64,000 nt of DNA, from positions 310,001-374,000 of the forward strand of contig NZ_JARUXC010000002.1 in the NCBI RefSeq assembly GCF_030433855.1, written 5' to 3'. A model generated the notes under the pieces. That model searched no databases and was not told the origin of the DNA. It worked only from the letters and a program-made list of their open reading frames with translations. Both the position numbers and the translations under genes were made by a program. Below, piece by piece: positions 1-64,000 of this stretch (within the stretch, counting starts at the first letter, position 1; the number at the start of each line of letters is the position of its first letter). The DNA is from Agreia sp. PsM10. Lineage in GTDB: Bacteria; Actinomycetota; Actinomycetes; Actinomycetales; Microbacteriaceae.

Positions 1-364
1 AGATGTTGTCGGCCAGCAGACTGTCGAAGCCGAGCACGTAGTGGCTGATATACAGGCAGGCCAGCCCGATGAGCATCCCACCGAGTGACACGGCGACGTA
101 CTCGAGGAACTCGAGGATGAAGTTCTTGCGGCGATGATTCCGGAAAGTCCAGTACCGGTTGCCGATCCAGTTGACGATGATGGCGATCGACACGCTCGCT
201 ATCTTGGCCCCGATCGGCGACTGCCAGAAGTGATCCTCGCCGGCGACACCCACGCGCAGAAGGTTGAAGACGCCGACGTCGACGACGAATCCGATGAGGC
301 CGACGACGCCGAACTTCACACCGTAGGAGAGAACGCGAGTCCAGAGGTCGGCGGCGACGGTCAC
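1..364 (-). CDS. GtrA family membrane protein (partial, 3' end outside window)
   Basis: Read on the minus strand from a GTG at 364, the frame stays open to base 1, so about 121 residues are visible and the C-terminus is missing. It shows the GtrA pattern: a first helix (YGVKFGVVGLIGFVVDVGVF), a second helix followed by NWIGNRYWTFRN, a signature of this family, and a third helix (YVAVSLGGMLIGLACLYI). GtrA proteins are small four-helix proteins thought to flip polyprenyl-phosphate sugars across the membrane. That role fits the polyprenol-phosphate-sugar synthase at 1888 and the GT-C-like protein at 521, which point away from it. No clear ribosome-binding site precedes the GTG, and an in-frame TTG at 379 is an alternative start. 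Confidence 0.85.
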   Translation of the reverse strand, partial: MTVAADLWTRVLSYGVKFGVVGLIGFVVDVGVFNLLRVGVAGEDHFWQSPIGAKIASVSIAIIVNWIGNRYWTFRNHRRKNFILEFLEYVAVSLGGMLIGLACLYISHYVLGFDSLLADNI

Positions 365-520
365 TATCCGATGTGGCAAGGTCGTTCCGGTTCTTCTCGT
401 GTTGTCGAACGGCGACCGTGGCCCGATCGTCGGTTTCTCAGTGTAGATGGGGTGCTGCACATCGACGGGCGATCCCGCGCCTGATGCGCGGGAGTGGCGC
501 TCGTCGAACCTCATGTGAGA

Positions 521-1891
521 ATGCTCTCTGTGTCTATGAGCAGAGTGGCCGATCCGCGCGCCGAGGCCGGAGCGGCAGACCGGCTCCCTCCTCACGTCGC
601 GCTGCTGCGCAATGATGCGGTCATCACGGTTGCCGTCGCCATTGCAGCCGCTCTCCTGTGCCTCGGTCGGTTGCCCGCTGGAGTCCGGGGCGTCCTCTGG
701 GCAGAAGACGGACGGAACTTTCTCGAGGACCGTCTTCGGCTCGGGCCGTGGAACGCAGTCTTCGACGTCTACGAAGGCTACGTCCACATCGTTCCTCGGC
801 TCTTGACCGACGTCGCGGTGTCTGCATTTCCGATAGATCGTTTCGCCGAGACGGCGGCATTGCTGGCGTCCCTGACATTCGGCGTCATCGCGGGTCTGGT
901 GTACGTGTGCAGCCGGGATCTGATTCGAAGCCGGGCATTCCGGGTACTGCTCGCGATGATCACTGTCCTGGCCCCGGTGCTGCCGCTTGAAATTCTGGGC
1001 AATTTCGCCAACGTGCACTGGGGCTTCCTCTGGCTCGCCCCATGGCTGCTTCTCTACAGGCCGAGAACCTGGATAGGCGCATCTGCGCTCGGTATCGTCG
1101 CACTGGTCGGGGGACTCACCGAGATTCAGATGCTTCTGTTCCTGCCTCTCGCGATCGTCCACGTGAAGTGGCCGAAGGCCTGGCTTGTCGCAGTGGCGAC
1201 CGCGATCGGCGTCGCCGTGCAGATCGTGGCGACGGTCACGAGTCCGAGAACTCCCAACGTGGAGATCAAGCCAGGCCCGCTCGACATCGCGGTGGGGTAT
1301 GTCGAGCTTCCGATCCTCGGGGCCTTCGAGGGGCATTCGGCTCGGATACAGAGCGCGCTCCTCGAGGGCGGCTTCGGGGTCGCCATCATCAACGCGCTCG
1401 TCGCGATCGTTGTCATCGGCTTCGCACTGACTCCGGTCTTCACGGCGACGGGTCTCAACCGATTCGTGCCCGTCATCCTGGTCGGAGCTTCGTTGATCGC
1501 CTGGGGGGCTGCCCTCTGGCTGAACCCCGGCCCCACATGGCAGTATGCCGACCTCGATTCCGAGACCTTGCAGGGATTCAGGATCACGCGGTACGTCGCT
1601 GTTCCCTCGATGCTGCTGCTCGGGGCAGTCGTCGTGGCGGCTGCACAGGCGTTCCATAGAGGCGGCCGCGCTCGGTTCGTGGCGGGACTCGCCATAGGGA
1701 TCGTGGCCATGGGCTTCATCGGCAGCTATCACCTGGACGCCATCAGACGTGACGGCGGGCCCCAGTGGTCGACGTCGATCGACCAGGCACGAAACACATG
1801 CGAGAGTGGACTCGTTCCGGCACCGATCGAGATCGCCCCTCCGACGTGGACGGTCGACATCACGTGCGATGACATCGAGCAAAACCGGTGA
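521..1891 (+). CDS. Polytopic membrane protein, GT-C-like glycosyltransferase
   Basis: A protein of about 456 aa with roughly ten hydrophobic helices, the first starting about 30 residues from the N-terminus. The first periplasmic loop carries an acidic AEDG motif just after helix 1. That is where GT-C enzymes keep the catalytic acidic residue that uses a polyprenyl-phosphate sugar. Its last base pairs overlap the GT2 synthase at 1888 (GTGA overlap), and a GtrA-like flippase lies divergently upstream, so a Gtr-type glycosylation module is the natural reading. I do not recognise a specific family. The start is uncertain: GTG 494, ATG 521 and ATG 536 are in frame and none has a strong ribosome-binding site. 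The GC content looks lower than in the following genes, which may mark acquired DNA. Confidence 0.7.
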   Translation: MLSVSMSRVADPRAEAGAADRLPPHVALLRNDAVITVAVAIAAALLCLGRLPAGVRGVLWAEDGRNFLEDRLRLGPWNAVFDVYEGYVHIVPRLLTDVAVSAFPIDRFAETAALLASLTFGVIAGLVYVCSRDLIRSRAFRVLLAMITVLAPVLPLEILGNFANVHWGFLWLAPWLLLYRPRTWIGASALGIVALVGGLTEIQMLLFLPLAIVHVKWPKAWLVAVATAIGVAVQIVATVTSPRTPNVEIKPGPLDIAVGYVELPILGAFEGHSARIQSALLEGGFGVAIINALVAIVVIGFALTPVFTATGLNRFVPVILVGASLIAWGAALWLNPGPTWQYADLDSETLQGFRITRYVAVPSMLLLGAVVVAAAQAFHRGGRARFVAGLAIGIVAMGFIGSYHLDAIRRDGGPQWSTSIDQARNTCESGLVPAPIEIAPPTWTVDITCDDIEQNR

Positions 1892-2622
1892 CCGCGCTCG
1901 TGATCCTGCCGACCTTCAACGAGGCCGGCAACCTCGACTGGATCCTCGACCGGCTTGCCGCATCCGTCCCCGCCGCTCACGTTCTGGTCGTCGACGACGC
2001 CAGTTCGGACGGCACCGGCGATCTGGCCGACCGTCGGGCAGCCGACGACCCGCGTGTCCATGTCATCCATCGTGCGGGCAAACTCGGGCTGGGCTCGGCG
2101 TACATCGCCGGGTTCGGCTGGGGCATCGAGCACGGGTTCGACACGCTGGTCGAGATGGATGCCGACGGCTCGCATCCGCCGGAGTCGCTGCCGGCCATGC
2201 TGGCCCTTCACGAGGGCGGGCGGGCCGATCTGGTGATCGGGTCGCGGTGGGTGCCCGGCGGATCGGTCGTGAACTGGCCGCGCAGCCGCCAGCTGCTGAG
2301 TCGGGCGGGCAACGCCTATGCCCGGTTCATGCTGCGACTGGCGGTGAAGGACGTGACGGCCGGATTCCGCGTCTACTCTGCGTCGGACATCGCGGCAATG
2401 GATCTCGACGGAGTCGACTCGAAGGGCTATTGCTTTCAAGTCGACATGACGCTCCGGCTCCTCGACGCGGGCGGTCGGGTCGTAGAGCACCCGATCGAGT
2501 TCCGAGAACGTGAGCGCGGCGAATCGAAGATGAGTCGCGCGATCGTGGTCGAGGCGATGATGCGGGTCACACTCTGGGGCGTGCAGCGGCCTTTCCGCCG
2601 TGCAGCGCCGCCGCGCTCCTAA
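1888..2622 (+). CDS. Polyprenol monophosphomannose synthase-like GT2
   Basis: A 244-aa cytosolic family 2 glycosyltransferase closely resembling dolichol/polyprenol-phosphate mannose synthases. Visible motifs are VILPTFNEAGNL (residues 5-16), VVDDASSDGT (34-43), the metal-binding DAD (91-93) in EMDADGSHPP, VIGSRWVPGG (116-125) and KDVTAGFRVY (154-163). There is no C-terminal membrane anchor, as in the catalytic domain of mycobacterial Ppm1. It should move a sugar from a nucleotide donor to polyprenyl phosphate, feeding the GT-C-like protein encoded just upstream. The GTG start overlaps the upstream stop by four bases, so the two are translationally coupled. Its stop codon overlaps the stop of the convergent gene at 2619 (CTAA). 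Mannose is the best guess for the sugar, but glucose is possible in Gtr-type loci. Confidence 0.85.
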   Translation: MTALVILPTFNEAGNLDWILDRLAASVPAAHVLVVDDASSDGTGDLADRRAADDPRVHVIHRAGKLGLGSAYIAGFGWGIEHGFDTLVEMDADGSHPPESLPAMLALHEGGRADLVIGSRWVPGGSVVNWPRSRQLLSRAGNAYARFMLRLAVKDVTAGFRVYSASDIAAMDLDGVDSKGYCFQVDMTLRLLDAGGRVVEHPIEFRERERGESKMSRAIVVEAMMRVTLWGVQRPFRRAAPPRS

Positions 2623-3929
2623 GCGCCGGCCCGAGGCAGCTCCACGGTCGGCGGCTTCAACGCGAGCCCCTGTCGCCAGCTGAGCGAGTGCGCCGCCTTC
2701 ACCATGCACATCACGAAGAACATCCACCCGTACTCCACGAGCATGGCGCTCTCCGCGGCGCTCGTCACGAGCAGCACGATGAGGATGAGCGCCGGCCACA
2801 TGTAGATGACGCTCTTCTTCGACGTGGCCAGAATCCAGGAGCGCACCAGCGCCAGTCCCACCATGCCCACGAAGATCGCGAGGCCGATCAGCCCGACCTG
2901 GAAGTAGACGTCGATGAAGGCGTTCAGCCCCGACGTGTGCTGCCGGTTCCCCACGAAGTCGAGGGCGAAGAACGGCGACACATTGGGCCGCCACAGGCCC
3001 ACCCAGCCCCAGCCCTCGAGCTGGTTGTAGTCGATCAGGTTCGACAGCTGGTTCCAGATCTCGAGCCTGTAGGTGAACTCGGCCCGAGCGCCGACGATGG
3101 CGAGGATGCGCGTGCGCACGAAGTAGGCGCTGATCGTTCCGATCACCAGGATGACCAGCATTCCGATCTGCAGGCTGCGGCGCAGCTCGGGCCTCGCCCG
3201 GCGCAGCGCGAGAACGGCCAGCGCGGCCACGAGCACGATCACGGCGACGCCCAGCGAGATGGGGGAGCGGGAGCCGATGAGAAGCACCCCGGCCAGAATG
3301 ATCGAGTACAGGCTCAGGCCGCGTTGCACCGACCGCGTGTTGCGCTCGACCAGAAAAGTGACGAGCGCGATCAGGGCGATGAAGCCCAGCATGTTGCGCG
3401 ATCCGAAGATGCCCTGCAGTGGCCCGCCGTCGTCGAGGTTGCCCTGGATGCGCAGGAACGCGATCGGCAGATCGAGCAGCAGGCCCGACAGGATCTCGAG
3501 CGCCAGCGACGCCGTCAGCAGCACGCGCATGACATCGCCGACCGCCCGCACGATCTGGATGAGATCGCGCACGAGCGCGACGTACAGCGCCAGGAACGAG
3601 AACGTGAGCTGGTAGACGACGCCCGTGATGCTCGATGCCTGGTACCTGCTCCACACGATCGTGATGGCGCACCAGCCCAGAAAGACGAGGAGCGACAGGG
3701 GCAGCACGCCGTGCCAGTCGAGATCCTTGCGGCGGGCCACCAGGGAGACGGTCGCGAGCACGACGAGGGTGCTCAGGATGCCGACCAGCCCGGCCCAGCC
3801 CATCGTCGCCTTGATGACGTGCACGGAGAGCGCCGATCCGATGGCGGCCACCGACAGCACGGCCGAGAACCGCGGCGAGCCGAAGATCGCGGCGACCACC
3901 GCCCATCCGGGGTGCTCGGAGATCCTCAC
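2619..3929 (-). CDS. O-antigen ligase family membrane protein (copy 2)
   Basis: A 436-aa polytopic protein of the O-antigen ligase/Wzy_C type. The conserved central part reads GSRNMLGFIAL (the RN pair is typical), then the large periplasmic loop with GWGWVGLW and LNAFIDVYFQVG, followed by C-terminal helices. Such proteins transfer or polymerise lipid-linked glycans on the outer face of the membrane. It is the downstream paralog of the protein at 3926-5302 and overlaps it by an ATGA, so both are made from one mRNA. In a Gram-positive actinobacterium the acceptor is unlikely to be lipid A; a wall glycan or secreted polysaccharide is more likely. The exact substrate cannot be told from sequence. 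Confidence 0.8.
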   Translation of the reverse strand: MRISEHPGWAVVAAIFGSPRFSAVLSVAAIGSALSVHVIKATMGWAGLVGILSTLVVLATVSLVARRKDLDWHGVLPLSLLVFLGWCAITIVWSRYQASSITGVVYQLTFSFLALYVALVRDLIQIVRAVGDVMRVLLTASLALEILSGLLLDLPIAFLRIQGNLDDGGPLQGIFGSRNMLGFIALIALVTFLVERNTRSVQRGLSLYSIILAGVLLIGSRSPISLGVAVIVLVAALAVLALRRARPELRRSLQIGMLVILVIGTISAYFVRTRILAIVGARAEFTYRLEIWNQLSNLIDYNQLEGWGWVGLWRPNVSPFFALDFVGNRQHTSGLNAFIDVYFQVGLIGLAIFVGMVGLALVRSWILATSKKSVIYMWPALILIVLLVTSAAESAMLVEYGWMFFVMCMVKAAHSLSWRQGLALKPPTVELPRAGA

Positions 3930-5302
3930 CTCGCGAGGCCGACCCGTCGCAGCCGCACCGGCGCGTCCGATTCGACGGGGCCGCCGTCGGGCACGGTCAG
4001 ATCGATTCCGGTGGCGCCCACGTCGAGTCGGGTCTTCAGCGCCATCAGCGCCAGGAGCGCGAACCCGCCTTCGACGAGCATGCGCGATTCGACGAACGAC
4101 TGGGCGACCAGGAGCGTGAGGATGAGGGCCGGGAGCAAAGTGACCGGAACGAACGGAACGGCCGTACCCCGGGCATCCAGTTGCTCATCGACCGCGAACC
4201 ACCACGACCGCCAGCACGCGCCGACGACCGCCCCGATGAACAGCACGAGGCCCACGATGCCGAGCTGCAGCCACACGTCGAGCCAGGCGTTGTGCGCCTG
4301 AAGGTAGGTCACGCCCTTGCGCTCGGCGAGGTGGGTGAACGGCTCGACCCAGGGCACCCAGTAGCTGACCCAGCCCCAGCCGAACGCTGGACGCTGCTGG
4401 GCGAGCCCGGTCACGGCGTTCCAGATGTCGAGGCGACCCGTGAGGTCGGAGCTCTTGCCGAAGAGCCGCAGGATCTGCGACGAGAACGCTCCCACCAGAA
4501 CCGCGATCGCGGCGATGCCGGCAGCGCTCGAGACGAGAACGACCCGGCGCTGCCTCGCGTTCGACCGTCGCATCAGAATCAGGATGCCTGCGGCTGCGGC
4601 CACGACGACGAGCACGGCGATGGCCGTGGTCGAGCGGGTGAGCGCCAGTGTGGCGACCGCCACGGCGAACCACGAGTAGGAGCGTGCACGGCCCAGCGAC
4701 CTCGACGTGAACTCGAGGAAGAGGCAGACGAGCGCGATCACGGCGACGAACGCCAGCAGGTTGCGGTTGCCGACGATGCCCTGGATGGGGTCTCCCGTGA
4801 AGAGATGAGCCTGGCTCCAGAAGAAGGCGTCGGGCAGCTTTCCGCTGCCGTAGTCGACCCAGAACGGAATGATCGGGCGGCGCACGAACACGGCCACGAC
4901 GAACTCGAAGAGCAGTGACAGGCCGAGGATCCAGCGGGTCGCGCGGCCGAGGGCGGTGAGGATGCGCGGCCACGACATCGAGGTGGCGAAGAAGATCGCC
5001 GCGATCACGGGGCCCGCCTGGGCGACCAGGCCGAGGAGCGTGGCCCCGGGGTAGAAGGACCACGTGATCGAGATGATCGCGAGGGCGAGGAACGCAGTGA
5101 GACCGAGCGGGACCCGACGGGGGGTGAGCTGGCGCCATCCCTTGTCACGGGTGATGAGCACCACCAGCGTGATGACGATCGCGAGGCAGAGGGCGGCGAA
5201 TCCGTACCAGCCGATGAGGTTGCGCCAGAAGTCGCCGGCGAGAAGCGTGAAGAACGTGAGCACGGCCAGCGTGGAGCGGCCGGTGCTGGTCACGGAGTTC
5301 AT
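3926..5302 (-). CDS. O-antigen ligase family membrane protein (copy 1)
   Basis: A 458-aa polytopic protein, paralogous to its downstream neighbour. It has the same RN motif (GNRNLLAFVAV) and the same large loop (GWGWVSYW, then HNAWLDVWLQLG). The chosen start is the ATG at 5302 (MNSVTSTGRS); the frame stays open further upstream, but that part crosses a repeat and codes for arginine-rich noise. It probably ligates or polymerises a lipid-linked glycan together with the second copy. The operon is separated from the acyl-CoA dehydrogenase gene by a 55-bp inverted repeat. Having two unlike copies may allow two acceptors or two steps of one pathway; this is inference. Confidence 0.8.
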   Translation of the reverse strand: MNSVTSTGRSTLAVLTFFTLLAGDFWRNLIGWYGFAALCLAIVITLVVLITRDKGWRQLTPRRVPLGLTAFLALAIISITWSFYPGATLLGLVAQAGPVIAAIFFATSMSWPRILTALGRATRWILGLSLLFEFVVAVFVRRPIIPFWVDYGSGKLPDAFFWSQAHLFTGDPIQGIVGNRNLLAFVAVIALVCLFLEFTSRSLGRARSYSWFAVAVATLALTRSTTAIAVLVVVAAAAGILILMRRSNARQRRVVLVSSAAGIAAIAVLVGAFSSQILRLFGKSSDLTGRLDIWNAVTGLAQQRPAFGWGWVSYWVPWVEPFTHLAERKGVTYLQAHNAWLDVWLQLGIVGLVLFIGAVVGACWRSWWFAVDEQLDARGTAVPFVPVTLLPALILTLLVAQSFVESRMLVEGGFALLALMALKTRLDVGATGIDLTVPDGGPVESDAPVRLRRVGLAR

Positions 5303-5321
5303 AGAGGCAAGACTACCGATG

Positions 5322-5376
5322 CTCGTTCCCTGAGCTTGTCGAAGGGATGTGCCCTTAGACAAGCTCAGGGAACGAG
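5322..5376. repeat. Palindromic intergenic repeat, copy 1
   Basis: A near-perfect hairpin. The left arm is CTCGTTCCCTGAGCTTGTC plus GAAGGG (5322-5346), the loop is 5 nt, and the right arm runs 5352-5376. The outer 19 pairs are perfect and the inner six have one mismatch. The same core occurs at 35823-35903 downstream of secA. It lies between the start of the O-antigen ligase gene and the stop of the acyl-CoA dehydrogenase gene, so it may end the dehydrogenase transcript. The core TTCCCTGAGC(T/C)TGTCGAAGGG looks like a dispersed repeat family rather than an ordinary terminator. Confidence 0.85.
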
Positions 5377-5379
5377 GTG

Positions 5380-6558
5380 TTACACGAAGGCGGCGAAGCC
5401 CGTGAGCGCGCGACCCACGATGAGCGTGTTCATCTCGCGTGTTCCCTCGTACGAGTACAGCGCCTCCGCGTCGGCGAAGTGCCGCGCGACGTCGTAGTCG
5501 AGCACGATTCCGTTGCCGCCGAGCGCCTCGCGGCACCACGCGACCGTCTCGCGCATCCGGGCCGTGGCATACGCCTTGGCGAGCGCCGAGTGCTCGTCGC
5601 GCTGGATGCCCTGATCGAGCATCTGCGAGACGCGCACGACCATGCCGAGGCTGGCCGTGATGTTGCCGATCGACTTCACGAGCAGGTCCTGGATCAGCTG
5701 GTGCGACGCGATCGGCTTGCCGAACTGCACGCGCTCCTTCGTGTACCGCAGGGCGGCCTCGTAGGCGCCGATCGAGTTGCCGACCGCGGCCCAGGCGACC
5801 TCGGCGCGGGTGAGGCGCAGCACCTTGGCGGTGTCGCGGAACGAGTTCGCGTTCTGAAGGCGCAGCGACTCGGGGATGCGCACGTCGGTGAGCGTGATGT
5901 CGGCGTTCTGCACGATGCGAAGGCTCTGCTTGTTCTCAATCTTCGTGGCGACGTAGCCGTCGGTGTCCGTGGGAACGATGAAGCCCTTCACCTGGTTGTC
6001 GGCCGTGTCCTTGGCCCAGATCACCGTGATGTCGCTGAAGGTCGCGTGCCCGATCCAGCGCTTCTCGCCGTTCAGCACCCACTCGTCGCCGTCGCGCGTA
6101 GCCGTGGTCTTGAGGCCCTGGGCGGAGTCCGAGCCCGAGGTGGGCTCGGTGAGGCCGAACGCGCCGACGATCTCTCCCGCCGCCATCCGGGGCAGCCACT
6201 CTGCGCGCTGCTCATCGGAACCCGTGACGCTGATGGCGCCCATGGCGAGTCCGTTCTGCACGCCCACGTGGGTGGCGACGGATGCGTCGATGCGGCCGAG
6301 TTCGAGGGCGACGAAGCCGCGGAAGACGGCTGAATTCTCGAACGGCTTCGTCTCGTCCCAGCCGAAGCGGTAGACGTCGAGGTCGGCGAGGCCCTTGACG
6401 ATCTCGTGCGGGAACGTCGCCTTCTCCCAGTGCCCGTTGACGACCGGCTTGACCTCGTTCTCGAGGTAGCGGCGGATGCCGGCGAGGGCATCCTTCTCCT
6501 GGTCGGTCAGCATCGACTCGTAGCCGTAGAAGTCGCTCGCGAGAGGTTCCAATGACAT
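5380..6558 (-). CDS. Acyl-CoA dehydrogenase, glutaryl-CoA dehydrogenase-like
   Basis: A 392-aa flavoprotein of the acyl-CoA dehydrogenase family. The FAD/substrate motif FGLTEPTSGSDS and the C-terminal YEGTREMNTLIVGRALTGF are clear, with catalytic glutamate about residue 371. The tail (YEGT, then GRALTGFAAF) is closest in memory to glutaryl-CoA dehydrogenases, which oxidise and decarboxylate glutaryl-CoA from lysine or tryptophan breakdown. The start at 6558 is set by a GGAG about eight bases upstream; an upstream in-frame start at 6597 lacks this. It stands alone, diverging from manA. Glutaryl-CoA specificity is inferred from these end motifs only; a general acyl-CoA dehydrogenase is the alternative. 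Confidence 0.8.
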   Translation of the reverse strand: MSLEPLASDFYGYESMLTDQEKDALAGIRRYLENEVKPVVNGHWEKATFPHEIVKGLADLDVYRFGWDETKPFENSAVFRGFVALELGRIDASVATHVGVQNGLAMGAISVTGSDEQRAEWLPRMAAGEIVGAFGLTEPTSGSDSAQGLKTTATRDGDEWVLNGEKRWIGHATFSDITVIWAKDTADNQVKGFIVPTDTDGYVATKIENKQSLRIVQNADITLTDVRIPESLRLQNANSFRDTAKVLRLTRAEVAWAAVGNSIGAYEAALRYTKERVQFGKPIASHQLIQDLLVKSIGNITASLGMVVRVSQMLDQGIQRDEHSALAKAYATARMRETVAWCREALGGNGIVLDYDVARHFADAEALYSYEGTREMNTLIVGRALTGFAAFV

Positions 6559-6735
6559 GTGTGCTCCATTGCTCAGGGGTGTTCGGGTGCAACTCAATCA
6601 GCGAGGCCGTCGCCGCTCCAACTGATTGGTAGTTTGGGCTAAGACTCGGCAGGCCGCGCCGGGCGACGTTGTAGGTCGCTCATAATGCTGCCCCCGGGCC
6701 GTGCTCCTCGCAGATTTCCCAGAAAGGCGCCCGAC

Positions 6736-7968
6736 GTGTTCGTTGGCATCACCAATACTCCCCGTGACTACTCGTGGGGGTCCACGACGGCGATCGCCGA
6801 ACTGCTCGGAATCCCGTCGACCGGAGGGCCGCAGGCCGAGCTCTGGCTGGGAGCGCACCCCGGATCCCCGGCGCGCATCATCGACGGATCCATGCGTCAT
6901 GGCGTCGATGACCTCGCCGAGTGGATCGCGGATGACAGGGAGGTGGCCATCGGGGGGCACGCGCAGCTGCCGTTCCTGCTGAAGATCCTCGCCGCCGACG
7001 GGCCGCTGTCGTTGCAGGCGCATCCCTCGCTGGAGCGGGCCCGGCAGGGGTTCGACGCCGAGAACGCCGCGGGCATCCCGCTCGACGCCCCCAATCGCAA
7101 TTACAAGGACCCGCTGCACAAGCCCGAGGTCATCGTCGCCCTGAGCGAGACCTTCGACGCCCTGTGCGGGTTCCGGCCCGTGGCCGAGATCCGCGACATC
7201 GTCGCGCTGCTCGAGAAGTGGGACACAGAATCGGATGCCCCGGCGCCGGCCGTTCTCGCCCCTCTCGCCGCGCGGGCGCGCGCCGACGGAGACGACGGCG
7301 AGATTCTCCGCTCGCTGGTGGAATGGCTGCTGGGTGGTTCTGAGGAGGTCGCGGCGCTCGTGAGCCGGGTCTCAGCGCTCGCGGAGGAGAACGAGCCCGC
7401 GGCAGCGGGGGAGTATGCGGCGTCGCTGCAGACCGTGCGCGACCTGGCGGTCGAGTACCCCGGAGATCCGGGGATCGTCACCTCCCTGCTGCTCAACAGA
7501 GTGACCCTCTCGGCCGGCGAGGCGCTGTATCTGCCGGCCGGCAACATCCATGCGTACCTGGAGGGGCTCGGCGTCGAGCTGATGGCGGCCTCCGACAACG
7601 TGCTGCGGGGCGGCCTCACGCCGAAGTACATCGACGTGCCAGAGCTGCTGTCGGTGCTCGACTTCGAATCGCTGCCCGTTCCGTACCTGCGACCCACGTT
7701 CCCCTCGGAGGGTGTGGAGGAGTTCCGGCCGGGCGTGCCCGACTTCGTGCTGGTGCGCATCCATACCCGGCTCAACGAGCGCGCGGCGTATCGGCCCGAT
7801 GGCGCGGCGATCGCGATCTGCACGGCAGGGTCCTTCGAGATCCACGGCGAACGCAGTGACACGACCCTCGAGCGGGGCCAGTCGGTGTTCATCACGCCTG
7901 AGGAGGGTGCGATCACGTTCACGGGAGTGGGCACGGTCTTCTTGGCGGCTCCGGGCGCTCCCGCCTAG
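6736..7968 (+). CDS. manA: Mannose-6-phosphate isomerase, class I
   Basis: A 410-aa type I phosphomannose isomerase, interconverting fructose-6-P and mannose-6-P in the cytosol as the entry to GDP-mannose. The zinc site is visible: Q94 and H96 in SLQAHPS, E131 in KDPLHKPEVIVALS, and a later histidine in YLPAGNIHAYLEG. The start is GTG 6736 (VFVGITNTPRDYSWGS) because AGAAAGG lies eight bases upstream; the frame is open further upstream but that stretch is poor. It would supply mannose for the polyprenol-phosphate-mannose-like synthase at 1888. In mycobacteria manA lies near whiB2 as well. A CATAAT at 6681-6686 may be part of its promoter. Confidence 0.93.
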   Translation: MFVGITNTPRDYSWGSTTAIAELLGIPSTGGPQAELWLGAHPGSPARIIDGSMRHGVDDLAEWIADDREVAIGGHAQLPFLLKILAADGPLSLQAHPSLERARQGFDAENAAGIPLDAPNRNYKDPLHKPEVIVALSETFDALCGFRPVAEIRDIVALLEKWDTESDAPAPAVLAPLAARARADGDDGEILRSLVEWLLGGSEEVAALVSRVSALAEENEPAAAGEYAASLQTVRDLAVEYPGDPGIVTSLLLNRVTLSAGEALYLPAGNIHAYLEGLGVELMAASDNVLRGGLTPKYIDVPELLSVLDFESLPVPYLRPTFPSEGVEEFRPGVPDFVLVRIHTRLNERAAYRPDGAAIAICTAGSFEIHGERSDTTLERGQSVFITPEEGAITFTGVGTVFLAAPGAPA

Positions 7969-7997
7969 CAGCATCGGTCCTCGGCGACCCAACCGGT

Positions 7998-8086
7998 CCA
8001 ACTGAGGACATTGTGCATTGGGCCGCGGCGTAGTCCCTGCTTCCCGGGGAACCTTCGCGGACGAAATGAGATTTGTCCTCAGTTGG
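7998..8086. repeat. 89-bp terminal-inverted-repeat element, copy A
   Basis: Bounded by a perfect 13-bp inverted repeat: CCAACTGAGGACA (7998-8010) and its reverse complement (8074-8086). The interior is unlike that of copy B except near the ends. The right end contains the stop codon (TGA, 8079-8081) of the neighbouring AbiEi/DUF559-type gene. The total length equals that of copy B (9158-9246). Confidence 0.85.
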
Positions 8087-9038
8087 CGCCACGTCGAAAG
8101 TCTCTGAGCTCTTTCGCCTCTGACACGGTGCGACGAATGACCGCGAGCGTCTCCGGCCACAACTGATGGATGTGTCTGGGCAGGATGCGGAGGCTCGGCA
8201 GACCTGCTCCGAACGAGGCGAGCACCTTATCGAAATCCCACGAGATCTGCGCATCGTCGCTATGCCATTGCCGGCTGTCGACATCGAGTGGGAGGACGCC
8301 ATCGATCAGGAGGTCGAAGGGGCTCGTGCCAGGAAGAGGGAACTGCGTCTCCACCACGAAACCGGCTCGACGAAGACGCACGCGAACGATCGTTTCATTG
8401 CCCGAGTCTGCGGCGGGATCGATCTCTGCCCGAAGGTGCTGCAGTCGGCGGGGAAGGTGTCTGAAGAGGAGACCGACCTGGTCAGCCGTCACGAACCCTG
8501 TCCGCAGCGCGGAGTCGATGCTCGCGATCGCATGCTCTTCGCTCTGGCACAGTACGGCTTGGCGCAGCGATACGAGAGGCGGCATGAGCCAGTCGCGATG
8601 ATTCGACGGCCCGGTGGAGAGATCCGGCGTGGCCGAACGCTGCCAGTGAACGCGAGGAACTCCCGGATCTGCAACGAAGTTCGTATCGGACCGAGGTGTT
8701 TCGGCAGGTCGACCGACGCGTGAGGCGTCAGCCGTGTGCAGGTCGTGCGCACCGCGGCGAACGCAAACGTGTAGTCGCGTGTCGAGGCCCGCCCATACCC
8801 GGTTTCTGCGCAAGGCCGACAGGCAGGCGACCTTGCCGCCGAGACGGACCGCGCGTCTTTGATCGAGATCGGCCTCGGCTATTGCGTAGATGCCTCGACG
8901 GATCGGCTGGAGAATGCGGTCAGATCGGGCTCGGTCGATCATAGGCAATTCCGCTCCGAGGGAAGTGAGGGTGCGCCGTGATGCGATTCCCCCCGACATG
9001 AGCATGAGGCCGCGAATGCGCGAGTGATCTCCGACCAT
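8079..9038 (-). CDS. AbiEi-like winged-helix / DUF559 (Vsr-like nuclease fold) protein
   Basis: A protein of 319 aa (306 if translation starts at the ATG at 8999). The N-terminal 90 or so residues (GGIASRRTLTSLGA, RRGIYAI, AVRLGGKVACLSALRRNRVW) match the winged-helix region of actinobacterial AbiEi-antitoxin-like proteins. The C-terminus (FDLLIDGVLPLDVDSRQWHSD) matches DUF559, a Vsr-like PD-(D/E)XK fold, but where the family usually has E-V-D the sequence reads D-V-D, so catalysis is uncertain. The middle is poorly conserved. No toxin partner is adjacent. The gene sits between two 89-bp repeat elements and its last codons and stop belong to copy A. It looks less GC-rich than its neighbours. 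A mobile or domesticated single-gene element is my inference. Confidence 0.7.
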   Translation of the reverse strand: MVGDHSRIRGLMLMSGGIASRRTLTSLGAELPMIDRARSDRILQPIRRGIYAIAEADLDQRRAVRLGGKVACLSALRRNRVWAGLDTRLHVCVRRGAHDLHTADASRVGRPAETPRSDTNFVADPGVPRVHWQRSATPDLSTGPSNHRDWLMPPLVSLRQAVLCQSEEHAIASIDSALRTGFVTADQVGLLFRHLPRRLQHLRAEIDPAADSGNETIVRVRLRRAGFVVETQFPLPGTSPFDLLIDGVLPLDVDSRQWHSDDAQISWDFDKVLASFGAGLPSLRILPRHIHQLWPETLAVIRRTVSEAKELRDFRRGAN

Positions 9039-9157
9039 GGTTCGAGCGTGGCGTTACCCGGATGAACGTGGGACGGACTGGAGAGTTCTGTGAGTCCTTC
9101 GTGAGCTCACATCCCTGGGAGGGAGGAGTCGACGGCTGATACTCCCGTGCGACCTCG

Positions 9158-9246
9158 CCAACTGAGGACATTCCTCGCTGGACCCTGGAAAGAGCGCCAG
9201 GTTGACGGGGCAGTGTGCGGCGCAGGAGCAGTTTGTCCTCAATTAG
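9158..9246. repeat. 89-bp terminal-inverted-repeat element, copy B
   Basis: Same length and orientation as copy A, exactly 1160 bp away. The left end CCAACTGAGGACA (9158-9170) is identical to copy A. The right end (9234-9246, TGTCCTCAATTAG) differs from copy A at two positions. Outside the ends the interior is mostly diverged. It lies in the gap between the AbiEi/DUF559-type gene start and the GlxA-type regulator stop. I see nothing else in that gap. Confidence 0.85.
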
Positions 9247-9274
9247 CGCTCGGCGTAGGGCCCAGCACTGACTG

Positions 9275-10234
9275 TCAGCCCACGAGTTCTCTCACGCAAA
9301 AGGTGCGTCGGTAGTTGGCCGGTGTCGTCTGGAGCGTCTTCACGAAGTGGTGCCGCATCACGGCGGCCGAGCCGAAGCCCGTCTCGGCGGCGACGGCCTC
9401 GAGCCCCAGGGTGGTCTCCTCGAGGAGCTGCTGCGCGCGCATGAGGCGCTGCTTGTTCAGCCAGGCCGCCGGCGTCGTGCCCAGATCCGCGCGGAATCGG
9501 CGCGCGAAGGTGCGTGAAGACATCAGGGCCTTGCGGGCGAGCTCGTCAACGCTGAGGTCGCGATCGAGGTTCTCGAGCATCCATTCGGTGACGCCCGCGA
9601 ACGAGTCGCTCGGCTCTGCGGGAAGCGGGGTGGCGATGTACTGGGCCTGGCCGCCCGCGCGCTGAGGGGGCACGACCATGCGACGGGCGATGACGTTCGC
9701 GGCGGCGGCGCCCAGCTCGGTGCGAACGAGGTGCAGCGCCGCGTCGATGCCGGCCGAGGTGCCTGCGCCCGTGATGATGTTGCCGTCCTGCACGAACAGC
9801 ACGTCGGCGTCGACCTCGATCTTCGGGAATTCGCGTGCCAGCCGGTCGGCGTGCATCCAGTGCGTGGTGGCGCGCTTGCCGTCGAGCAGGCCCGACTTCG
9901 CCAACGTGAACGCCCCGCTGCACACCGTCAGGATCCAGGCGCCCCGGTCGTTGGCCTCGTGCAGCACCCTCAAAACCTCGGGGTGCACTGCGCCCTCGAT
10001 GATGTGAGCCGGAATGGCGATGAGGTCCGCGTCGGCCGCTGCCGAGAGGTCATTCAAGATCATCATGTCGTAGCCGAGGCTGGTCGGGATGGGGCCGGGT
10101 TCTGCGGCGGCGATCGTGAAGTCGAAGACGGGCCCGCCCATGTCGGAGCGATCGATGCCGAAGACCTCGCAGATCACTCCGAACTCGAACGGTGCGACGT
10201 GGGGGAGGGCGATGAGCACGACCTTCTTGAGCAT
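9275..10234 (-). CDS. GlxA family transcriptional regulator (DJ-1/PfpI + AraC HTH)
   Basis: A 319-aa regulator. Residues 1 to about 175 form a DJ-1/PfpI-type class I amidotransferase-like domain (VVLIALPHVAPFEFGVICEVFGID; TVCSGAFTLAKSGLLDGKRATTHW; GAGTSAGIDAALHLVR). Residues from about 215 form an AraC double helix-turn-helix (LSVDELARKALMSSRTFARRFRADLGTTPAAWLNKQRL, GFGSAAVMRHHF). The start at 10234 has GAAGGAA upstream. Such proteins regulate catabolic or stress genes, and the target is often divergent. Here the divergent gene is a 43-aa membrane peptide followed by galE, which does not name an effector. Family assignment is firm; role is unknown. Confidence 0.88.
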   Translation of the reverse strand: MLKKVVLIALPHVAPFEFGVICEVFGIDRSDMGGPVFDFTIAAAEPGPIPTSLGYDMMILNDLSAAADADLIAIPAHIIEGAVHPEVLRVLHEANDRGAWILTVCSGAFTLAKSGLLDGKRATTHWMHADRLAREFPKIEVDADVLFVQDGNIITGAGTSAGIDAALHLVRTELGAAAANVIARRMVVPPQRAGGQAQYIATPLPAEPSDSFAGVTEWMLENLDRDLSVDELARKALMSSRTFARRFRADLGTTPAAWLNKQRLMRAQQLLEETTLGLEAVAAETGFGSAAVMRHHFVKTLQTTPANYRRTFCVRELVG

Positions 10235-10328
10235 GGCTGTTCCTTCACGGGAGGTGTGGCAGTAAAGCGTGGACTGTTGACATTCTTCCATCTGGTGGCG
10301 GATATTCGCAATTCGTAGCGTTACTGCC

Positions 10329-10460
10329 ATGATGATTTTTCTCGTTGTTATGGGTGTTCTGTCGGCCGCGGCGATTGTGTGGACGATGCGAGACTGGGTG
10401 CGCGATGGGTACCGTCGCATCCCCATGGGCAGAGGAGACGACGAATGGCGTGGTTGGTAA
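10329..10460 (+). CDS. Small single-span membrane protein (43 aa)
   Basis: Starts ATG 10329 and ends TAA 10460, overlapping the first 16 bases of galE in another frame. It has one N-terminal hydrophobic helix (MMIFLVVMGVLSAAAIVW) and then a basic tail containing RDGYRRIP. From memory, short actinobacterial membrane proteins with a DGYRRIP-like tail are common, which argues it is a real gene, but I cannot check. There is no obvious ribosome-binding site, so it may be leaderless or coupled. Its overlap with galE would link translation of the two. Function unknown. Confidence 0.5.
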   Translation: MMIFLVVMGVLSAAAIVWTMRDWVRDGYRRIPMGRGDDEWRGW

Positions 10461-11404
10461 CAGGAGGCGCGGGCTACATCGGCTCGCACGTGGTGCGGGC
10501 GTTCCGCGAGCAGGGCATCGACGTCGTGGTCGTCGACGATCTCTCCAGCGGCCACCGCGCGTTCGTCGATGACGGTGTGCCGTTCATCGACGGAAGCATT
10601 CTCGATGCCGGCCTTCTGCGCCAGACCTTCGAAGACCACGCGATCTCCGGTGTCGTGCACGTGGCCGGCTACAAGTACGCCGGCGTCTCCGTCACCCGGC
10701 CGCTCCATACCTACGAGCAGAATGTCACGGGAACCCAGGTGCTGCTCGGTGCGATGAGCGATGCCGGTGTCGACCGCATCGTCTTCTCGTCGAGCGCGGC
10801 CGTCTATGGAACGCCGGACACCGATCTCGTGACCGAGTCCACCGCCAAGAATCCCGAGTCGCCCTACGGCGAGTCGAAGCTGATCGGCGAGTGGCTGCTG
10901 CGAGACCAGGGCGTGGCTGCCGGACTCGCCCACACATCGCTGCGCTACTTCAACGTCGTCGGCTCCGGATATCCGGATCTGTTCGACACCAGTCCGCACA
11001 ACCTCTTCCCCCTCGTCTTCGACGCCCTCCTCGACGGTCGCGTTCCCCGCATCAACGGCGACGACTACGACACCCCCGACGGAACGTGCGTGCGCGACTA
11101 CATCCACGTGTCAGACCTCGCCCTGTCGCATGTCGCGGCCGCGCGGCGACTGGATGCCGGCGAGTCGGTAGAGCAGGCCTACAACCTCGGCAGCGGGGCC
11201 GGGGTGTCCGTCGGAGAGATCATGACGGCGATGGCCGAGGGCACGGGGATTCCTTTCACTCCCGAGATCGCACCGCGCCGACCGGGCGACCCCGCCCGCA
11301 TCGTCGCATCCGGCGAATTGGCCGCGCGAGACCTCGACTGGCGGATGCGCCACACCCTCGACGAGATGGTCCGCAGTGCATGGGCGGCGCGCCAGGGCGA
11401 GTAG
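10445..11404 (+). CDS. galE: UDP-glucose 4-epimerase
   Basis: A 319-aa extended short-chain dehydrogenase. The NAD motif TGGAGYIGSH is at residues 6-15. The catalytic set is serines 115-117 in VFSSSAAVYG and Y141/K145 in SPYGESK. It interconverts UDP-glucose and UDP-galactose, supplying sugars for envelope glycans. The start at 10445 is fixed by AGAGGAGA six bases upstream. The frame is open upstream to 10379 without support. The length is slightly short for GalE but all parts are present. Other UDP-sugar epimerases share this fold, so substrate choice is not certain. Confidence 0.85.
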   Translation: MAWLVTGGAGYIGSHVVRAFREQGIDVVVVDDLSSGHRAFVDDGVPFIDGSILDAGLLRQTFEDHAISGVVHVAGYKYAGVSVTRPLHTYEQNVTGTQVLLGAMSDAGVDRIVFSSSAAVYGTPDTDLVTESTAKNPESPYGESKLIGEWLLRDQGVAAGLAHTSLRYFNVVGSGYPDLFDTSPHNLFPLVFDALLDGRVPRINGDDYDTPDGTCVRDYIHVSDLALSHVAAARRLDAGESVEQAYNLGSGAGVSVGEIMTAMAEGTGIPFTPEIAPRRPGDPARIVASGELAARDLDWRMRHTLDEMVRSAWAARQGE

Positions 11405-11455
11405 TCGATGTGACGCACTGCGCCGTCGTCGATGTGCGCGACACGGCGTTTCGCC

Positions 11456-11482
11456 AAACCCTCCAGAAGCACTTGAGGGTTT
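11456..11482. terminator. Inverted repeat downstream of galE
   Basis: AAACCCTC (11456-11463) and GAGGGTTT (11475-11482) form a perfect 8-bp stem with an 11-nt loop. It follows galE and precedes the whiB promoter, so it could end galE transcription or act as an operator. No T-run follows. Confidence 0.4.
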
Positions 11483-11494
11483 ACGATCTGCGAC

Positions 11495-11523
11495 TTGACT
11501 CGAACGAACTACACGGGTGTAAT
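11495..11523 (+). promoter_or_regulatory. Predicted whiB2-like gene promoter
   Basis: TTGACT at 11495-11500 and TGTAAT at 11518-11523 are separated by 17 bp, close to the housekeeping sigma consensus. Transcription would begin about 11530, leaving a leader of roughly 45 nt before the ATG at 11575. Confidence 0.6.
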
Positions 11524-11574
11524 TAGCGGGAGGGGTTCGGCAGGTCGAATGCAGATCAGAAGGTAGAGCGTGGT

Positions 11575-11895
11575 ATGGCTATGGAATACCGCTCAGGCGT
11601 CCCAGAGGACTGGTTCGTCGATCCCGTCAATCTCGGTGTTCCGGGCGTTCGTCAACAGGCGCCGGTAGAAGACGAGAACCCGCTGGCGTGGCAGACCGAC
11701 TCTCTCTGCGCCCAGACCGACCCCGAGGCCTTCTTCCCCGAAAAGGGCGGCTCGACTCGAGATGCCAAGCGCATCTGCACATCGTGCGAGGTGAAGGCCC
11801 AGTGCCTCGAGTACGCGCTCAAGAACGACGAGCGATTCGGCATCTGGGGTGGCCTGTCCGAGCGCGAGCGCCGCAAGCTGCGCAAGCAGGCCTAG
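11575..11895 (+). CDS. whiB2: WhiB-family iron-sulfur regulator (WhiB2/WhmD-like)
   Basis: 106 aa with the four Fe-S cysteines C45, C68, C71 and C77 (the C-x2-C-x5-C set in RICTSCEVKAQC), the GIWGG turn (89-93) and a basic C-terminal tail. WhiB2-type proteins control septation and division genes with a partner sigma factor. The name rests on length and context: manA, galE, the large glycosyltransferase, DUF3499 and a zincin-like protein surround it, as around whiB2 in mycobacteria. The start is ATG 11575, or ATG 11581 two codons later. The second WhiB in this window, at 41253, is WhiB1-like. Confidence 0.85.
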   Translation: MAMEYRSGVPEDWFVDPVNLGVPGVRQQAPVEDENPLAWQTDSLCAQTDPEAFFPEKGGSTRDAKRICTSCEVKAQCLEYALKNDERFGIWGGLSERERRKLRKQA

Positions 11896-11958
11896 GGTCA
11901 TAGTTTTCTCATAGGTATCCCGGCACGCCGGGGCCTGACCCGCCACGGGCGCATGCCG

Positions 11959-11975
11959 CCCTTAGGGTCTAAGGG
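11959..11975 (+). promoter_or_regulatory. Perfect hairpin / -10 element just before the large glycosyltransferase gene
   Basis: CCCTTAG-GGT-CTAAGGG is a perfect 7-bp hairpin ending two bases before the ATG at 11978. It contains TAGGGT (11963-11968), a TANNNT hexamer placed as for a nearly leaderless mRNA. It also contains AAGGG, which could act as a ribosome-binding site hidden in the stem. Both readings are possible. Confidence 0.45.
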
Positions 11976-11977
11976 AT

Positions 11978-14900
11978 ATGCGCGCCCGAGTTACAGCAGT
12001 TCTAGTCGCCTCCAACGGAGCGGACTACCTTCCGCGCACCCTCGACGCGCTGAAGGCGCAGACCAGGCAGCCCGACAGCCTCATCGTGGTCGATGTGGGT
12101 TCGTCGGATGAGACGCCCGCCCTGCTGTCGGCGGCGCTTCCCACGCACTTCATCTCGGCCTCCGGCAGGCTGAGCTTCGGCACGGCCGTCGCCCACGCCC
12201 TCGGTGTGGTCCCCCCTCCCGCCGACGAGAACGAGTGGCTCTGGCTGCTCGCTCACGACACGGCGCCGGAGCCCGACGCGCTCGCCGCTCTGCTCGCCGC
12301 AGTCGAGGTGAATCCCTCGGTTGCTGCCGCGGGCCCCAAGCAGATGGACTGGGAGCACCCCGACTACATCAGCGAGTTCGGTGAGACGCTCACGCGCTTC
12401 GGAGCCACTTATTCGATGGCGGAGACCGAGCTCGACCAGGCACAGCACGATCGCATGAGCGATGTTCTCGGAGTCGGCGCGGCAGGCATGCTCGTTCGCC
12501 ACACCGTCTGGAACGACCTGGCCGGGTTCGACGACGCCCTGCCGACCGCCGACAACGGTCTCGACTTCAGCGTGCGGGTGCGACTCGCCGGCCACCGGGT
12601 GATGGGCGTGCCCGCAGCGCGCATCGCGTCGGCGGGCGTCGGTCTCGCCGGCCCCGGCCGCAGCGAGAAGGGTCGCGCGCGGAGAAAACGACAGGCGGAC
12701 CGGCGGGCAGCGCAGCTTCACCGCAGGCTGGTCTATGCACCCGCGTTCGCCGTGGTCTTCCACTGGCTCTCGCTCGTTCCCCTGGCCGTGGCCCGCAGTC
12801 TCGGCCAGCTGGTGCGCAAGCAGCCCGGCGCCATCGGCGGCGAGATGTCGGCCGCGTTCCGCACGGCATTCGGATCGCGCATCACCGAGGCCCGCAAGAA
12901 TCTGCATGCCGCGAAGAGGGTCGGCTGGACCACGATCGCTCCTCTGCGCATTCCGGGAGACGAGGTGCGCCGCCGCCGCTCTCTGCAACGCGAGATCGCC
13001 CTGACGCACCTGCGCGGCGAGAAGGACCGCATCCAGTTCATCGCGACGGGCGGCGTGACCACCGTTCTGATCTTCGCCGTGCTCGGGCTGGTCATGTTCG
13101 TCCCCCTGATCGGTGCCATTGCACTCACGGGCGGTTCCCTGCTGCCGGTGAGCGCGACTCTCGGCGAGCTGTGGAGTCACGTCGGCTACGGCTGGCGCGA
13201 CATCGGGCTCGGCTTCGTCGGTGCCGCAGACCCCTTCACCACCGTGCTGGCCGTGCTCGGATCGATCACGTTCTGGTCGCCGTCCCTCGCGGTCGTCGGC
13301 CTCTATCTGGCCGCTCTGCCGCTGGCCGCGCTTGCGGCCTGGTTCCTCGCTGCACGACTCACCGACAAACCGTGGCTGCGCGCCGTCGCCGCCGTGCTCT
13401 GGACTCTCGCTCCCCCCTTCCTCGCCTCGCTCGACAACGGAGCCATCGGCGCGGTTCTGGCGCATCTGCTGCTGCCCTGGCTCGTGCTCGCGGGTCTTGC
13501 CGCGCGCAAATCGTGGTCGGCGTCGGCGATGGCCGCCATCCTGTTCGCCGTGACCCTGGCGGGCGCCCCGTCGCTGTGGCCCGCACTTCTCGTCATCTGG
13601 GTGGTGTCCGTGGCCACGGCGGGTCGCAACATCGCCCGCTACATCGGCATCCCGATTCCGGCCGTCGCCCTCTTCCTCCCTCTTGCCTGGGATCAGTTCC
13701 GCGCCGGGAATCCGATCGGCATCCTCGCCGACCCCGGTGTTCCCGTCGTGCGCGAGCCGGGGTCGATCCTGGCGCTGCTGAGCGGCATCCCCGACTCCGC
13801 ACAGAGCGGATGGACCGGGCTTGCGTCGATGGTCGGCATCGATTCGTCGGTGCTGCAACTCGTCCTGGCGATCGCCGTGGTTCCCCTCGGCCTCCTCGCC
13901 GTGCTCGCGCTCGTGATTCCCGGTCCGAGCGTCACCCGGGCCATCGTCGCCGTGGTCGGCGCGCTGCTCGGCCTGGCGACCGCGATCGCGTCGACCCGCA
14001 TCTCGCTCGACGCGATCGGGGCCGACCCTGTCGTGCTGTGGGCCGGCCCGGGTCTCAGCCTCTACTGGCTCGGCCTCGTCTGCGCCGCCGTCATCGGCCT
14101 GCACACGCTCAAGCGGTTCTCCGTCGCCCCCGGATTCGTGGCAGCCACCACCGTTGTCGTGGTCGCGGTGCCGCTCGTCGCGTCGACCCTGCTCGGCTCC
14201 TCGGCCATCCAGACCACCGATGGCCGCCTGCTTCCCGCGTTCGTCACCGCCGAGGCGGCATCCACACCCCGCGTCGGCACTCTCGTGCTCACCCCGCAGC
14301 CCGACGGCGGACTCGAGTCGGAGATCGTCAACGGCACCGGCGTGATGCTCGACGACCAATCCACCCTCGCCTCCACGAACCGCGACCCGGCACGCGACGC
14401 CGAACTCGCGGAGCTCATCGGCAACCTGGCCTCACTGAGCGGAGAGGACAGCACCCCGCGCCTCGCCGACCTCGGCGTGGAATTCGTGCTGCTCGCCAAC
14501 CCCGCGCCGGGTGACGACGAACCCGCTCTGGTCACCACCACAACCCGCTCGACGGCCGCGTTCGATGCGAACGCGTCGCTCACGACGGTGGGCAAGACCT
14601 TCGCGGGAACCCTCTGGCAGATCACGGGAACCGAGAGCCTGTCGAGCCTCCCGGAGCCGGCACCCACCAACCTCGGATCGGCCACCGGCGTGCTCGTGCT
14701 CGTCGGACAGGGCATCGTCTTCCTTCTCATGCTGCTTCTCGCGCTGCCGGCCGGACGTCTGCAGCCGCACGGTGCTCGCGCCGTGAGCGCGCTGGAGCCT
14801 GCAGGTCCGGTCATCCCCGATGAGCCCGACTCCGAGGGCTCCGACGATGACGAGAACGCCGACGACGGGGCCGAGGCTCCGGATGGGCGGGCCGCCGAGA

Positions 14901-15649
14901 CGGCGGGCGCCGCGGCGCCCGGTGCGACAGTGCGCCGTCGTCGTCGCCTGTTCGCGCGCAAGGAACGTCCCGACGCCGCCGCAGAGGCGGCTGCTGCCGC
15001 CGTCGCGGCGAGCACGGCCGCGGTCGCGTCTGCTCCGGATACGACGCCCGACGAGACGCAGGCGGAGCCGGACGGGGCATCCGAATCGTCGGTCGCCGGG
15101 TCATCGAGCGTCGAGATGTCCGAGCCGACCCCCACCCCGGAACCGGAGACCGCATCTGCGGCTCAGGTCGAGTCGCACGCGCAGGCCGAATCGCACGCTC
15201 AGGTCGAAGCCGCCCCGCAGCCGGTCGTGATCCACCCCGGCGAGGACTTCGATCTGCTCGGGCCGGCCGAGCCCTTGACCGCACCCGAGCTCGCTGCAGA
15301 GCCCGAGACTCCGTCGCTCGACGAGCTGGTCGAATCGCCCGCCTCGACAGAGCTGCCGCCGATCGAGGCGGAGCCGACGACGGAGTTCGTCGAGTCTCCC
15401 GAAGCCGAGCACGAGCCCGAGTTCGAAGCCGAGCCGGCACCGGAGCCTGAGCCGGTGCAGGCCCCGCAGGCGGAACATGCCCTCGAGCCGCACCGCTCGG
15501 AGCCCGAGGCCGACCCTGAACCGGCCTTCTCGCATCCACGTGCCCTGCCCGACGACATCGACGACGACTACGACCCCGATGCGGAAACCGTGATGCGCGT
15601 GAAACCGATCGACCTGAGCCACGAGGAGGATGAGCACGATGGCCGCTAG
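11978..15649 (+). CDS. Very large GT2-membrane glycosyltransferase with acidic tail
   Basis: 1223 aa in three parts. Residues 1 to about 245 form a family 2 glycosyltransferase domain (VTAVLVASNGADYLPRTL; DSLIVVDVGSSDETP; LWLLAHDTAPEPDAL; DNGLDFSVRVRLAGHRV). Residues from about 353 to 925 hold many membrane helices with a long extracellular stretch before the last one. Residues 926-1223 are a low-complexity, Glu/Ala/Pro-rich tail with HAQ(A/V)E repeats, expected in the cytoplasm. Proteins of this plan sit next to whiB2-like genes and DUF5719 genes in many actinobacteria (from memory), suggesting a cell-wall glycan role. The final codons overlap the DUF5719 start. The tail ends in a DAETVMRVKP stretch that might be a phosphorylation site; that is a guess. 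Confidence 0.85.
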   Translation: MRARVTAVLVASNGADYLPRTLDALKAQTRQPDSLIVVDVGSSDETPALLSAALPTHFISASGRLSFGTAVAHALGVVPPPADENEWLWLLAHDTAPEPDALAALLAAVEVNPSVAAAGPKQMDWEHPDYISEFGETLTRFGATYSMAETELDQAQHDRMSDVLGVGAAGMLVRHTVWNDLAGFDDALPTADNGLDFSVRVRLAGHRVMGVPAARIASAGVGLAGPGRSEKGRARRKRQADRRAAQLHRRLVYAPAFAVVFHWLSLVPLAVARSLGQLVRKQPGAIGGEMSAAFRTAFGSRITEARKNLHAAKRVGWTTIAPLRIPGDEVRRRRSLQREIALTHLRGEKDRIQFIATGGVTTVLIFAVLGLVMFVPLIGAIALTGGSLLPVSATLGELWSHVGYGWRDIGLGFVGAADPFTTVLAVLGSITFWSPSLAVVGLYLAALPLAALAAWFLAARLTDKPWLRAVAAVLWTLAPPFLASLDNGAIGAVLAHLLLPWLVLAGLAARKSWSASAMAAILFAVTLAGAPSLWPALLVIWVVSVATAGRNIARYIGIPIPAVALFLPLAWDQFRAGNPIGILADPGVPVVREPGSILALLSGIPDSAQSGWTGLASMVGIDSSVLQLVLAIAVVPLGLLAVLALVIPGPSVTRAIVAVVGALLGLATAIASTRISLDAIGADPVVLWAGPGLSLYWLGLVCAAVIGLHTLKRFSVAPGFVAATTVVVVAVPLVASTLLGSSAIQTTDGRLLPAFVTAEAASTPRVGTLVLTPQPDGGLESEIVNGTGVMLDDQSTLASTNRDPARDAELAELIGNLASLSGEDSTPRLADLGVEFVLLANPAPGDDEPALVTTTTRSTAAFDANASLTTVGKTFAGTLWQITGTESLSSLPEPAPTNLGSATGVLVLVGQGIVFLLMLLLALPAGRLQPHGARAVSALEPAGPVIPDEPDSEGSDDDENADDGAEAPDGRAAETAGAAAPGATVRRRRRLFARKERPDAAAEAAAAAVAASTAAVASAPDTTPDETQAEPDGASESSVAGSSSVEMSEPTPTPEPETASAAQVESHAQAESHAQVEAAPQPVVIHPGEDFDLLGPAEPLTAPELAAEPETPSLDELVESPASTELPPIEAEPTTEFVESPEAEHEPEFEAEPAPEPEPVQAPQAEHALEPHRSEPEADPEPAFSHPRALPDDIDDDYDPDAETVMRVKPIDLSHEEDEHDGR

Positions 15650-17072
15650 ACGCACAGTCATCGCCACCAGCGCACGCGCGCTGGGAGCAGCGCTGACCCT
15701 CGGAGCGGGCGTCGCGCTCGTGGCCGGAGCGATGCTCATCCCGCTGCCCTCGCATTCCGTCTCGGTGCCGGCTGTCGAGGTCGCCCCGACGCCGCTGCCC
15801 CAGACGCTCGTGTGCCCCGGATCGCTCCTGCAGCTCTCGAACGGTGCAGGAGCCGACGCGACCTCCTCGTCCGGCATCGGCTCGCCCAAGCGCAGCAGCG
15901 GGGCCTCCGAGGCCGACGTCGACATCGACCAGGCCCCGCTTGCAGCTCCCGACAACTCGACCGTCACCGATGAGACCGCGCCCACCGTGGTGACGGCGCC
16001 GGATGCCGATCCCGGCGTTCTCGTCGCTGCCGCCCAGTCCGTCGCTATCTCGCAGGAGGACGTGGCCGGCCTCGCCTCCACGAACTGTGCCGAGGCGAAG
16101 GCCGACTCCTGGCTCGTAGGAGGCGCGACGACCGTGGGTCGAACGAGCTTCGTGCTGCTGAGCAACCCGTCCGAGGTCACCGCCGACGTCGACCTCACCT
16201 TCTTCGACGAGAACGGCCGGCTCGAGGCTCCCGGATCGACGGGGATCACCGTCGATGCGCAGTCGCAGCGTGTCTTCTCGCTCGCAGGATTCGCCCCGAA
16301 CGCCAAGTACCCCGTGGTTCACGTCGTCAGCACGGGCGGATACGTCGCCGCGAGCCTGCAGCAGACCATCATCCGCGGCCTCGAGCCCGGCGGCATCGAG
16401 CTCTCGGGCACGACATCGGCGCCTTCGACCGAGATGGTCTTCCCCGGAGTCAAGATCACCGGAACGTCCGCCATCGCCGAGCGCCTCTCCGCCGACGGCT
16501 ATGCCGATCTGCAGGCCGCGCTGCGCGTCTACGTGCCCGGCAGCTCCGACGCCACCATCACCGTGTCGGTCGCCAGCGAGAGCTCCGGTTCAGCCGACGG
16601 CTCCTACAGCCTCAGTGCTCCGGGGGGCGTCGTCAGCGAGCTTCCGCTCAAGGATCTTCCCGACGGCACCTACTCCGTGACGCTCGATTCCACGGAGCCG
16701 ATCGTCGCCTCCGCGCGCACGTCCGCCCTCTCCGCCGGCGCCATCGACTTCGCCTGGAACCAGGCGGCGGAGCCGCTCGACGACGATGTTCTCGTTCCGA
16801 TCGCGCCCGGCCCGTCCCCGCGCATCCATCTGGCGAATTCAGGCGACGACGACGCGACCGTCACGTTGCGCACGGCCTCGGGCAGCGAGGTCAAGATCGT
16901 GGTGCCCGCGGGCGGCACGAAGGGTCTCGAGGCCCAGCCGAACACGATCTACACGGCCACGATGACCGAGGCGGTGAGCATCAGCGTCGGCTACAGCAGC
17001 GACGGGCAGCTCTCCGCGTACACGGTCGCGGCGCCGAGCGAGCTCGCCGCCCCGATCGTCGTCTACCCGTAG
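15639..17072 (+). CDS. DUF5719 family secreted/anchored protein
   Basis: A 477-aa protein with an N-terminal membrane segment (ALGAALTLGAGVALVAGAML) and a large extracellular part rich in beta-type sequence, matching the DUF5719 proteins encoded after the large glycosyltransferase in actinobacteria. I favour ATG 15639 over ATG 15630, because GAGGAGG (15623-15629) sits nine bases before the former and directly against the latter. The gene overlaps the end of its upstream neighbour, so the two products are probably co-made and may form one complex at the membrane. Function is unknown. Confidence 0.75.
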   Translation: MAARRTVIATSARALGAALTLGAGVALVAGAMLIPLPSHSVSVPAVEVAPTPLPQTLVCPGSLLQLSNGAGADATSSSGIGSPKRSSGASEADVDIDQAPLAAPDNSTVTDETAPTVVTAPDADPGVLVAAAQSVAISQEDVAGLASTNCAEAKADSWLVGGATTVGRTSFVLLSNPSEVTADVDLTFFDENGRLEAPGSTGITVDAQSQRVFSLAGFAPNAKYPVVHVVSTGGYVAASLQQTIIRGLEPGGIELSGTTSAPSTEMVFPGVKITGTSAIAERLSADGYADLQAALRVYVPGSSDATITVSVASESSGSADGSYSLSAPGGVVSELPLKDLPDGTYSVTLDSTEPIVASARTSALSAGAIDFAWNQAAEPLDDDVLVPIAPGPSPRIHLANSGDDDATVTLRTASGSEVKIVVPAGGTKGLEAQPNTIYTATMTEAVSISVGYSSDGQLSAYTVAAPSELAAPIVVYP

Positions 17073-17119
17073 GCGTTCTCGGCGCATCCCACCAATGCTG
17101 ACGGGTGGGAAGCGACCGC

Positions 17120-17569
17120 TCAGAAGTGGCGGAAGCCCTCGGGCGCGAGATCCCACGGATCCTTGCCGAGGTACTCGGCGACCGCGCGGAACACGCAGCT
17201 CTCGACGAGCATGCGGCGGTGTGCCTCGTCGTTGCGGTGAAGGTGCGCGAGACGCTCGATGGGCACGCGGTAGAGGATGATGCGGTCGCCGAGAACGCGC
17301 CAGCGCTCCACACCTGAATCCGCGGTGCCCGGCTTTCCATTGGGGCCGTAGGGCAGCGCACCGATCTCGAAGACGGCGTCGGCGAGTTCGTTCGGCCAGA
17401 TGCTGCGCAGGTACTCGGCCGTGGATGCGACGGTGGTGTCGAAGAAGTCGATGCGGGTGTTCATCATGGGCAGATGGGGGCCGGTCACCGCCGAGCGAAG
17501 CCCTCTGCCGTGGCGGTTGCGACCGGTTCCTCGAGATGAGGCCGGTGCGATGCGACGTGAGCGAGCCAT
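17120..17569 (-). CDS. Metallopeptidase-family (Rv3259-like) protein with degenerate zinc motif
   Basis: 149 aa, matching the small zincin-like family that includes mycobacterial Rv3259. The helix that carries HExxH in active members reads ESCVFRAVAEYLG here, so both zinc histidines are missing. That is consistent with actinobacterial members having lost catalysis. The true start may be the ATG at 17467 or 17464 (MMNTRIDFF), since the first 34 residues are basic and unlike the rest. It is divergent from the DUF3499 gene, the same pairing as Rv3258c/Rv3259. Its role is unknown. Confidence 0.75.
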   Translation of the reverse strand: MARSRRIAPASSRGTGRNRHGRGLRSAVTGPHLPMMNTRIDFFDTTVASTAEYLRSIWPNELADAVFEIGALPYGPNGKPGTADSGVERWRVLGDRIILYRVPIERLAHLHRNDEAHRRMLVESCVFRAVAEYLGKDPWDLAPEGFRHF

Positions 17570-17667
17570 GGCGAGAGTCTATTCTCTGCGCTCGCGCCCG
17601 GCAGAACCCACGACACACGATCGAGCCTGACCGTCTGGTCGCCGCCGCGGGCGTACCGTGAAGGGTG

Positions 17668-17874
17668 ATGACGAATCGACCGTGTTCCCGTGTGGCGTGC
17701 CCCGACGAGGCCATCGCCACCCTCACGTACGTCTACGCCGATTCCCTCGCCGTGCTCGGCCCTCTGAGCCTCAGCCACGAGCCGCACAGCTACGACCTCT
17801 GCGCCCGCCATTCCGAGCGGCTCAAGGCGCCGCAGGGGTGGCAGGTCATGCGTCACGTGCAGTTCACCCAGTAG
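17668..17874 (+). CDS. DUF3499 family protein
   Basis: A short protein (68 aa from ATG 17668; 69 from GTG 17665) matching DUF3499. Its cysteines ([11 protein letters not shown] and [11 protein letters not shown]), with a nearby histidine, look like a small zinc-binding site. It corresponds to Rv3258c, which lies beside Rv3259 and near whiB2 in M. tuberculosis. GAAGG lies just upstream. No function is established that I know of. Confidence 0.85.
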
Positions 17875-17897
17875 GCGTTCGTGCAGCGTCACCTCTT

Positions 17898-17903
17898 TAC
17901 AAT
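17898..17903 (+). promoter_or_regulatory. -10 element of a probable leaderless ahcY transcript
   Basis: TACAAT ends six bases before the A of the ahcY start codon at 17910, which is where transcription should begin. A GGAGG at 17904-17908 lies too close to the ATG to be a normal ribosome-binding site. Confidence 0.5.
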
Positions 17904-17909
17904 GGAGGC

Positions 17910-19394
17910 ATGACTTCTGCTGCCGCTCCGGTGACCACTCTGCCCTTCAAGGTCGCCGACCTCACGCTCGCCGAGGCCGGTCGCCATCAGATCCGCCTCG
18001 CTGAGAACGAGATGCCGGGCCTCATGTCGCTTCGCGCCGAGTTCGCCGACTCCCAGCCGCTGGCCGGTGCGCGCATCATGGGATCGCTTCACATGACCGT
18101 CCAGACGGCCGTGCTCATCGAGACCCTCACCGCGCTGGGTGCTCGCGTTCGCTGGGTCAGCTGCAACATCTTCTCCACGCAAGACGAGGCCGCGGCAGCG
18201 ATCGTCGTCGGCGCCACGGGAACCCCCGACGCCCCCGCCGGTGTTCCGGTCTTCGCATGGAAGGGCGAGACGCTCGAGGAGTACTGGTGGTGCACCGAGC
18301 AGGCCTTCGACTGGTCTGCAGAGGCCGAGGCCGACGGTGCCGACTACGCCGGTCCGAACATGATCCTCGACGACGGCGGCGACGCCACGATGCTGGTGCA
18401 CAAGGGTCGTCAGTTCGAACTCGACGGCGCCGTTCCCGCGAGCGATCCCTCAGACAGCGAGGAGTACGGCGTCGTGCTCGACCTGCTGCGCCGCTCGCTC
18501 GCCTCGTCGACCGATCGCTGGACGCGCATCGCCGCCGACATCCAGGGTGTGTCCGAAGAGACCACCACCGGCGTGCACCGCCTCTACGAACTGATGTCCG
18601 CCGGCGAGCTGCTCTTCCCCGCGATCAACGTCAACGACTCGGTCACGAAGAGCAAGTTCGACAACAAGTACGGCATCCGCCACTCGCTTCCGGATGGCCT
18701 GAACCGCGCGACAGACGTTCTCATCGGCGGCAAGGTCGTGTTCGTGGTCGGCTACGGCGACGTGGGCAAGGGCGCTGCGGAGGCGCTTCGCGGACAGGGC
18801 GCCCGGGTCATCGTGAGCGAGGTCGATCCGATCTGCGCGCTGCAGGCCGCGATGGACGGCTACCAGGTGGCCAGGCTCGAGAGCGTGATCGGCGACGTCG
18901 ACATCATCGTCACGGGCACCGGAAACGAGAACGTGGTCACCGTCGAGCACATCCTCGGGCTCAAGCACCTGGCCATCATCGCCAACGTCGGCCACTTCGA
19001 CAACGAGATCGACATGGCAGGGCTCGAGAAGCTCGAGGGAGCCGTCAAGGTCGAGATCAAGCCGCAGGTGCACGAGTGGCGCCTGCCCACGGGCCGCAGC
19101 GTGCTCGTGCTCTCCGAAGGGCGCCTGATGAACCTGGGCAACGCCACCGGCCACCCCAGCTTCGTCATGAGCAACTCGTTCACCAACCAGGTGCTCGCCC
19201 AGATCGAGCTGTTCGCCTTCGGCGAGCGCTACCCGGTGGGCGTCTACGTGCTGCCCAAGCACCTCGACGAGAAGGTGGCGCGACTGCACCTCGATGCGCT
19301 CGGCGTCGAACTCACCGAACTCACTCCCCGCCAGGCTGCCTACATCGGCGTGCCCGTCGAGGGACCGTACAAGGTCGACCACTACCGCTACTGA
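17910..19394 (+). CDS. ahcY: Adenosylhomocysteinase
   Basis: 494 aa; hydrolyses S-adenosylhomocysteine to homocysteine and adenosine, closing the methylation cycle in the cytosol. Family landmarks are clear: [13 protein letters not shown] near the N-terminus, [51 protein letters not shown], the NAD-binding [42 protein letters not shown], and the C-terminal [10 protein letters not shown]. The long insert after [13 protein letters not shown] is normal for the bacterial long form. It corresponds to mycobacterial sahH, which lies upstream of mtrA. A TACAAT six bases before the ATG suggests a leaderless mRNA. The region after the stop up to 19538 holds no gene. Confidence 0.96.
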
Positions 19395-19516
19395 GCTCGC
19401 CGCACGTCCGGCTGCCACGGTCTGCGGCCGAGCGCGGTGGTTCCTGCCCAACGTGGTGGTCAGGCCACGGCGCATGGCTGGAACACCCGCGCTGGGCGTG
19501 ACTGAACGGCGGAGCC

Positions 19517-19546
19517 GAGGACGTCAGCGCCGAGGACGTCAGCGCC
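19517..19546. repeat. 15-bp tandem duplication at the RDD gene end
   Basis: GAGGACGTCAGCGCC occurs twice head to tail (19517-19531 and 19532-19546). The second copy carries the last codons and stop of the RDD gene; the first lies just downstream of that stop. Confidence 0.8.
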
Positions 19547-20414
19547 GGGGGAAGGCGTGCGGGAGGCTCTGCAGGATCGGGTCGAGGCGGTTCAGAGCGG
19601 CCTTCTGCAGGGAGAGAGCGGCGTACTCTCGATCGCGGCGCACGGCCGCGACCCCCGACAGGAACAGCGCGGGGTGCACCTGCGGAATGGGCGACACGAA
19701 CGGCGTGACTTCGGCGGCGAGCTCCACAGCGAGTCGCTCCCTCGTGGCCGGGGCCATCTGCGGCGCCTGAACGAGGAACTGCGAGACTCGATGGCCGAGG
19801 CGGTCGGGCAGGCGGGCCACATCGACGACCTCGGCCCACGCCTGCAGCATCACCGGCACGCCTCGCGCGTGACTGACCGGAACCGGCACGCGCTCGTGCT
19901 GACTGTACGTGCCTGCGAGAAGGTCACCGAGACGCTTCGACCGGCCATTGAGCAGAGCCGTCACGATCGCGATCGAGCCCAGAGTCATGTAGATCTCGAG
20001 GACGCCGACCAGCCCGCGGATCACGGAGTGCCTGATCGAGATCGAACCTCCGTCGTCGCGCACGATGCGTGCGCCGACGGCGAGCTTGCCGACGGAGCGA
20101 CCCTTCAGCACCACCTCGAGGGTGGTGGGAACGACGACGAAGCACAGCACCAGTGCCGAGACGCTGAACGTGGCGGTGAGGGCCTCGTCGATGAGGGCGT
20201 TCTCGGCGAGGGCCCCGACACCGAGCAGGAGCACGATGAGGATGGCCACGGAGATGATGACGTCGATCGCAGCACCGCCGGCGCGCAGGATGAAGCCCGC
20301 GGGGCGCACGTCGATGGCCACGGCTTCGCCGATCAGCAGCTCGTCGTCGGCGTAGGCGTCGGCGAGCGGGTCGACGAAGGCCGGAGCGGGTGAGGCGACA
20401 CGGGCGTCGGTCAT
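19539..20414 (-). CDS. RDD family membrane protein
   Basis: 291 aa. The N-terminal half holds the RDD domain with its namesake pattern (AGFILRAGGAAIDVIISVAIL, VLKGRSVGKLAVGARIVRDDGG) and three or so membrane helices; the rest (from about residue 165) looks soluble. RDD proteins have been linked to ion transport or antiport in a few bacteria, but most are uncharacterised. The gene is divergent from the SpoIIM-like gene with only 17 bp between the start codons, and both belong to the conserved DUF58/MoxR neighbourhood of actinobacteria. Confidence 0.85.
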   Translation of the reverse strand: MTDARVASPAPAFVDPLADAYADDELLIGEAVAIDVRPAGFILRAGGAAIDVIISVAILIVLLLGVGALAENALIDEALTATFSVSALVLCFVVVPTTLEVVLKGRSVGKLAVGARIVRDDGGSISIRHSVIRGLVGVLEIYMTLGSIAIVTALLNGRSKRLGDLLAGTYSQHERVPVPVSHARGVPVMLQAWAEVVDVARLPDRLGHRVSQFLVQAPQMAPATRERLAVELAAEVTPFVSPIPQVHPALFLSGVAAVRRDREYAALSLQKAALNRLDPILQSLPHAFPRR

Positions 20415-20417
20415 GAA

Positions 20418-20423
20418 TACAAT
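20418..20423 (+). promoter_or_regulatory. -10 element for the SpoIIM-like gene
   Basis: TACAAT lies eight bases before the ATG at 20432, within the 17-bp gap between two divergent start codons. The layout predicts a leaderless or nearly leaderless mRNA. The -35 region falls inside the RDD coding sequence. Confidence 0.45.
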
Positions 20424-20431
20424 TCAAGCAG

Positions 20432-21427
20432 ATGGATCTCGATGCCTACACTGCAGCCCACCGCGACGAGTGGGCCCGTCTCGATGCCCTGGGCAGACGA
20501 GGTCAGTTCTCGGGTGCCGAGGCCGACGAGCTGATCGAGCGATACCAGGCCGGCGCATCCGATCTGTCGGCGATCAAGACCACGGCCGGATCGACGGCCC
20601 AGGGCGCCCAGCTCTCCCTGTTCCTCTCGCGGGCCCGCCTGCGTTTCACCGGGGCCGGCCCGAACATCCTCCGGCAGATCCCCGCCTTCTTCGTCCTCCA
20701 GCTCCCGGCCGCCCTCTACCGCATCCGCTGGCTCACGCTCGTGCTCGCCGTCGTCACGGTCGGCGTGGCCGCCCTCTACGCGCTCTGGGTGTCGAACGAT
20801 CCCCAGGTGCTGGCGAACCTCGGTTCCGATGCGCAGTTGAAGAAGCTCGCCGAGCAGGACTTCGTCGACTACTACTCCGAGAATCCCGCCGCCTCGTTCA
20901 CCGGCCAGGTCTGGACGAACAACGCCTGGCTCGCCGCGCAGTGCATCGCGTTCGGTATCACGGGCTTCTACGTGCCCGTGCTCATCATGTCGAACGCCCA
21001 GAACCTCGGACTCAGCGCCGCCGTGCTGTTCCACTACGGCGAGGGCGACACCTTCTTCCTCTACATCATGCCGCATGGTCTTCTCGAGCTCGCGGCCATC
21101 TTCGTCGCCGGAGCCGCCGGCCTGCGCATCTTCTGGGCGTGGGTCGCTCCCGGCGCCCGCACCCGGGCGCAGGCGCTGGCCGAAGACGGACGGGCCCTGT
21201 TCACCGTTGCCCTCGGCCTGGTGATCGTGCTCTTCATCTCGGGAATCATCGAGGGCTTCGTCACGCCCCAGCCCTGGCCGTGGGCGGTGAAGATCGGCAT
21301 CGGTGCCCTCGCCCTGGCCGCGTTCCTCGCCTACATGCTCATCGTCGGACGAGCCGCCGTGCGGGCCGGCCACACGGGAGACCTCGACGAGTTCGAGGCG
21401 GGCGCGAAGCAGCTCGTCGCGGGCTGA
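20432..21427 (+). CDS. Stage II sporulation protein M-like (DUF95) membrane protein
   Basis: A 331-aa SpoIIM/DUF95-type membrane protein. A soluble N-terminal part of about 85 residues (MDLDAYTAAHRDEWARLDALGRRG) is followed by several helices (LTLVLAVVTVGVAALYALWV; AAQCIAFGITGFYVPVLIM; LLELAAIFVAGAAGLRIFWAW; VALGLVIVLFISGIIEGFVTP). In non-sporulating actinobacteria this family always appears with RDD, DUF58 and MoxR genes, as here, and probably works with that system rather than in sporulation. No ribosome-binding site is evident, which agrees with a leaderless mRNA. Confidence 0.85.
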   Translation: MDLDAYTAAHRDEWARLDALGRRGQFSGAEADELIERYQAGASDLSAIKTTAGSTAQGAQLSLFLSRARLRFTGAGPNILRQIPAFFVLQLPAALYRIRWLTLVLAVVTVGVAALYALWVSNDPQVLANLGSDAQLKKLAEQDFVDYYSENPAASFTGQVWTNNAWLAAQCIAFGITGFYVPVLIMSNAQNLGLSAAVLFHYGEGDTFFLYIMPHGLLELAAIFVAGAAGLRIFWAWVAPGARTRAQALAEDGRALFTVALGLVIVLFISGIIEGFVTPQPWPWAVKIGIGALALAAFLAYMLIVGRAAVRAGHTGDLDEFEAGAKQLVAG

Positions 21428-21464
21428 CCCTTGCTCCTGCCCGATGGATGCGCGCGGTGCGCGG

Positions 21465-22796
21465 TCAGAGCCTGCCGGCGGCCTTGAGGGCGAGGTAGCG
21501 GTCTGCGAGCATCGGGGGCAGCGCGGCGGGGGAGCCCGTGACCACGTCGCCGCCCAGTCGACGGATGGCCGTGGTCACCCGCTCCATGTCGAGCAGGGAG
21601 CGTTCGGCCGACGCAGCGCGGTAGGTCTCGTCGCGGTCGCCGCGCCGCGACACGGCCCGCAGCACCTCGGGATCCGAGACGGCAGCCACCACGACCGTGT
21701 GGCGCTGAGTCAGCTGGGGGAGCACGCTCAGCAGCCCGCTGGAGGACGCAGGGGTGTCGATCGTCGTGAGAAGCACGACGAGCGCCCGCTGGTTCGTCAC
21801 ATCACGAACCTGCCCCGCCACCGACGACCAGTCGGTCTCGAGCAGCTCGGGGTCGATCGTGGCCATCGTGTCGACCATGCGGCTCAGCAGTTCGCCGCCG
21901 CTCGCGCCGGTCACACGACCCCGGATGCGGCGGTCCCACGCGATCAGGTCGACACGGTCGCCGGCCCGCGTCGCGAGGGCGGCCAGCAGCAGCGATGCCT
22001 CGATCGACGTGTCGATGCGGGGCTCGTCCTCGATGCGAGCGGCCTGTGTTCGTCCGGTGTCGATCACGATCACGATGCGCCGATCGCGCTCGGGTCTCCA
22101 CGTGCGGACCATGAGTTTCTGCTCGTGCCCGGCCCGGGCATCCCCCTGCCGCGCCGTGGCGCGCCAGTCGATCGAACGCACGTCGTCGCCGCGCACGTAC
22201 TCGCGCAGGCTGTCGAATTCCGTTCCCTGGCCTCTGATCTGCACGCTCGTCGCGCCGTCGAGCTCGCGCAGGCGGGCCAGGCGCGACGGCAGGTGCTTGC
22301 GCGAGGTGAAGGGAGGAAGCACGCGCACGCGGCCCGGGCTCGACAGGGTGGCCTGCCGGGCCCAGAGCCCGAGCGGTCCGAAGCTTCTCACCGTGAGGCC
22401 GGCCGTTCTGCGATCTCCGCGTCGGAACGGGGTGAGCGCGGTGCGCAGCATCCGGCGCTCGGACGGGGGAACGACGAGGGACTGACGGGTGAGGGCTGCC
22501 CCCGCCGACGGCTGCCAAGCGTCGCGAACGAGAGCCCGAAGGGTTCGCGAGTTCTCGTTCGTGAGATAGACCTCGCTCGCGACCGTCTCTCCGAGACGAA
22601 CCCGATGCGGCAGCACCCTCTCGACGACCAGCCGACGCGGTGACGCGGCCAGGATCAGGTCGAGGACGCCGATCACGACGGTGAGCAGCAGCCACAGCAC
22701 GAGCGTGAGTTCGGCCTGGCGGTAGGCCTCGCCCAGAATCACGACGGGAACGGCGCCGAGGGCGACGAGCAGCACGTAGCGTCCGGTGACGGCCAT
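21465..22796 (-). CDS. DUF58 domain-containing protein (VWA-like)
   Basis: 443 aa. Two N-terminal membrane helices (YVLLVALGAVPVVILGEAY; LTLVLWLLLTVVIGVLDLIL) precede a beta-rich region. The DUF58 core follows, marked by REYVRGDDVRSIDWRATARQGD and a VWA-type IVIVIDTGRTQ segment. DUF58 proteins are the usual partner of MoxR ATPases; here the MoxR gene ends 25 bp upstream. The start ATG 22796 (MAVTGRY) is the only sensible one in the gap. Together with MoxR, DUF4350 and DUF4129 it forms the conserved actinobacterial module whose function is still unclear. Confidence 0.85.
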   Translation of the reverse strand: MAVTGRYVLLVALGAVPVVILGEAYRQAELTLVLWLLLTVVIGVLDLILAASPRRLVVERVLPHRVRLGETVASEVYLTNENSRTLRALVRDAWQPSAGAALTRQSLVVPPSERRMLRTALTPFRRGDRRTAGLTVRSFGPLGLWARQATLSSPGRVRVLPPFTSRKHLPSRLARLRELDGATSVQIRGQGTEFDSLREYVRGDDVRSIDWRATARQGDARAGHEQKLMVRTWRPERDRRIVIVIDTGRTQAARIEDEPRIDTSIEASLLLAALATRAGDRVDLIAWDRRIRGRVTGASGGELLSRMVDTMATIDPELLETDWSSVAGQVRDVTNQRALVVLLTTIDTPASSSGLLSVLPQLTQRHTVVVAAVSDPEVLRAVSRRGDRDETYRAASAERSLLDMERVTTAIRRLGGDVVTGSPAALPPMLADRYLALKAAGRL

Positions 22797-22821
22797 CAGA
22801 GGGAGAGCTCTCGAGGTGTCA

Positions 22822-23796
22822 TCAGATGGGAACCTGCACCTGGCTGAGGATCGAACGCAGGATCGAGTCGACGGAGACGCCTTCGAGCTCGGCCTCGGGA
22901 CGCAGCTGGATGCGGTGCCGGAGCACGGGCAGCACCATCGCCTGCACGTGGTCGGGAGTGATGGCGGGGGAGCCGTTGAGCCATGCCCAGGCCTTCGCCG
23001 ACGCGACGAGGGCCGTGGCGCCACGGGGGCTCACGCCGAGTTTGACCGAGGGGCTCTGCCGGGTCGCACGGGCCAGATCGACGATGTAGGCGAGCACGTC
23101 GGGGCTGGCGCCCACTGCGGCTGCGGATGCCTGCGCCTGGCGCAACTCGGATGCGCCGAGCACCGCCGAGAGACCGGCGCCGGCCAGGTCGCGCGGGTTG
23201 AACCCGGCCGCATGCCGCTGCAGCACGGCGATCTCGGTGTCGCGCGGAGGAAGGTCGAGCACGAGCTTGAGCATGAACCGGTCGAGCTGGGCTTCGGGGA
23301 GCGTGTAGGTGCCCTCGTACTCGATGGGGTTCATGGTCGCCGCCACCATGAAGGGGTCGGGGAGCGGGCGGCTGAGGCCGTCGACGCTGACCTGTCGCTC
23401 CTCCATCGCCTCGAGCAGGGCCGACTGCGTCTTGGGAGGGGTGCGGTTGATCTCGTCGGCCAGCAGGATGTTGGTGAAGACGGGGCCCTCGCGGAACTCG
23501 AAGTCGCCCGACTTGGCGTCGTAGACGAGGGAGCCCGTCACGTCGCCGGGCATCAGGTCGGGAGTGAACTGCACGCGGGTGGTGTCGAGCGAGAGCGCGT
23601 GGCTCAGCGATCGCACCAGCAGGGTCTTCGCGACGCCGGGAACGCCTTCGAGCAGCACATGACCCTTCGCGAGCAATGCCACGATGAGGCCGGTCACCGC
23701 GCCGTCCTGGCCGACGACGGCCTTGCCCACCTCTGCGCGCACTCGGCCGAGCGCCTGGCGGAGCTGGTCGGGAGTCTGTTCTGGCTGGTCTGTCAT
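22822..23796 (-). CDS. MoxR family AAA+ ATPase (core module)
   Basis: 324 aa. Walker A GVPGVAKT (51-58), Walker B LLADEINRTPPKTQSALLEAMEE, and sensor region MNPIEYEGTYTLPEAQLDRF are all typical of MoxR ATPases, which are chaperone-like and act on a partner carrying a VWA domain. The partner is the DUF58 protein encoded downstream. GAAAGG lies before the ATG at 23796. An 85-bp gap to the DUF4350 gene upstream could hold a secondary promoter. This is the shorter of two MoxR proteins in the window; the other (55062-56636) belongs to a different system. Confidence 0.92.
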   Translation of the reverse strand: MTDQPEQTPDQLRQALGRVRAEVGKAVVGQDGAVTGLIVALLAKGHVLLEGVPGVAKTLLVRSLSHALSLDTTRVQFTPDLMPGDVTGSLVYDAKSGDFEFREGPVFTNILLADEINRTPPKTQSALLEAMEERQVSVDGLSRPLPDPFMVAATMNPIEYEGTYTLPEAQLDRFMLKLVLDLPPRDTEIAVLQRHAAGFNPRDLAGAGLSAVLGASELRQAQASAAAVGASPDVLAYIVDLARATRQSPSVKLGVSPRGATALVASAKAWAWLNGSPAITPDHVQAMVLPVLRHRIQLRPEAELEGVSVDSILRSILSQVQVPI

Positions 23797-23881
23797 GGTC
23801 GGCCTTTCGGTGGGGACACGGGCAGGTGGGGTGGCGTGGTGTGCGCGGTGCCTGCGGTTGTTGCGGGGGTGGTCTCGACGG

Positions 23882-25093
23882 TCATGGGCGCACCGCGCTC
23901 GTCACGGCGTTCTCGAGCAGCATGAGCCGGTCGGAGAGGGCGATCAGATCGGCCTCGCCGGAGGGCGTCGCATCGACCAGAACGGACCGGATGTCGCCAG
24001 GCGACCATCCGGGCAGCACCGCGGCCACCGATGAGGCCACCTCGTCGACGGACGCATTCCGGGGGAGTCCGAGCACCGACGACAGACGCGTGATGGTGCC
24101 GATGCGCAGCGAGTCGAGCGCATGGGTGTGCGCGCCGGCCTTGGCGTAGAGCCGTGCGCGGCCCTCCATGGTCTCGCGCGAACGCACGGTGACCGGAAGG
24201 TTCTCGACCACGAGCGCACCGAGCCTGCGCCCCCGCCAGATGGCGGCCGCGACGAAGGTGAAGACGGCGAGCACAAGCACGGGAGTGACCCAGTCGGGAG
24301 TGAGCGACGCGACGTCGGCCGGTCCGTCGGCCACGACGTCGTCTGCCGTGGGCACGTACCAGACGAGTGTGTCGTCCTCGCCCAGGAGGCCCAGCGCGAG
24401 AGCCGCGTTTCCTACTCCGGTGATGCCCTCGTTGGTCAGCACATCGGCCGCGCCGAGAACGGTGACCGTGCCGCTCGGAGTCTCGGTGCTCACGACGTAG
24501 TAGGCGTCGTCGGAGCTGCGGAAACAGAGTCGTGCGTCGCCGTCTGCGGCTGCGCGGTAGGACTGTCCGCCACCGATGATGGTGCCCGCGCGTTCGGCGG
24601 CCGGCAGGGAGCATCCGGCATCGACGCCGTCGACGTCGCGGGGTGCGCCGGCCGCCGAGACCCCGGGTGCGAAGGCACGCAACTCGTTGAACCCCGGCAG
24701 GAACAGCACGACCCGGTCGGCGAGCTCCGCGGCCTCGGCCAGTTGCTCGTCGGTCAGATAGCCGACGGGGTCGGCGAAGGCGAGGGTCGCGCCGGGCGCC
24801 GCATCCACCGCGGCTCGCGCCTCCGGGAGCGTGTCGGCCTGCACGACGTCGACCCCCTGCTGCCGCAGGACCTCGGCCAACGCCTTGCTGCCGTCGGGTG
24901 CGGCGTTCGTGATCGAATACGGCGCCCTGCTGCCGGTTCCGGTTCCGGATGCGACGGTGACGGCGAGCAGGCCGACCACGGCGACCGCGGCGAGAATGAG
25001 CCAGAACCGCCAGCGTCGTGCCGTGGCGCGGAGCGTGGGCGTCGTCGACTCGGCCCGGGAGGGGGAACCCTGCACGGTCGCGGGCGCGCTCAC
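23882..25093 (-). CDS. DUF4350 domain-containing membrane protein
   Basis: 403 aa with one helix near the N-terminus (FWLILAAVAVVGLLAVTVAS), a DUF4350 domain of amidotransferase-like fold (SITNAAPDGSKALAEVLRQQGVDVV; LAEAAELADRVVLFLPGFNEL), and a second helix around residue 265 followed by a cytoplasmic tail. The GTG start overlaps the DUF4129 stop (GTGA, 25090-25093), so the two are coupled. It is a standard member of the DUF58/MoxR module. Activity unknown. Confidence 0.82.
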   Translation of the reverse strand: MSAPATVQGSPSRAESTTPTLRATARRWRFWLILAAVAVVGLLAVTVASGTGTGSRAPYSITNAAPDGSKALAEVLRQQGVDVVQADTLPEARAAVDAAPGATLAFADPVGYLTDEQLAEAAELADRVVLFLPGFNELRAFAPGVSAAGAPRDVDGVDAGCSLPAAERAGTIIGGGQSYRAAADGDARLCFRSSDDAYYVVSTETPSGTVTVLGAADVLTNEGITGVGNAALALGLLGEDDTLVWYVPTADDVVADGPADVASLTPDWVTPVLVLAVFTFVAAAIWRGRRLGALVVENLPVTVRSRETMEGRARLYAKAGAHTHALDSLRIGTITRLSSVLGLPRNASVDEVASSVAAVLPGWSPGDIRSVLVDATPSGEADLIALSDRLMLLENAVTSAVRP

Positions 25094-25773
25094 AGCGCGG
25101 CTCCCGAGTCGGCGACGCGCTCGAGTCGAGCCGGCCGGGCGGTGAGCAGGTCGCGGTCGAGTGCAGAGATCTCGTCGAACTCCTCGCGGCTGCCTGGCCG
25201 GCCGAGGTAGCGCACGCCGTCGAAGGAGCGGGCTCCCCGGACCAGACGATCGCCGTACTCCGGGAAGGTGCGGCCGGCGCGGGCGGCGAACTCCTGCGCG
25301 GTGGTGCCGGGAGTGACCGATACGACGGTGCGCTCGGCGAGCTGGCGGGCGACGGCGCGGAACATCTCCTCGATAGCCACGACGAAGTCACCGGCGGCTG
25401 CGGCTCGGTGGGCCGACGCCCGCAGCTCAGCCGAGGTGCGAGCGTCGTCGTCGTCGGAGAACAGGGCGCCGGCGACGGCGCTCCTCCGCTGCAGGCGAGG
25501 CCGGCCGAACACGAAGAAGGCCGCCACGATGAGACCGACCACGAGCACGGTCACGACAAGCGGGAAGATGTCCGGCACGGAGCTGTCACCCGAGCCCTGG
25601 AAGGAACCGAGCCAGTCCTGGATGGCCTGGGCGATGCGGTCGATCAGGGTCGGCCTGGCCGCCGCGTACTCGGGCTTGCCGAGCTCCTCGAGCAGCAGCT
25701 TGCGCGCGTCAGGCGCGTCGGGATCGACGGGAACGTCGAGAAGAACCGTGGACAGAGCGGAGAACGGGCGCAT
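25090..25773 (-). CDS. DUF4129 domain-containing membrane protein
   Basis: 227 aa from ATG 25773 (MRPFSALSTVLLDVPVD). The frame is open upstream but that part overlaps the end of the previous gene and looks like noise. There is one membrane helix (IFPLVVTVLVVGLIVAAFFVFG) and then the DUF4129 domain (AGDFVVAIEEMFRAVARQLAERTVVSVTPGTTAQEFAARAG). DUF4129 domains often sit at the C-terminus of transglutaminase-like proteins; here the domain stands alone on an anchor. It begins 13 bp after the upstream stop and overlaps the DUF4350 start. Confidence 0.78.
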   Translation of the reverse strand: MRPFSALSTVLLDVPVDPDAPDARKLLLEELGKPEYAAARPTLIDRIAQAIQDWLGSFQGSGDSSVPDIFPLVVTVLVVGLIVAAFFVFGRPRLQRRSAVAGALFSDDDDARTSAELRASAHRAAAAGDFVVAIEEMFRAVARQLAERTVVSVTPGTTAQEFAARAGRTFPEYGDRLVRGARSFDGVRYLGRPGSREEFDEISALDRDLLTARPARLERVADSGAAL

Positions 25774-25786
25774 AGGAGAGGAGAGG

Positions 25787-26956
25787 TCAGCCGTTTCTCT
25801 GGGACGAGACGAGGTAGGGATCGACGACCTCGTGGGATCCGCCGGCCTGCCGGGCCTCGACGTAGCGCATGAGGTCGAGATCGAGACCCTCGCGGCGCAT
25901 CCGGAGGTCGATGTAGACGACCGCGACGGCGGACGACTGCACGACGGCCGCGATCGAGCCCAGGACGAGGCTGACCACGAGCGCGAGCCCATAGGTCACG
26001 GCCACCACGGCGATGTATGAACCGGAGTCGTCGGAACTGCCGGTGGGGAACAGGAAGCTCGCGACGAGTCCGCCGATGAACGACACGGGAGTGGTGATCA
26101 CCTGCGTCGCCGCGTAGAGAATGATGCCGATGAGCGCGAGCACGCCGAAGGTCTTCCAGAACGAGTGGGTGGTGAGCCTCCAGGAACGTCCGATCGACGA
26201 GATCACCCCTCGACGCTCGAGCACGATGATCGACGGCACCAGGGCCGTCTTCGTGCCCAGCCAGACTCCGGCGGCGGCGAGCACGAGCGTGCCCAGAACG
26301 CCGAAGAGTATGGCGACGCCGATCGCGGCCCCTCCGATCATGCCGATGAGCACGGCGATGCCGATGACCCCGGCGACGGCCACGACGATCAGGCCGAGGA
26401 GGATCGCGAACCAGGCGATCAGGGGCCAGAGCCGTCTACCGGCGGCCTTCCAGAGTGCGCCCATGCGGTTCTTCTCGCCCAGGGTGCCGCGGGCGACCTC
26501 GACGACGAGCACGCCCTGCAGTAGAGCGGAGCCGAGGATCGACAGGGCGAGAGGCACGAGGCTGGCGAGGATCACCGTCGCCCAGGCGCCGGCGGTGACG
26601 GCGTCTCGGTCTTCGGGGAGGGCGCTGTCGATTCGACCGAAGGCGAGGATGCCGACGCCGCCGATGACGAAGACCGCGACGAGAGATGTGACGAGTTGAA
26701 CGATCAGGGCGCTGCCGAAGGTGGCGCCGGGGTTGCGTCGCAGAACCTGGAACGGGGTGCCGAGGAGCGTGCCGAACCCCAACGGGCGGAGGGGGAGCAG
26801 GCCGGGACGAGGCGGCGGAGACCAGGCGCCGGGTGCGGGCGGCGGCACGGGCGGGTAGCCCGTGGGCGGGGCTCCGTAGGCGGCCTGGGGCACACCGCCG
26901 TACGGCTGCGGCAGGGAGGAGGGCGCCTCGGGCCCGCCATTCTGGCTGTCGTTCAC
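25787..26956 (-). CDS. Polytopic membrane protein with Pro/Gly-rich N-terminus
   Basis: 389 aa. Residues 1 to about 55 are rich in Pro, Tyr and Gly, and likely cytoplasmic and disordered. About six hydrophobic segments follow, some Gly/Ile-rich (IVVAVAGVIGIAVLIGMIGGAAIGVAILFGVLGTLVL). It resembles the actinobacterial membrane proteins called DUF7847 or glycerophosphodiesterase membrane-domain-like, without any catalytic domain. It is the first gene of the minus-strand run leading to MoxR and DUF58, diverging from mtrA. The role is unknown; a scaffold for that module is a guess. Confidence 0.7.
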   Translation of the reverse strand: MNDSQNGGPEAPSSLPQPYGGVPQAAYGAPPTGYPPVPPPAPGAWSPPPRPGLLPLRPLGFGTLLGTPFQVLRRNPGATFGSALIVQLVTSLVAVFVIGGVGILAFGRIDSALPEDRDAVTAGAWATVILASLVPLALSILGSALLQGVLVVEVARGTLGEKNRMGALWKAAGRRLWPLIAWFAILLGLIVVAVAGVIGIAVLIGMIGGAAIGVAILFGVLGTLVLAAAGVWLGTKTALVPSIIVLERRGVISSIGRSWRLTTHSFWKTFGVLALIGIILYAATQVITTPVSFIGGLVASFLFPTGSSDDSGSYIAVVAVTYGLALVVSLVLGSIAAVVQSSAVAVVYIDLRMRREGLDLDLMRYVEARQAGGSHEVVDPYLVSSQRNG

Positions 26957-27068
26957 CGGTGTTCCTTCATGTCGTATCGGTGTCCCCCCGGCATGTCACG
27001 TGCTCCCATGCTTCCACACACCCCGCCCCGCCCGCAGGATGCTGTGAATCAATGACGGGCGGCTCGAC

Positions 27069-27074
27069 TAATCT
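27069..27074 (+). promoter_or_regulatory. -10 element of a probable leaderless mtrA transcript
   Basis: TAATCT lies eight bases before the ATG at 27082, with no ribosome-binding site between. This fits a leaderless mtrAB-lpqB mRNA. Confidence 0.45.
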
Positions 27075-27081
27075 GTAGCGC

Positions 27082-27762
27082 ATGGATGCTCGCATACTGG
27101 TCGTCGACGATGACACCGCCCTGGCAGAGATGATCGGCATCGTTCTGCGCGCCGAAGGATTCGAGCCGGTGTTCTGCGCCGACGGCGCGGAGGCGCTCGG
27201 CATCTTCCGCGAGTCGAAGCCCGATCTCGTTCTGCTCGATCTGATGCTCCCCGGTCTCGACGGCATCGAGGTGTGCAAGCTCATCCGAGCGGAGTCCGGA
27301 ACACCGGTGATCATGCTCACGGCGAAGGCCGACACCACCGACGTGGTGAAGGGGCTGGAGGCGGGAGCGGACGACTACGTCGTCAAGCCGTTCAATCCCA
27401 AGGAACTGGTGGCACGCATCCGCACCCGTCTGAGGCCCAGCGCCGCCGGCTCGCCTGAGCTGCTGCAGGTCGGCGACCTCGAGCTCGACGTCGCCGGGCA
27501 CGAGGTGCGCCGGGGCGACGCGCGCATCGGACTCACCCCTCTCGAATTCGATCTCCTCCACGCCCTGGCCGCCAAGCCGCAGCAGGTCTTCACTCGCGAG
27601 ATGCTGCTCGAACAGGTCTGGGGCTACCACTACAAGGCCGACACCCGTCTGGTCAACGTGCACGTGCAGCGCCTGCGCGCCAAGGTGGAGGAAGATCCCG
27701 ACAACCCGCGCATCGTCATGACCGTTCGTGGCGTCGGCTACCGGGCGGGTCAGGTCACGTAG
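27082..27762 (+). CDS. mtrA: Two-component response regulator MtrA
   Basis: 226 aa OmpR-type regulator. The receiver domain has D10/D11, phospho-acceptor D53 (VLLDLMLPGLDG), T80 and K102 (VKPF). The C-terminal winged helix includes GLTPLEFDLLHALAAKPQQVFTREMLLEQVWGY and TVRGVGYRAG. The mtrA-mtrB-lpqB order identifies it. In actinobacteria MtrA controls cell wall, division and osmotic genes. mtrB starts seven bases after the mtrA stop codon. Confidence 0.97.
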   Translation: MDARILVVDDDTALAEMIGIVLRAEGFEPVFCADGAEALGIFRESKPDLVLLDLMLPGLDGIEVCKLIRAESGTPVIMLTAKADTTDVVKGLEAGADDYVVKPFNPKELVARIRTRLRPSAAGSPELLQVGDLELDVAGHEVRRGDARIGLTPLEFDLLHALAAKPQQVFTREMLLEQVWGYHYKADTRLVNVHVQRLRAKVEEDPDNPRIVMTVRGVGYRAGQVT

Positions 27763-27768
27763 CGGGCC

Positions 27769-29460
27769 GTGTCGACAGACAGCATCGCCACCGTCGAAGG
27801 GCGCCGCACGAGCCGCATAGGCCCGACGATCGTGCGGGAGTGGCGCACCTGGCCGAGGCAGATCGCGCGCGGCTGGCGGCGATCGCTGCAGTTCCGCACC
27901 ATCGTGATCACGGTGGCGCTCTCGGCTGTGGCCCTGTCGGCTACGGGTGCGTTCGTGTCGACGAGCATCAGCAACGACCTCTTCAACTCGCGGCTCGAAC
28001 AGGTGTTGAACGAGTCGAAGCGCGCGGCCACGGAGGCGCAACGCATCTTCGACTCGTCCGACGTCACCGGGCAGGCTGCGAGCTTCTCCCTGAGAAACAG
28101 CGTGCAGAACGCCATCACTGCGTCGACCTCGTCGCGCCTCGTCGCTCTGTACCTGACTCCCGGAACGGAGACGGGGCCGAACACGGCCATCTCCTTCGCA
28201 GCGGTGAGGCTGGTCGATGTGATCACCCCGGAGCTTCGCCAGCAGGTGGCGTCGGGTGGAGACGATCAGACCCAGTACTGGCAGTCGGTCACCCTCCAGG
28301 ACAGCGGCTCCGAATCCGTGCCCGGCATCGTCGTGGGGTCGCCGCTCGTCGTGCCCGGCTCGGGAGATTTCGAGCTGTACCTCGGCTACGACCTCGCCGA
28401 GGCCGACCGCACACTCGTGTTCGTGCAGCAGATCCTTCTCATCGCGGCCCTCGCGCTGAGCCTGCTGATCGGCGTGATCGCCTGGGTCGTCGTGCGACTC
28501 GTCGTCGAGCCGATCCGCGTGGCCGCCGAGACCAGCGAGAAGCTCGCCGCGGGCGAGCTCGAGGTGCGCATTCCCGAGAAGGGCGACGACGTGATCACGA
28601 CGCTGGCGAGGTCCTTCAACGGCATGGCCGACAGCATCCAGTCGCAGATCACCCAGCTGGCCGATCTCTCTCGCGTGCAGCAGCGGTTCGTGTCGGATGT
28701 CTCGCACGAGCTGCGCACGCCCCTCACCACGATCAGATTGGCCGGCGACGTGCTGTTCGATCAACGCGACTCCTTTCCGCCCGCGACCTCGCGCACGGCC
28801 GAGCTGCTGCACACGCAGACGGAGCGCTTCGAGCTGCTGCTCGGCGACCTGCTCGAGATCAGCCGGTTCGACGCGGGTTCCGCCGAGCTCGAGACCGAGC
28901 CGGCCAGTCTCGTGCATCTCGTGGAGGGCTCGATAGACGAGATGAGCCAGCTGGCGCAGCAGGCGGGCAGCGAACTGCGGCTCGTCGCGCTGGGCGGGTA
29001 CTTCGAGGCCGACATCGACGCGCGACGCATCCGGCGCATCGTGCGAAACCTTCTGGGCAATGCGATCGAGCACGGCGAGGGGCGCCCCATCATCGTGTCG
29101 ATCGACAGCACGGCCACGGCCGTCGCGCTCGCGGTCCGCGACTACGGCATCGGCATGACCCCCGAGGCGGCCGCCCGGGTATTCGACCGGTTCTGGCGGG
29201 CCGACCCGTCGCGCAAACGCACCATCGGCGGCACGGGCCTCGGCCTCGCGATCTCATTGGAAGACGCGGCGCTGCACGGGGGAGAGCTCGAACTGTGGAG
29301 CGAGCCAGGGGCCGGCTCGTGCTTCCGACTGACCCTGCCCCGCATCAAGGGCCGGCCGATCGGCGTCTCGCCGCTGCCACTGCCGCCGCTCGATGCCGAT
29401 GGCGAGGCGCAGACGCACAACACGTTCGACGAGCAGGCCTTCAACGGAGACAAGCCATGA
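27769..29460 (+). CDS. mtrB: Sensor histidine kinase MtrB
   Basis: 563 aa from GTG 27769. Helix 1 is about residues 43-66, the extracellular sensor about 67-217, helix 2 about 221-245, then HAMP. The HisKA region has H313 in VSDVSHELRTPLTTIRL, and the ATPase domain has NLLGNAIEHGEG, DYGIGMTPEAAARVFDRFWR and GGTGLGLAI. It phosphorylates MtrA; LpqB, encoded next, modulates it. The start lacks a ribosome-binding site and relies on coupling to mtrA. The end overlaps lpqB by ATGA. Confidence 0.96.
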   Translation: MSTDSIATVEGRRTSRIGPTIVREWRTWPRQIARGWRRSLQFRTIVITVALSAVALSATGAFVSTSISNDLFNSRLEQVLNESKRAATEAQRIFDSSDVTGQAASFSLRNSVQNAITASTSSRLVALYLTPGTETGPNTAISFAAVRLVDVITPELRQQVASGGDDQTQYWQSVTLQDSGSESVPGIVVGSPLVVPGSGDFELYLGYDLAEADRTLVFVQQILLIAALALSLLIGVIAWVVVRLVVEPIRVAAETSEKLAAGELEVRIPEKGDDVITTLARSFNGMADSIQSQITQLADLSRVQQRFVSDVSHELRTPLTTIRLAGDVLFDQRDSFPPATSRTAELLHTQTERFELLLGDLLEISRFDAGSAELETEPASLVHLVEGSIDEMSQLAQQAGSELRLVALGGYFEADIDARRIRRIVRNLLGNAIEHGEGRPIIVSIDSTATAVALAVRDYGIGMTPEAAARVFDRFWRADPSRKRTIGGTGLGLAISLEDAALHGGELELWSEPGAGSCFRLTLPRIKGRPIGVSPLPLPPLDADGEAQTHNTFDEQAFNGDKP

Positions 29461-31145
29461 TCCGATCCCGCTCCCGATCCCTCGCCGCCGCGGTGGCCTC
29501 GCTGACCGTACTGCTTCTCGCCGGATGCGTGGGCATCCCCGGTTCCGGCCCGGTGGAGAAGGGCGACGCGATCTCGACCAGCGACGAGATCGACATCATC
29601 TTCCAGCCCTCCGGCCCGGGCGTCGACGAGAGCCAGGAGGACATCCTCAACGGGTTCATCCGCGCAGCCCTCAACCCCTTGAACAACTTCGCGGTCGCGA
29701 GGTCGTTCCTCAGCAAGAGCTTCTCCGACGACTGGAAGCCCGACGCCGGAGTCACGATCGACCAGAGCGGCCGGAGCACGCAGACCGTATCGGAGACCTC
29801 GATCGATCTGAAGGTCAGCCCCATCGCCACCGTCGACGGCGACGGCGAGTACGTCACCGTGCCCGCCGCGGCCCCGGTCACGCGCAGCTACACCTTCGTG
29901 CAGGAGGGCGGCCAGTGGCGCATCAACACGGCGCCCGACGGCATCGTCATGCTCGCCACCGAGTTCGCCGAGGTCTACAACTCGTACCCTCTCTACTTCT
30001 TCGATCCGAGCTACGAGCGTCTGGTGCCCGACGTGCGCTGGTTCCCGCGCGTCGCATCCAATACCGGAACGCGCATCGCGCGGGCCCTGATCAACGGCCC
30101 CTCCGCCTGGCTCGGCGGCGCCGTGGTCACCGCATTCCCCGAGGGAACCGGAGTGACGAGCGTTCCCGTCGACGCCGGACTCGCATCCGTCGACCTGTCG
30201 GGGCCCGTCCTCGACTCGAGCGAGGCGACGCTCGAGCGCATGCAGGTCCAGCTCAGGGCGAGTCTGCTCGCCCTGAGCGGCGTGTCGACCGTACGCTTGA
30301 CAGTCGATTCCACAGAGGTTCCTCTGGCCACCTCGGGCGACGCCGCGCCCGTCACCAGTCCCCGCGTCGACAGTCGTGCGCTCGTCCTCCGCTCTGGGCA
30401 GTTCGGCTTCTTCACCGGCAGTTCGCTCACGCCGATCGAGGGCATCAGCGACGACGTGGCATCGCTCGCGGCCACATCGATCGCGTTCTCCGACTCCGTT
30501 CCCGGCCTGCAGCTCGCCGCCGTGGGAACGGCCGCCGGCGTCTACGCCGTCGCTCCCTCGTCGACGCCCGGTCTCGTAGACGACCGCCCCGGTCTCATCG
30601 AGCCGAGCATCGACCCCGATGGATTCGTGTGGACGGTTCCGCGCGGGTCGCCCCTCGACGTGCGTGTGGCGGCTGGCGGGCGCACGCCATCGAGCTTCAC
30701 GGCCACGTGGGACGGCGCGAGCGAGATCGTGTCGCTCGACGTCTCGCGCGATGGGGCCAGGGTGCTCGCATTCCTCACGATGGATGGCGTGCCCCGCCTC
30801 GTGGTCGCGTCGGTCATCCGCGACAAGGACGGCACACCCACGGGGCTCGGCGAGCCCGTCGACCTGGCCGAGGGGCCCGGCACGGCAGTGGATGCGACGT
30901 GGGTCGACTCCCTGTCGGTCGCGTCTGCGACGCTCACCGCATCGGGCGACAACGCGATCGTGCAGCAGCAGATCGGCGGCACCACGACGCAGCTGGCCGA
31001 CGCGTCGGACGTCGTCTCGCTCGTGGGCTCGAACGACGTCGTCGGGTTGCGCGTGCTGGCCTCCGACGGCACGATCCTGCAGCAGAGCGCCAACACGTGG
31101 CAGGTTCGCGCCGCCGACGTGGCGCTGCTGGCCACGCAGTACTGA
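29457..31145 (+). CDS. lpqB: Lipoprotein LpqB (MtrAB accessory, GerMN domain)
   Basis: 562 aa exported lipoprotein. The signal peptide ends in a lipobox LLAGCVG with C24 as the lipidated residue. A GerMN-type domain lies in the middle and a beta-propeller-like C-terminal half follows. It overlaps mtrB by four bases (ATGA) with GGAG upstream. LpqB interacts with the MtrB sensor domain in mycobacteria and Streptomyces. The frame is open far upstream through mtrB in another phase, but the lipobox fixes the start. Confidence 0.94.
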   Translation: MIRSRSRSLAAAVASLTVLLLAGCVGIPGSGPVEKGDAISTSDEIDIIFQPSGPGVDESQEDILNGFIRAALNPLNNFAVARSFLSKSFSDDWKPDAGVTIDQSGRSTQTVSETSIDLKVSPIATVDGDGEYVTVPAAAPVTRSYTFVQEGGQWRINTAPDGIVMLATEFAEVYNSYPLYFFDPSYERLVPDVRWFPRVASNTGTRIARALINGPSAWLGGAVVTAFPEGTGVTSVPVDAGLASVDLSGPVLDSSEATLERMQVQLRASLLALSGVSTVRLTVDSTEVPLATSGDAAPVTSPRVDSRALVLRSGQFGFFTGSSLTPIEGISDDVASLAATSIAFSDSVPGLQLAAVGTAAGVYAVAPSSTPGLVDDRPGLIEPSIDPDGFVWTVPRGSPLDVRVAAGGRTPSSFTATWDGASEIVSLDVSRDGARVLAFLTMDGVPRLVVASVIRDKDGTPTGLGEPVDLAEGPGTAVDATWVDSLSVASATLTASGDNAIVQQQIGGTTTQLADASDVVSLVGSNDVVGLRVLASDGTILQQSANTWQVRAADVALLATQY

Positions 31146-31237
31146 GACCGCTCCGCACAATCGCCGGGCGGGCCGTCTTCTCCGCAGAGAGCCGGTGCGC
31201 CGGGATCGCGGCGCCGGGTGGCCGTCAGGCTGAGGTG

Positions 31238-32053
31238 ATGGATGCCCGTGGCCCGATCTCGACGGCGCTCCTCGACGGTCTCGCCGTGCTGCTGCCCGTG
31301 GAGTGCGCCGGGTGCGGCGCGCCCGACCGAGGGGTGTGCGACGACTGTCGGGCGGCGCTCCAGCCGCCCGAGCCGGCCGGCCATCACCTGGTGACGCCGC
31401 CCGCTGCCCGGGCCTCAGCAGACGGGCGCGGTCTTCCCCTGTGGTTCGCGGTCGACTACGCCGGGGTGCCCAAGACGGCGCTGCACGCGCTGAAAGAGAG
31501 CGGTCGCGTCGATGCCGCCAGGCCGCTCGGGCGACTCCTCGGGGTCGCCGTGACGCAGGCGGTCGCCGCCCTCGGACCCGGCCTGCCGTCCGGCGCGATG
31601 CTCGAGACCCTCGTCGTCCCCTCGTCGCGCAGCGCCTTCCGGCTGCGCGGATACAACCCCGTCGAGTCGCTCCTGCGATGGGCAGGGCCGCAGCCTCGCC
31701 GGGCCACCGGACTCCGCTACGTGCGTGCTCTCCGCGACCAGGCATCCCTCGGCGTCGAGGAGCGGTGGGCCAATCTCCGGGGCTCGGTCGAGGCGGTTCG
31801 ACAGAGGCTCTCCGGGCGTCACCTGCTGCTCGTCGACGATGTGGTCACGACGGGAGCGACCCTGCTCGAATGCCGTCGCGCGGCCGAGGCCGGGGGAGCG
31901 ATCGTGTGGGGTTCGGCAGCTCTCGCCCATACAGCAAAAGTCAAGAGAACAAACAGTGAATTACACGGTGACTTAGTCAGCCGGCAGGTCTACGGTGGGG
32001 GAAAAGGCGCGGAATCCAATCGCCCTCGACTCGGGCGCCGCGTCTTGGACTAG
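31238..32053 (+). CDS. ComF family phosphoribosyltransferase-like protein
   Basis: 271 aa. An N-terminal zinc ribbon (C23, C26, C34, C37) precedes a type I phosphoribosyltransferase fold with LLLVDDVVTTGATL near residue 199. ComF proteins are tied to DNA uptake in competent bacteria, but in actinobacteria the role is unknown. The position between lpqB and hpf matches Rv3242c. The start ATG 31238 has GAGG just before it. The family normally ends near residue 230 (SAALAHTAK); here translation runs about 38 residues further, across a locally AT-rich stretch that holds the likely hpf promoter, and stops at 32053 just inside the hpf ribosome-binding site. Confidence 0.87.
   Translation: MDARGPISTALLDGLAVLLPVECAGCGAPDRGVCDDCRAALQPPEPAGHHLVTPPAARASADGRGLPLWFAVDYAGVPKTALHALKESGRVDAARPLGRLLGVAVTQAVAALGPGLPSGAMLETLVVPSSRSAFRLRGYNPVESLLRWAGPQPRRATGLRYVRALRDQASLGVEERWANLRGSVEAVRQRLSGRHLLLVDDVVTTGATLLECRRAAEAGGAIVWGSAALAHTAKVKRTNSELHGDLVSRQVYGGGKGAESNRPRLGRRVLD
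31968..31996 (+). promoter_or_regulatory. Candidate hpf promoter inside the comF 3' end
   Basis: GTGACT (31968-31973) and TACGGT (31991-31996) are 17 bp apart. Transcription would start near 32003, giving a leader of about 60 nt before the hpf TTG. The stretch just before it (31930-31980) is locally AT-rich. Confidence 0.4.
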
Positions 32054-32064
32054 GAGAGATCGCC

Positions 32065-32790
32065 TTGGAAATCAACATCACCGGACGAAACCTAGGAATC
32101 ACCGATCGGTTTCGGGATTACGCGACAGAGAAGGCCGAGAAGGTCGAGCATCTTGCCGACAAGGCCCTCGCACTCGAGGTCAAACTCTGCCGACACAACT
32201 CGGCCACGGCGTCGCCGGGCGACGACCGGGTCGAACTCACACTGATCGGTCCTGGCCCCATCGTGCGGGCGGAGAGCGCGGCGAGCGACAAGTACGCGGC
32301 GTTCGATCTCGCCCTCGCGAAACTCCTGGAGCGCGTGCGTCGTGCCAAGGATAGGAAGAAGGTGCATCGGGGCAAGCATCGCCCGGTCTCCCTGCGTGAG
32401 GCCTCCACGGGTGGCTTCGCGGTCATCGACATCACGCCGGCCGATGTCGAGATCCTGAACAGCGTCGACAGCAGCGGAGCCGTCAAGCCGCGGGCCGAAG
32501 AACCCGACCAGCCGAGCTACTCCGAAGACGACGACTACACCGAGTACACGCCCGTCGTCATTCGCGAGAAGGTGTTCCCCGCCGCGCCGATGACGGTCGA
32601 TGACGCCCTCTACTACATGGAGCTCGTGGGCCACGACTTCTACCTCTTCATCGACGCCGACAGCCTGCGCCCCAGCGTGGTCTACCGTCGCAAGGGCTGG
32701 GAGTACGGCGTGATCGGGCTCGACGATCAGGCGACGGATGCCGATGGCACGGTCGCCGCGGCCGCTGCGGCCGGAGCGTCGTCACGATAG
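32065..32790 (+). CDS. hpf: Ribosome hibernation promoting factor, long form
   Basis: 241 aa. The N-terminal S30AE domain ([30 protein letters not shown]) binds the decoding region of the 30S subunit, and the C-terminal domain ([45 protein letters not shown]) dimerises to pair two ribosomes into 100S particles. A variable linker joins them. The TTG start is set by AGGAGAG eight bases upstream. Order comF-hpf-secA matches Rv3242c-Rv3240c. Confidence 0.95.
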
Positions 32791-32813
32791 ACGCGCGAAC
32801 GCAGCCCGCGTGA

Positions 32814-32847
32814 CGAAGGCCCGGCCCTGCACAGGGTCGGGCCTTCG
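32814..32847 (+). terminator. Hairpin after hpf
   Basis: CGAAGGCCCGGCCCTG pairs with CAGGGTCGGGCCTTCG across a 2-nt loop; a 16-bp stem with one G/T. No T-run follows, so it may slow rather than stop polymerase before secA. Confidence 0.6.
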
Positions 32848-32879
32848 CGGTGTTCGGCCGGGGTTCAGGCGCAGTTCCG

Positions 32880-32907
32880 GTGACGCACAGGCAAGGCAGG
32901 CTAGAAT
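32880..32907 (+). promoter_or_regulatory. Candidate secA promoter
   Basis: TAGAAT at 32902-32907 is a good -10; GTGACG at 32880-32885 with a 16-bp spacer is a weak -35. A leader of about 45 nt would follow. Confidence 0.4.
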
Positions 32908-32959
32908 TGCTGGGATTGTCGGCCAAATGCGCCGCGATATCAGCAGTAGGAGACTCTCT

Positions 32960-35815
<2,856 letters not shown>

Positions 35816-35822
35816 CAACTGG

Positions 35823-35903
35823 CGTTCCCTGAGCCTGTCGCCGTTCCCTGAGCCTGTCGAAGGGCAGCCCCTCGACAGGCCCCTTCGACAAGCTCAGGGA
35901 ACG
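35823..35903. repeat. Palindromic intergenic repeat, copy 2 (compound)
   Basis: Same family as 5322-5376. A half copy (35823-35840) is followed directly by a full left arm (35841-35864), a 16-nt loop that itself carries a partial copy, and the right arm (35881-35903). The arms pair over 23 bases with one mismatch. It fills the gap between the convergent secA and Rv3235-family genes, and probably stops both transcripts. Confidence 0.85.
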
Positions 35904-35908
35904 ACCCG

Positions 35909-36412
35909 TCAGAGAACGTTGATGGCGCTCGCGCGCCAGCGCTTGTCGAGCCCCTCCAGGCGAATGGCCACGGCCCTGGTGCGCGCTTTGCCGTGCACGA
36001 TCACGACGCCCTCCACCACGCCGTCTGCCGGCTCGCAGGTGATCGTGTTGCCGATACGGAATGAGGGACGTCCGACGGGGGTGCCCCGCGCCTGACGTGC
36101 CCGCGCAGCCAGCACGACCCTCTTCAGAAGATGACGGTAGACGTCGTCGGCGACCCATCGTGAGAGCTGGTCGAGGTCGCGTGCGCCGGCCAGCACCTCG
36201 AGCACGCAGCGAGCGAGATTCTCCATGAGCGGCACCGGGTTCGGCAGCGACGAGGTCGAGGTGGGCTGCGCATCGAAGTACTCGGGATGCGGGCGCTCGG
36301 GCGGCTCGGAGGTCGCCGCGTCGGGGGCGAGGGGAGGAACGGCGCGCAGGGTGGCTGCGTGCTGTGGGTCGAAGTAGGGGGTCGTCGAGCGTGCGGTGCG
36401 GGGACTCTGCAT
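35909..36412 (-). CDS. Rv3235 family protein
   Basis: 167 aa from ATG 36412 (MQSPRTARSTTPYFDP); AGAGAAG precedes it. The conserved core (LARCVLEVLAGARDLDQLSRWVADDVYRHLLKRVVLAARAR) and the C-terminal beta region (VVIVHGKARTRAVAIRLEGLDKRWRASAINVL) match the Rv3235 family, found near secA in many actinobacteria. The N-terminal 70 residues are Pro/Ser-rich and variable. Function unknown. The frame stays open upstream of 36412, but that stretch overlaps regulatory DNA of the divergent gene. Confidence 0.8.
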   Translation of the reverse strand: MQSPRTARSTTPYFDPQHAATLRAVPPLAPDAATSEPPERPHPEYFDAQPTSTSSLPNPVPLMENLARCVLEVLAGARDLDQLSRWVADDVYRHLLKRVVLAARARQARGTPVGRPSFRIGNTITCEPADGVVEGVVIVHGKARTRAVAIRLEGLDKRWRASAINVL

Positions 36413-36695
36413 GGTGTCTTCTCTGGCGAAACGGTCGAATGAGACGTCGAAAGCTGCGTGAGCAGGGCGCTGGGGCGTGCGCGAGCGCGCTCCAGTGACT
36501 TCGGTGCACCGAGCGCCTGTTCTTGTCCCCATCCAGGCGAGCGATGCACTGTCAGTGGTTGGCAGTGATGAGCATGTCCCCTGCATGGGGGATCTTCGGA
36601 CACTCAAGCAGCTTTGGAGTCACAGTGTCTACAAGCCTTTCTGCCCTGTGGACAGATTCCACCCGGGCTCGCGATCACCCGTTACCGTTCCTGCT
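36413..36695. other. Intergenic region between divergent genes
   Basis: 283 bp without a convincing gene. It holds a small palindrome CACTGTCAGTG (36547-36557), a CCCCTGCATGGGG stretch near 36578-36590, and a DnaA-box-like motif at 36644-36662 that recurs upstream of the SAF gene. A TACCGT (36683-36688) sits eight bases before the start codon of the next gene. Confidence 0.5.
36644..36662 (+). promoter_or_regulatory. DnaA-box-like promoter motif, copy 1
   Basis: CCCTGTGGACAGATTCCAC ends 34 bases before the start codon at 36696. It agrees with the motif at 37632-37650 at 15 of 19 positions. Confidence 0.45.
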
Positions 36696-37310
36696 ATGCG
36701 ATGGGACAACCTGTTCTCCGACCTCGAGAGCCAGCTCGAGTACGGTCTTCACGCCGAGGAGAACGATCTTCACGACGAGGAGGAGCGGCTGCGGCTCGGC
36801 CGGCTCTCGTTGAGAGACCGCCTGCTCCAGCTGGCGAGCGTCTCGGAGCGAGGGGCGAACTACTCGATCTCGTTCGTTCTGCTGGGCGGTGGCACCCTGT
36901 CGGCCATCGTGAAGACGATCGGAAAGGACTGGTTCGCGGCCGACCTCGACCCGAGCGCGTCGGGCGGCACGCGACGGCAGCGGCAGTGCATCGTTCCTCT
37001 CACCGCAGTGCAGGGGCTGTCGCTCACGAAGCGCCAGATACGCCACTCGCTCGAGCCTCGCCCGTCGCACGAGGGCGCCGGAGCGATCACCGACAGGCTC
37101 GGGCTCGCCTTTCTTCTCCGAGACCTGTGCCGCAGGCGCACTGCGATCGAGGTGGTTCTGGCCACCGAGTCGGTGTTCGGCACCATCGACCGGGTCGGTC
37201 GCGATCATTTCGACATCGCCGTGCACGACGCCACATCGTCGCGTCGCGAGGTCGAGGTCGTGGGCTACCGCCTCATCGCCTTCGACTGTGTCGTGCTCTT
37301 CAGGGTGTGA
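36696..37310 (+). CDS. Unknown 204-aa protein (Microbacteriaceae type)
   Basis: Starts ATG 36696 (MRWDNLFSDLESQLEYGL). An acidic, likely helical N-terminal region (EENDLHDEEERLRLGRLSLRDRLLQL) is followed by beta-rich stretches (ANYSISFVLLGGGTLSAIVKTIGKDWFAADL; IEVVLATESVFGTIDRVGRDHFDIAVHD) resembling two small beta-barrel repeats. A fragment such as VFGTIDRVGRDHFDI is reminiscent of SH3/LSm-type barrels, but I do not recognise a family. TACCGT eight bases upstream suggests a leaderless mRNA. It is convergent with the BldC-like gene, stops three bases apart. Function unknown. Confidence 0.75.
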   Translation: MRWDNLFSDLESQLEYGLHAEENDLHDEEERLRLGRLSLRDRLLQLASVSERGANYSISFVLLGGGTLSAIVKTIGKDWFAADLDPSASGGTRRQRQCIVPLTAVQGLSLTKRQIRHSLEPRPSHEGAGAITDRLGLAFLLRDLCRRRTAIEVVLATESVFGTIDRVGRDHFDIAVHDATSSRREVEVVGYRLIAFDCVVLFRV

Positions 37311-37313
37311 TTC

Positions 37314-37595
37314 TCAGCGCCTGATGATTCTGCCATCGGACAGCTCGGGCAGCGGTGCGGCGTCGGACTGCTGCCACAGGCTGAGGCGGCGGCTCTCCTC
37401 GTACATCGCGTCGATGTACGACTCCAGAACGAGCCGCTCGATGCGCCAGTGCCCGGCGGCTCCCACCTTTATGGCCGGCAGCTCGCCCGAACGAACCAGG
37501 GCGTAGACCTGTCTCGCCGAGACGTTCAGCACCTCTGCCGTGTCGGCAAGGGTGAGGAAACGACCGAGGCGATCGGGCGAAGCGGGATCGTTCAT
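37314..37595 (-). CDS. BldC-like MerR-type helix-turn-helix regulator
   Basis: 93 aa. The core (FLTLADTAEVLNVSARQVYALVRSGELPAIKVGAAGHWRIERLVLESYI) is the excisionase/MerR-like winged helix of the BldC type, which in Streptomyces binds promoters as head-to-tail oligomers to time development. The tail after residue 65 is longer than in BldC (about 68 aa), so this may be a family relative rather than the ortholog. It lies convergent to the unknown 204-aa gene and divergent from the SAF gene. Confidence 0.8.
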   Translation of the reverse strand: MNDPASPDRLGRFLTLADTAEVLNVSARQVYALVRSGELPAIKVGAAGHWRIERLVLESYIDAMYEESRRLSLWQQSDAAPLPELSDGRIIRR

Positions 37596-37631
37596 TCCTC
37601 AATTATGAAACCGGCGCGGTGCATCCTGCGG

Positions 37632-37650
37632 CCCTGTGGATAACTTTCAC
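37632..37650 (+). promoter_or_regulatory. DnaA-box-like promoter motif, copy 2
   Basis: CCCTGTGGATAACTTTCAC ends 32 bases before the SAF gene start codon and contains a perfect DnaA box (TGTGGATAA, 37635-37643). It lies in the 86-bp gap between the divergent BldC-like and SAF genes. Confidence 0.5.
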
Positions 37651-37681
37651 ACGGTGCCGCGAACCTTGGCACCATGTGCGT

Positions 37682-38326
37682 ATGGACCGCTCCGCTCCCC
37701 GCCTCCGAACGCATCGAAGGTTCTTCGTCGACCCTCGGTTTCTGATCGGAGTCACGCTCGTCGTGGTCGCCGCTGTCGGTGTCACCTGGCTCGTCGCGAC
37801 CGTCGACGAGACGACCGACGTCTACGTGGCGTCGTCAACGATCACGACGGGTGAACGACTCACCGCCGACGATCTGGCCGTCGCGCACGTGCGGCTCGGC
37901 TCGGCGGCCGACCGCTATCTCAGGCCAGACGACATTCCGGCGGAGGGCGCCGTCGTCGTGCGAGCCATCGGGCGGGGCGAACTGGTGCCGAGCGCGTCGG
38001 TGGGCGCCGCCCGCTCCGTCGACGAGGCCCAGGTGGTCGTCACCGTGTCCGGTCCGGTTCCGTCGGTCGTCGACACGTCCTCCCGGGTCACCCTCTGGTC
38101 GGCGGCCGCCTCCGACTCCGGGTCGGTGTTCGAGGCGCCCGTGGTCCTTGTCGCACAGGCCGAAGTCGTGTCGGTCGTCGAATCCGCCGGGCTCGTCGCA
38201 TCCGGCACCGATGTGCAGGTCGAATTGCGTGTTCCGCGCGAGTCCGTCGCATCCGTTCTCGAGGCCATGGCGAACGGTGCCGCGCTGGCCATCGTGCCCG
38301 ACGGCGAGCCGCTCGTCGAGAAGTGA
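37682..38326 (+). CDS. SAF domain-containing membrane-anchored protein
   Basis: 214 aa from ATG 37682. One N-terminal helix (FLIGVTLVVVAAVGVTWLVA) is followed by an extracytoplasmic SAF domain (ASSTITTGERLTADDLAVAHVRL; VVVRAIGRGELVPSASV) of the CpaB/RcpC type that in Tad pili binds peptidoglycan. No other pilus genes (TadA, TadB, pilin) are nearby, only the CpaE-like gene that overlaps it by GTGA at 38323. So this looks like a two-gene fragment of a Tad-type system or an independent pair. Confidence 0.8.
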   Translation: MDRSAPRLRTHRRFFVDPRFLIGVTLVVVAAVGVTWLVATVDETTDVYVASSTITTGERLTADDLAVAHVRLGSAADRYLRPDDIPAEGAVVVRAIGRGELVPSASVGAARSVDEAQVVVTVSGPVPSVVDTSSRVTLWSAAASDSGSVFEAPVVLVAQAEVVSVVESAGLVASGTDVQVELRVPRESVASVLEAMANGAALAIVPDGEPLVEK

Positions 38327-39603
38327 GCCCGGTGCTGACACTTCTGACCTGCCTCGACGACACGGCGCGTGACCGGCTGATCCAGCAGATCTCCTTCGCT
38401 GGACACGACATCGTCGCGCGGCTCGACACCGCGCACGATCTGGTGTCCGCCATCCGCGGCCGCACCCCCGACGGCATCGTCGTGTCCGCCACGAGGCGGC
38501 ACCTCACGCTCGACGTGCTCGCGGAGGCCGACGACGCGGGCATCCGCATGGTCGCGGTCGCGGCCGACGATGCCGAGCGGCGTTACGCGCTGTCTCTGGG
38601 GCTCTTCGAGGTGGTCGATGCACGCGCATCGTGGAACGACATCGAGGTCCTGCTGCGCGGCGGAGCAGCCGTGCCTCGCGGCTCCGCGCCCGAGGGTGAG
38701 GCGGGCACGGTGATCGCGGTGTGGGGCCCTGCGGGTGCCCCGGGCCGCACGACCGTGGCCATCCAGCTCGCCGCCGAACTCGCGTCCAGGGGCAGAACCG
38801 TGGCCCTGGTCGACGCAGACACCTATGGCGGAGCGATCGCGCCGAGCCTGGGCATGCTCGACGAGTCTCCGTCGTTCGCAGCGGCCTGTCGACTGGCCTC
38901 GCGAGACAGCCTCACCCTGGCCGAATTGGAGCGAATCGCGTCGCGCTACACCTCGCCGCGTTCGTCGTTCTGGATCCTCAGCGGAATCGGAAGAGCATCG
39001 CGGTGGCCCGAACTCGGAGCCGATCGTGTGACGACCGTGCTGAGCACCTGCCGCCAATGGGTCGACTACGTCGTAGTCGACACCGGGTTCAACCTCGAGA
39101 CAGATGAAGAGATCTCGAGCGACATGTTCGCCCCGAGGCGCAATGCCGCGACGCTCGCTGCGCTTCGTCAGGCCGACAGGGTGGTGGCCGTCGGCTCGGC
39201 CGACCCGATCGGACTGTCGCGGTTTCTGCGTGCCCACGTCGACCTCCTCGAGCAGGTCGAGACGGCCGAGATCTCCGTCGTGATCAATCGCCTGCGCGCG
39301 AGCTCGGTCGGCAGCAATGCGCAGCATCAGGTGCAGCAGACCCTGGGGCGCTTCGGCGGACTCGACGACGCCGTGTTCCTGCCGCTCGACACGGCGGGTG
39401 TCGATGCGGCCGTGCTGGCGGGTAAGACCGTTCTCGATGCCGCCCCTCGTTCACCGGTTCGCGCCGCCATCGCGCAGCTCGTCGATCGCAGCATCGTCGC
39501 GCCGTCGCCGCATGGCACATCGAGACGGGAGGCGCGACAGGCTGCGCGGCAGGGCCAGAGGGGTGGGCCGCTGCAGATGCTCCGCGCGCGTCGCCTAGGC
39601 TAG
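38323..39603 (+). CDS. CpaE-like MinD/ParA-family ATPase with variant Walker A
   Basis: 426 aa. The N-terminal 120 residues look like a degenerate receiver domain. From residue 130 there is a MinD/ParA fold with IAVWGPAGAPGRTTVAIQLAAELASRG, ALVDADTYGGAIAPSLGML and WVDYVVVDTGFNLETDEE. The Walker A reads GPAGAPGRTT (135-144) with Arg142 where Lys is expected, so ATP use is uncertain. The GTG start overlaps the SAF gene. The end carries a TAGGCT (39596-39601) that may be the pdtaS -10 element. Role in protein localisation is a family-level guess. Confidence 0.8.
   Translation: MSPVLTLLTCLDDTARDRLIQQISFAGHDIVARLDTAHDLVSAIRGRTPDGIVVSATRRHLTLDVLAEADDAGIRMVAVAADDAERRYALSLGLFEVVDARASWNDIEVLLRGGAAVPRGSAPEGEAGTVIAVWGPAGAPGRTTVAIQLAAELASRGRTVALVDADTYGGAIAPSLGMLDESPSFAAACRLASRDSLTLAELERIASRYTSPRSSFWILSGIGRASRWPELGADRVTTVLSTCRQWVDYVVVDTGFNLETDEEISSDMFAPRRNAATLAALRQADRVVAVGSADPIGLSRFLRAHVDLLEQVETAEISVVINRLRASSVGSNAQHQVQQTLGRFGGLDDAVFLPLDTAGVDAAVLAGKTVLDAAPRSPVRAAIAQLVDRSIVAPSPHGTSRREARQAARQGQRGGPLQMLRARRLG
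39596..39601 (+). promoter_or_regulatory. -10 element of a probable leaderless pdtaS transcript
   Basis: TAGGCT overlaps the stop codon of the upstream gene and lies seven bases before the GTG at 39608. No ribosome-binding site is present. Confidence 0.4.
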
Positions 39604-39607
39604 GCAG

Positions 39608-41101
39608 GTGTCGACGCTCAGTGATCTCGTACTTGCCCAAGGCCGCTCCTCCGAAGCCGATGTCGAGTGGCTGCATCTGCTGGTGAGCGACTGGCAGCTG
39701 CTCGCCGACCTCGCTTTCGCCGACATCGTCCTGTGGGTTCCCACGGCCGACGACTCGTTCCTGGCCGTCGCGCACGCCCGGCCTTCGAGTTCGGCCACCC
39801 TGTTCTACCGCGACTTCGTGGGGCAGAAGATCAAGCCGGAGTGGAACACCCAGGTCACCGAAGCGTTCCGCAACTCGGTCATCGTCGACACGGCCGCGCC
39901 CGACTGGTACGAGGAGACGCCCACGCGGGTGCGCGCCGTTCCCGTGCTGCGCCGACTCGCGCCGAACGACCGCCAGACCACCGACCACCCGATCGCGGTG
40001 ATCACCCGCCACACGAACCTCAGCGAGACGCGCACCCCCAGCCGTCAGGAACTCACCTTCAACGAGTGCGCCAACGACCTGTTCGCCATGATCGGCACTG
40101 GCGATTTCCCCGACCTGGGCGCGCCGACCGGTCCTCGACGAGGCGCCCCCCGCGCATCCGACGGTCTCATCAGGCTCGACGCCGACGGCATCGTCACCTT
40201 CGCCAGCCCCAACGGCCTGTCCGCATTCAACCGCATGGGCTTCCCCGAAGAACTCGAAGGCCAGTCCCTGGCCGAGGTCACGACCGCCCTGCTCGGCGGA
40301 CGGCTCGAGGTCGACGAATCCCTGCCCTTGGTCGTCACCGGCCGTGCCCCGTGGCGCACCGACATCGAGGCGAAGGGCGTCACGGTGTCGCTGCGCGCGA
40401 TTCCGCTGCGCCTGCAAGGCACGCGCTTCGGCGCCATCGTTCTCTGCCGCGACGTGACCGAGCTCAGGCACACCGAGCGCGAGCTCATCACGAAAGACGC
40501 GACGATCCGCGAGATCCACCACCGGGTCAAGAACAACCTGCAGACCGTCGCCTCGCTGCTGCGCATCCAGGCGCGGCGCACGCACTCCGAAGACGCCAAA
40601 GACGCTCTGACGCAGGCCATGCGCCGCGTCGCCGCGATCGCGGTCGTGCACGACACCCTCTCGGAGGGGCTCAACCAGCGCGTCGACTTCGACGAGGTCT
40701 TCGACCGCGTGCTGCTGCTCGTGGCCGAGGTCGCCTCGGCCCACAACACCACGGTGCACCCGAAGTCGAGCGGAAGCTTCGGCATCCTGCCGAGCGAGTA
40801 CGCCACGCCGCTCGCCCTCGCACTCACCGAACTCGTGACGAACGCGGTCGAGCACGGGCTGGCCGGCCAGGAGGGCCAGGTCGAGATCGTCGCCACGCGG
40901 TCGGAGGAGAACCTGACCGTCGAGGTGCGCGACAACGGCACCGGACTGCCCGAGGGCAAAGTGGGCTCAGGTCTGGGAACCCAGATCGTGCGCACCTTGA
41001 TTCAGGGTGAGCTCGGCGGAACGATCGACTGGCACACCATGGTGGGGTCGGGCACGGTCGTCACGATCGAGATCCCGTTCCGCTGGCTCACGAAGCCATA
41101 G
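39608..41101 (+). CDS. pdtaS: PdtaS-type sensor histidine kinase
   Basis: 497 aa soluble kinase. A GAF-like N-terminal domain (about 1-165), a PAS domain (about 185-285) and a HisKA_2 domain with the phospho-acceptor in IREIHHRVKNNLQTVASLLRIQ (His304 or His305) precede the ATPase domain (LTELVTNAVEHGL; DNGTGLPEGKVGSGLGTQIVRTLI). This plan and the neighbouring convergent whiB1 match Rv3220c. In mycobacteria PdtaS signals to the ANTAR RNA-binding regulator PdtaR; no such gene is in view here. Confidence 0.92.
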   Translation: MSTLSDLVLAQGRSSEADVEWLHLLVSDWQLLADLAFADIVLWVPTADDSFLAVAHARPSSSATLFYRDFVGQKIKPEWNTQVTEAFRNSVIVDTAAPDWYEETPTRVRAVPVLRRLAPNDRQTTDHPIAVITRHTNLSETRTPSRQELTFNECANDLFAMIGTGDFPDLGAPTGPRRGAPRASDGLIRLDADGIVTFASPNGLSAFNRMGFPEELEGQSLAEVTTALLGGRLEVDESLPLVVTGRAPWRTDIEAKGVTVSLRAIPLRLQGTRFGAIVLCRDVTELRHTERELITKDATIREIHHRVKNNLQTVASLLRIQARRTHSEDAKDALTQAMRRVAAIAVVHDTLSEGLNQRVDFDEVFDRVLLLVAEVASAHNTTVHPKSSGSFGILPSEYATPLALALTELVTNAVEHGLAGQEGQVEIVATRSEENLTVEVRDNGTGLPEGKVGSGLGTQIVRTLIQGELGGTIDWHTMVGSGTVVTIEIPFRWLTKP

Positions 41102-41174
41102 AGCTGATCCGGCGCATCCGGTTGCCCTGATGCGCTGAGTGGCTCGTATGCACTGACTCGCCCGCGCAAACGAA

Positions 41175-41237
41175 CGAGCCGCGAATTCTCTGTGCCGGTC
41201 GCGGGTAAGGACGACTCGCACGAGAATCCGCGGCTCG
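41175..41237. terminator. Long hairpin between convergent pdtaS and whiB1
   Basis: CGAGCCGCGAATTCTC (41175-41190) pairs with 41222-41237 over 16 bases with one mismatch, and pairing continues inward (GTGC/GCAC). It probably ends both transcripts. No T-run is present. Confidence 0.6.
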
Positions 41238-41252
41238 CGGATGCGGTGCTGT

Positions 41253-41501
41253 TTAGGAGGCGCGGCGCGCGCGTGCTGCGCGACGCTTGAGGGCGCGGCG
41301 CTCGTCTTCGCTGAGGCCACCCCACACGCCCGAGTCCTGGCCGGTCTCGAGGGCGTACTGCAGGCAGATCTCGGTGACCGTGCATCGTGCACAGACGGTC
41401 TTGGCCTTGTCGATCTGGTCGACGGCCGGGCCGGTGTTGCCTACGGGGAAGAACAGCTCGGGGTCTGCGGTGAGGCAGGCTGCTTTGTCGCGCCAATCCA
41501 T
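41253..41501 (-). CDS. whiB1: WhiB1-like iron-sulfur transcription factor
   Basis: 82 aa with Fe-S cysteines C9, C37, C40 and C46, the GVWGG turn, and a basic tail (RRALKRRAARARRAS). Small size, ATG with AAGGAG upstream, and position beside pdtaS identify WhiB1. WhiB1 is essential in mycobacteria, binds the housekeeping sigma factor and reacts with nitric oxide through its cluster. The 205-bp gap upstream to 41706 holds its promoter and that of the next gene; I see no third gene there. Confidence 0.93.
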   Translation of the reverse strand: MDWRDKAACLTADPELFFPVGNTGPAVDQIDKAKTVCARCTVTEICLQYALETGQDSGVWGGLSEDERRALKRRAARARRAS

Positions 41502-41706
41502 GGAGGTGCTCCTTTTAGTGCGGAAGCTTCGGCTGCCCTACGGGTGTAGAAAAAGGGCTCGGCCTAAGATTCGGGTGAGGGTCAATGGCACAGGGACTGC
41601 TGCAGAAAGAAATCTGCATCCACCCACGTCACTGTGAGCAACATTGACCTCAAATATGGTCGCATACTGGTAATTGCAAATCAAGACTTTTCTAGGGGTA
41701 ACGGCT

Positions 41707-42147
41707 GTGAGTGAACCGCTGAATTCGAAGCCAAATTCGGGTGAACAGGCACCGGATCCGTCGTCGCGACGACCGATTCTGTTGCTCGCGCTCTCAGTGG
41801 TCCTCGCGGCCGAGGCCCTACTCGCGACCGGTGTGACGGTGTGGCTCATCGTCGAGCTGCTCACGGCGACGCCCGATTCCTTCGCCTCGGCGGTCGTGAT
41901 TCTGCTCCTTGCCGCAGGCCTCGCGTGCGCGCTCTGGGCCATGGTCGTCGGTCTGCTCCGCCGGCAGGCCTGGGTGCGCGGTGCGGCGCTGACGTGGCAG
42001 CTTCTGCAGATCGCCGTGGCGATCGGATGCTTCCAGGGCGTCTTCGCCGTGCCGTCGCTCGGGTGGGCGCTCCTGATCCCGGCCGCCATCGCCATCCTGC
42101 TGCTCATGAGCCCGCCCGTCGTCGCTGCCACTCGCCGCGTCTCCTAG
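41707..42147 (+). CDS. Small four-helix membrane protein
   Basis: 146 aa from GTG 41707 (AGGGGTAA eight bases upstream). An earlier in-frame TTG at 41674 lacks support. Four helices: [85 protein letters not shown]. The N-terminal 25 residues are hydrophilic. It resembles the hypothetical integral membrane proteins often seen beside whiB1 in actinobacteria (memory). Function unknown. Confidence 0.75.
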
Positions 42148-42170
42148 GCGGGCCCGCTTCGACAGGCGGA

Positions 42171-42518
42171 TCAGGTTCGCAGGATCGACGTCATCTTCTT
42201 GCCCCGGCCGACCTCGTCGACCAGCTTGTCCATGTAACGGATCTTCTGCATCAGCGGATCATCGATCTCCTCGACCCGGATGCCGCAGATGACGCCCGTG
42301 ATGAGCGACGCGTTCGGGTTCAAGGCCGGCGCATCGTCGAAGAACTGCTCGAACGTGACCTCATCGGAGATGGCCTTGTCGAGCTGCTCCTGGCTGTAGC
42401 CCGTGAGCCAGCGGATGACCAGGTCGACGTCGGATCTTTGCTGTCCCTTGCGCTCGGCCTTCGCCACGTAGTGCGGGTAGACGCTCGCGAAGCTCGTTGT
42501 GAAGATGCGGTGTTGCAT
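42171..42518 (-). CDS. DUF2200 domain-containing protein
   Basis: 115 aa that match DUF2200 over their whole length: [26 protein letters not shown] at the start, then [13 protein letters not shown], the [37 protein letters not shown] core. These small cytosolic proteins occur widely in bacteria as single genes and have no assigned function. It lies 18 bp downstream of bcp and may share its transcript. Confidence 0.9.
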
Positions 42519-42536
42519 GGGGCGGCCCCTTCCGGG

Positions 42537-43019
42537 TCAGCTGTCGATGCCGAGCTTCTTGCGCAGGGAGGCCACGTGGCCGGTGGCCTTGACGTTGTAG
42601 AGGGCGAGGGTGATGACGCCGTTCTCGTCGAGCACGAAGGTCGATCGGATGACTCCCGTGACCGTCTTGCCGTACAGCGACTTCTCGCCCCATGTGCCAT
42701 ATGCCTCGTGCACGGCCTTGTCGGGGTCGGAGAGGAGCGGGAACGTGAGGTTCTGGCCTTCCTTGAAGGCGGCCAGTTTTGCGGGCTTGTCGCGCGACAC
42801 ACCGAGCACCTGGTAGCCGGCGGCCGCGAGCGAGTTGAGGTTGTCGCGGAAGTCGCACGCCTGAGTGGTGCAGCCGGGGGTGTCGGCTTCGGGGTAGAAG
42901 TAGACGATGGTCTTCTGCCCACGGAAGTCGATGAGCGACACCTCCACGCCGTCCTGGTCGAGGAGCGTGAACTCCGGTGCGGGTGTTCCCGCGGACAGTC
43001 GCGAAACGGTGTCGGTCAT
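42537..43019 (-). CDS. bcp: Thioredoxin-dependent peroxiredoxin, Bcp type
   Basis: 160 aa atypical two-cysteine peroxiredoxin. The peroxidatic cysteine is C50 in DTPGCTTQACDFRD, with C55 as likely resolving cysteine. It reduces hydroperoxides at the expense of thioredoxin. The start ATG 43019 is set by GAGGAGA; the frame is open ten codons further upstream without support. It is divergent from tRNA-Lys, and DUF2200 follows closely. Confidence 0.94.
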   Translation of the reverse strand: MTDTVSRLSAGTPAPEFTLLDQDGVEVSLIDFRGQKTIVYFYPEADTPGCTTQACDFRDNLNSLAAAGYQVLGVSRDKPAKLAAFKEGQNLTFPLLSDPDKAVHEAYGTWGEKSLYGKTVTGVIRSTFVLDENGVITLALYNVKATGHVASLRKKLGIDS

Positions 43020-43103
43020 GGTTCTCCTCTGGTCCAACGAGCGTCGCACGACGCTCTCATCTCATGGTAGTGTTTTCCCTCGGCGCTGCAGTTTCGCGCC
43101 AAG

Positions 43104-43176
<73 letters not shown>

Positions 43177-43180
43177 CCGC

Positions 43181-43213
43181 AAGCCCGGAGTTCTCACGAA
43201 CTCCGGGCTTTTT
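43181..43213 (+). terminator. Rho-independent terminator of tRNA-Lys
   Basis: AAGCCCGGAGTTC pairs perfectly with GAACTCCGGGCTT (13 bp) across a TCAC loop, followed by TTT. Confidence 0.9.
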
Positions 43214-43238
43214 CGATTCCGGCGAACGTGCTGCGCGA

Positions 43239-43271
43239 AGAAGCCCGGGGTCGAATCGACCCCGGGCTTCT
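43239..43271 (-). terminator. Terminator-like hairpin for the convergent membrane-protein gene
   Basis: AGAAGCCCGGGGTCG pairs perfectly with CGACCCCGGGCTTCT around AAT. It lies just past the stop of the gene ending at 43299 and shares the AAGCCCGG motif with the tRNA terminator. Confidence 0.7.
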
Positions 43272-43298
43272 CTGTTGCTCGGCTAAGCAGACCGGGCG

Positions 43299-44759
43299 TC
43301 AGTCCCAGTTCACCACCGGGTTGTCGGACGCCATGTCGACCGAGGGGGTTCCGAGGGCCGGGGCGAAGTAGATCGAGCAGCGCCCGGTCGCTCCGTCCTT
43401 CGTGCAGTCGGCCTCGACCGACGGCGAGCCGATGTACTCGCCCTCGACCAGCGTGGGGTTGTCGTAGCTCGGCGTCGCCTCGAGGGAGTCGAGGGTGGCG
43501 TTCGCGTCGGCACTGAGGCTGCGCGTGATGGTGCCGTCGGCGAGCTGCGTGCCGTCGCTGATGGTCGCGGGCAGATCGATTCCACAGCCGGCTGCCAACG
43601 TGGTCGATGCGATGCAGGCGTCGACCGCTGCCCTCACCAGACCGCGGAACTGCTGCAGAGCCTCTTCGGTCAGGGCGGGCTTGATCTGCGACGTGTCGGC
43701 TGATTCATACGGCTCGGTGATCGTCACCGTGGTGGGGCCGGAGAGCGTGAAGTTCTTCAGCGAGGTGGCCAGCTCATACGTGCCGGGGAAGACCTCCACC
43801 GATTCGGCGTCGACCTCCTGGCCGTTGATCGTGAGTCCGAGGCCGTCGAAGGGCTCCGTGTAGATCGAGCCCGTGCCCCCGCTGATCTCCCACTTTCCGT
43901 CGTCGTCGTAGTCGGACGTGCTGAAGGTGGTGGTGATGGGCTCGCCGTTCAGCAGGTACGTCGCCGTGACATCGGCCGAACCGCTCTCGCCCTTGGTCTC
44001 GGGAACGTCGATCTCGGTGATCGGCCCCAGCTCGGCCGACGCGGCGAGGGCCTCGTCGGTGAGAAGCGTCGAGTCGCTCGGAGGCGAACTGAGGTAACCG
44101 AGCGCGGTCTTGGCATCGCCGTCGGCGATGGCCGTGAGGTAGTCGGTCACGGCGTCTGAGGGCGATGACGCCTGGGCCTTGGGCTCTTCGCCACCACCGC
44201 CACCTCCGCCGCCGGCCATTCCGCCGATGCGCGAAATGCCGAAGACGACGCCGACCACAAGAATCACGACAACGAGAATCGCTCCGCCGATGATGCCGAT
44301 CAGCGCGCCCGTGCCGAGCTTGCGCTTGGGTCCCTTCGGCGCCGCGTAGCCTGCGGTGGGCTGAGCGCCGTACTGCGGTGCTCCATACTGCGGCGCACCG
44401 TTCTGGGGAGCGCCATTCTGAGGTGCTCCGTTCTGCGGAGTTCCGTACTGGGGCGCGCCGGGGGCCTGAGGCTGCGCCGAGGGCGGCACGTACTGCCCGC
44501 CCGCGTACGGCGGCTGCTGCGGTGCCTGAGGCGCGGACGGGGCCTGCGGGGGCGCGGACGGCGCATGCGGAGGCGCAACCGGCGCGGACGGCGCCTGCGG
44601 CACATCCGGCGCCTTCGGCGTCTCGGGAGCGGGCGGCACCTGCTTCGCGTCCGGCGCGTCGGGGGCGTCGGGCGCATCCGGCTGCGCCGGGGCACCGGGG
44701 AATGCGGGGAGCGGGGGAGTGCCCTGCTTGTCTTCGGCCCTGTCGTCGTTGTCGCTCAT
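43299..44759 (-). CDS. Proline-rich single-span membrane protein
   Basis: 486 aa. Residues 1-145 are Pro/Ala/Gln-rich with (D/A)AP repeats and Q(N/Y)GAP pentapeptides, a likely disordered cytoplasmic arm. One helix spans about 150-175. A poly-Gly linker then leads to an extracytoplasmic part of about 300 residues with a region resembling DUF4878-type low-complexity lipoprotein domains (SPSDAVTDYLTAIADGDAKTALGYLSS) and further beta-rich modules, with a Cys pair near the C-terminus. Such proteins are common and uncharacterised in actinobacteria. The start 44759 has GAAGGAA. Confidence 0.7.
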   Translation of the reverse strand: MSDNDDRAEDKQGTPPLPAFPGAPAQPDAPDAPDAPDAKQVPPAPETPKAPDVPQAPSAPVAPPHAPSAPPQAPSAPQAPQQPPYAGGQYVPPSAQPQAPGAPQYGTPQNGAPQNGAPQNGAPQYGAPQYGAQPTAGYAAPKGPKRKLGTGALIGIIGGAILVVVILVVGVVFGISRIGGMAGGGGGGGGEEPKAQASSPSDAVTDYLTAIADGDAKTALGYLSSPPSDSTLLTDEALAASAELGPITEIDVPETKGESGSADVTATYLLNGEPITTTFSTSDYDDDGKWEISGGTGSIYTEPFDGLGLTINGQEVDAESVEVFPGTYELATSLKNFTLSGPTTVTITEPYESADTSQIKPALTEEALQQFRGLVRAAVDACIASTTLAAGCGIDLPATISDGTQLADGTITRSLSADANATLDSLEATPSYDNPTLVEGEYIGSPSVEADCTKDGATGRCSIYFAPALGTPSVDMASDNPVVNWD

Positions 44760-44847
44760 GGGTTCCTTCGTCGTTACGGAATGGGCTGTGCGTTCGGGCA
44801 CACGGGGAGCGTCGCGAAATCGAACCATCGATCACACGACATGCTCA

Positions 44848-45861
44848 TCACCCCCCAGTCTGGTGCCAGACGAAGTCGATTGCAGCCCTCAGCGCGGCGA
44901 GCCCCTCGGGTCGGTCGAGATCGAACTGGTATTCGTGCGGCAGCGGGGGAGTGAGATCGGCGGGCCAGAACAGCCGCGTCACCTCGACTCCCAGCGACTC
45001 CAGCCGATCGGCGAACGGCTTCGCCTGGCCGTCTGTCAGGGGGTCGCCATTGCCCCCGCTGATGAACGTCGGAGGAAACGCCGCGGTCGCCCGGTGCATC
45101 ATCGACATCTGCGCGAGCGAGGGCGACGAGGCGAAGCGCGGACCGCCCACGTAGGCGTGCAGGGCGGTTCGGTTGCCCCATCCGACGATGCCCGTCGCGG
45201 TCAGCAGACCCTCCATGTGGTAGATGCCGCAGTGCAGGATCACGCCGCGCAGCTGGTGGGCCGCAAGACCGGGCCGGATGCCGAGCTCGGCCGCGTAGGA
45301 GGGGTCGGTGATGGCGGTGGCCAGCTGGCTCGAGAGCTGCGCGCCCGCCGAGTCGCCGGCGAGAACGATGCGGTCGGGGTCGATGTGCAGCTCATCGGCG
45401 TGCGCGACGAGGTAGGCGTGGGCGTCGTTCAGCTGGTGCACGGCGGTGGGATAGCGGCTCGCCGGACCCCGGGAGTAGTCCACGCTGACCACGGTGAAGC
45501 CTGCCGCGGCGAGCAGCTCGAAGTAGGGCGCAGCGTTCGCGCGCCCGCCCGAGATCCATGCGCCGCCGTGCGTCCAGACCACGGTCGGCAGGCCGGCCGA
45601 CGCGCCCGACGGGTGGTAGACATCCAGAAGCGCGTGCTCGTCGTGCGGCCGATACCGGATGCCGGTGGCCCGGTCGACGCCGCCCGGTGCGTGGGCCTGA
45701 AGGGCCTTTAAGACCCGCGCCCCGTCTTTCTCGAAGACGTATCGCACGACGAGCGCCGACGGCCAGGGGCTCAATTTCCACGCGGAGATCGCGGCCGCCG
45801 TGACGGCGCCGATGACGACGGCAGCGGTGCCGAAGCGGGCGCGTGTGCGTCGATGGGTCAT
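44848..45861 (-). CDS. Alpha/beta hydrolase (HSL/esterase type) with N-terminal anchor
   Basis: 337 aa. A hydrophobic N-terminal segment (FGTAAVVIGAVTAAAISAW) suggests anchoring or export. The oxyanion motif HGGAW (98-102) and nucleophile motif GDSAG (169-173, Ser171) mark the hormone-sensitive-lipase-like branch; a GNGDPLTD acid and PHEYQF histidine complete the triad. The natural substrate is unknown, probably an ester. It overlaps the second hydrolase gene by ATGA, so the two are co-expressed. Confidence 0.85.
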   Translation of the reverse strand: MTHRRTRARFGTAAVVIGAVTAAAISAWKLSPWPSALVVRYVFEKDGARVLKALQAHAPGGVDRATGIRYRPHDEHALLDVYHPSGASAGLPTVVWTHGGAWISGGRANAAPYFELLAAAGFTVVSVDYSRGPASRYPTAVHQLNDAHAYLVAHADELHIDPDRIVLAGDSAGAQLSSQLATAITDPSYAAELGIRPGLAAHQLRGVILHCGIYHMEGLLTATGIVGWGNRTALHAYVGGPRFASSPSLAQMSMMHRATAAFPPTFISGGNGDPLTDGQAKPFADRLESLGVEVTRLFWPADLTPPLPHEYQFDLDRPEGLAALRAAIDFVWHQTGG

Positions 45862-46592
45862 TGCAGGGCTCCCGTGATCGTGTCGGTGATGATGTCGCGC
45901 ATGTCGGAGTCGTCGATCGAGGAGTCGCCGTCGCCCGCCTGCGGCCCGTAGTCGCCGAAGGCCGCGTGGTTGGCTCCCTCGATCTCGACGAAGGTCGTGT
46001 CTGCGGGCAGGGTCTTCGCGTTGGCGGCGATCTTGTCGGGCGTGCTGAGCCCGTCGTCGCTTCCCGACAGCGAGACGACGGTCAGGTCTGAGCCGGAGAG
46101 GTCGTTGGCGCAGTACGACCCGAAGAGAACGAGCCCCTTCACCTCGGGCGCCTCCGCGTACATGCACGCCTTCACCCCGCCGAGGGAGTGCCCGCCCACG
46201 AACCAGTCGGAGACGTCGGGCGCGAGTGAGGTGAAGGCCGACAGAGGCCGCGTCTCGAACAGCCCGAAATTGAGGAACGGGCGCACGATGACGACCGCGT
46301 ATCCGGCCTCGACGAGCCCGGACAGCTTGTAGGCGTAGGCGACGGGCTCGATCTTGGCGCCCGCGATGAACACGAGGCCCTGGCCGTTCGGGTCGGAGGC
46401 GGGCGTGAGCACCACGGAGTCGCGCGCGTAGTCGATGACGACGGCCGGGTCGTCGGCGACCTCGGCGAGAGGCTCGCGCTCGGCGGCGGATGTGACGTTG
46501 GCGTAGACGAGAAAGCCGCTCGCGCCCACGACGATCACGGCCACGAGAAGCGCGGCGGCGGTGCGCAGCAGAGAGCGACGACGAGAACTCAT
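45858..46592 (-). CDS. Alpha/beta hydrolase with signal/anchor segment
   Basis: 244 aa. An N-terminal helix (TAAALLVAVIVVGASGFLVYANV) is followed by a compact alpha/beta hydrolase: nucleophile motif GGHSLGGVKA (Ser136), acid in SGSDDGLS, histidine in GANHAAFGDYG. It resembles the DLH-like hydrolases that stay outside the membrane. It is the first gene of a two-gene unit and is divergent from arfB with 36 bp between them. The substrate is not evident. Confidence 0.82.
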   Translation of the reverse strand: MSSRRRSLLRTAAALLVAVIVVGASGFLVYANVTSAAEREPLAEVADDPAVVIDYARDSVVLTPASDPNGQGLVFIAGAKIEPVAYAYKLSGLVEAGYAVVIVRPFLNFGLFETRPLSAFTSLAPDVSDWFVGGHSLGGVKACMYAEAPEVKGLVLFGSYCANDLSGSDLTVVSLSGSDDGLSTPDKIAANAKTLPADTTFVEIEGANHAAFGDYGPQAGDGDSSIDDSDMRDIITDTITGALQ

Positions 46593-46628
46593 GGGGTCGA
46601 TTCTCCCTGATCGTGCGACGCTGGGTGA

Positions 46629-47051
46629 ATGGATCTCGAGGTGGTGGATGGGCTCACCATCCCGGCGGCGGAGCTCGACTGGCGATTCTCCCGCTCGTCG
46701 GGCCCGGGCGGCCAGCACGTCAACACCTCCGACAGTCGGGTGCAGCTGTCGTGGAGCGTCGCCGACTCCGCCGTGCTCAGCGAGACGCAGCGGGAGCAGT
46801 TGCTGAGCAGACTCGGTCGCCGACTGACCGCCGGGCGCATCACCGTCACGGTCTCGGCACAGCGCTCCCAGCTGCGCAATCGCGAGACCGCCCTCGAGAA
46901 TCTCGGCGAGCTCGTGCGCGACGCGCTGGCGCCTCCTGCGCCGCTCCGGCGAGCGACGAAGCCGACCCGTGGCTCGGCGAGGCGCCACCTGGCCGGCAAG
47001 AAGCGACGGTCGGAGACCAAGCAGCAGCGTCAACGGCCGACGGCCGAATAG
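46629..47051 (+). CDS. arfB: Peptide chain release factor-like rescue protein ArfB
   Basis: 140 aa. The GGQ motif (27-29) in RSSGPGGQHVNTSDSRVQL is the peptidyl-tRNA hydrolysis site of class I release factors. There is no codon-recognition domain; instead a Lys/Arg-rich C-terminal tail (RRHLAGKKRRSETKQQRQ) enters the empty mRNA channel. It frees ribosomes stalled on broken mRNA. It starts ATG 46629 without a clear ribosome-binding site. Confidence 0.92.
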   Translation: MDLEVVDGLTIPAAELDWRFSRSSGPGGQHVNTSDSRVQLSWSVADSAVLSETQREQLLSRLGRRLTAGRITVTVSAQRSQLRNRETALENLGELVRDALAPPAPLRRATKPTRGSARRHLAGKKRRSETKQQRQRPTAE

Positions 47052-47072
47052 ACGAGCCGGGCGTCACACGCG

Positions 47073-48866
47073 TCAGTTCTCCTCCGTGGTCGGCGGGGAG
47101 TTGCGGTCGATCGCGTCTGCCGCGCGCACCAGCGCGAGGTGCGACAGAGCCTGGGGCGTGTTGCCCATCTGCCGACCCGCGGCCGGGTCGTACTCCTCGG
47201 AGAGCAGGCCCACGTCGTTGGTGAACGACACCAGTCTGTCCATGAGCGTGACCGCGTCGGCGAGGCGCCCCGAGCCCGCCCACTGCTCCGCGAGCCAGAA
47301 CGAGCAGGCGAGAAACGGATGCTCGCCGGCCGGCAACCCGTCGACGTCGCTCTCGGTGCGATACCGCATCACGAGCCCGTCGTTCAGGAGGTCGCTCTCG
47401 ATGGCCTTCACCGTGCCGAGCATGCGCGCATCCGTCGGGGTGCAGAAGCCGGTCTGCGGAAGCAGAAGCAGCGATGCGTCGACCTCGGTGCTGCCGTAGT
47501 ACTGGGTGTAGGTGCCGCGCTCGGCGTCCCACCCGTTCTGTTCGATCTCGGCGCGCACCTCGTCGCGCAGTTTCTCCCAGCGGTCGGCCGGCCCGTCGAG
47601 CCCGAATTCGCGCACACCCCGCACGGCCCTGTCGAGGGCGACCCAGATCATGACGCGCGAGTGCGTGAAGTGCTGCAGCGCGCCGCGGATCTCCCAGATG
47701 CCGTTGTCGGGCCTGGTCCAGTTGTCTTCGACGAAACTCATCAGCGCCCTCTGCAGCGGCCAGCTGAACTCGGTCTCCTCGGCGCCGGCGAGGCGTGCCT
47801 CGTGCAGGGCCATCATGACCTCGCCGATCACGTCGGCCTGGTACTGCAGCGCGGCCCCGTTGCCGATGCGCACCGGCGAAGCGCCCTGGTAGCCGGGCAG
47901 GCTCGTGATCTCGCGCTCGGGCAGCTCGCGTTCGCCGGCCAGGCCGTACATGATCTGGATGTCTGCGGGATCGCCCGCGATGGCGCGCAGCAGCCAGTCG
48001 CGCCAGTTCACGGCCTCCTCGTCGAAGCCGTGCGAGAGCAGAACCTGCAGGGTGAGCGACGCGTCGCGCAGCCACACGTAGCGGTAGTCCCAGTTGCGAA
48101 CCCCGCCCTGCGATTCGGGGAGCGACGTCGTTGCCGCCGCGACGATGCCGCCCGTGTCCTCGTGACTGAGGGCGCGCAGCACGAGAAGCGACCGGATGAC
48201 CTCCGGCCCGTACGGTCCGTCGTGCGTGAGCGACTTCGACCACTCGGCCCACCACGATTTCGTGGCGACGAGGCGTTCGTCGAAGTCGAGCTGCTGCGGG
48301 GGCTCCCTGTGCGACGGGAACCAGGTGAGCGAGATGTCGACGTGGCTGCCCTCGCGCACCGCGAACACGCCGCGGTGCCGGGTGTCGGCGGCCGTGAGCC
48401 GCGGCCCTCGCCGCACCAGCGCATCCGGCCCGGCGATGGCCACGAGCATCGGATGGCCGTGGTCTCGGGACTGGCGCACCCAGGGAACGGCCGTCGCGTA
48501 CCCGAAACGGATCACCAGCTCCTCGACCATCTCGACGTGGCCCGAGACGCCGCGCACCCGGCGCAGTACGTCGGCCCGTCGGTCGCCGTGCGGCATGAGG
48601 TCGATGACCTCGACCACGCCGGTCGGGGTGGTCCAGGTGGTGACCAGCACGAAGGTGTTTCCGTCGTAGACGCGTGTGCAGGTGGCCTCGGGCGACGACG
48701 GAGCAAGGAGCCAGCGGCCGTGCTCCTCGGTGCCGAGGAGGGCGCCGAACGTCGACGGCGAGTCGTAGCGGGGGAGACAGAGCCAGTCGATGCTGCCGTC
48801 GCGCCCCACGAGGGCCGCCGTGTGGCAGTCGCTGATCAGGGCGTAATCCTCGATGGCCAGGCTCAT
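47073..48866 (-). CDS. Glycoside hydrolase family 15 protein (trehalase/glucoamylase-like)
   Basis: 597 aa. An N-terminal beta domain (MSLAIEDYALISDCHTAALVGRDGSIDWLCLPRYDS) precedes an (alpha/alpha)6 barrel with RNWDYRYVWLRDASLTLQVLL, YGLAGERELPEREI and EHPFLACSFWLAEQWA. The intracellular GH15 proteins of actinobacteria include trehalases; others act on maltose-like sugars. No signal peptide. It is divergent from the G6PDH gene. Trehalase activity is plausible but not proven by sequence. Confidence 0.85.
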   Translation of the reverse strand: MSLAIEDYALISDCHTAALVGRDGSIDWLCLPRYDSPSTFGALLGTEEHGRWLLAPSSPEATCTRVYDGNTFVLVTTWTTPTGVVEVIDLMPHGDRRADVLRRVRGVSGHVEMVEELVIRFGYATAVPWVRQSRDHGHPMLVAIAGPDALVRRGPRLTAADTRHRGVFAVREGSHVDISLTWFPSHREPPQQLDFDERLVATKSWWAEWSKSLTHDGPYGPEVIRSLLVLRALSHEDTGGIVAAATTSLPESQGGVRNWDYRYVWLRDASLTLQVLLSHGFDEEAVNWRDWLLRAIAGDPADIQIMYGLAGERELPEREITSLPGYQGASPVRIGNGAALQYQADVIGEVMMALHEARLAGAEETEFSWPLQRALMSFVEDNWTRPDNGIWEIRGALQHFTHSRVMIWVALDRAVRGVREFGLDGPADRWEKLRDEVRAEIEQNGWDAERGTYTQYYGSTEVDASLLLLPQTGFCTPTDARMLGTVKAIESDLLNDGLVMRYRTESDVDGLPAGEHPFLACSFWLAEQWAGSGRLADAVTLMDRLVSFTNDVGLLSEEYDPAAGRQMGNTPQALSHLALVRAADAIDRNSPPTTEEN

Positions 48867-48909
48867 TACCCCATCTTCACACCTGAAGGCTGCGCTCGGC
48901 GCCCGGCAC

Positions 48910-48915
48910 TACCCT
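48910..48915 (+). promoter_or_regulatory. -10 element for the G6PDH gene
   Basis: TACCCT lies eight bases before the ATG at 48923, within the 56-bp gap to the divergent GH15 gene. It fits a leaderless mRNA. Confidence 0.35.
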
Positions 48916-48922
48916 GACTACC

Positions 48923-50299
48923 ATGTCGAAGAAATTGTCATCGCTGATCATTCTCGGAGCCTCGGGCGACCTCACCTCCCGCCTGCTCCTTCCCGGCCTC
49001 GGCCAGCTGCTCGATGAGCAGAACGAGCGCCACCTGCAGTTGATCGGCGCGGGCAGCGCCGACTGGAGCGACGACGACTTCAGAAAGGTCGTCGACACGG
49101 CGTTCGCCACGGTGAACTGCACCGGCCCGTCGGGCGACCACACACGAACCACGGCCACCTACGTGAAGGCCGACGTCACGGACCCGGCCGTGCTGCAGAA
49201 GCTGATCGACTCGTGCGACGCCGCCCCAGCCATCTACTTCGCGCTGCCGCCCGCCGTGGCCGTCGCCGCCTGCACGGCGCTCGAGCAGGTCACCCGACCG
49301 GCCGGGCTCACGCTCGCCCTCGAGAAGCCGTTCGGCACCGACGTGGCGAGCGCAGAGGCGCTGAACGCGCAGCTGGCCAAGCTCGTCCCCGAGAACCAGA
49401 TCCACCGCGTAGACCACTTCCTCGGCCGATCCACCGTCTTCAACCTGCTCGGGCTGCGCTTCGCGAACCGCATCTTCGAGCCCGTCTGGAACGCCGAGCA
49501 CATCGAGAAGGTCGACATCGTCTACGACGAGCAGCTCGGGCTCGAGGGCCGGGCCGGCTACTACGACACCGCGGGCGCCCTCATCGACATGATCCAGAGC
49601 CACCTGCTTCAGGTGATGGCGGTGGTCGCGATGGAGCCGCCGTCGACGCTCGGCGCCGACGACCTGCGCGACGCGAAGGAGATCGTGCTGCGCGCCACGA
49701 GCCTGAAAGACGGCGATCCGGCAGCCTCGAGCCGACGCGCCCGCTACACCGCGGGAGACGTCGACGGCCGCGAGATGCCCGCGTACTCCAAGGAGCCCGG
49801 GGTCGTCGCCTCGCGCAAGACCGAGACGCTCGCCGAGGTCACCGTGCAGATCGACACGTGGCGCTGGGCGGGTGTGCCCTTCACCCTCCGCAGCGGCAAG
49901 GCGCTCTCCGAGCGTCGTCGCGAGATCGCGATCACGTTCAAGAAGGCCAATCGGGTGCCCACGGGGCTCACGGGAACCGAGCATCCGAACGTTCTGCGCA
50001 TCTTCCTCGCCCCCGACCAGATGTCGCTCGAGCTCAACGTGAACGGCCCGGGCGACCCCTACGAGCTCGAGAAGACGCAGCTCGACGCCCTCTTCGGCGA
50101 CGGCCAGCTGCTCGCCTACCGCGAGGTGCTCGCCGGCATTCTCGACGGAGACCCGTCGCTGTCGGTGCGCGGCGATTCGGCGGTGGAGGGCTGGCGCATC
50201 GTGGCCCCGGTGCTCGAGGCGTGGCGCGCCGACGAGGTGCCGCTCGACAGCTACAAGGCGGGCTCGGACGGTCCGTCGAAGTGGGCCCGCATCGGTTGA
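48923..50299 (+). CDS. zwf: Glucose-6-phosphate dehydrogenase (divergent)
   Basis: 458 aa. The NADP-binding GASGDLTSRLLLPGL (12-26) and NLLGLRFANRIFEPVWNAEHIEKVDI region identify G6PDH, the first oxidative pentose phosphate step. The substrate-binding motif usually DHYLGK reads DHFLGR (164-169), so the conserved lysine is arginine. No opcA, tal, tkt or gnd lies nearby, so it may be a second copy or a variant acting on another sugar phosphate. Its stop is 54 bp from that of the PaaK-like gene. Confidence 0.85.
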   Translation: MSKKLSSLIILGASGDLTSRLLLPGLGQLLDEQNERHLQLIGAGSADWSDDDFRKVVDTAFATVNCTGPSGDHTRTTATYVKADVTDPAVLQKLIDSCDAAPAIYFALPPAVAVAACTALEQVTRPAGLTLALEKPFGTDVASAEALNAQLAKLVPENQIHRVDHFLGRSTVFNLLGLRFANRIFEPVWNAEHIEKVDIVYDEQLGLEGRAGYYDTAGALIDMIQSHLLQVMAVVAMEPPSTLGADDLRDAKEIVLRATSLKDGDPAASSRRARYTAGDVDGREMPAYSKEPGVVASRKTETLAEVTVQIDTWRWAGVPFTLRSGKALSERRREIAITFKKANRVPTGLTGTEHPNVLRIFLAPDQMSLELNVNGPGDPYELEKTQLDALFGDGQLLAYREVLAGILDGDPSLSVRGDSAVEGWRIVAPVLEAWRADEVPLDSYKAGSDGPSKWARIG

Positions 50300-50353
50300 C
50301 GCGGACCCTGCGCCGGTCGAGAAACGAGCGTATTGAGACCACCACCGCTGCGC

Positions 50354-51721
50354 TCACGCGCGCGAGACGTAGCGGCGGGGCTTTCCGTCGCCGAGGTCGG
50401 AGAGGGACGGGCGCTGCTGCACCTCGACCGTGCGGCCGAGCAGTGCTTCAAGGGCGGCTGTGACCTGCGCCGAATCGCCCCGCACGATCGTCGCCTCGAC
50501 CCGGCCCGTCGCATCCTGAATCACCGACCAGCCGTGCGCGCCGGCCGCCTGCAGGTGCTGGGTCAGGTCGACGCACGGCACGCGGCTGCCGTCGGCGGCC
50601 AGAAACGTGGTCGCCTCGCGACCCTCGAGGTCGGCGATCGCGAGCCGACCGCCGACGTCGACCAGGCGGCCGAAGTCGCCCGTGCGGTAGCGCACGAGAG
50701 GCAGCAGGGAGTTCTCGCCGGCGGTCACCACGATCTCTCCGTGCGCGCCGGGCGGGGCCGGTCGGCCCCGCTCGTCGACGATCTCGACGTGCACGCGCCG
50801 GTCGAGCACCACGAACGGCCCGTCGTCGGCGCGGGATGCGATGGGCCGGGTCTCGTGGAGTCCGTAGATGTCGATCACGGGGCAGCCGTAAGCACGCTCG
50901 AGGTCGTGGCGCAGCGCACTCGACAGGGCCATCGCGCCGGAGAAGATCGCGAGCGGGCGGAGCGCCGCGACGAGCTCGGCGTCGAGCAGCTCGGCGAGGC
51001 TGGTGGGGCTGCCGCTGAACGCCTGCGGGTTCTGGTCGACGAGGAATCGTGTGCGAGCGTCAGGGCTGCGCCACCCGCGCCGGTCGAGATTGAGCCGGGC
51101 CATCGTGGCCTGGTCGAAGGAGCTGATCACCGAGGCGTAGGTGAACGCCTGCCGTTGCTTCACGACGTGGGCGAGCGCGAGGCGGGTGTGATCCGGCTCC
51201 CACACGACACCCTGTTCGGCGGCGAGGGCGATCATCAGGTGGAAGGTCCGTGCCGTGTCCTCGATGTCGTCGGGAATCAGCAGCGCGCGGCCCGTGCTGC
51301 CCGAGCTCGACCCGTGCACCGCCCGTGCGAGATCGGCGTCGAGGGGCACGAACGCCGACACATCGTCGACGAGGTCGTCACGGGTGATCAGGGGGAAGTC
51401 CTGCAGCGAGCGAAGCTCCGCCGCCCGTCTTCGGTAGGCGGGAAGGCGTCGCGCCGTGTCGAGGTGCTCGTCGATCCAGCCGGCCGTCGGCAGGGGCCGG
51501 CGCACGCGCCGCACGGCCTCGGCCGAGAGCCGGTCGCCCGTGGCGTGAACCCACGCCGGGGCATCCGGATGCGACCTGAGCGTCTCGAGCCGACGCGCGC
51601 CCTCGGGGCTGAGTGTCGGCCACCGTTCGGCATCGACGAGGGCCGTCTGGCCGCCGGGAGTGTACTCGGCGATGGCCAGGGGATCGTCGGGGTCTGGCGC
51701 GTTGATGCCGTTCACGCTCAT
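50354..51721 (-). CDS. PaaK/CapK-like adenylate-forming enzyme
   Basis: 455 aa. It has the marks of the phenylacetate-CoA-ligase-like branch of ANL enzymes: phosphate-binding SSSGSTGRA (138-146), a YGLHE motif in place of YGxTE, YRTGD near the start of the C-terminal part, and a C-terminal subdomain ending in RRYV. These enzymes activate a carboxylate as an acyl-adenylate. The P-loop ends in Arg rather than Lys. No acyl carrier protein or CoA-pathway gene is adjacent. It is the last gene of the MoxR/VWA operon and overlaps the upstream gene by ATGA. The substrate is unknown. Confidence 0.8.
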   Translation of the reverse strand: MSVNGINAPDPDDPLAIAEYTPGGQTALVDAERWPTLSPEGARRLETLRSHPDAPAWVHATGDRLSAEAVRRVRRPLPTAGWIDEHLDTARRLPAYRRRAAELRSLQDFPLITRDDLVDDVSAFVPLDADLARAVHGSSSGSTGRALLIPDDIEDTARTFHLMIALAAEQGVVWEPDHTRLALAHVVKQRQAFTYASVISSFDQATMARLNLDRRGWRSPDARTRFLVDQNPQAFSGSPTSLAELLDAELVAALRPLAIFSGAMALSSALRHDLERAYGCPVIDIYGLHETRPIASRADDGPFVVLDRRVHVEIVDERGRPAPPGAHGEIVVTAGENSLLPLVRYRTGDFGRLVDVGGRLAIADLEGREATTFLAADGSRVPCVDLTQHLQAAGAHGWSVIQDATGRVEATIVRGDSAQVTAALEALLGRTVEVQQRPSLSDLGDGKPRRYVSRA

Positions 51722-52389
51722 TCGTGGGTGTACCGGGCGGCCGCCTCGCGCGCCCGGGCGTCGTTCAGGGCGCGGGTCACCTCGAGGCGGTGTGCATGCT
51801 CCGCAGCGGCGGCGGCCAGAGCTCCGTTGCGTTGCAGCGAGTCCCGCATGTCGAGCAGCGATCGAGCCGTCTCGCGGTCCTCGCCGGCGGGCAGTGCGCC
51901 CGACCAGAGCAGGAAGGTCCGGGCGGCCTCGTCTCGGCGCTCGGCGTCGCTGATCCACTCGGAGGGATCGACGACGGCGGCCAACCGCAGCGCGAGAGCC
52001 GCGAGTGTGCGCGCCGCGTGGGCGGTCTCCAGCCGGGGAGCGAATGCACCGAGCAGGTCTTCGCTCGCCCAGAGCCACAGGGCGATGGCCGCGCCCCGTC
52101 TGGCGGCCGACGACCTCGTCTCCGTGACGTCGCTGAGCAACTGCACGACCTCGGTCGATGCGGGCGTGCGGCCGCGATCGGCGCCGAGAACGTCGCCGGC
52201 GAGGGCCAGCAGGGAGACCCGGTCGTCGAGGAAGCTCTTCGGGATGCTCGAGAGACGGCTGCCCACGACGTCGACGGGTGGCCCGGGCACGGCCCGCTGC
52301 CAGGCTGCGTCGACGTCGTCGCCGCAGTCGAGCCAGCGCTGCAGCAGCTGCTCGGCCGACTCGATGTCCGGCTCCATTCGATCAGCCAC
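51718..52389 (-). CDS. Unknown alpha-helical protein of the MoxR/VWA operon
   Basis: 223 aa, with no motif I recognise. The sequence is rich in Ala, Leu, Arg and Glu, predicted almost entirely helical (RRGAAIALWLWASEDLLGAFAPRLETAHAARTLAALALRLAAVV; LLDMRDSLQRNGALAAAAAEHAHRLEVTRALNDARAREAAARY). It has no signal peptide and no cysteine pair suggesting metal binding. It overlaps the VWA gene by eight bases and the PaaK-like gene by four, so it is translated with both. An adaptor between the two is a reasonable guess. Confidence 0.75.
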   Translation of the reverse strand: MADRMEPDIESAEQLLQRWLDCGDDVDAAWQRAVPGPPVDVVGSRLSSIPKSFLDDRVSLLALAGDVLGADRGRTPASTEVVQLLSDVTETRSSAARRGAAIALWLWASEDLLGAFAPRLETAHAARTLAALALRLAAVVDPSEWISDAERRDEAARTFLLWSGALPAGEDRETARSLLDMRDSLQRNGALAAAAAEHAHRLEVTRALNDARAREAAARYTHE

Positions 52390-54349
52390 GTCGACCTCCA
52401 GCTTCAGTGCGTCGAAGGCCCGGCGGTTCGGCGAGTCTGCGGGCCAGGCGCGCGCAGACGAGGGGCGCGTCCGTCATCCTGTCGATGTACTCGACGTCGT
52501 AGCCGGCCTCGGTGGCCGGCTCCGTGAGGCGACGACCGGCATCCTGAACGACGAGCGTGGCGGTGTCGAGGGTTCGGCGCACCGTCCGCGCCACGTCCGC
52601 ATACTGTGGCTGCCCCGCACCGAACATCGACTGCAGGCCGTCGTCGGAGAGCACGACGACGTGCCGTCGTTTGACGGACGCGCCGGCTCCGCGGGAGCGT
52701 CGCGCGTCGGCGTAGCGGGTCGCGTAGAGGTCGAGGGGAAACGTCGTTCCGTGCCCGAAATAGAAGGTGAGGTCGCGCATCAACTCGGCCCTGTCGCGGG
52801 TGAACCGTGCGCCGCCCGCGACCTCGCCCGCTGCGGAGAACGACGTCACTCGCGCCTGTCCGCCCCCGCGGAGGGCGCTCAGAATGAGGATGGTGCCGGC
52901 CAGCACGCCCGGAGATTCGCGTCGAGGTGCGGTCATCGACCCGGAGGAGTCGATATAGATGTCGAGCTGCACGCTCTCACGGGCGTCGGGAGGAGCATCC
53001 GGCAGCACATCGCGAAGCCTCGTCGTGACGCCGGGAACGACGGTCGTGCTGTGCGACAGTGAGGCAGGCCAGTCGATCGCCGAGATGTCGTCGTCGATGT
53101 TCCACTGCTCGAGGGCGCCGGGGATGGTCTCGTCGAGTGAGCGCGGCGTGCTCGGGGGCTGGGTGAGGGGCCGCACGTACCGGCGGGCAGCGGTGAGGTA
53201 CCAGGCCGCCACGACGTCGTCGGCATTCGCCGCCGAATAGAGCGCCAGCGTGTCGGCCAATCCGTATCCCTGGCCGAGCCCGTCGACGCTCGCGTCGTCG
53301 GCCGATTCGTCGTTGGCCTCCATGCCGGTGCCCGAGGCCGATGCGGCCTGGCGCGCCTTCTCGACGGCCGGATGCTCCGGCACCTCGCGCAGCCGCGGGT
53401 CGCCGAGCACCCGCTCGAGTTCGGCCGCCGTGGGAGCCGTCTCGTCGGCTTGCCCCGCGCATCCGCCCGCCGCCTGCGCGCCGGCCGCCGTCGAGCGCCG
53501 ACGGGGCTCCCCGTCGGAGATCAGGTAGGGCGCCATGATCATGCCGAAGCGCAGGGCGCCGCTCACCGGGTCGTCGCCGAAGGTGCGCACGGTCTCGGCG
53601 AGGAGGGCGGCGTCGAGGGGCGGATTCGTGAGCACGAGCTCCGCCCAGCGCGCCTCGGCGGCGATGCGGGCGTCGGCGGCCGCTGCTGCCTCGACGGCCT
53701 TCAGCCTCTGCTCCTCGGTCTTCGTCGCGGCGGGCACCGTCGGTGGTGGCGGCTGCCGGTGCACGACGGGCCGCGGCGGCGGTTCCGCCGGGCACAGGAA
53801 TCCTGCCGGCCTGCTCCAGAGGATCTCGTAGGCGCGCAGCACCACCCACCAGAGCTGGTCGGAGGGTGGCGACACTGACAGCGCGCGCCACATGGTGATC
53901 ATCTGGGGGTCGCCGGAGGTCGCGCCGTCGCGCTGCCGCTGCATCGTCGCGACGCGGGTGTTGATCAGCATGTCCGACCACAGGTTCGACATGCGGTGGG
54001 CCTGGCCGTCGGGATCGGGGATGCGGGCCCGTCCCGTGGCGGCGATGGCCCGGGCGAGCTGCTGGGTGATCGTGAACGAGTCGATACGCGTGCTCGGAGA
54101 CAGCACGTGGTGGCCGATCTCGTGCGCGAAGATCGATTCGTAGAACCCGTCGACCCCGTGGCGGCGGGCCTCGGTCGGATCGACCGACACCTGCGGTGGA
54201 AACGAGAACCACGCGAACGACGACCTCGCGGCACCGGGTTCGAGGAGAGGATCATGCAGGCGCACGCCCCACAGCGCCTGCGCCGACTGCCAAGCCGCGC
54301 GCTGCGCCTCGTCGAGAGGATGCTCGCGTGCACCGAAGAGAGGGGTCAT
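52382..54349 (-). CDS. Zincin + VWA domain protein (DUF2201-like)
   Basis: 655 aa. The N-terminal part carries a zinc-peptidase signature HEIGH (76-80), with a NLWSDMLINTR helix after it. A Pro-rich and then charged linker follows. The C-terminal VWA domain starts near residue 460 with a complete MIDAS: D467, S469, S471 (DSSGSM), T535/T536 (HGTTFP) and D569/D570 (LSDDG). The pairing of a putative metallopeptidase with a VWA-like domain recalls DUF2201 proteins, partners of MoxR ATPases. It overlaps the unknown gene upstream by ATGA and sits between unknown proteins in a five-gene run. It probably forms a complex with the MoxR protein at 55062. Confidence 0.85.
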   Translation of the reverse strand: MTPLFGAREHPLDEAQRAAWQSAQALWGVRLHDPLLEPGAARSSFAWFSFPPQVSVDPTEARRHGVDGFYESIFAHEIGHHVLSPSTRIDSFTITQQLARAIAATGRARIPDPDGQAHRMSNLWSDMLINTRVATMQRQRDGATSGDPQMITMWRALSVSPPSDQLWWVVLRAYEILWSRPAGFLCPAEPPPRPVVHRQPPPPTVPAATKTEEQRLKAVEAAAAADARIAAEARWAELVLTNPPLDAALLAETVRTFGDDPVSGALRFGMIMAPYLISDGEPRRRSTAAGAQAAGGCAGQADETAPTAAELERVLGDPRLREVPEHPAVEKARQAASASGTGMEANDESADDASVDGLGQGYGLADTLALYSAANADDVVAAWYLTAARRYVRPLTQPPSTPRSLDETIPGALEQWNIDDDISAIDWPASLSHSTTVVPGVTTRLRDVLPDAPPDARESVQLDIYIDSSGSMTAPRRESPGVLAGTILILSALRGGGQARVTSFSAAGEVAGGARFTRDRAELMRDLTFYFGHGTTFPLDLYATRYADARRSRGAGASVKRRHVVVLSDDGLQSMFGAGQPQYADVARTVRRTLDTATLVVQDAGRRLTEPATEAGYDVEYIDRMTDAPLVCARLARRLAEPPGLRRTEAGGRRG

Positions 54350-55065
54350 CGGGCCTTCTCCAGCAGCAGCCAGGCGAGGTACGAGGTGTCGAAGACGGCG
54401 AGTCGGGTGGGCCAGGCTCCGGATGCCGCGGGTCGGCCGACGGGGTCGGCTGCGGTCGCGGGCGCCGAGTCAGACGGCAGCCGGGAGAGACTCGTGCCGA
54501 AGATATCGGCGTCGAGCTGCCAGCGCTCGCCGTCGGTGAGCGTGATGACGAATCGGCCCTCCCGATCGCCGTGCTCGCCCGTCAGGGGCGGTGCCGTCCA
54601 CGCGCCGCCCAGCCCGCGGAATCCGCCGACACGGGCGATCACGACGTCGCCGTCGCCCCTGGCCGGCCATCCGAACGGGCTCTCGGCCTGGGCGCTCGCG
54701 AAGTCGTCGAGTTCGGAGGGCTGCAGGCCCACGGCGCTCGCGAGGGCCTGTCGCGGCACCGACCCGGAGCCGAGCGCCTCGCCGAGCCGGGCGAGAGCAT
54801 CCTGCCTCAGATCGAGCGTGCCCGAGCGCCACGCGGAGAGGGCCGCGAGCGTGAGAACGGTGTGCGGCAGCGGCCCGTCTGTGCTGGCAGCGGCATCGTC
54901 GGCCGCGAGGGCGAGCGACAGGAAGTGTGTGTAGAGGGTCGAGTCTCCGCCCCAGGATTCGACGTTGCGGATCGACTGGTCGACATCGAAGCCGGGAACG
55001 GCGGGCACGACCGTCGTCTGCGGCTGAAGGCCGTCGTCGACGGCCTGGCCGGGCCGTCGGATCAT
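54346..55065 (-). CDS. Unknown protein between MoxR and VWA genes
   Basis: 239 aa from ATG 55065, which overlaps the MoxR stop by four bases (ATGA); an ATG at 55086 would add seven residues. The N-terminal part looks helical (STLYTHFLSLALAADDAAAS; LRQDALARLGEALGSGSVPRQALASAVGLQPSELDDF). The C-terminal part looks beta-rich (GDVVIARVGGFRGLGGAW; GRFVITLTDGERWQLDADIFG). I do not recognise it. Its place between an AAA+ ATPase and its VWA partner suggests a structural or regulatory subunit. Confidence 0.75.
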   Translation of the reverse strand: MIRRPGQAVDDGLQPQTTVVPAVPGFDVDQSIRNVESWGGDSTLYTHFLSLALAADDAAASTDGPLPHTVLTLAALSAWRSGTLDLRQDALARLGEALGSGSVPRQALASAVGLQPSELDDFASAQAESPFGWPARGDGDVVIARVGGFRGLGGAWTAPPLTGEHGDREGRFVITLTDGERWQLDADIFGTSLSRLPSDSAPATAADPVGRPAASGAWPTRLAVFDTSYLAWLLLEKAR

Positions 55066-56636
55066 CGGGGGCGACCCTCGAGCCACTGCAGGTAGTTGGT
55101 GTAGCGCTGGTGCAGGTACTTCAGGGCCACGAGGTCGTCGAAATGCCGACCGTAGAGCTTCTTCTGCTTCGAGATCGTCTGGATCTGCGACTCGATGGCC
55201 GTGAGGCGGCGCGACGCCTCGACCTGGCTGACACCGTCGAGTCCCGCCGTGAATTCCGCGAGGAGGTCGCCGACCGGGTCGCTCTTCGCGAGTCCAAGTG
55301 ACAGGAACTGGCGACGCGACTGCTCGAACAGATCGGCGAGCCAGCTGATCGAGTCGGTCGCGAGCTCCCTGTCGGCGCCGGTCTCGAACCGGGGGTGCAG
55401 CTCGTTGGGAAGCAGTTTTCCCCGCAGGGAGAAGGGCAGCACCGCGGCGACGTCGTCGAGTCCGACGACATCGACGCCTCGGAAGTAGGCCATGGCCTTC
55501 GCGTAGGTGATGAGCGACTGCAGCGCCCGGGCCGAGAGGCTGTTCACGGTCTGCGCCCCGAGGTCGACCTGCAGGTCTGCGCCGGTGTTGCTGTCGATCA
55601 CCTCGCCGACCTGGCCGCCCGAGGTCATCACCGTGTCCTTCGTGCGGTATTCGAAGCGGCGGCCTCCGTGCTGCACGAACTCGAACTGGCTCGCGAAGAA
55701 CTCGAGCTGTCGACGCACGTCGCGGGGAACGGGAACCGCCCGGATGGCCGCCGCCAGCGCGGTCTGTTCGGCAGCGCTGAACACCAGCTCGGCGGGAACG
55801 TGGTCCTCGGGCTTCTCCCCGGCCTCGACCCGGGTGATGAGCTCGTCGAAGAACCTGCTGTTGAATCCCTGCGCCGCGACCGTGACGTCGACCCTGTCTT
55901 TCAGGGCCTGGATGACCGGGAACGTTCCCCCGCCCGAATCGTCGTTGGCGGTGAAGAACCAGCTCTCGACGCCGGACTCGGGAGCCGTGCGGAGCATCTG
56001 GTCATAGCTCTCGACGTAGCCCTCGGCCACCATCGTGAGCAGCGCGGACTGGGTCTTGGTGGGGATGCGGTTGTATTCGTCGATGATCTTGACGGGTTTC
56101 GTGAGCCAGCCGCGCCAGGCGATGGTGATCTCGGGCAGGCTGGCGGCGTTCACGAGGTCGCGGGGCAGGGGCATGCCGACGAGGTCTCCGACCGTGAGCT
56201 GGGGCTGCCCCTGCTGCACGCTTCGCCGCACCTCGGCGGGTTCGGTGCCCGCGATCACGCCCATCAGCACGGCGAGGGTGGTCTTTCCGCGCCCCGGCCC
56301 GCCGACGAGCAGGCATTTTCCGCCGACCGCCGTGGTGAGCAGGGGCAGCAGGACGTTCGACGAATACGACTGGTCGGTGGGCAGGTGCAGCTCTGCGCCG
56401 GCGTCGCCGAGGGGAAAGCTCACCGGGGCGTCGAGCGAGAATTCGATGTCGTAGAACGGCGAGATGACGGCACGGTTGACGAGCCAGAAGTAGACGCGGC
56501 GCAGCTTCTCGTCGAGGGCGACCTGGTCGACGGTGTTCGGCTGGCGGAACAGGTCTTCGGCTGTCAGGCCCGGGCGGGATGCGCCGGTGCCGGTTCGCGT
56601 GGGGGATTCCGAGATCTTGTTCCAGCGATTGGGCAT
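55062..56636 (-). CDS. MoxR-type AAA+ ATPase (accessory operon)
   Basis: 524 aa. Walker A GGPGRGKT (112-119), Walker B KIIDEYNRIP (183-192), and the arginine/sensor part (FFTANDDSGGGTFPVIQALKDRVDVTVAAQGF) place it in the MoxR/RavA group. It carries a long N-terminal extension of about 100 residues and a C-terminal helical extension of about 150 residues, so it is much larger than the core MoxR at 22822 (324 aa). It is the first gene of the tight run (unknown, VWA, unknown, PaaK-like), with a small gene 43 bp upstream. It probably remodels the VWA-bearing partner using ATP. Confidence 0.9.
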   Translation of the reverse strand: MPNRWNKISESPTRTGTGASRPGLTAEDLFRQPNTVDQVALDEKLRRVYFWLVNRAVISPFYDIEFSLDAPVSFPLGDAGAELHLPTDQSYSSNVLLPLLTTAVGGKCLLVGGPGRGKTTLAVLMGVIAGTEPAEVRRSVQQGQPQLTVGDLVGMPLPRDLVNAASLPEITIAWRGWLTKPVKIIDEYNRIPTKTQSALLTMVAEGYVESYDQMLRTAPESGVESWFFTANDDSGGGTFPVIQALKDRVDVTVAAQGFNSRFFDELITRVEAGEKPEDHVPAELVFSAAEQTALAAAIRAVPVPRDVRRQLEFFASQFEFVQHGGRRFEYRTKDTVMTSGGQVGEVIDSNTGADLQVDLGAQTVNSLSARALQSLITYAKAMAYFRGVDVVGLDDVAAVLPFSLRGKLLPNELHPRFETGADRELATDSISWLADLFEQSRRQFLSLGLAKSDPVGDLLAEFTAGLDGVSQVEASRRLTAIESQIQTISKQKKLYGRHFDDLVALKYLHQRYTNYLQWLEGRPR

Positions 56637-56679
56637 GGCACCAGTCTAGGAAGCTGCGGAGCGGTGCGGGGGAGAGCTG

Positions 56680-57042
56680 CTACGCCGCGCGGACCGGACC
56701 GACGAGGGTCGTGGTGCGGGGAGCCGCGTCGGTGACTGCCTTGGCTAGTTCGGCGGGCACGTCGACGGTGTTGATCGGGGCGAGCGGCGTGCGCGACGCC
56801 GGGGTCTCCGCAGCACGGAAGACGCCGTGGCTGGTGAGCGTCGACACGATATCGCGGGCCACGGAGGCGGCCAGGACGGTGTGGAAGATGTCGTCGGTGT
56901 CGACCTCGGTGCGGCGGGTGATCGCGAACGAACCGTAGGGACCGAAGTTCTCCATGAGGGTCTGGTTCACCAGCTCGGAAAGGCGCTGCTGGTTGGCCTC
57001 GTCTTGTTGTTCTGCCTTCGCGCGTCGTCGCCATCCGAGCAT
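56680..57042 (-). CDS. Small unknown protein upstream of the MoxR gene
   Basis: 120 aa from ATG 57042, preceded by GGGAAGG. The sequence begins with a basic stretch (MLGWRRRAKAEQQDEANQQ), then helical segments (QRLSELVNQTLMENFGPYGSFAITRR; IFHTVLAASVARDIVSTLTSHGVF), and a variable tail. It has no motif that I recognise. The 43-bp gap to the MoxR gene allows co-transcription, so it may be a sixth member of the operon or its regulator. Confidence 0.65.
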   Translation of the reverse strand: MLGWRRRAKAEQQDEANQQRLSELVNQTLMENFGPYGSFAITRRTEVDTDDIFHTVLAASVARDIVSTLTSHGVFRAAETPASRTPLAPINTVDVPAELAKAVTDAAPRTTTLVGPVRAA

Positions 57043-57113
57043 TTTTCACACCTTCCCACCACGGTCGTGATCCCAGTGTGCGGTGCGGGCTCGGGATGAG
57101 GCCGCAGACACGC

Positions 57114-57142
57114 CGCGATCCCGCCTGATAGACGGGATCGCG
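57114..57142. terminator. Hairpin between the permease gene and the unknown 120-aa gene
   Basis: CGCGATCCCG (57114-57123) pairs perfectly with CGGGATCGCG (57133-57142) with a 9-nt loop. It lies past the permease stop and probably ends that transcript. Confidence 0.6.
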
Positions 57143-57174
57143 ACCTGTTCGGGACAGCTTTCGGCAGGGTTCCG

Positions 57175-58746
57175 TTAACCCTTCGGGTGGCCGGACGCGT
57201 CGAGGTCCTCCGACCGGATCTCCTCGGCCACCGCGCCCCCGTAGCCATCGGTTTCGGGGTCGCCGTGCAGGCCTCCCGACAGCGCGTACTCCTCCTCGGG
57301 AGACAGCACGAGCTGCTTGCGTCCCCAGAGGGCGAACCCGAGCAGGATCAGTGCGTAGACGATCACGATCGCGATGATGGCCGGCTGGAAGGTGACGTTC
57401 AGCAGGAAGCCCAGGAAGATGAGCGCGGAGATCACGCCGGCGACCACGGCGCCGGGGATGCCCCACGGGCTCACGTAGGGCCGCTTGGCGTTGGGGAACT
57501 TCTTGCGCAGGATCACGAAGGAGATCATCTGCAGCAGATAGGCCACGACAGCGCCCCAGACGGCGATGTTCAGGATGATCGCTCCCGCGACCGCCCCCGC
57601 TCCCTCAGCGTCGACGTTCGACAGGATGTCGAGAACGACGAGGGCGATGAAACCGATCACCGCGCCCACGGTGAGGGCGACCCAGGGCGTCTGGCGCTTG
57701 CCGGTGAGCGAGAAGAACTTCGGGTAGTACCCGGCGCGGGAGAGCGAGTACATGTTGCGTCCGTAGGCGAACATGATGCCCTGGAGCGAGGCGAGCAGGC
57801 CGATCAGCGCGAAGAGCGCGAGGGCCGCGGCCGCCTGGTCTCCCACGATCGCGCGGAATCCGTCGAGCAGGGGCTCCGCCGAGACGCCCATGTTCTCTGC
57901 GCCGATCACGCCGGTGTTGAGGAACAGGATCAGCAGTCCGGTCACGATGAGGGTTCCGCGGGCCCAGAAGCCCGCCTTGGGAATGTCGCGCACCGGGTTG
58001 TGGGCCTCCTCGGCCGCGAGCGGCAGCTCCTCGATGCCGAGGAAGAACCACATGGCGAAGGGCAGCGCGAAGAGGATCGGGATCACGCCGTGGGGGAGGA
58101 ACGCCGACTGGCCCGGGTCGGGTTCGATGTTGAAGAGGCTGTCCCAGCTGAAGAGTCCCGAGAACGCGGCCATGGCCGAGAAGACCAGCAGGATCGCGAT
58201 GGAGATGATCGACACGACGATCGCGAACTTGAACGAGATTGCGGCCCCGGCAGCGTTCAGCGCGATGAACGCGATGTAGAGCACCAGCCACCAGATCCAC
58301 ATGGCGCCTGAGAGGTCGAAGCCGAGGAGCTCGGTCGTGATGCTGTTGGCATACTGCGCCGAGAAGAAGACGATCACACCGGTCGTTGCCACGTATTCGA
58401 TGGTCTCGGCGAGACCCGTCACGAGTCCGCCCCACGGCCCCATCGCCGAGCGGGCGAACGAGTACGCGCCTCCCGTGTGCGGCATGGCCGCCGCCATCTC
58501 GCCGATCGAGAAGATCATTCCGTAGTACATGACGATGAGCAGGGCGAAGGCGATGAGCATGCCCCCGAAGCCGGCGAAGTCGATTCCGAAGTTCCACCCC
58601 GAGAAGTCTCCCGAGATGACTGCCGCCACGGCGAGGCCCCAGAGCCCCCAGATGCCCGCCGATCTCTTGAGCGTGCGTTTCTCGAAGTAGCCGTCTGCAG
58701 CCTTGCTGTAGGTGACGCCCGAACGGCGGGTCTTGCTGTCAGTCAC
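57175..58746 (-). CDS. APC-family permease, ethanolamine-permease-like
   Basis: 523 aa with about 12 helices. The N-terminus (SAGIWGLWGLAVAAVISGDFSGWNFGI) and MFAYGRNMYSLSRAGYYP segment match the ethanolamine/putrescine-type APC transporters; the SGDFSGWN loop recalls ethanolamine permeases. The GTG 58746 start has CGGAGGA five bases upstream. The frame is open 25 codons further without support. It is divergent from the GlnA-like ligase gene and should import its substrate. Ethanolamine is the favoured ligand; putrescine or another amine is possible. Confidence 0.82.
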   Translation of the reverse strand: MTDSKTRRSGVTYSKAADGYFEKRTLKRSAGIWGLWGLAVAAVISGDFSGWNFGIDFAGFGGMLIAFALLIVMYYGMIFSIGEMAAAMPHTGGAYSFARSAMGPWGGLVTGLAETIEYVATTGVIVFFSAQYANSITTELLGFDLSGAMWIWWLVLYIAFIALNAAGAAISFKFAIVVSIISIAILLVFSAMAAFSGLFSWDSLFNIEPDPGQSAFLPHGVIPILFALPFAMWFFLGIEELPLAAEEAHNPVRDIPKAGFWARGTLIVTGLLILFLNTGVIGAENMGVSAEPLLDGFRAIVGDQAAAALALFALIGLLASLQGIMFAYGRNMYSLSRAGYYPKFFSLTGKRQTPWVALTVGAVIGFIALVVLDILSNVDAEGAGAVAGAIILNIAVWGAVVAYLLQMISFVILRKKFPNAKRPYVSPWGIPGAVVAGVISALIFLGFLLNVTFQPAIIAIVIVYALILLGFALWGRKQLVLSPEEEYALSGGLHGDPETDGYGGAVAEEIRSEDLDASGHPKG

Positions 58747-58992
58747 GTGGATCCTCCGGTAGCTCGTTGTCTCGGCAGTGCACAGCGGAACGCCATCGGC
58801 TCCCTCGCACGATTTCTGCACACACTAGCGTTCTATTGGTTGGTTGGCACCACCTTTGTGTGTAAATTGCGTGTTACGAACACGGGCAACAACTCCCGCT
58901 CAGCCGACGAACTCGTGTGATGTAATGGTCGGGTCGACGGGGTTCCGCAGCGCGGGAATCGCCCGTGGCGACCATCGATGAAGGAGCACACC
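58747..58992. promoter_or_regulatory. Divergent control region, permease / GlnA-like ligase
   Basis: 246 bp, AT-rich for this genome. For the ligase: -35 TTGGTT (58840-58845) and -10 TAAATT (58863-58868), 17 bp apart. CGTGTTACGAACACG at 58870-58884 is a perfect palindrome right after the -10. TGGT-TGGC-ACCA at 58841-58852 is a second dyad overlapping the -35. An operator for the FadR-type regulator at 63270 is the obvious idea. Confidence 0.55.
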
Positions 58993-60360
58993 GTGGCATC
59001 CACCGCAGGAAATCTCACGCTCGACGCCCTCACGGCCCAGGTCTCGGCCGGCGAGGTCGACACCGTGATCGTGGCCTTCACCGACATGCAGGGCAGGCTC
59101 GTGGGCAAGCGGCTCTCGGCCCGCCTCTTCGTCGAAGACGCGGCGTCGCACGGAGCCGAGTGCTGCAACTACCTGCTCGCCGTCGACGTCGAGATGAACA
59201 CGGTCGACGGATACGACATGTCGAGCTGGGAGCACGGCTACGGCGACATGGCGATGATGCCCGACATGTCGACCCTGCGAACGATTCCGTGGCTGCCGGG
59301 CACGGCGATGGTCACCGCCGACCTGCACTGGCTCGACGGCGAGCCGGTCGAGCCGTCGCCGCGGCAGATCCTGGCGGCGCAGATGAAGCGCCTCGCCGAT
59401 CGCGGCCTCGAGGCGTTCGTCGCCACCGAACTCGAGTTCATCGTCTTCGACGACAGCTACCGCTCTGCCTGGTCGAAGGGATACCGCGACCTCACCCCCG
59501 CGAGCGACTACAACATCGACTACGCCCTGCTGGCCTCCACGCGCATGGAGCCGCTGCTGCGCGACATCCGGGTGTCGATGGACGGCGCCGGCATGTACTG
59601 CGAGGGCGTGAAGGGCGAGTGCAACTTCGGGCAGCAGGAGATCGGCTTCCGCTACGACGACGCCATGGTCACGTGCGACAACCACTCGATCTACAAGAAC
59701 GGTGCCAAGGAGATCGCGGATCGGCACGGCAAGTCGCTCACGTTCATGGCCAAGTTTAACGAACGCGAGGGCAACTCGTGCCACGTGCACATCAGCCTCA
59801 GAGGCACCGACGGCACTGCAGTCTTCAGTGATCCGGATGCCGAGAACGGCATGTCAGACATGTTCCGTCATTTCATGGCAGGCCAGCTCAAGACGCTGCG
59901 CGAGCTGACGCTGTTCTTCGCGCCCAACATCAACTCGTACAAGCGCTACGTCGACGGCTCGTTCGCGCCGACGGCAGTGGCCTGGGGGCTCGACAACCGC
60001 ACCTGCGCCCTGCGCGTGGTGGGCAAGGGCCTCGGAATGCGCGTCGAGAACCGCGTTCCCGGGGGCGACGTGAACCAGTACCTGGCGACCGCCGCCCTCA
60101 TCGCCGGCGGGCTCTACGGAATCGAGAACGAGCTCGAGCTCGAAGACGCGACCGTAGGCAACGCGTACACGTCGGGTGCACCGCGCGTGCCCACGAACCT
60201 GCGCGATGCGGCCGAGCTCTTCGCGTCGAGCGAGATCGCCCGGGCCGCGTTCGGTGACGAGGTCGTCGACCACTACGTGAACAACGCGCGCATCGAGCTG
60301 AAGGCCTTCGACAGCGCCGTCACCGACTGGGAGAGGGTGCGCGGCTTTGAGCGCCTCTGA
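58993..60360 (+). CDS. GlnA-type gamma-glutamyl-amine ligase
   Basis: 455 aa of the glutamine synthetase fold, type III/PuuA-like. FVATELEFIVFDD, the GEGQQE-equivalent NFGQQEIGFRYDD, the ATP-site SCHVHIS and NSYKRYVDGSFAPTAVAWGLDNRTCALRV are present. The start is GTG 58993, with AAGGAG six bases upstream. Instead of ammonia such enzymes join glutamate to an amine. In Streptomyces, GlnA3 acts on polyamines and GlnA4 on ethanolamine. The neighbouring permease and hydrolase support this class; which amine is used cannot be read from sequence. The hydrolase gene overlaps its end. Confidence 0.88.
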   Translation: MASTAGNLTLDALTAQVSAGEVDTVIVAFTDMQGRLVGKRLSARLFVEDAASHGAECCNYLLAVDVEMNTVDGYDMSSWEHGYGDMAMMPDMSTLRTIPWLPGTAMVTADLHWLDGEPVEPSPRQILAAQMKRLADRGLEAFVATELEFIVFDDSYRSAWSKGYRDLTPASDYNIDYALLASTRMEPLLRDIRVSMDGAGMYCEGVKGECNFGQQEIGFRYDDAMVTCDNHSIYKNGAKEIADRHGKSLTFMAKFNEREGNSCHVHISLRGTDGTAVFSDPDAENGMSDMFRHFMAGQLKTLRELTLFFAPNINSYKRYVDGSFAPTAVAWGLDNRTCALRVVGKGLGMRVENRVPGGDVNQYLATAALIAGGLYGIENELELEDATVGNAYTSGAPRVPTNLRDAAELFASSEIARAAFGDEVVDHYVNNARIELKAFDSAVTDWERVRGFERL

Positions 60361-61102
60361 TCGCCTGCCGGTTATCGGCCTCACGACCTACCTCGAACGC
60401 GCGAAGACCGGAGTCTGGGACGTTCCCGCCTCGTTCCTCCCGAAGGTCTACTTCGATGCCGTCGAGAAGGCCGGCGGCATCGCCGTGCTGCTGCCGCCCC
60501 AGGCCGTCAGCGACGCGATCGCGGATCGCCTGCTCGATTCTCTCGACGGCCTGATCCTCACCGGCGGCAAGGACATCGAACCGTCGCGCTACGGCCAGGA
60601 GGCCCACGCCGAGACCGACGAGCCCCGGCGCGACCGCGACGCGTGGGAGGACACGCTGCTGCGCCGTGCGATCGATCGCGAGATCCCGTTCCTCGGCATC
60701 TGCCGGGGAGCGCAGATGCTGAACGTCGCGCGGGGCGGAACCCTGCACCAGCACCTTCCCGATGTCGTCGGCGACCGTCGATACCAGGCCGGCGACGGAA
60801 TCTTCAACCACGTGGAGGTCGGCGTCGAACAGGGCTCGCGACTCGCATCGCTGCTCGCGAGCGACGAACTCGACGTTCCCGTCTACCACCACCAGGCCAT
60901 CGACTCGCTCGGCGACGGGCTCGTCGTGACCGCCCGAACCCCCGACGGAACGATCGAGGCGGTCGAGCTCGAGTCCGTTCCGTTCGGCGTCGCCGTGCAG
61001 TGGCACCCCGAGGAGTCGCCCGACGACATCCGACTCTTCGCCGGCCTCGTCGAGGCGGCCCGACAGTACCGAGCACAGGAACAGGAACACCCGACAGCAT
61101 GA
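60347..61102 (+). CDS. PuuD-like class I amidotransferase / gamma-glutamyl hydrolase
   Basis: 251 aa. The nucleophile elbow FLGICRGAQMLNV has C119, with the histidine and glutamate in QWHPEE near the C-terminus: the complete peptidase C26 triad. It should release glutamate from the gamma-glutamyl intermediate, as PuuD does in putrescine catabolism. The TTG start at 60347 lies 14 bases before the end of the ligase gene; no other start is available. The stop overlaps the aldehyde dehydrogenase start (ATGA). Confidence 0.88.
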   Translation: MSASDRLPVIGLTTYLERAKTGVWDVPASFLPKVYFDAVEKAGGIAVLLPPQAVSDAIADRLLDSLDGLILTGGKDIEPSRYGQEAHAETDEPRRDRDAWEDTLLRRAIDREIPFLGICRGAQMLNVARGGTLHQHLPDVVGDRRYQAGDGIFNHVEVGVEQGSRLASLLASDELDVPVYHHQAIDSLGDGLVVTARTPDGTIEAVELESVPFGVAVQWHPEESPDDIRLFAGLVEAARQYRAQEQEHPTA

Positions 61103-62466
61103 GCAGCTACACCGTGATCAACCCGGCGACGGAAGAGGTCGTCACCGACGTCGAGCTCTTCGACGTCGAGGGCACCGACGACGCCATCGCGCGGGCGGCG
61201 GATGCGCAGAAGGCATGGGCGCGCCGGGCCCCCGCAGAGCGGGCGCAGGCCCTGCGGGACTTCGCGGCGGCCGTCGACGCGAACGTCGAGGCACTCGCCC
61301 GGCTGGAGACCCTGAATTCCGGCCATCCGATCGGCCAGGCCCGCTGGGAGGCGGGCCACGTGCGCGACGTGCTCACCTACTACTCGGCGGCTCCCGAACG
61401 GCTCTTCGGTAAACAGATCCCGGTCGCCGGCGGCCTCGACGTCACGTTCCACGAGCCCCTCGGCGTGGTGGGAGTCATCACGCCGTGGAACTTTCCCATG
61501 ACCATCGCGGCGTGGGGGTTCGCCCCGGCGCTCGCGGCGGGCAACGCGGTCGTGCTGAAGCCGGCCGAGTGGACGCCGCTGACCTCGGTGCGGCTCGCCG
61601 AGATCGGGCGGGAGTCCGGACTGCCCGACGGCCTGTTCCAGGTGTTGCCCGGGCACGGGAACGTGGTCGGGGAGCGCTTCGTGACCAACCGGACCGTGCG
61701 CAAGGTCGTGTTCACCGGGTCGACCGCTGTGGGCAAGAAGATCATGGCGGGCAGTGCCGAGCAGGTGAAGAGGGTGACCCTCGAGCTCGGCGGCAAGAGC
61801 GCCAACATCGTGTTTGCCGACTCCGACCTCGAGAGGGCCGCCGCCTCGGCCCCGTCGGGGGTCTTCGACAACGCGGGGCAGGACTGCTGCGCGCGCAGTC
61901 GCATCCTGGTCGAGCGCAGCGTCTACGACCGCTTCATGGAGTTGCTCGAGCCCGCGGTGAACCGGGTCGTCGTCGGCGACCCGAACGACGAGGCCACCGA
62001 GATGGGACCGCTCGTCTCGGCGAAGCACCACGCGTCGGTGAGCTCGTATGTTCCCGACGACAGCCAGGTCGCGTTCCGGGGATCCGCGCCGCAGGGCCCG
62101 GGGTACTGGTTCCCGCCGACGGTGCTCACGCCGGGTCGCGACGACCGCACCGCCACCGAGGAGATCTTCGGACCTGTCGTAACGGTGCTCCCGTTCGACG
62201 ACGAGGCCGACGCGGTGTCGCTGGCGAACGCCACGGAATACGGCCTCTCGGGCTCGATCTGGACCCGCGACGTCGGCCGCGCGTTGCGCGTCTCCCGCGG
62301 CGTCGAGGCGGGCAACCTCTCGGTCAACTCGCACTCCTCCGTGCGCTACAGCACCCCGTTCGGCGGCTTCAAGCAGTCGGGCCTCGGCCGTGAGCTCGGC
62401 CCCGACGCACCCCTCAGTTTCACCGACACCAAGAACGTCTTCATCGCCGTAGAGGAGCTCTCATGA
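61099..62466 (+). CDS. NAD(P)-dependent aldehyde dehydrogenase
   Basis: 455 aa. Landmarks: N131 in TPWNFPM, VTLELGGKSANIV with Glu229, and GQDCCARS with catalytic Cys263. In the cluster it would oxidise the aldehyde made when the gamma-glutamylated amine or alcohol is oxidised. That fits PuuC-type enzymes. The short N-terminus is normal for this branch. Overlaps on both sides (ATGA) show one operon. Confidence 0.92.
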   Translation: MSSYTVINPATEEVVTDVELFDVEGTDDAIARAADAQKAWARRAPAERAQALRDFAAAVDANVEALARLETLNSGHPIGQARWEAGHVRDVLTYYSAAPERLFGKQIPVAGGLDVTFHEPLGVVGVITPWNFPMTIAAWGFAPALAAGNAVVLKPAEWTPLTSVRLAEIGRESGLPDGLFQVLPGHGNVVGERFVTNRTVRKVVFTGSTAVGKKIMAGSAEQVKRVTLELGGKSANIVFADSDLERAAASAPSGVFDNAGQDCCARSRILVERSVYDRFMELLEPAVNRVVVGDPNDEATEMGPLVSAKHHASVSSYVPDDSQVAFRGSAPQGPGYWFPPTVLTPGRDDRTATEEIFGPVVTVLPFDDEADAVSLANATEYGLSGSIWTRDVGRALRVSRGVEAGNLSVNSHSSVRYSTPFGGFKQSGLGRELGPDAPLSFTDTKNVFIAVEELS

Positions 62467-63254
62467 CCGACCTGCCCACCATCGACCTCACGAAGCGCCT
62501 CGCCGGAAAAGTGGCGGTGATCACGGGCGGCGCCAGCGGCATCGGCTTCGCCACCGCCCGCCGCTTCGCCGCCGAGGGCGCCACGGTCGTGATCGGCGAC
62601 ATGGATGCTGCATCGGGCGAGCGCGCGGCCGCTGCCGTCGGCGGCCTCTTCGTGCAGGTGAACGTCACCGACGAGGCCCAGGTCGACAACCTGTTCAAGG
62701 TGGCCTTCGACACCTACGGATCGGTCGACGTCGCCTTCAACAACGCGGGCATCTCGCCCCCCGACGACGACTCCATCGAGACGACCGAGCTTCCCGCCTG
62801 GGAGAAGGTGCAGGACGTGAACCTCAAGTCGGTCTACCTGTGCTCGCGAGCCGCGCTGCGCTACATGGTTCCGCAGAAGCGCGGTTCGATCATCAACACC
62901 GCGTCGTTCGTCGCCGTGATGGGCTCTGCCACGTCGCAGATCTCGTACACGGCATCGAAGGGCGGCGTTCTCGCCATGTCCCGCGAGCTGGGCGTGCAGT
63001 TCGCCCGCCAGGGAATCCGGGTCAACGCCCTCTGCCCGGGCCCGGTGAACACGCCCCTGCTGCAGGAGCTCTTCGCCAAGGACCCGGCCCGCGCCCAGCG
63101 CCGCCTCGTGCACATCCCCCTCGGACGGTTCGCTGAGCCAGAGGAGTTGGCGGCGTCGGTCGCGTTCCTCGCCAGCGACGACTCCTCGTTCATCACGGGC
63201 TCGACATTCCTCGTCGACGGGGGAATCAGCTCGGCCTACGTGACACCCGAGTAG
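62463..63254 (+). CDS. Short-chain dehydrogenase/reductase
   Basis: 263 aa classical SDR: TGGASGIG (21-28), NNAG (93-96), Ser148, Tyr162 and Lys166 (YTASK). The C-terminal GSTFLVDGGISSAYVTPE is typical. It may oxidise the alcohol group of gamma-glutamyl-ethanolamine to the aldehyde taken by its neighbour; that role is inference from order. It overlaps the aldehyde dehydrogenase gene by ATGA, and the regulator gene begins 15 bp downstream. Confidence 0.9.
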   Translation: MTDLPTIDLTKRLAGKVAVITGGASGIGFATARRFAAEGATVVIGDMDAASGERAAAAVGGLFVQVNVTDEAQVDNLFKVAFDTYGSVDVAFNNAGISPPDDDSIETTELPAWEKVQDVNLKSVYLCSRAALRYMVPQKRGSIINTASFVAVMGSATSQISYTASKGGVLAMSRELGVQFARQGIRVNALCPGPVNTPLLQELFAKDPARAQRRLVHIPLGRFAEPEELAASVAFLASDDSSFITGSTFLVDGGISSAYVTPE

Positions 63255-63269
63255 AGGGTCGAGAACGCG

Positions 63270-64000
63270 ATGACCGATATCGCAGACGGCTCGCAACCGG
63301 ATGCCGCGGGCCTGGCCGGCGACGCCCTGTTGCGCCGGGTGCGCACCGGCAACGCGTTCGAGGACACCGTCTCGAGGCTGCTGCAGACGATCCGCCTGGG
63401 CGTTGTCTCACCGGGGGAGGCCCTGCCCAGCGAACGCGACCTCGCGCTGCGCTTCGGGGTGAGCCGCGACACGGTGCGCGACGCGATCAAGGCGCTCGCG
63501 GATGCCGGTTTCCTGGTCTCGCGGCGCGGGCGCTACGGAGGCACGTTCGTCAGCGATCGGGTTCCGCTCGTCGGCCTCAGCGGAGTGCTCGACGACGCGG
63601 CGCCGCAGTCCGAGACGGTGACGGCGGAAGATCTCGACGACGTGCTCGGCCTCCGCGACATCCTCGAGGTCGGAGCCGCCCGCGCCGCGGCGGATCGCGC
63701 ACTCACGAAGGCGCAGCGCGAACTGCTCTGGAGCAGCCTGCGCGAGACCGCCGAGGCGTCGGCCGACGACTATCGGCGGCTGGACTCACGCCTGCACCTT
63801 GCCATCGGAGAGCTCGTGGGCGTGCCGTCGCTCATGCCGCTGCTGGCCGACAACCGCATGAGGATCAACGAGTTCCTCGACCACATCCCCCTGCTCGAGC
63901 GCAACATCGCGCACTCGAACGAGCAGCACGAGCAGATCGTCCTCGCGATCCTCACGGGAGACGCGGACAGGGCGGCGGTCACGATGCGTGAACACCTCGA
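63270..64000 (+). CDS. FadR/GntR-family regulator with FCD domain (partial)
   Basis: Open from ATG 63270 to the window end (243 codons, C-terminus missing). The N-terminal winged helix (LPSERDLALRFGVSRDTVRDAIKALADAGFLVSRRGRYGGTFVSD) is followed by an FCD ligand domain with LGLRDILEVGAARAAA, DSRLHLAIGELVGVPSL, and HSNEQHEQIVLAILTGDADRA, including the expected metal-binding Asp/His residues. It is last in the amine catabolic run and is the probable controller of the divergent promoter region at 58747-58992. Confidence 0.88.
   Translation, partial: MTDIADGSQPDAAGLAGDALLRRVRTGNAFEDTVSRLLQTIRLGVVSPGEALPSERDLALRFGVSRDTVRDAIKALADAGFLVSRRGRYGGTFVSDRVPLVGLSGVLDDAAPQSETVTAEDLDDVLGLRDILEVGAARAAADRALTKAQRELLWSSLRETAEASADDYRRLDSRLHLAIGELVGVPSLMPLLADNRMRINEFLDHIPLLERNIAHSNEQHEQIVLAILTGDADRAAVTMREHL

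Follow-up and report, generated by a model that had tools for sequence, protein, structure and literature searches.

The genome of Agreia sp. PsM10 carries five overlapping minus-strand genes in which a MoxR ATPase and a VWA protein are encoded together with an acyl-adenylating enzyme, raising the question of which process such a set serves. The genes lie in a 64,000-nucleotide stretch of DNA, referred to here as the window. The first gene encodes a MoxR-type AAA+ ATPase (P0002, 524 aa; 55062..56636), followed by P3 (P0003, 239 aa; 54346..55065), a zincin-VWA protein with N-terminal HEIGHH metallopeptidase-like and C-terminal VWA domains (P0004, 655 aa; 52382..54349), P5 (P0005, 223 aa; 51718..52389, with a GTG start codon at 52389) and a PaaK-like acyl-adenylating enzyme (P0006, 455 aa; 50354..51721). 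The original prediction placed ATGA overlaps at 55062-55065, 54346-54349 and 51718-51721 and an 8-base overlap between the zincin-VWA and P5 genes at 52382-52389, and these coordinates hold. The parts that it named are also confirmed, the MoxR ATPase and the AMP-binding enzyme by Pfam and the HEIGHH and MIDAS motifs from the sequence, and the cassette is indeed separate from the core MoxR gene at about 23.3-23.7 kb of the window. To our knowledge, MoxR-VWA pairs are widespread and few have known clients. No published description of this cassette was found in the literature searched. The analyses below indicate that the five-gene cassette is very probably coupled in function to nicotinamide riboside (NR)/NAD salvage, of which it is probably an undescribed part.

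The MoxR protein matches AAA_3 and AAA_lid_2 in Pfam above the curated cut-offs (28.0 bits against 27 and 24.9 against 22.7, respectively). It is the best-conserved protein of the cassette, with a mean column identity of 71% among 22 sequences. Its Walker A motif, GGPGRGKT (residues 112-119; 56280..56303, minus strand), contains K118 and T119 in 80/80 rows of the residue alignment, a few of which represent the same locus twice. The Walker A/B and sensor 1 residues (K118, D186, E187 and N231) are invariant in all 80 rows, across three phyla.

The HEIGHH motif of the zincin-VWA protein occupies residues 76-81 (54107..54124, minus strand), with H76, E77, G79 and H80 in 76/76 rows. The HExxH pattern and the third-ligand candidates D126 and E175 are found in all 76 rows, and catalytic activity is predicted from these residues. 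The MIDAS motif DSSGSM (residues 467-472; 52934..52951, minus strand) retains D467, S469 and S471 in 57/57 non-gap rows, together with D569 (57/57 non-gap rows) and T535 (56/58); 19 third-phylum rows are gapped in the VWA columns, their sequences having been trimmed to the matched domain. No Pfam family was detected for the window protein at E-values up to 1. Among 25 members of the family, eight show a weak match to Peptidase_M48 (best 2.4e-4) and two match VWA_2 (best E-value 0.032). DUF2201 (PF13203/PF09967), which we take to comprise putative metallopeptidase-VWA proteins and to which the NxxxDxxIN pattern bears a resemblance, matched neither the window protein (E-values up to 1) nor the 25 members (E-values up to 0.1).

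P3 and P5 were left unrecognised by the original prediction, and neither has a Pfam family at E-values up to 1. P3 is helical in its N-terminal part and has beta blades in its C-terminal part. P5 is all-helical (AlphaFold pLDDT 92.7) with a conserved C-terminal helix, and its residues E154, R157 and E170 are present in 66/66 rows. A P5 relative occupies the fourth slot of the cassette in all three phyla. Both P3 and P5 are probably adaptors. They represent families without annotation in the libraries searched, and the cassette offers a handle on both.

The PaaK-like protein matches the AMP-binding enzyme family (PF00501) at 41.8 bits against a cut-off of 29.9, and its profile matches PaaK structures (best 1.5e-17). 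Its conserved residues comprise the glycine-rich loop, E290, Y345, D349 and K447. K447 (codon at 50381..50383, minus strand), which we place at the position of the catalytic lysine in the C-terminal part of adenylate-forming enzymes, is lysine in 53/53 non-gap rows, with 6 rows gapped. Assignment to phenylacetate-CoA ligase PaaK proper was rejected (47.2 bits against an equivalog cut-off of 646.3), as was assignment to the DVU_1553 AMP-dependent CoA ligases (89.6 bits against 300).

Across Actinomycetota, Spirochaetota and a third phylum, 64 of the 80 loci compared show the gene order MoxR-P3-zincin-VWA-P5-PaaK-like; L026 and L036, one place in one genome, are both counted among the 80. Among the loci from genome_contigs the order is kept in 37/39, indicating that the arrangement is not due to chance. 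The PaaK-like, P3 and P5 genes thus travel with the MoxR-VWA pair across genomes, contrary to the outcome that would have refuted the original prediction. Profiles were built without L030-L033, L059, L073 and some partial proteins, and the catalytic-residue counts include 20 third-phylum loci of 31 matches, trimmed to the matched domain. Spirochaetota yielded 20 matches, of which 16 were fetched and their gene order compared together with that of G439 and G440 (L071 and L072), G536 and G597 being left out. The conserved order extends to five genes, but not to the small sixth gene that the original prediction had included. This 120-aa ORF (56680..57042, minus strand) lies at the predicted position, its end at 56680 being 43 bp from the MoxR start at 56636. 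Among 48 compared loci, however, it occurs only in those of Agreia, and in two of these, L037 and L038, some 6 kb separate it from the cassette. It has no Pfam family at E-values up to 1 and no family match of weight in Pfam, NCBIfam or PADLOC, and is not considered part of the system. The full set is also lacking in some variants (L073 and L183-L189). No PaaK gene is present in the stretch at L171, L174, L181 or L182; L174 stops at the contig end, and the close relatives L181 and L182 have another enzyme in the place of PaaK.

This enzyme of L181 and L182, which follows P5 and combines a ternary complex associated domain (TCAD9; 164 and 160 bits against 40) with a phosphatase domain, would fit a conflict system related to the vWA-MoxR ternary systems, in which pnuC and nadR would rebuild NAD after an NAD-depleting response. 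The accessible parts of two published accounts favor this idea, one describing vWA-MoxR conflict systems (PMC7159879) and the other describing phages whose enzymes against NAD depletion include NadR in some cases (PMC9503650). A weak match to an 'FtsH ternary system' domain (fvmX3) in one of the 25 zincin-VWA members (E-value 0.063) points the same way. However, the anti-phage defence models of PADLOC gave no match of weight for the six window proteins scanned (best E-values 0.014 and 0.061). At 1e-5, MoxR had no counterpart among plasmid or phage records (tblastn for phages), and the zincin-VWA protein had none among plasmid records. A scan of viral_contigs with short patterns returned no relative. 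Within this scope, no link to defence was seen. Moreover, the MoxR protein is strongly conserved with a tree that follows the phyla, and the PaaK-like partner is constant in most loci rather than variable. A role in conflict is therefore considered unlikely.

Coupling to NR salvage is suggested by the genes found near the cassette. The nadR gene, encoding the NR kinase/NMN adenylyltransferase, lies within the fetched stretch in 33/80 cassette loci, and pnuC, encoding the NR importer, accompanies it in 28 of these 33. Three arrangements were observed, with nadR upstream on the same strand (21 loci), downstream on the same strand (9) or downstream on the opposite strand (3). In Actinomycetota, nadR and moxR overlap or abut (L063, L027), while in Spirochaetota the PaaK gene abuts pnuC or nadR. 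In one third-phylum locus, a nicotinate phosphoribosyltransferase gene (589 bits) lies directly upstream of moxR. Domain-library scans of the five cassette proteins detected no domain related to NAD.

The association extends to whole genomes. PnuC was found in 33/34 cassette genomes and NadR in 32/34, while the L073 genome has neither. In Spirochaetota, NadR was found in 19/20 cassette genomes versus 30/227 others (Fisher 2.8e-14, relatedness ignored); in two of these carriers, G536 and G597, the match to MoxR is broken or split, and G597 has a partial NadR. Among 120 genomes of the host family, Microbacteriaceae, NadR was found in 4/4 carriers versus 2/116 others, one of them partial (Fisher 1.8e-6, relatedness ignored). 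In all of these surveys, as in the Actinomycetota sample, the NadR matches from the family searches score below the TIGR01526 cut-off. PnuC is present in 38 of these 120 genomes (4/4 carriers versus 34/116 others; Fisher 0.009, relatedness ignored), and PnuC alone is weak evidence for coupling. NadR also occurs without cassette MoxR, in 5/7 longer matches of the Actinomycetota sample and in G019 of the host family, indicating that salvage is possible without the cassette.

In Agreia sp. PsM10, pnuC and nadR are unlinked to the cassette and lie on another contig (C42:76619-78240), so the NR-salvage partner is invisible in the window. The MoxR tree, from which L036 was left out and in which L071 and L072 are each present twice, follows the phyla and needs only two phylum changes, indicating that the cassette carriers are clades. 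This pattern could also arise if the cassette and pnuC-nadR had merely shared one old cluster without a shared function. In the same tree, however, the unlinked Agreia is nested among linked genera, and the NadR tree, which includes 11 unlinked NadR rows from carriers as a subset, assigns its NadR to another NadR lineage. Co-presence therefore outlasts linkage. Together with the three different arrangements in three phyla, this makes mere hitch-hiking very improbable.

In one genome, PaaK and PnuC form a single reading frame. It counts in favor of the coupling to NR salvage, but the PaaK C-terminus with its catalytic lysine is missing from it, and the frame may be defective. This frame, and the adjacency to pnuC and nadR in three arrangements, could indicate quality control, in which the MoxR/zincin-VWA pair would remodel PnuC or NadR and PaaK would modify one of them. 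As PnuC and NadR exist without the cassette, and two NadR lineages accompany it, which sits poorly with a dedicated contact between proteins, we consider such a role quite unlikely.

The coupling is well supported, while the substrate and chemistry are inferred. The reading that we favor, held at about even confidence, is that a MoxR/zincin-VWA machine serves the PaaK-type adenylating enzyme in NR salvage. The five proteins would act as one machine with PnuC and NadR. MoxR would form the ATPase ring, assisted by the zincin-VWA protein as a co-chaperone that has a metal-binding arm, with P3 and P5 as structural adaptors. The ring would remodel or mature the PaaK-like enzyme in an ATP-driven manner, and this enzyme would then activate a carboxylate as acyl-AMP for a pyridine-nucleotide step fed by PnuC and NadR. 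This specific division of labor, including the putative ring, client and zincin catalysis, is tentative. Delivery of an acyl-activated product, as suggested in the original prediction, would be a further hypothetical role. Still more speculatively, the cassette might form the catalytic core of a new branch of nicotinamide nucleotide metabolism, in which an AAA+-driven, metal-dependent complex would combine NR, imported by PnuC and processed by NadR, with the PaaK acyl-adenylate to make or regenerate a pyridine-nucleotide product new to bacteria.

A different branch could instead consume NR, with a new nucleotide cofactor or signal built from NR/NMN, PaaK activating a pyridine carboxylate and MoxR/zincin-VWA inserting or handling a metal. 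This scheme loosely resembles nickel-pincer nucleotide synthesis. It also resembles the NorQD-type insertase, for which metal insertion is known from the part of the literature available. The cassette's near-strict reliance on the NR importer and kinase and the invariant HExxH metal-site motif speak for it, as do cation-efflux and ZupT-like genes between zincin-VWA and P5 in L134-L137 (L134 scanned). The metal transporter genes are, however, limited to these near relatives, with the ZupT-like gene on the opposite strand, and beyond pnuC and nadR no gene family was seen to recur directly beside the cassette in the actinomycetal genera compared, where families were defined by clustering and few of them annotated. 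We regard this branch as improbable. Under the favored reading of a machine serving the PaaK-like enzyme, the cassette would, as far as found, be the first to connect an AAA+ machine with NAD salvage. Its client and reaction are directly testable, since a metabolic partner is now named for the five conserved proteins.

Among known systems, the MoxR and metallopeptidase-vWA pair has the same architecture as one in jumbo phage group 2.2, where a MoxR and a vWA protein with an N-terminal metallopeptidase were proposed to act in virion assembly; the accessible part of that account mentions no P3, P5, PaaK or NadR partner (PMC7824862). The vWA-MoxR ternary conflict systems likewise combine a MoxR-vWA core with further conserved partners, according to the accessible part of their description (PMC7159879). 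In contrast to these, searches of the five genes with Pfam, NCBIfam and PADLOC revealed no VMAP, iSTAND or FtsH partner, and the blade-like part lies in the separate P3 gene rather than being fused to the VWA domain. The PaaK-like enzyme shares the adenylate-forming core, the loop, the glutamate, RYxTGD and the C-terminal lysine with phenylacetate-CoA ligases and the DVU_1553 family, but lies far below both equivalog cut-offs. Like NorQ-NorD, RavA-ViaA and CbbQ-CbbO, the cassette has a MoxR ATPase with intact Walker and sensor residues adjoining a VWA protein with a full MIDAS. It differs from these pairs, as far as the available descriptions of them extend, in that its VWA protein is fused to a zincin-like domain, it includes two extra conserved subunits and a PaaK-like enzyme, and it is linked to NR salvage. 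We know of no AAA+ machine or acyl ligase in the known PnuC-NadR pathway, and NR salvage through PnuC and NadR is the recurrent genomic partner of this cassette.

The five cassette genes lie on the minus strand of the window at 50354-56636, in the order MoxR, P3 (239 aa), zincin-VWA, P5 (223 aa) and PaaK-like. They overlap by 4, 4, 8 and 4 bases, as the original prediction described, and resemble one transcription unit. Pfam recognized MoxR and the AMP-binding (PaaK-like) enzyme and none else of the five. P3, zincin-VWA and P5 matched no Pfam or NCBIfam family at E values up to 1, and a PADLOC scan of the cassette-region proteins gave no match of weight. The core MoxR, from which the cassette had been predicted to be distinct, is indeed a separate gene: it lies at about 23.3-23.7 kb and scores much higher against AAA_3 (213 bits). 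The window belongs to a Microbacteriaceae genome near Agreia, and the closest genome-contig match of its zincin-VWA protein is from Agreia sp. Leaf283 (91%). Upstream of the cassette (57175-62466) lies a gene set resembling polyamine catabolism; from the sequences, we take it to encode an amino-acid permease, a glutamine-synthetase-like ligase, a glutamine-amidotransferase-like hydrolase and an aldehyde dehydrogenase.

The ATPase, zincin, MIDAS and adenylating residues are intact, their roles being presumed from the respective families. The Walker A, Walker B and sensor residues of MoxR are conserved in 80/80 aligned rows, the zincin HExxH in 76/76, and the MIDAS in the untrimmed rows of zincin-VWA. 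Of 59 rows of the PaaK-like enzyme, almost all keep the (S/T)SG(S/T)TG loop, every one has E290 and Y345, and 58 have D349; K447 is present in 53/53 non-gap rows. P3, with a blade-like beta part, and P5, helical, were both predicted with high confidence (pLDDT 91.5 and 92.7), and neither model matched solved structures above background. A distant MoxR-VWA pair occurs in other Actinomycetota (L030 8179-9765, L031 8651-10240, L032 8767-10356), where the zinc motif of the N-terminal domain is lost and reads Q(L/M)LHYAL; two of these loci (L030 and L031) share a conserved third gene (281 aa).

A zincin-VWA search of genome contigs retrieved 39 loci, from Agreia, Cryobacterium, Glaciihabitans, Frigoribacterium, Microbacterium, Schumannella, Nocardioides, Propionicimonas, Demequina and Mycolicibacterium/Mycobacterium, two Leptospirales draft genomes and one other bacterium. 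By profiles, all five genes are in order in 37 of the 39. MoxR and VWA alone were detected in L073, and a Mycolicibacterium locus (L068, 9980-18419) is rearranged, with zincin-VWA ahead of MoxR and a partial P5 match. Zincin-VWA is present in 4/120 genomes of the Microbacteriaceae, own genome counted, and is therefore accessory in this family. An alignment search with MoxR matched 20/247 genomes of the Spirochaetota, the phylum of L071 as a Leptospirales draft, and 31/377 genomes of the phylum of L073 (the third phylum). The 80 loci laid out include 18 of the 20 and 21 of the 31 matches, respectively, with L026 and L036 representing one place; 64 of the 80 carry the five genes in order. P3 and P5, which had been proposed to belong to the unit, do travel with it: their profiles, built without L029, L071, L072 or any third-phylum row, yet match those, and both were detected in all three phyla. 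Some loci carry additions. In L134 (12608-14473), zincin-VWA and P5 are separated by a cation-efflux gene and, on the opposite strand, a ZupT-like gene. Judged from the L134 proteins alone, the slot is filled likewise in L135-L137, and by the ZupT-like gene without the cation-efflux gene in L072 (6778-7563). In L177 (15152-17595), PaaK is followed by second zincin-VWA and P5 copies, then convergent nadR-pnuC.

The cassette occurs almost only in genomes that also have genes for nicotinamide riboside (NR) import (pnuC) and phosphorylation (nadR). Both are immediately ahead of moxR in 20 actinomycetal loci. One PnuC scanned is above the NCBIfam cut-off (81.6 vs 42.45); three NadR proteins scanned have TIGR01526 as best family, yet fall below its cut-off (171-182 vs 341). 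The order is reversed in Spirochaetota, with nadR after PaaK, with or without pnuC. In the third phylum, pnuC-nadR is ahead of moxR in L179 and beyond the cassette on the opposite strand in L170 and L177, and one locus has nicotinate phosphoribosyltransferase immediately upstream of moxR. NadR was found in 33 of the 80 stretches (28 with PnuC): 21 upstream, 9 downstream on the same strand and 3 downstream on the opposite strand. A single 660-aa open frame in L144 (1363-3345) has PaaK-like and PnuC domains; it may be a defect, since it lacks the C-terminal end of PaaK, catalytic lysine included.

Among 34 cassette genomes searched, PnuC was found in 33 and NadR in 32. The two lacking a NadR match are G440, whose PnuC sits where a contig begins, and G441, which carries the incomplete L073. 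NadR is present in 6/120 family genomes (four with the cassette, one of the remaining two partial), in 49/247 Spirochaetota, including 19 of 20 cassette genomes, and in 10/296 sampled Actinomycetota; seven of these last matches are longer, and two of the seven, G000 and G281, are from cassette genomes. The cassette MoxR was found at 1e-10 in 0/10 other NadR-bearing genomes of the family and Actinomycetota samples, while the positive control, G281, was detected. These counts indicate that the cassette implies NadR and NadR does not imply the cassette. Fisher tests, descriptive as relatedness is ignored, gave 1.8e-6 (family) and 2.8e-14 (Spirochaetota) for NadR, and 0.009 for PnuC in the family. 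PnuC, found in 38/120 family genomes and mostly of a lower-scoring type, is the less telling companion. The own genome has two PnuC paralogues, C42:77698-78240, adjoining nadR, and C13:74447-75010, which scores like the type common in family members without NadR. A cofactor pathway consuming NR and quality control of PnuC/NadR are both rival explanations of the cassette.

The MoxR and NadR trees were quick, without bootstrap and midpoint-rooted, with some long branches. MoxR groups by phylum. Agreia, where pnuC/nadR are unlinked, nests next to Cryobacterium and Glaciihabitans, which have the linkage, and Mycolicibacterium, also unlinked, next to Nocardioides, which is linked. The NadRs of the 20 linked actinomycetal loci form one clade (SH-aLRT 100); those from Agreia, Schumannella and Mycolicibacterium belong to a different one, together with cassette-free genome G019 and, with lower support, L179. 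Most simply, repeated loss of linkage would explain this pattern, a different NadR keeping the function; hitch-hiking is a rival account of the association. The kinase P-loop of actinomycetal-locus NadRs (e.g., L027 5476-6642; own genome C42:76619-77617), GAES(T/S)G(S/T)TT, lacks the usual lysine whether or not the genome carries the cassette; the NadRs of L099 and L100 retain it.

By analogy with MoxR-VWA systems, as described in excerpts of the literature, an ATPase ring and its VWA co-chaperone would remodel a client. Being the conserved enzyme among the five proteins, the PaaK-like protein is most likely this client or the subunit that forms the product. A further rival is a conflict system that includes NAD repair, its main hint being two third-phylum loci (L181 16714-18999, L182 419-2725) in which P5 is followed by a large fusion in place of PaaK; the fusion begins with an isochorismatase-like part and also has a TCAD9 kinase-like domain and a DSP phosphatase. 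As their TCAD9 proteins are 77% identical to each other, they count as one lineage.

In the open-licence literature, which leaves out most subscription journals, neither the set of five genes nor its link to pnuC/nadR was found described. We therefore take the metabolic link to pnuC/nadR to be new and testable. The excerpted text of PMC7824862 already notes a MoxR and metallopeptidase-vWA pair in jumbo phages, the same pairing as in the cassette, and that of PMC7159879 describes vWA-MoxR systems in conflict which, like the cassette, have additional partners.
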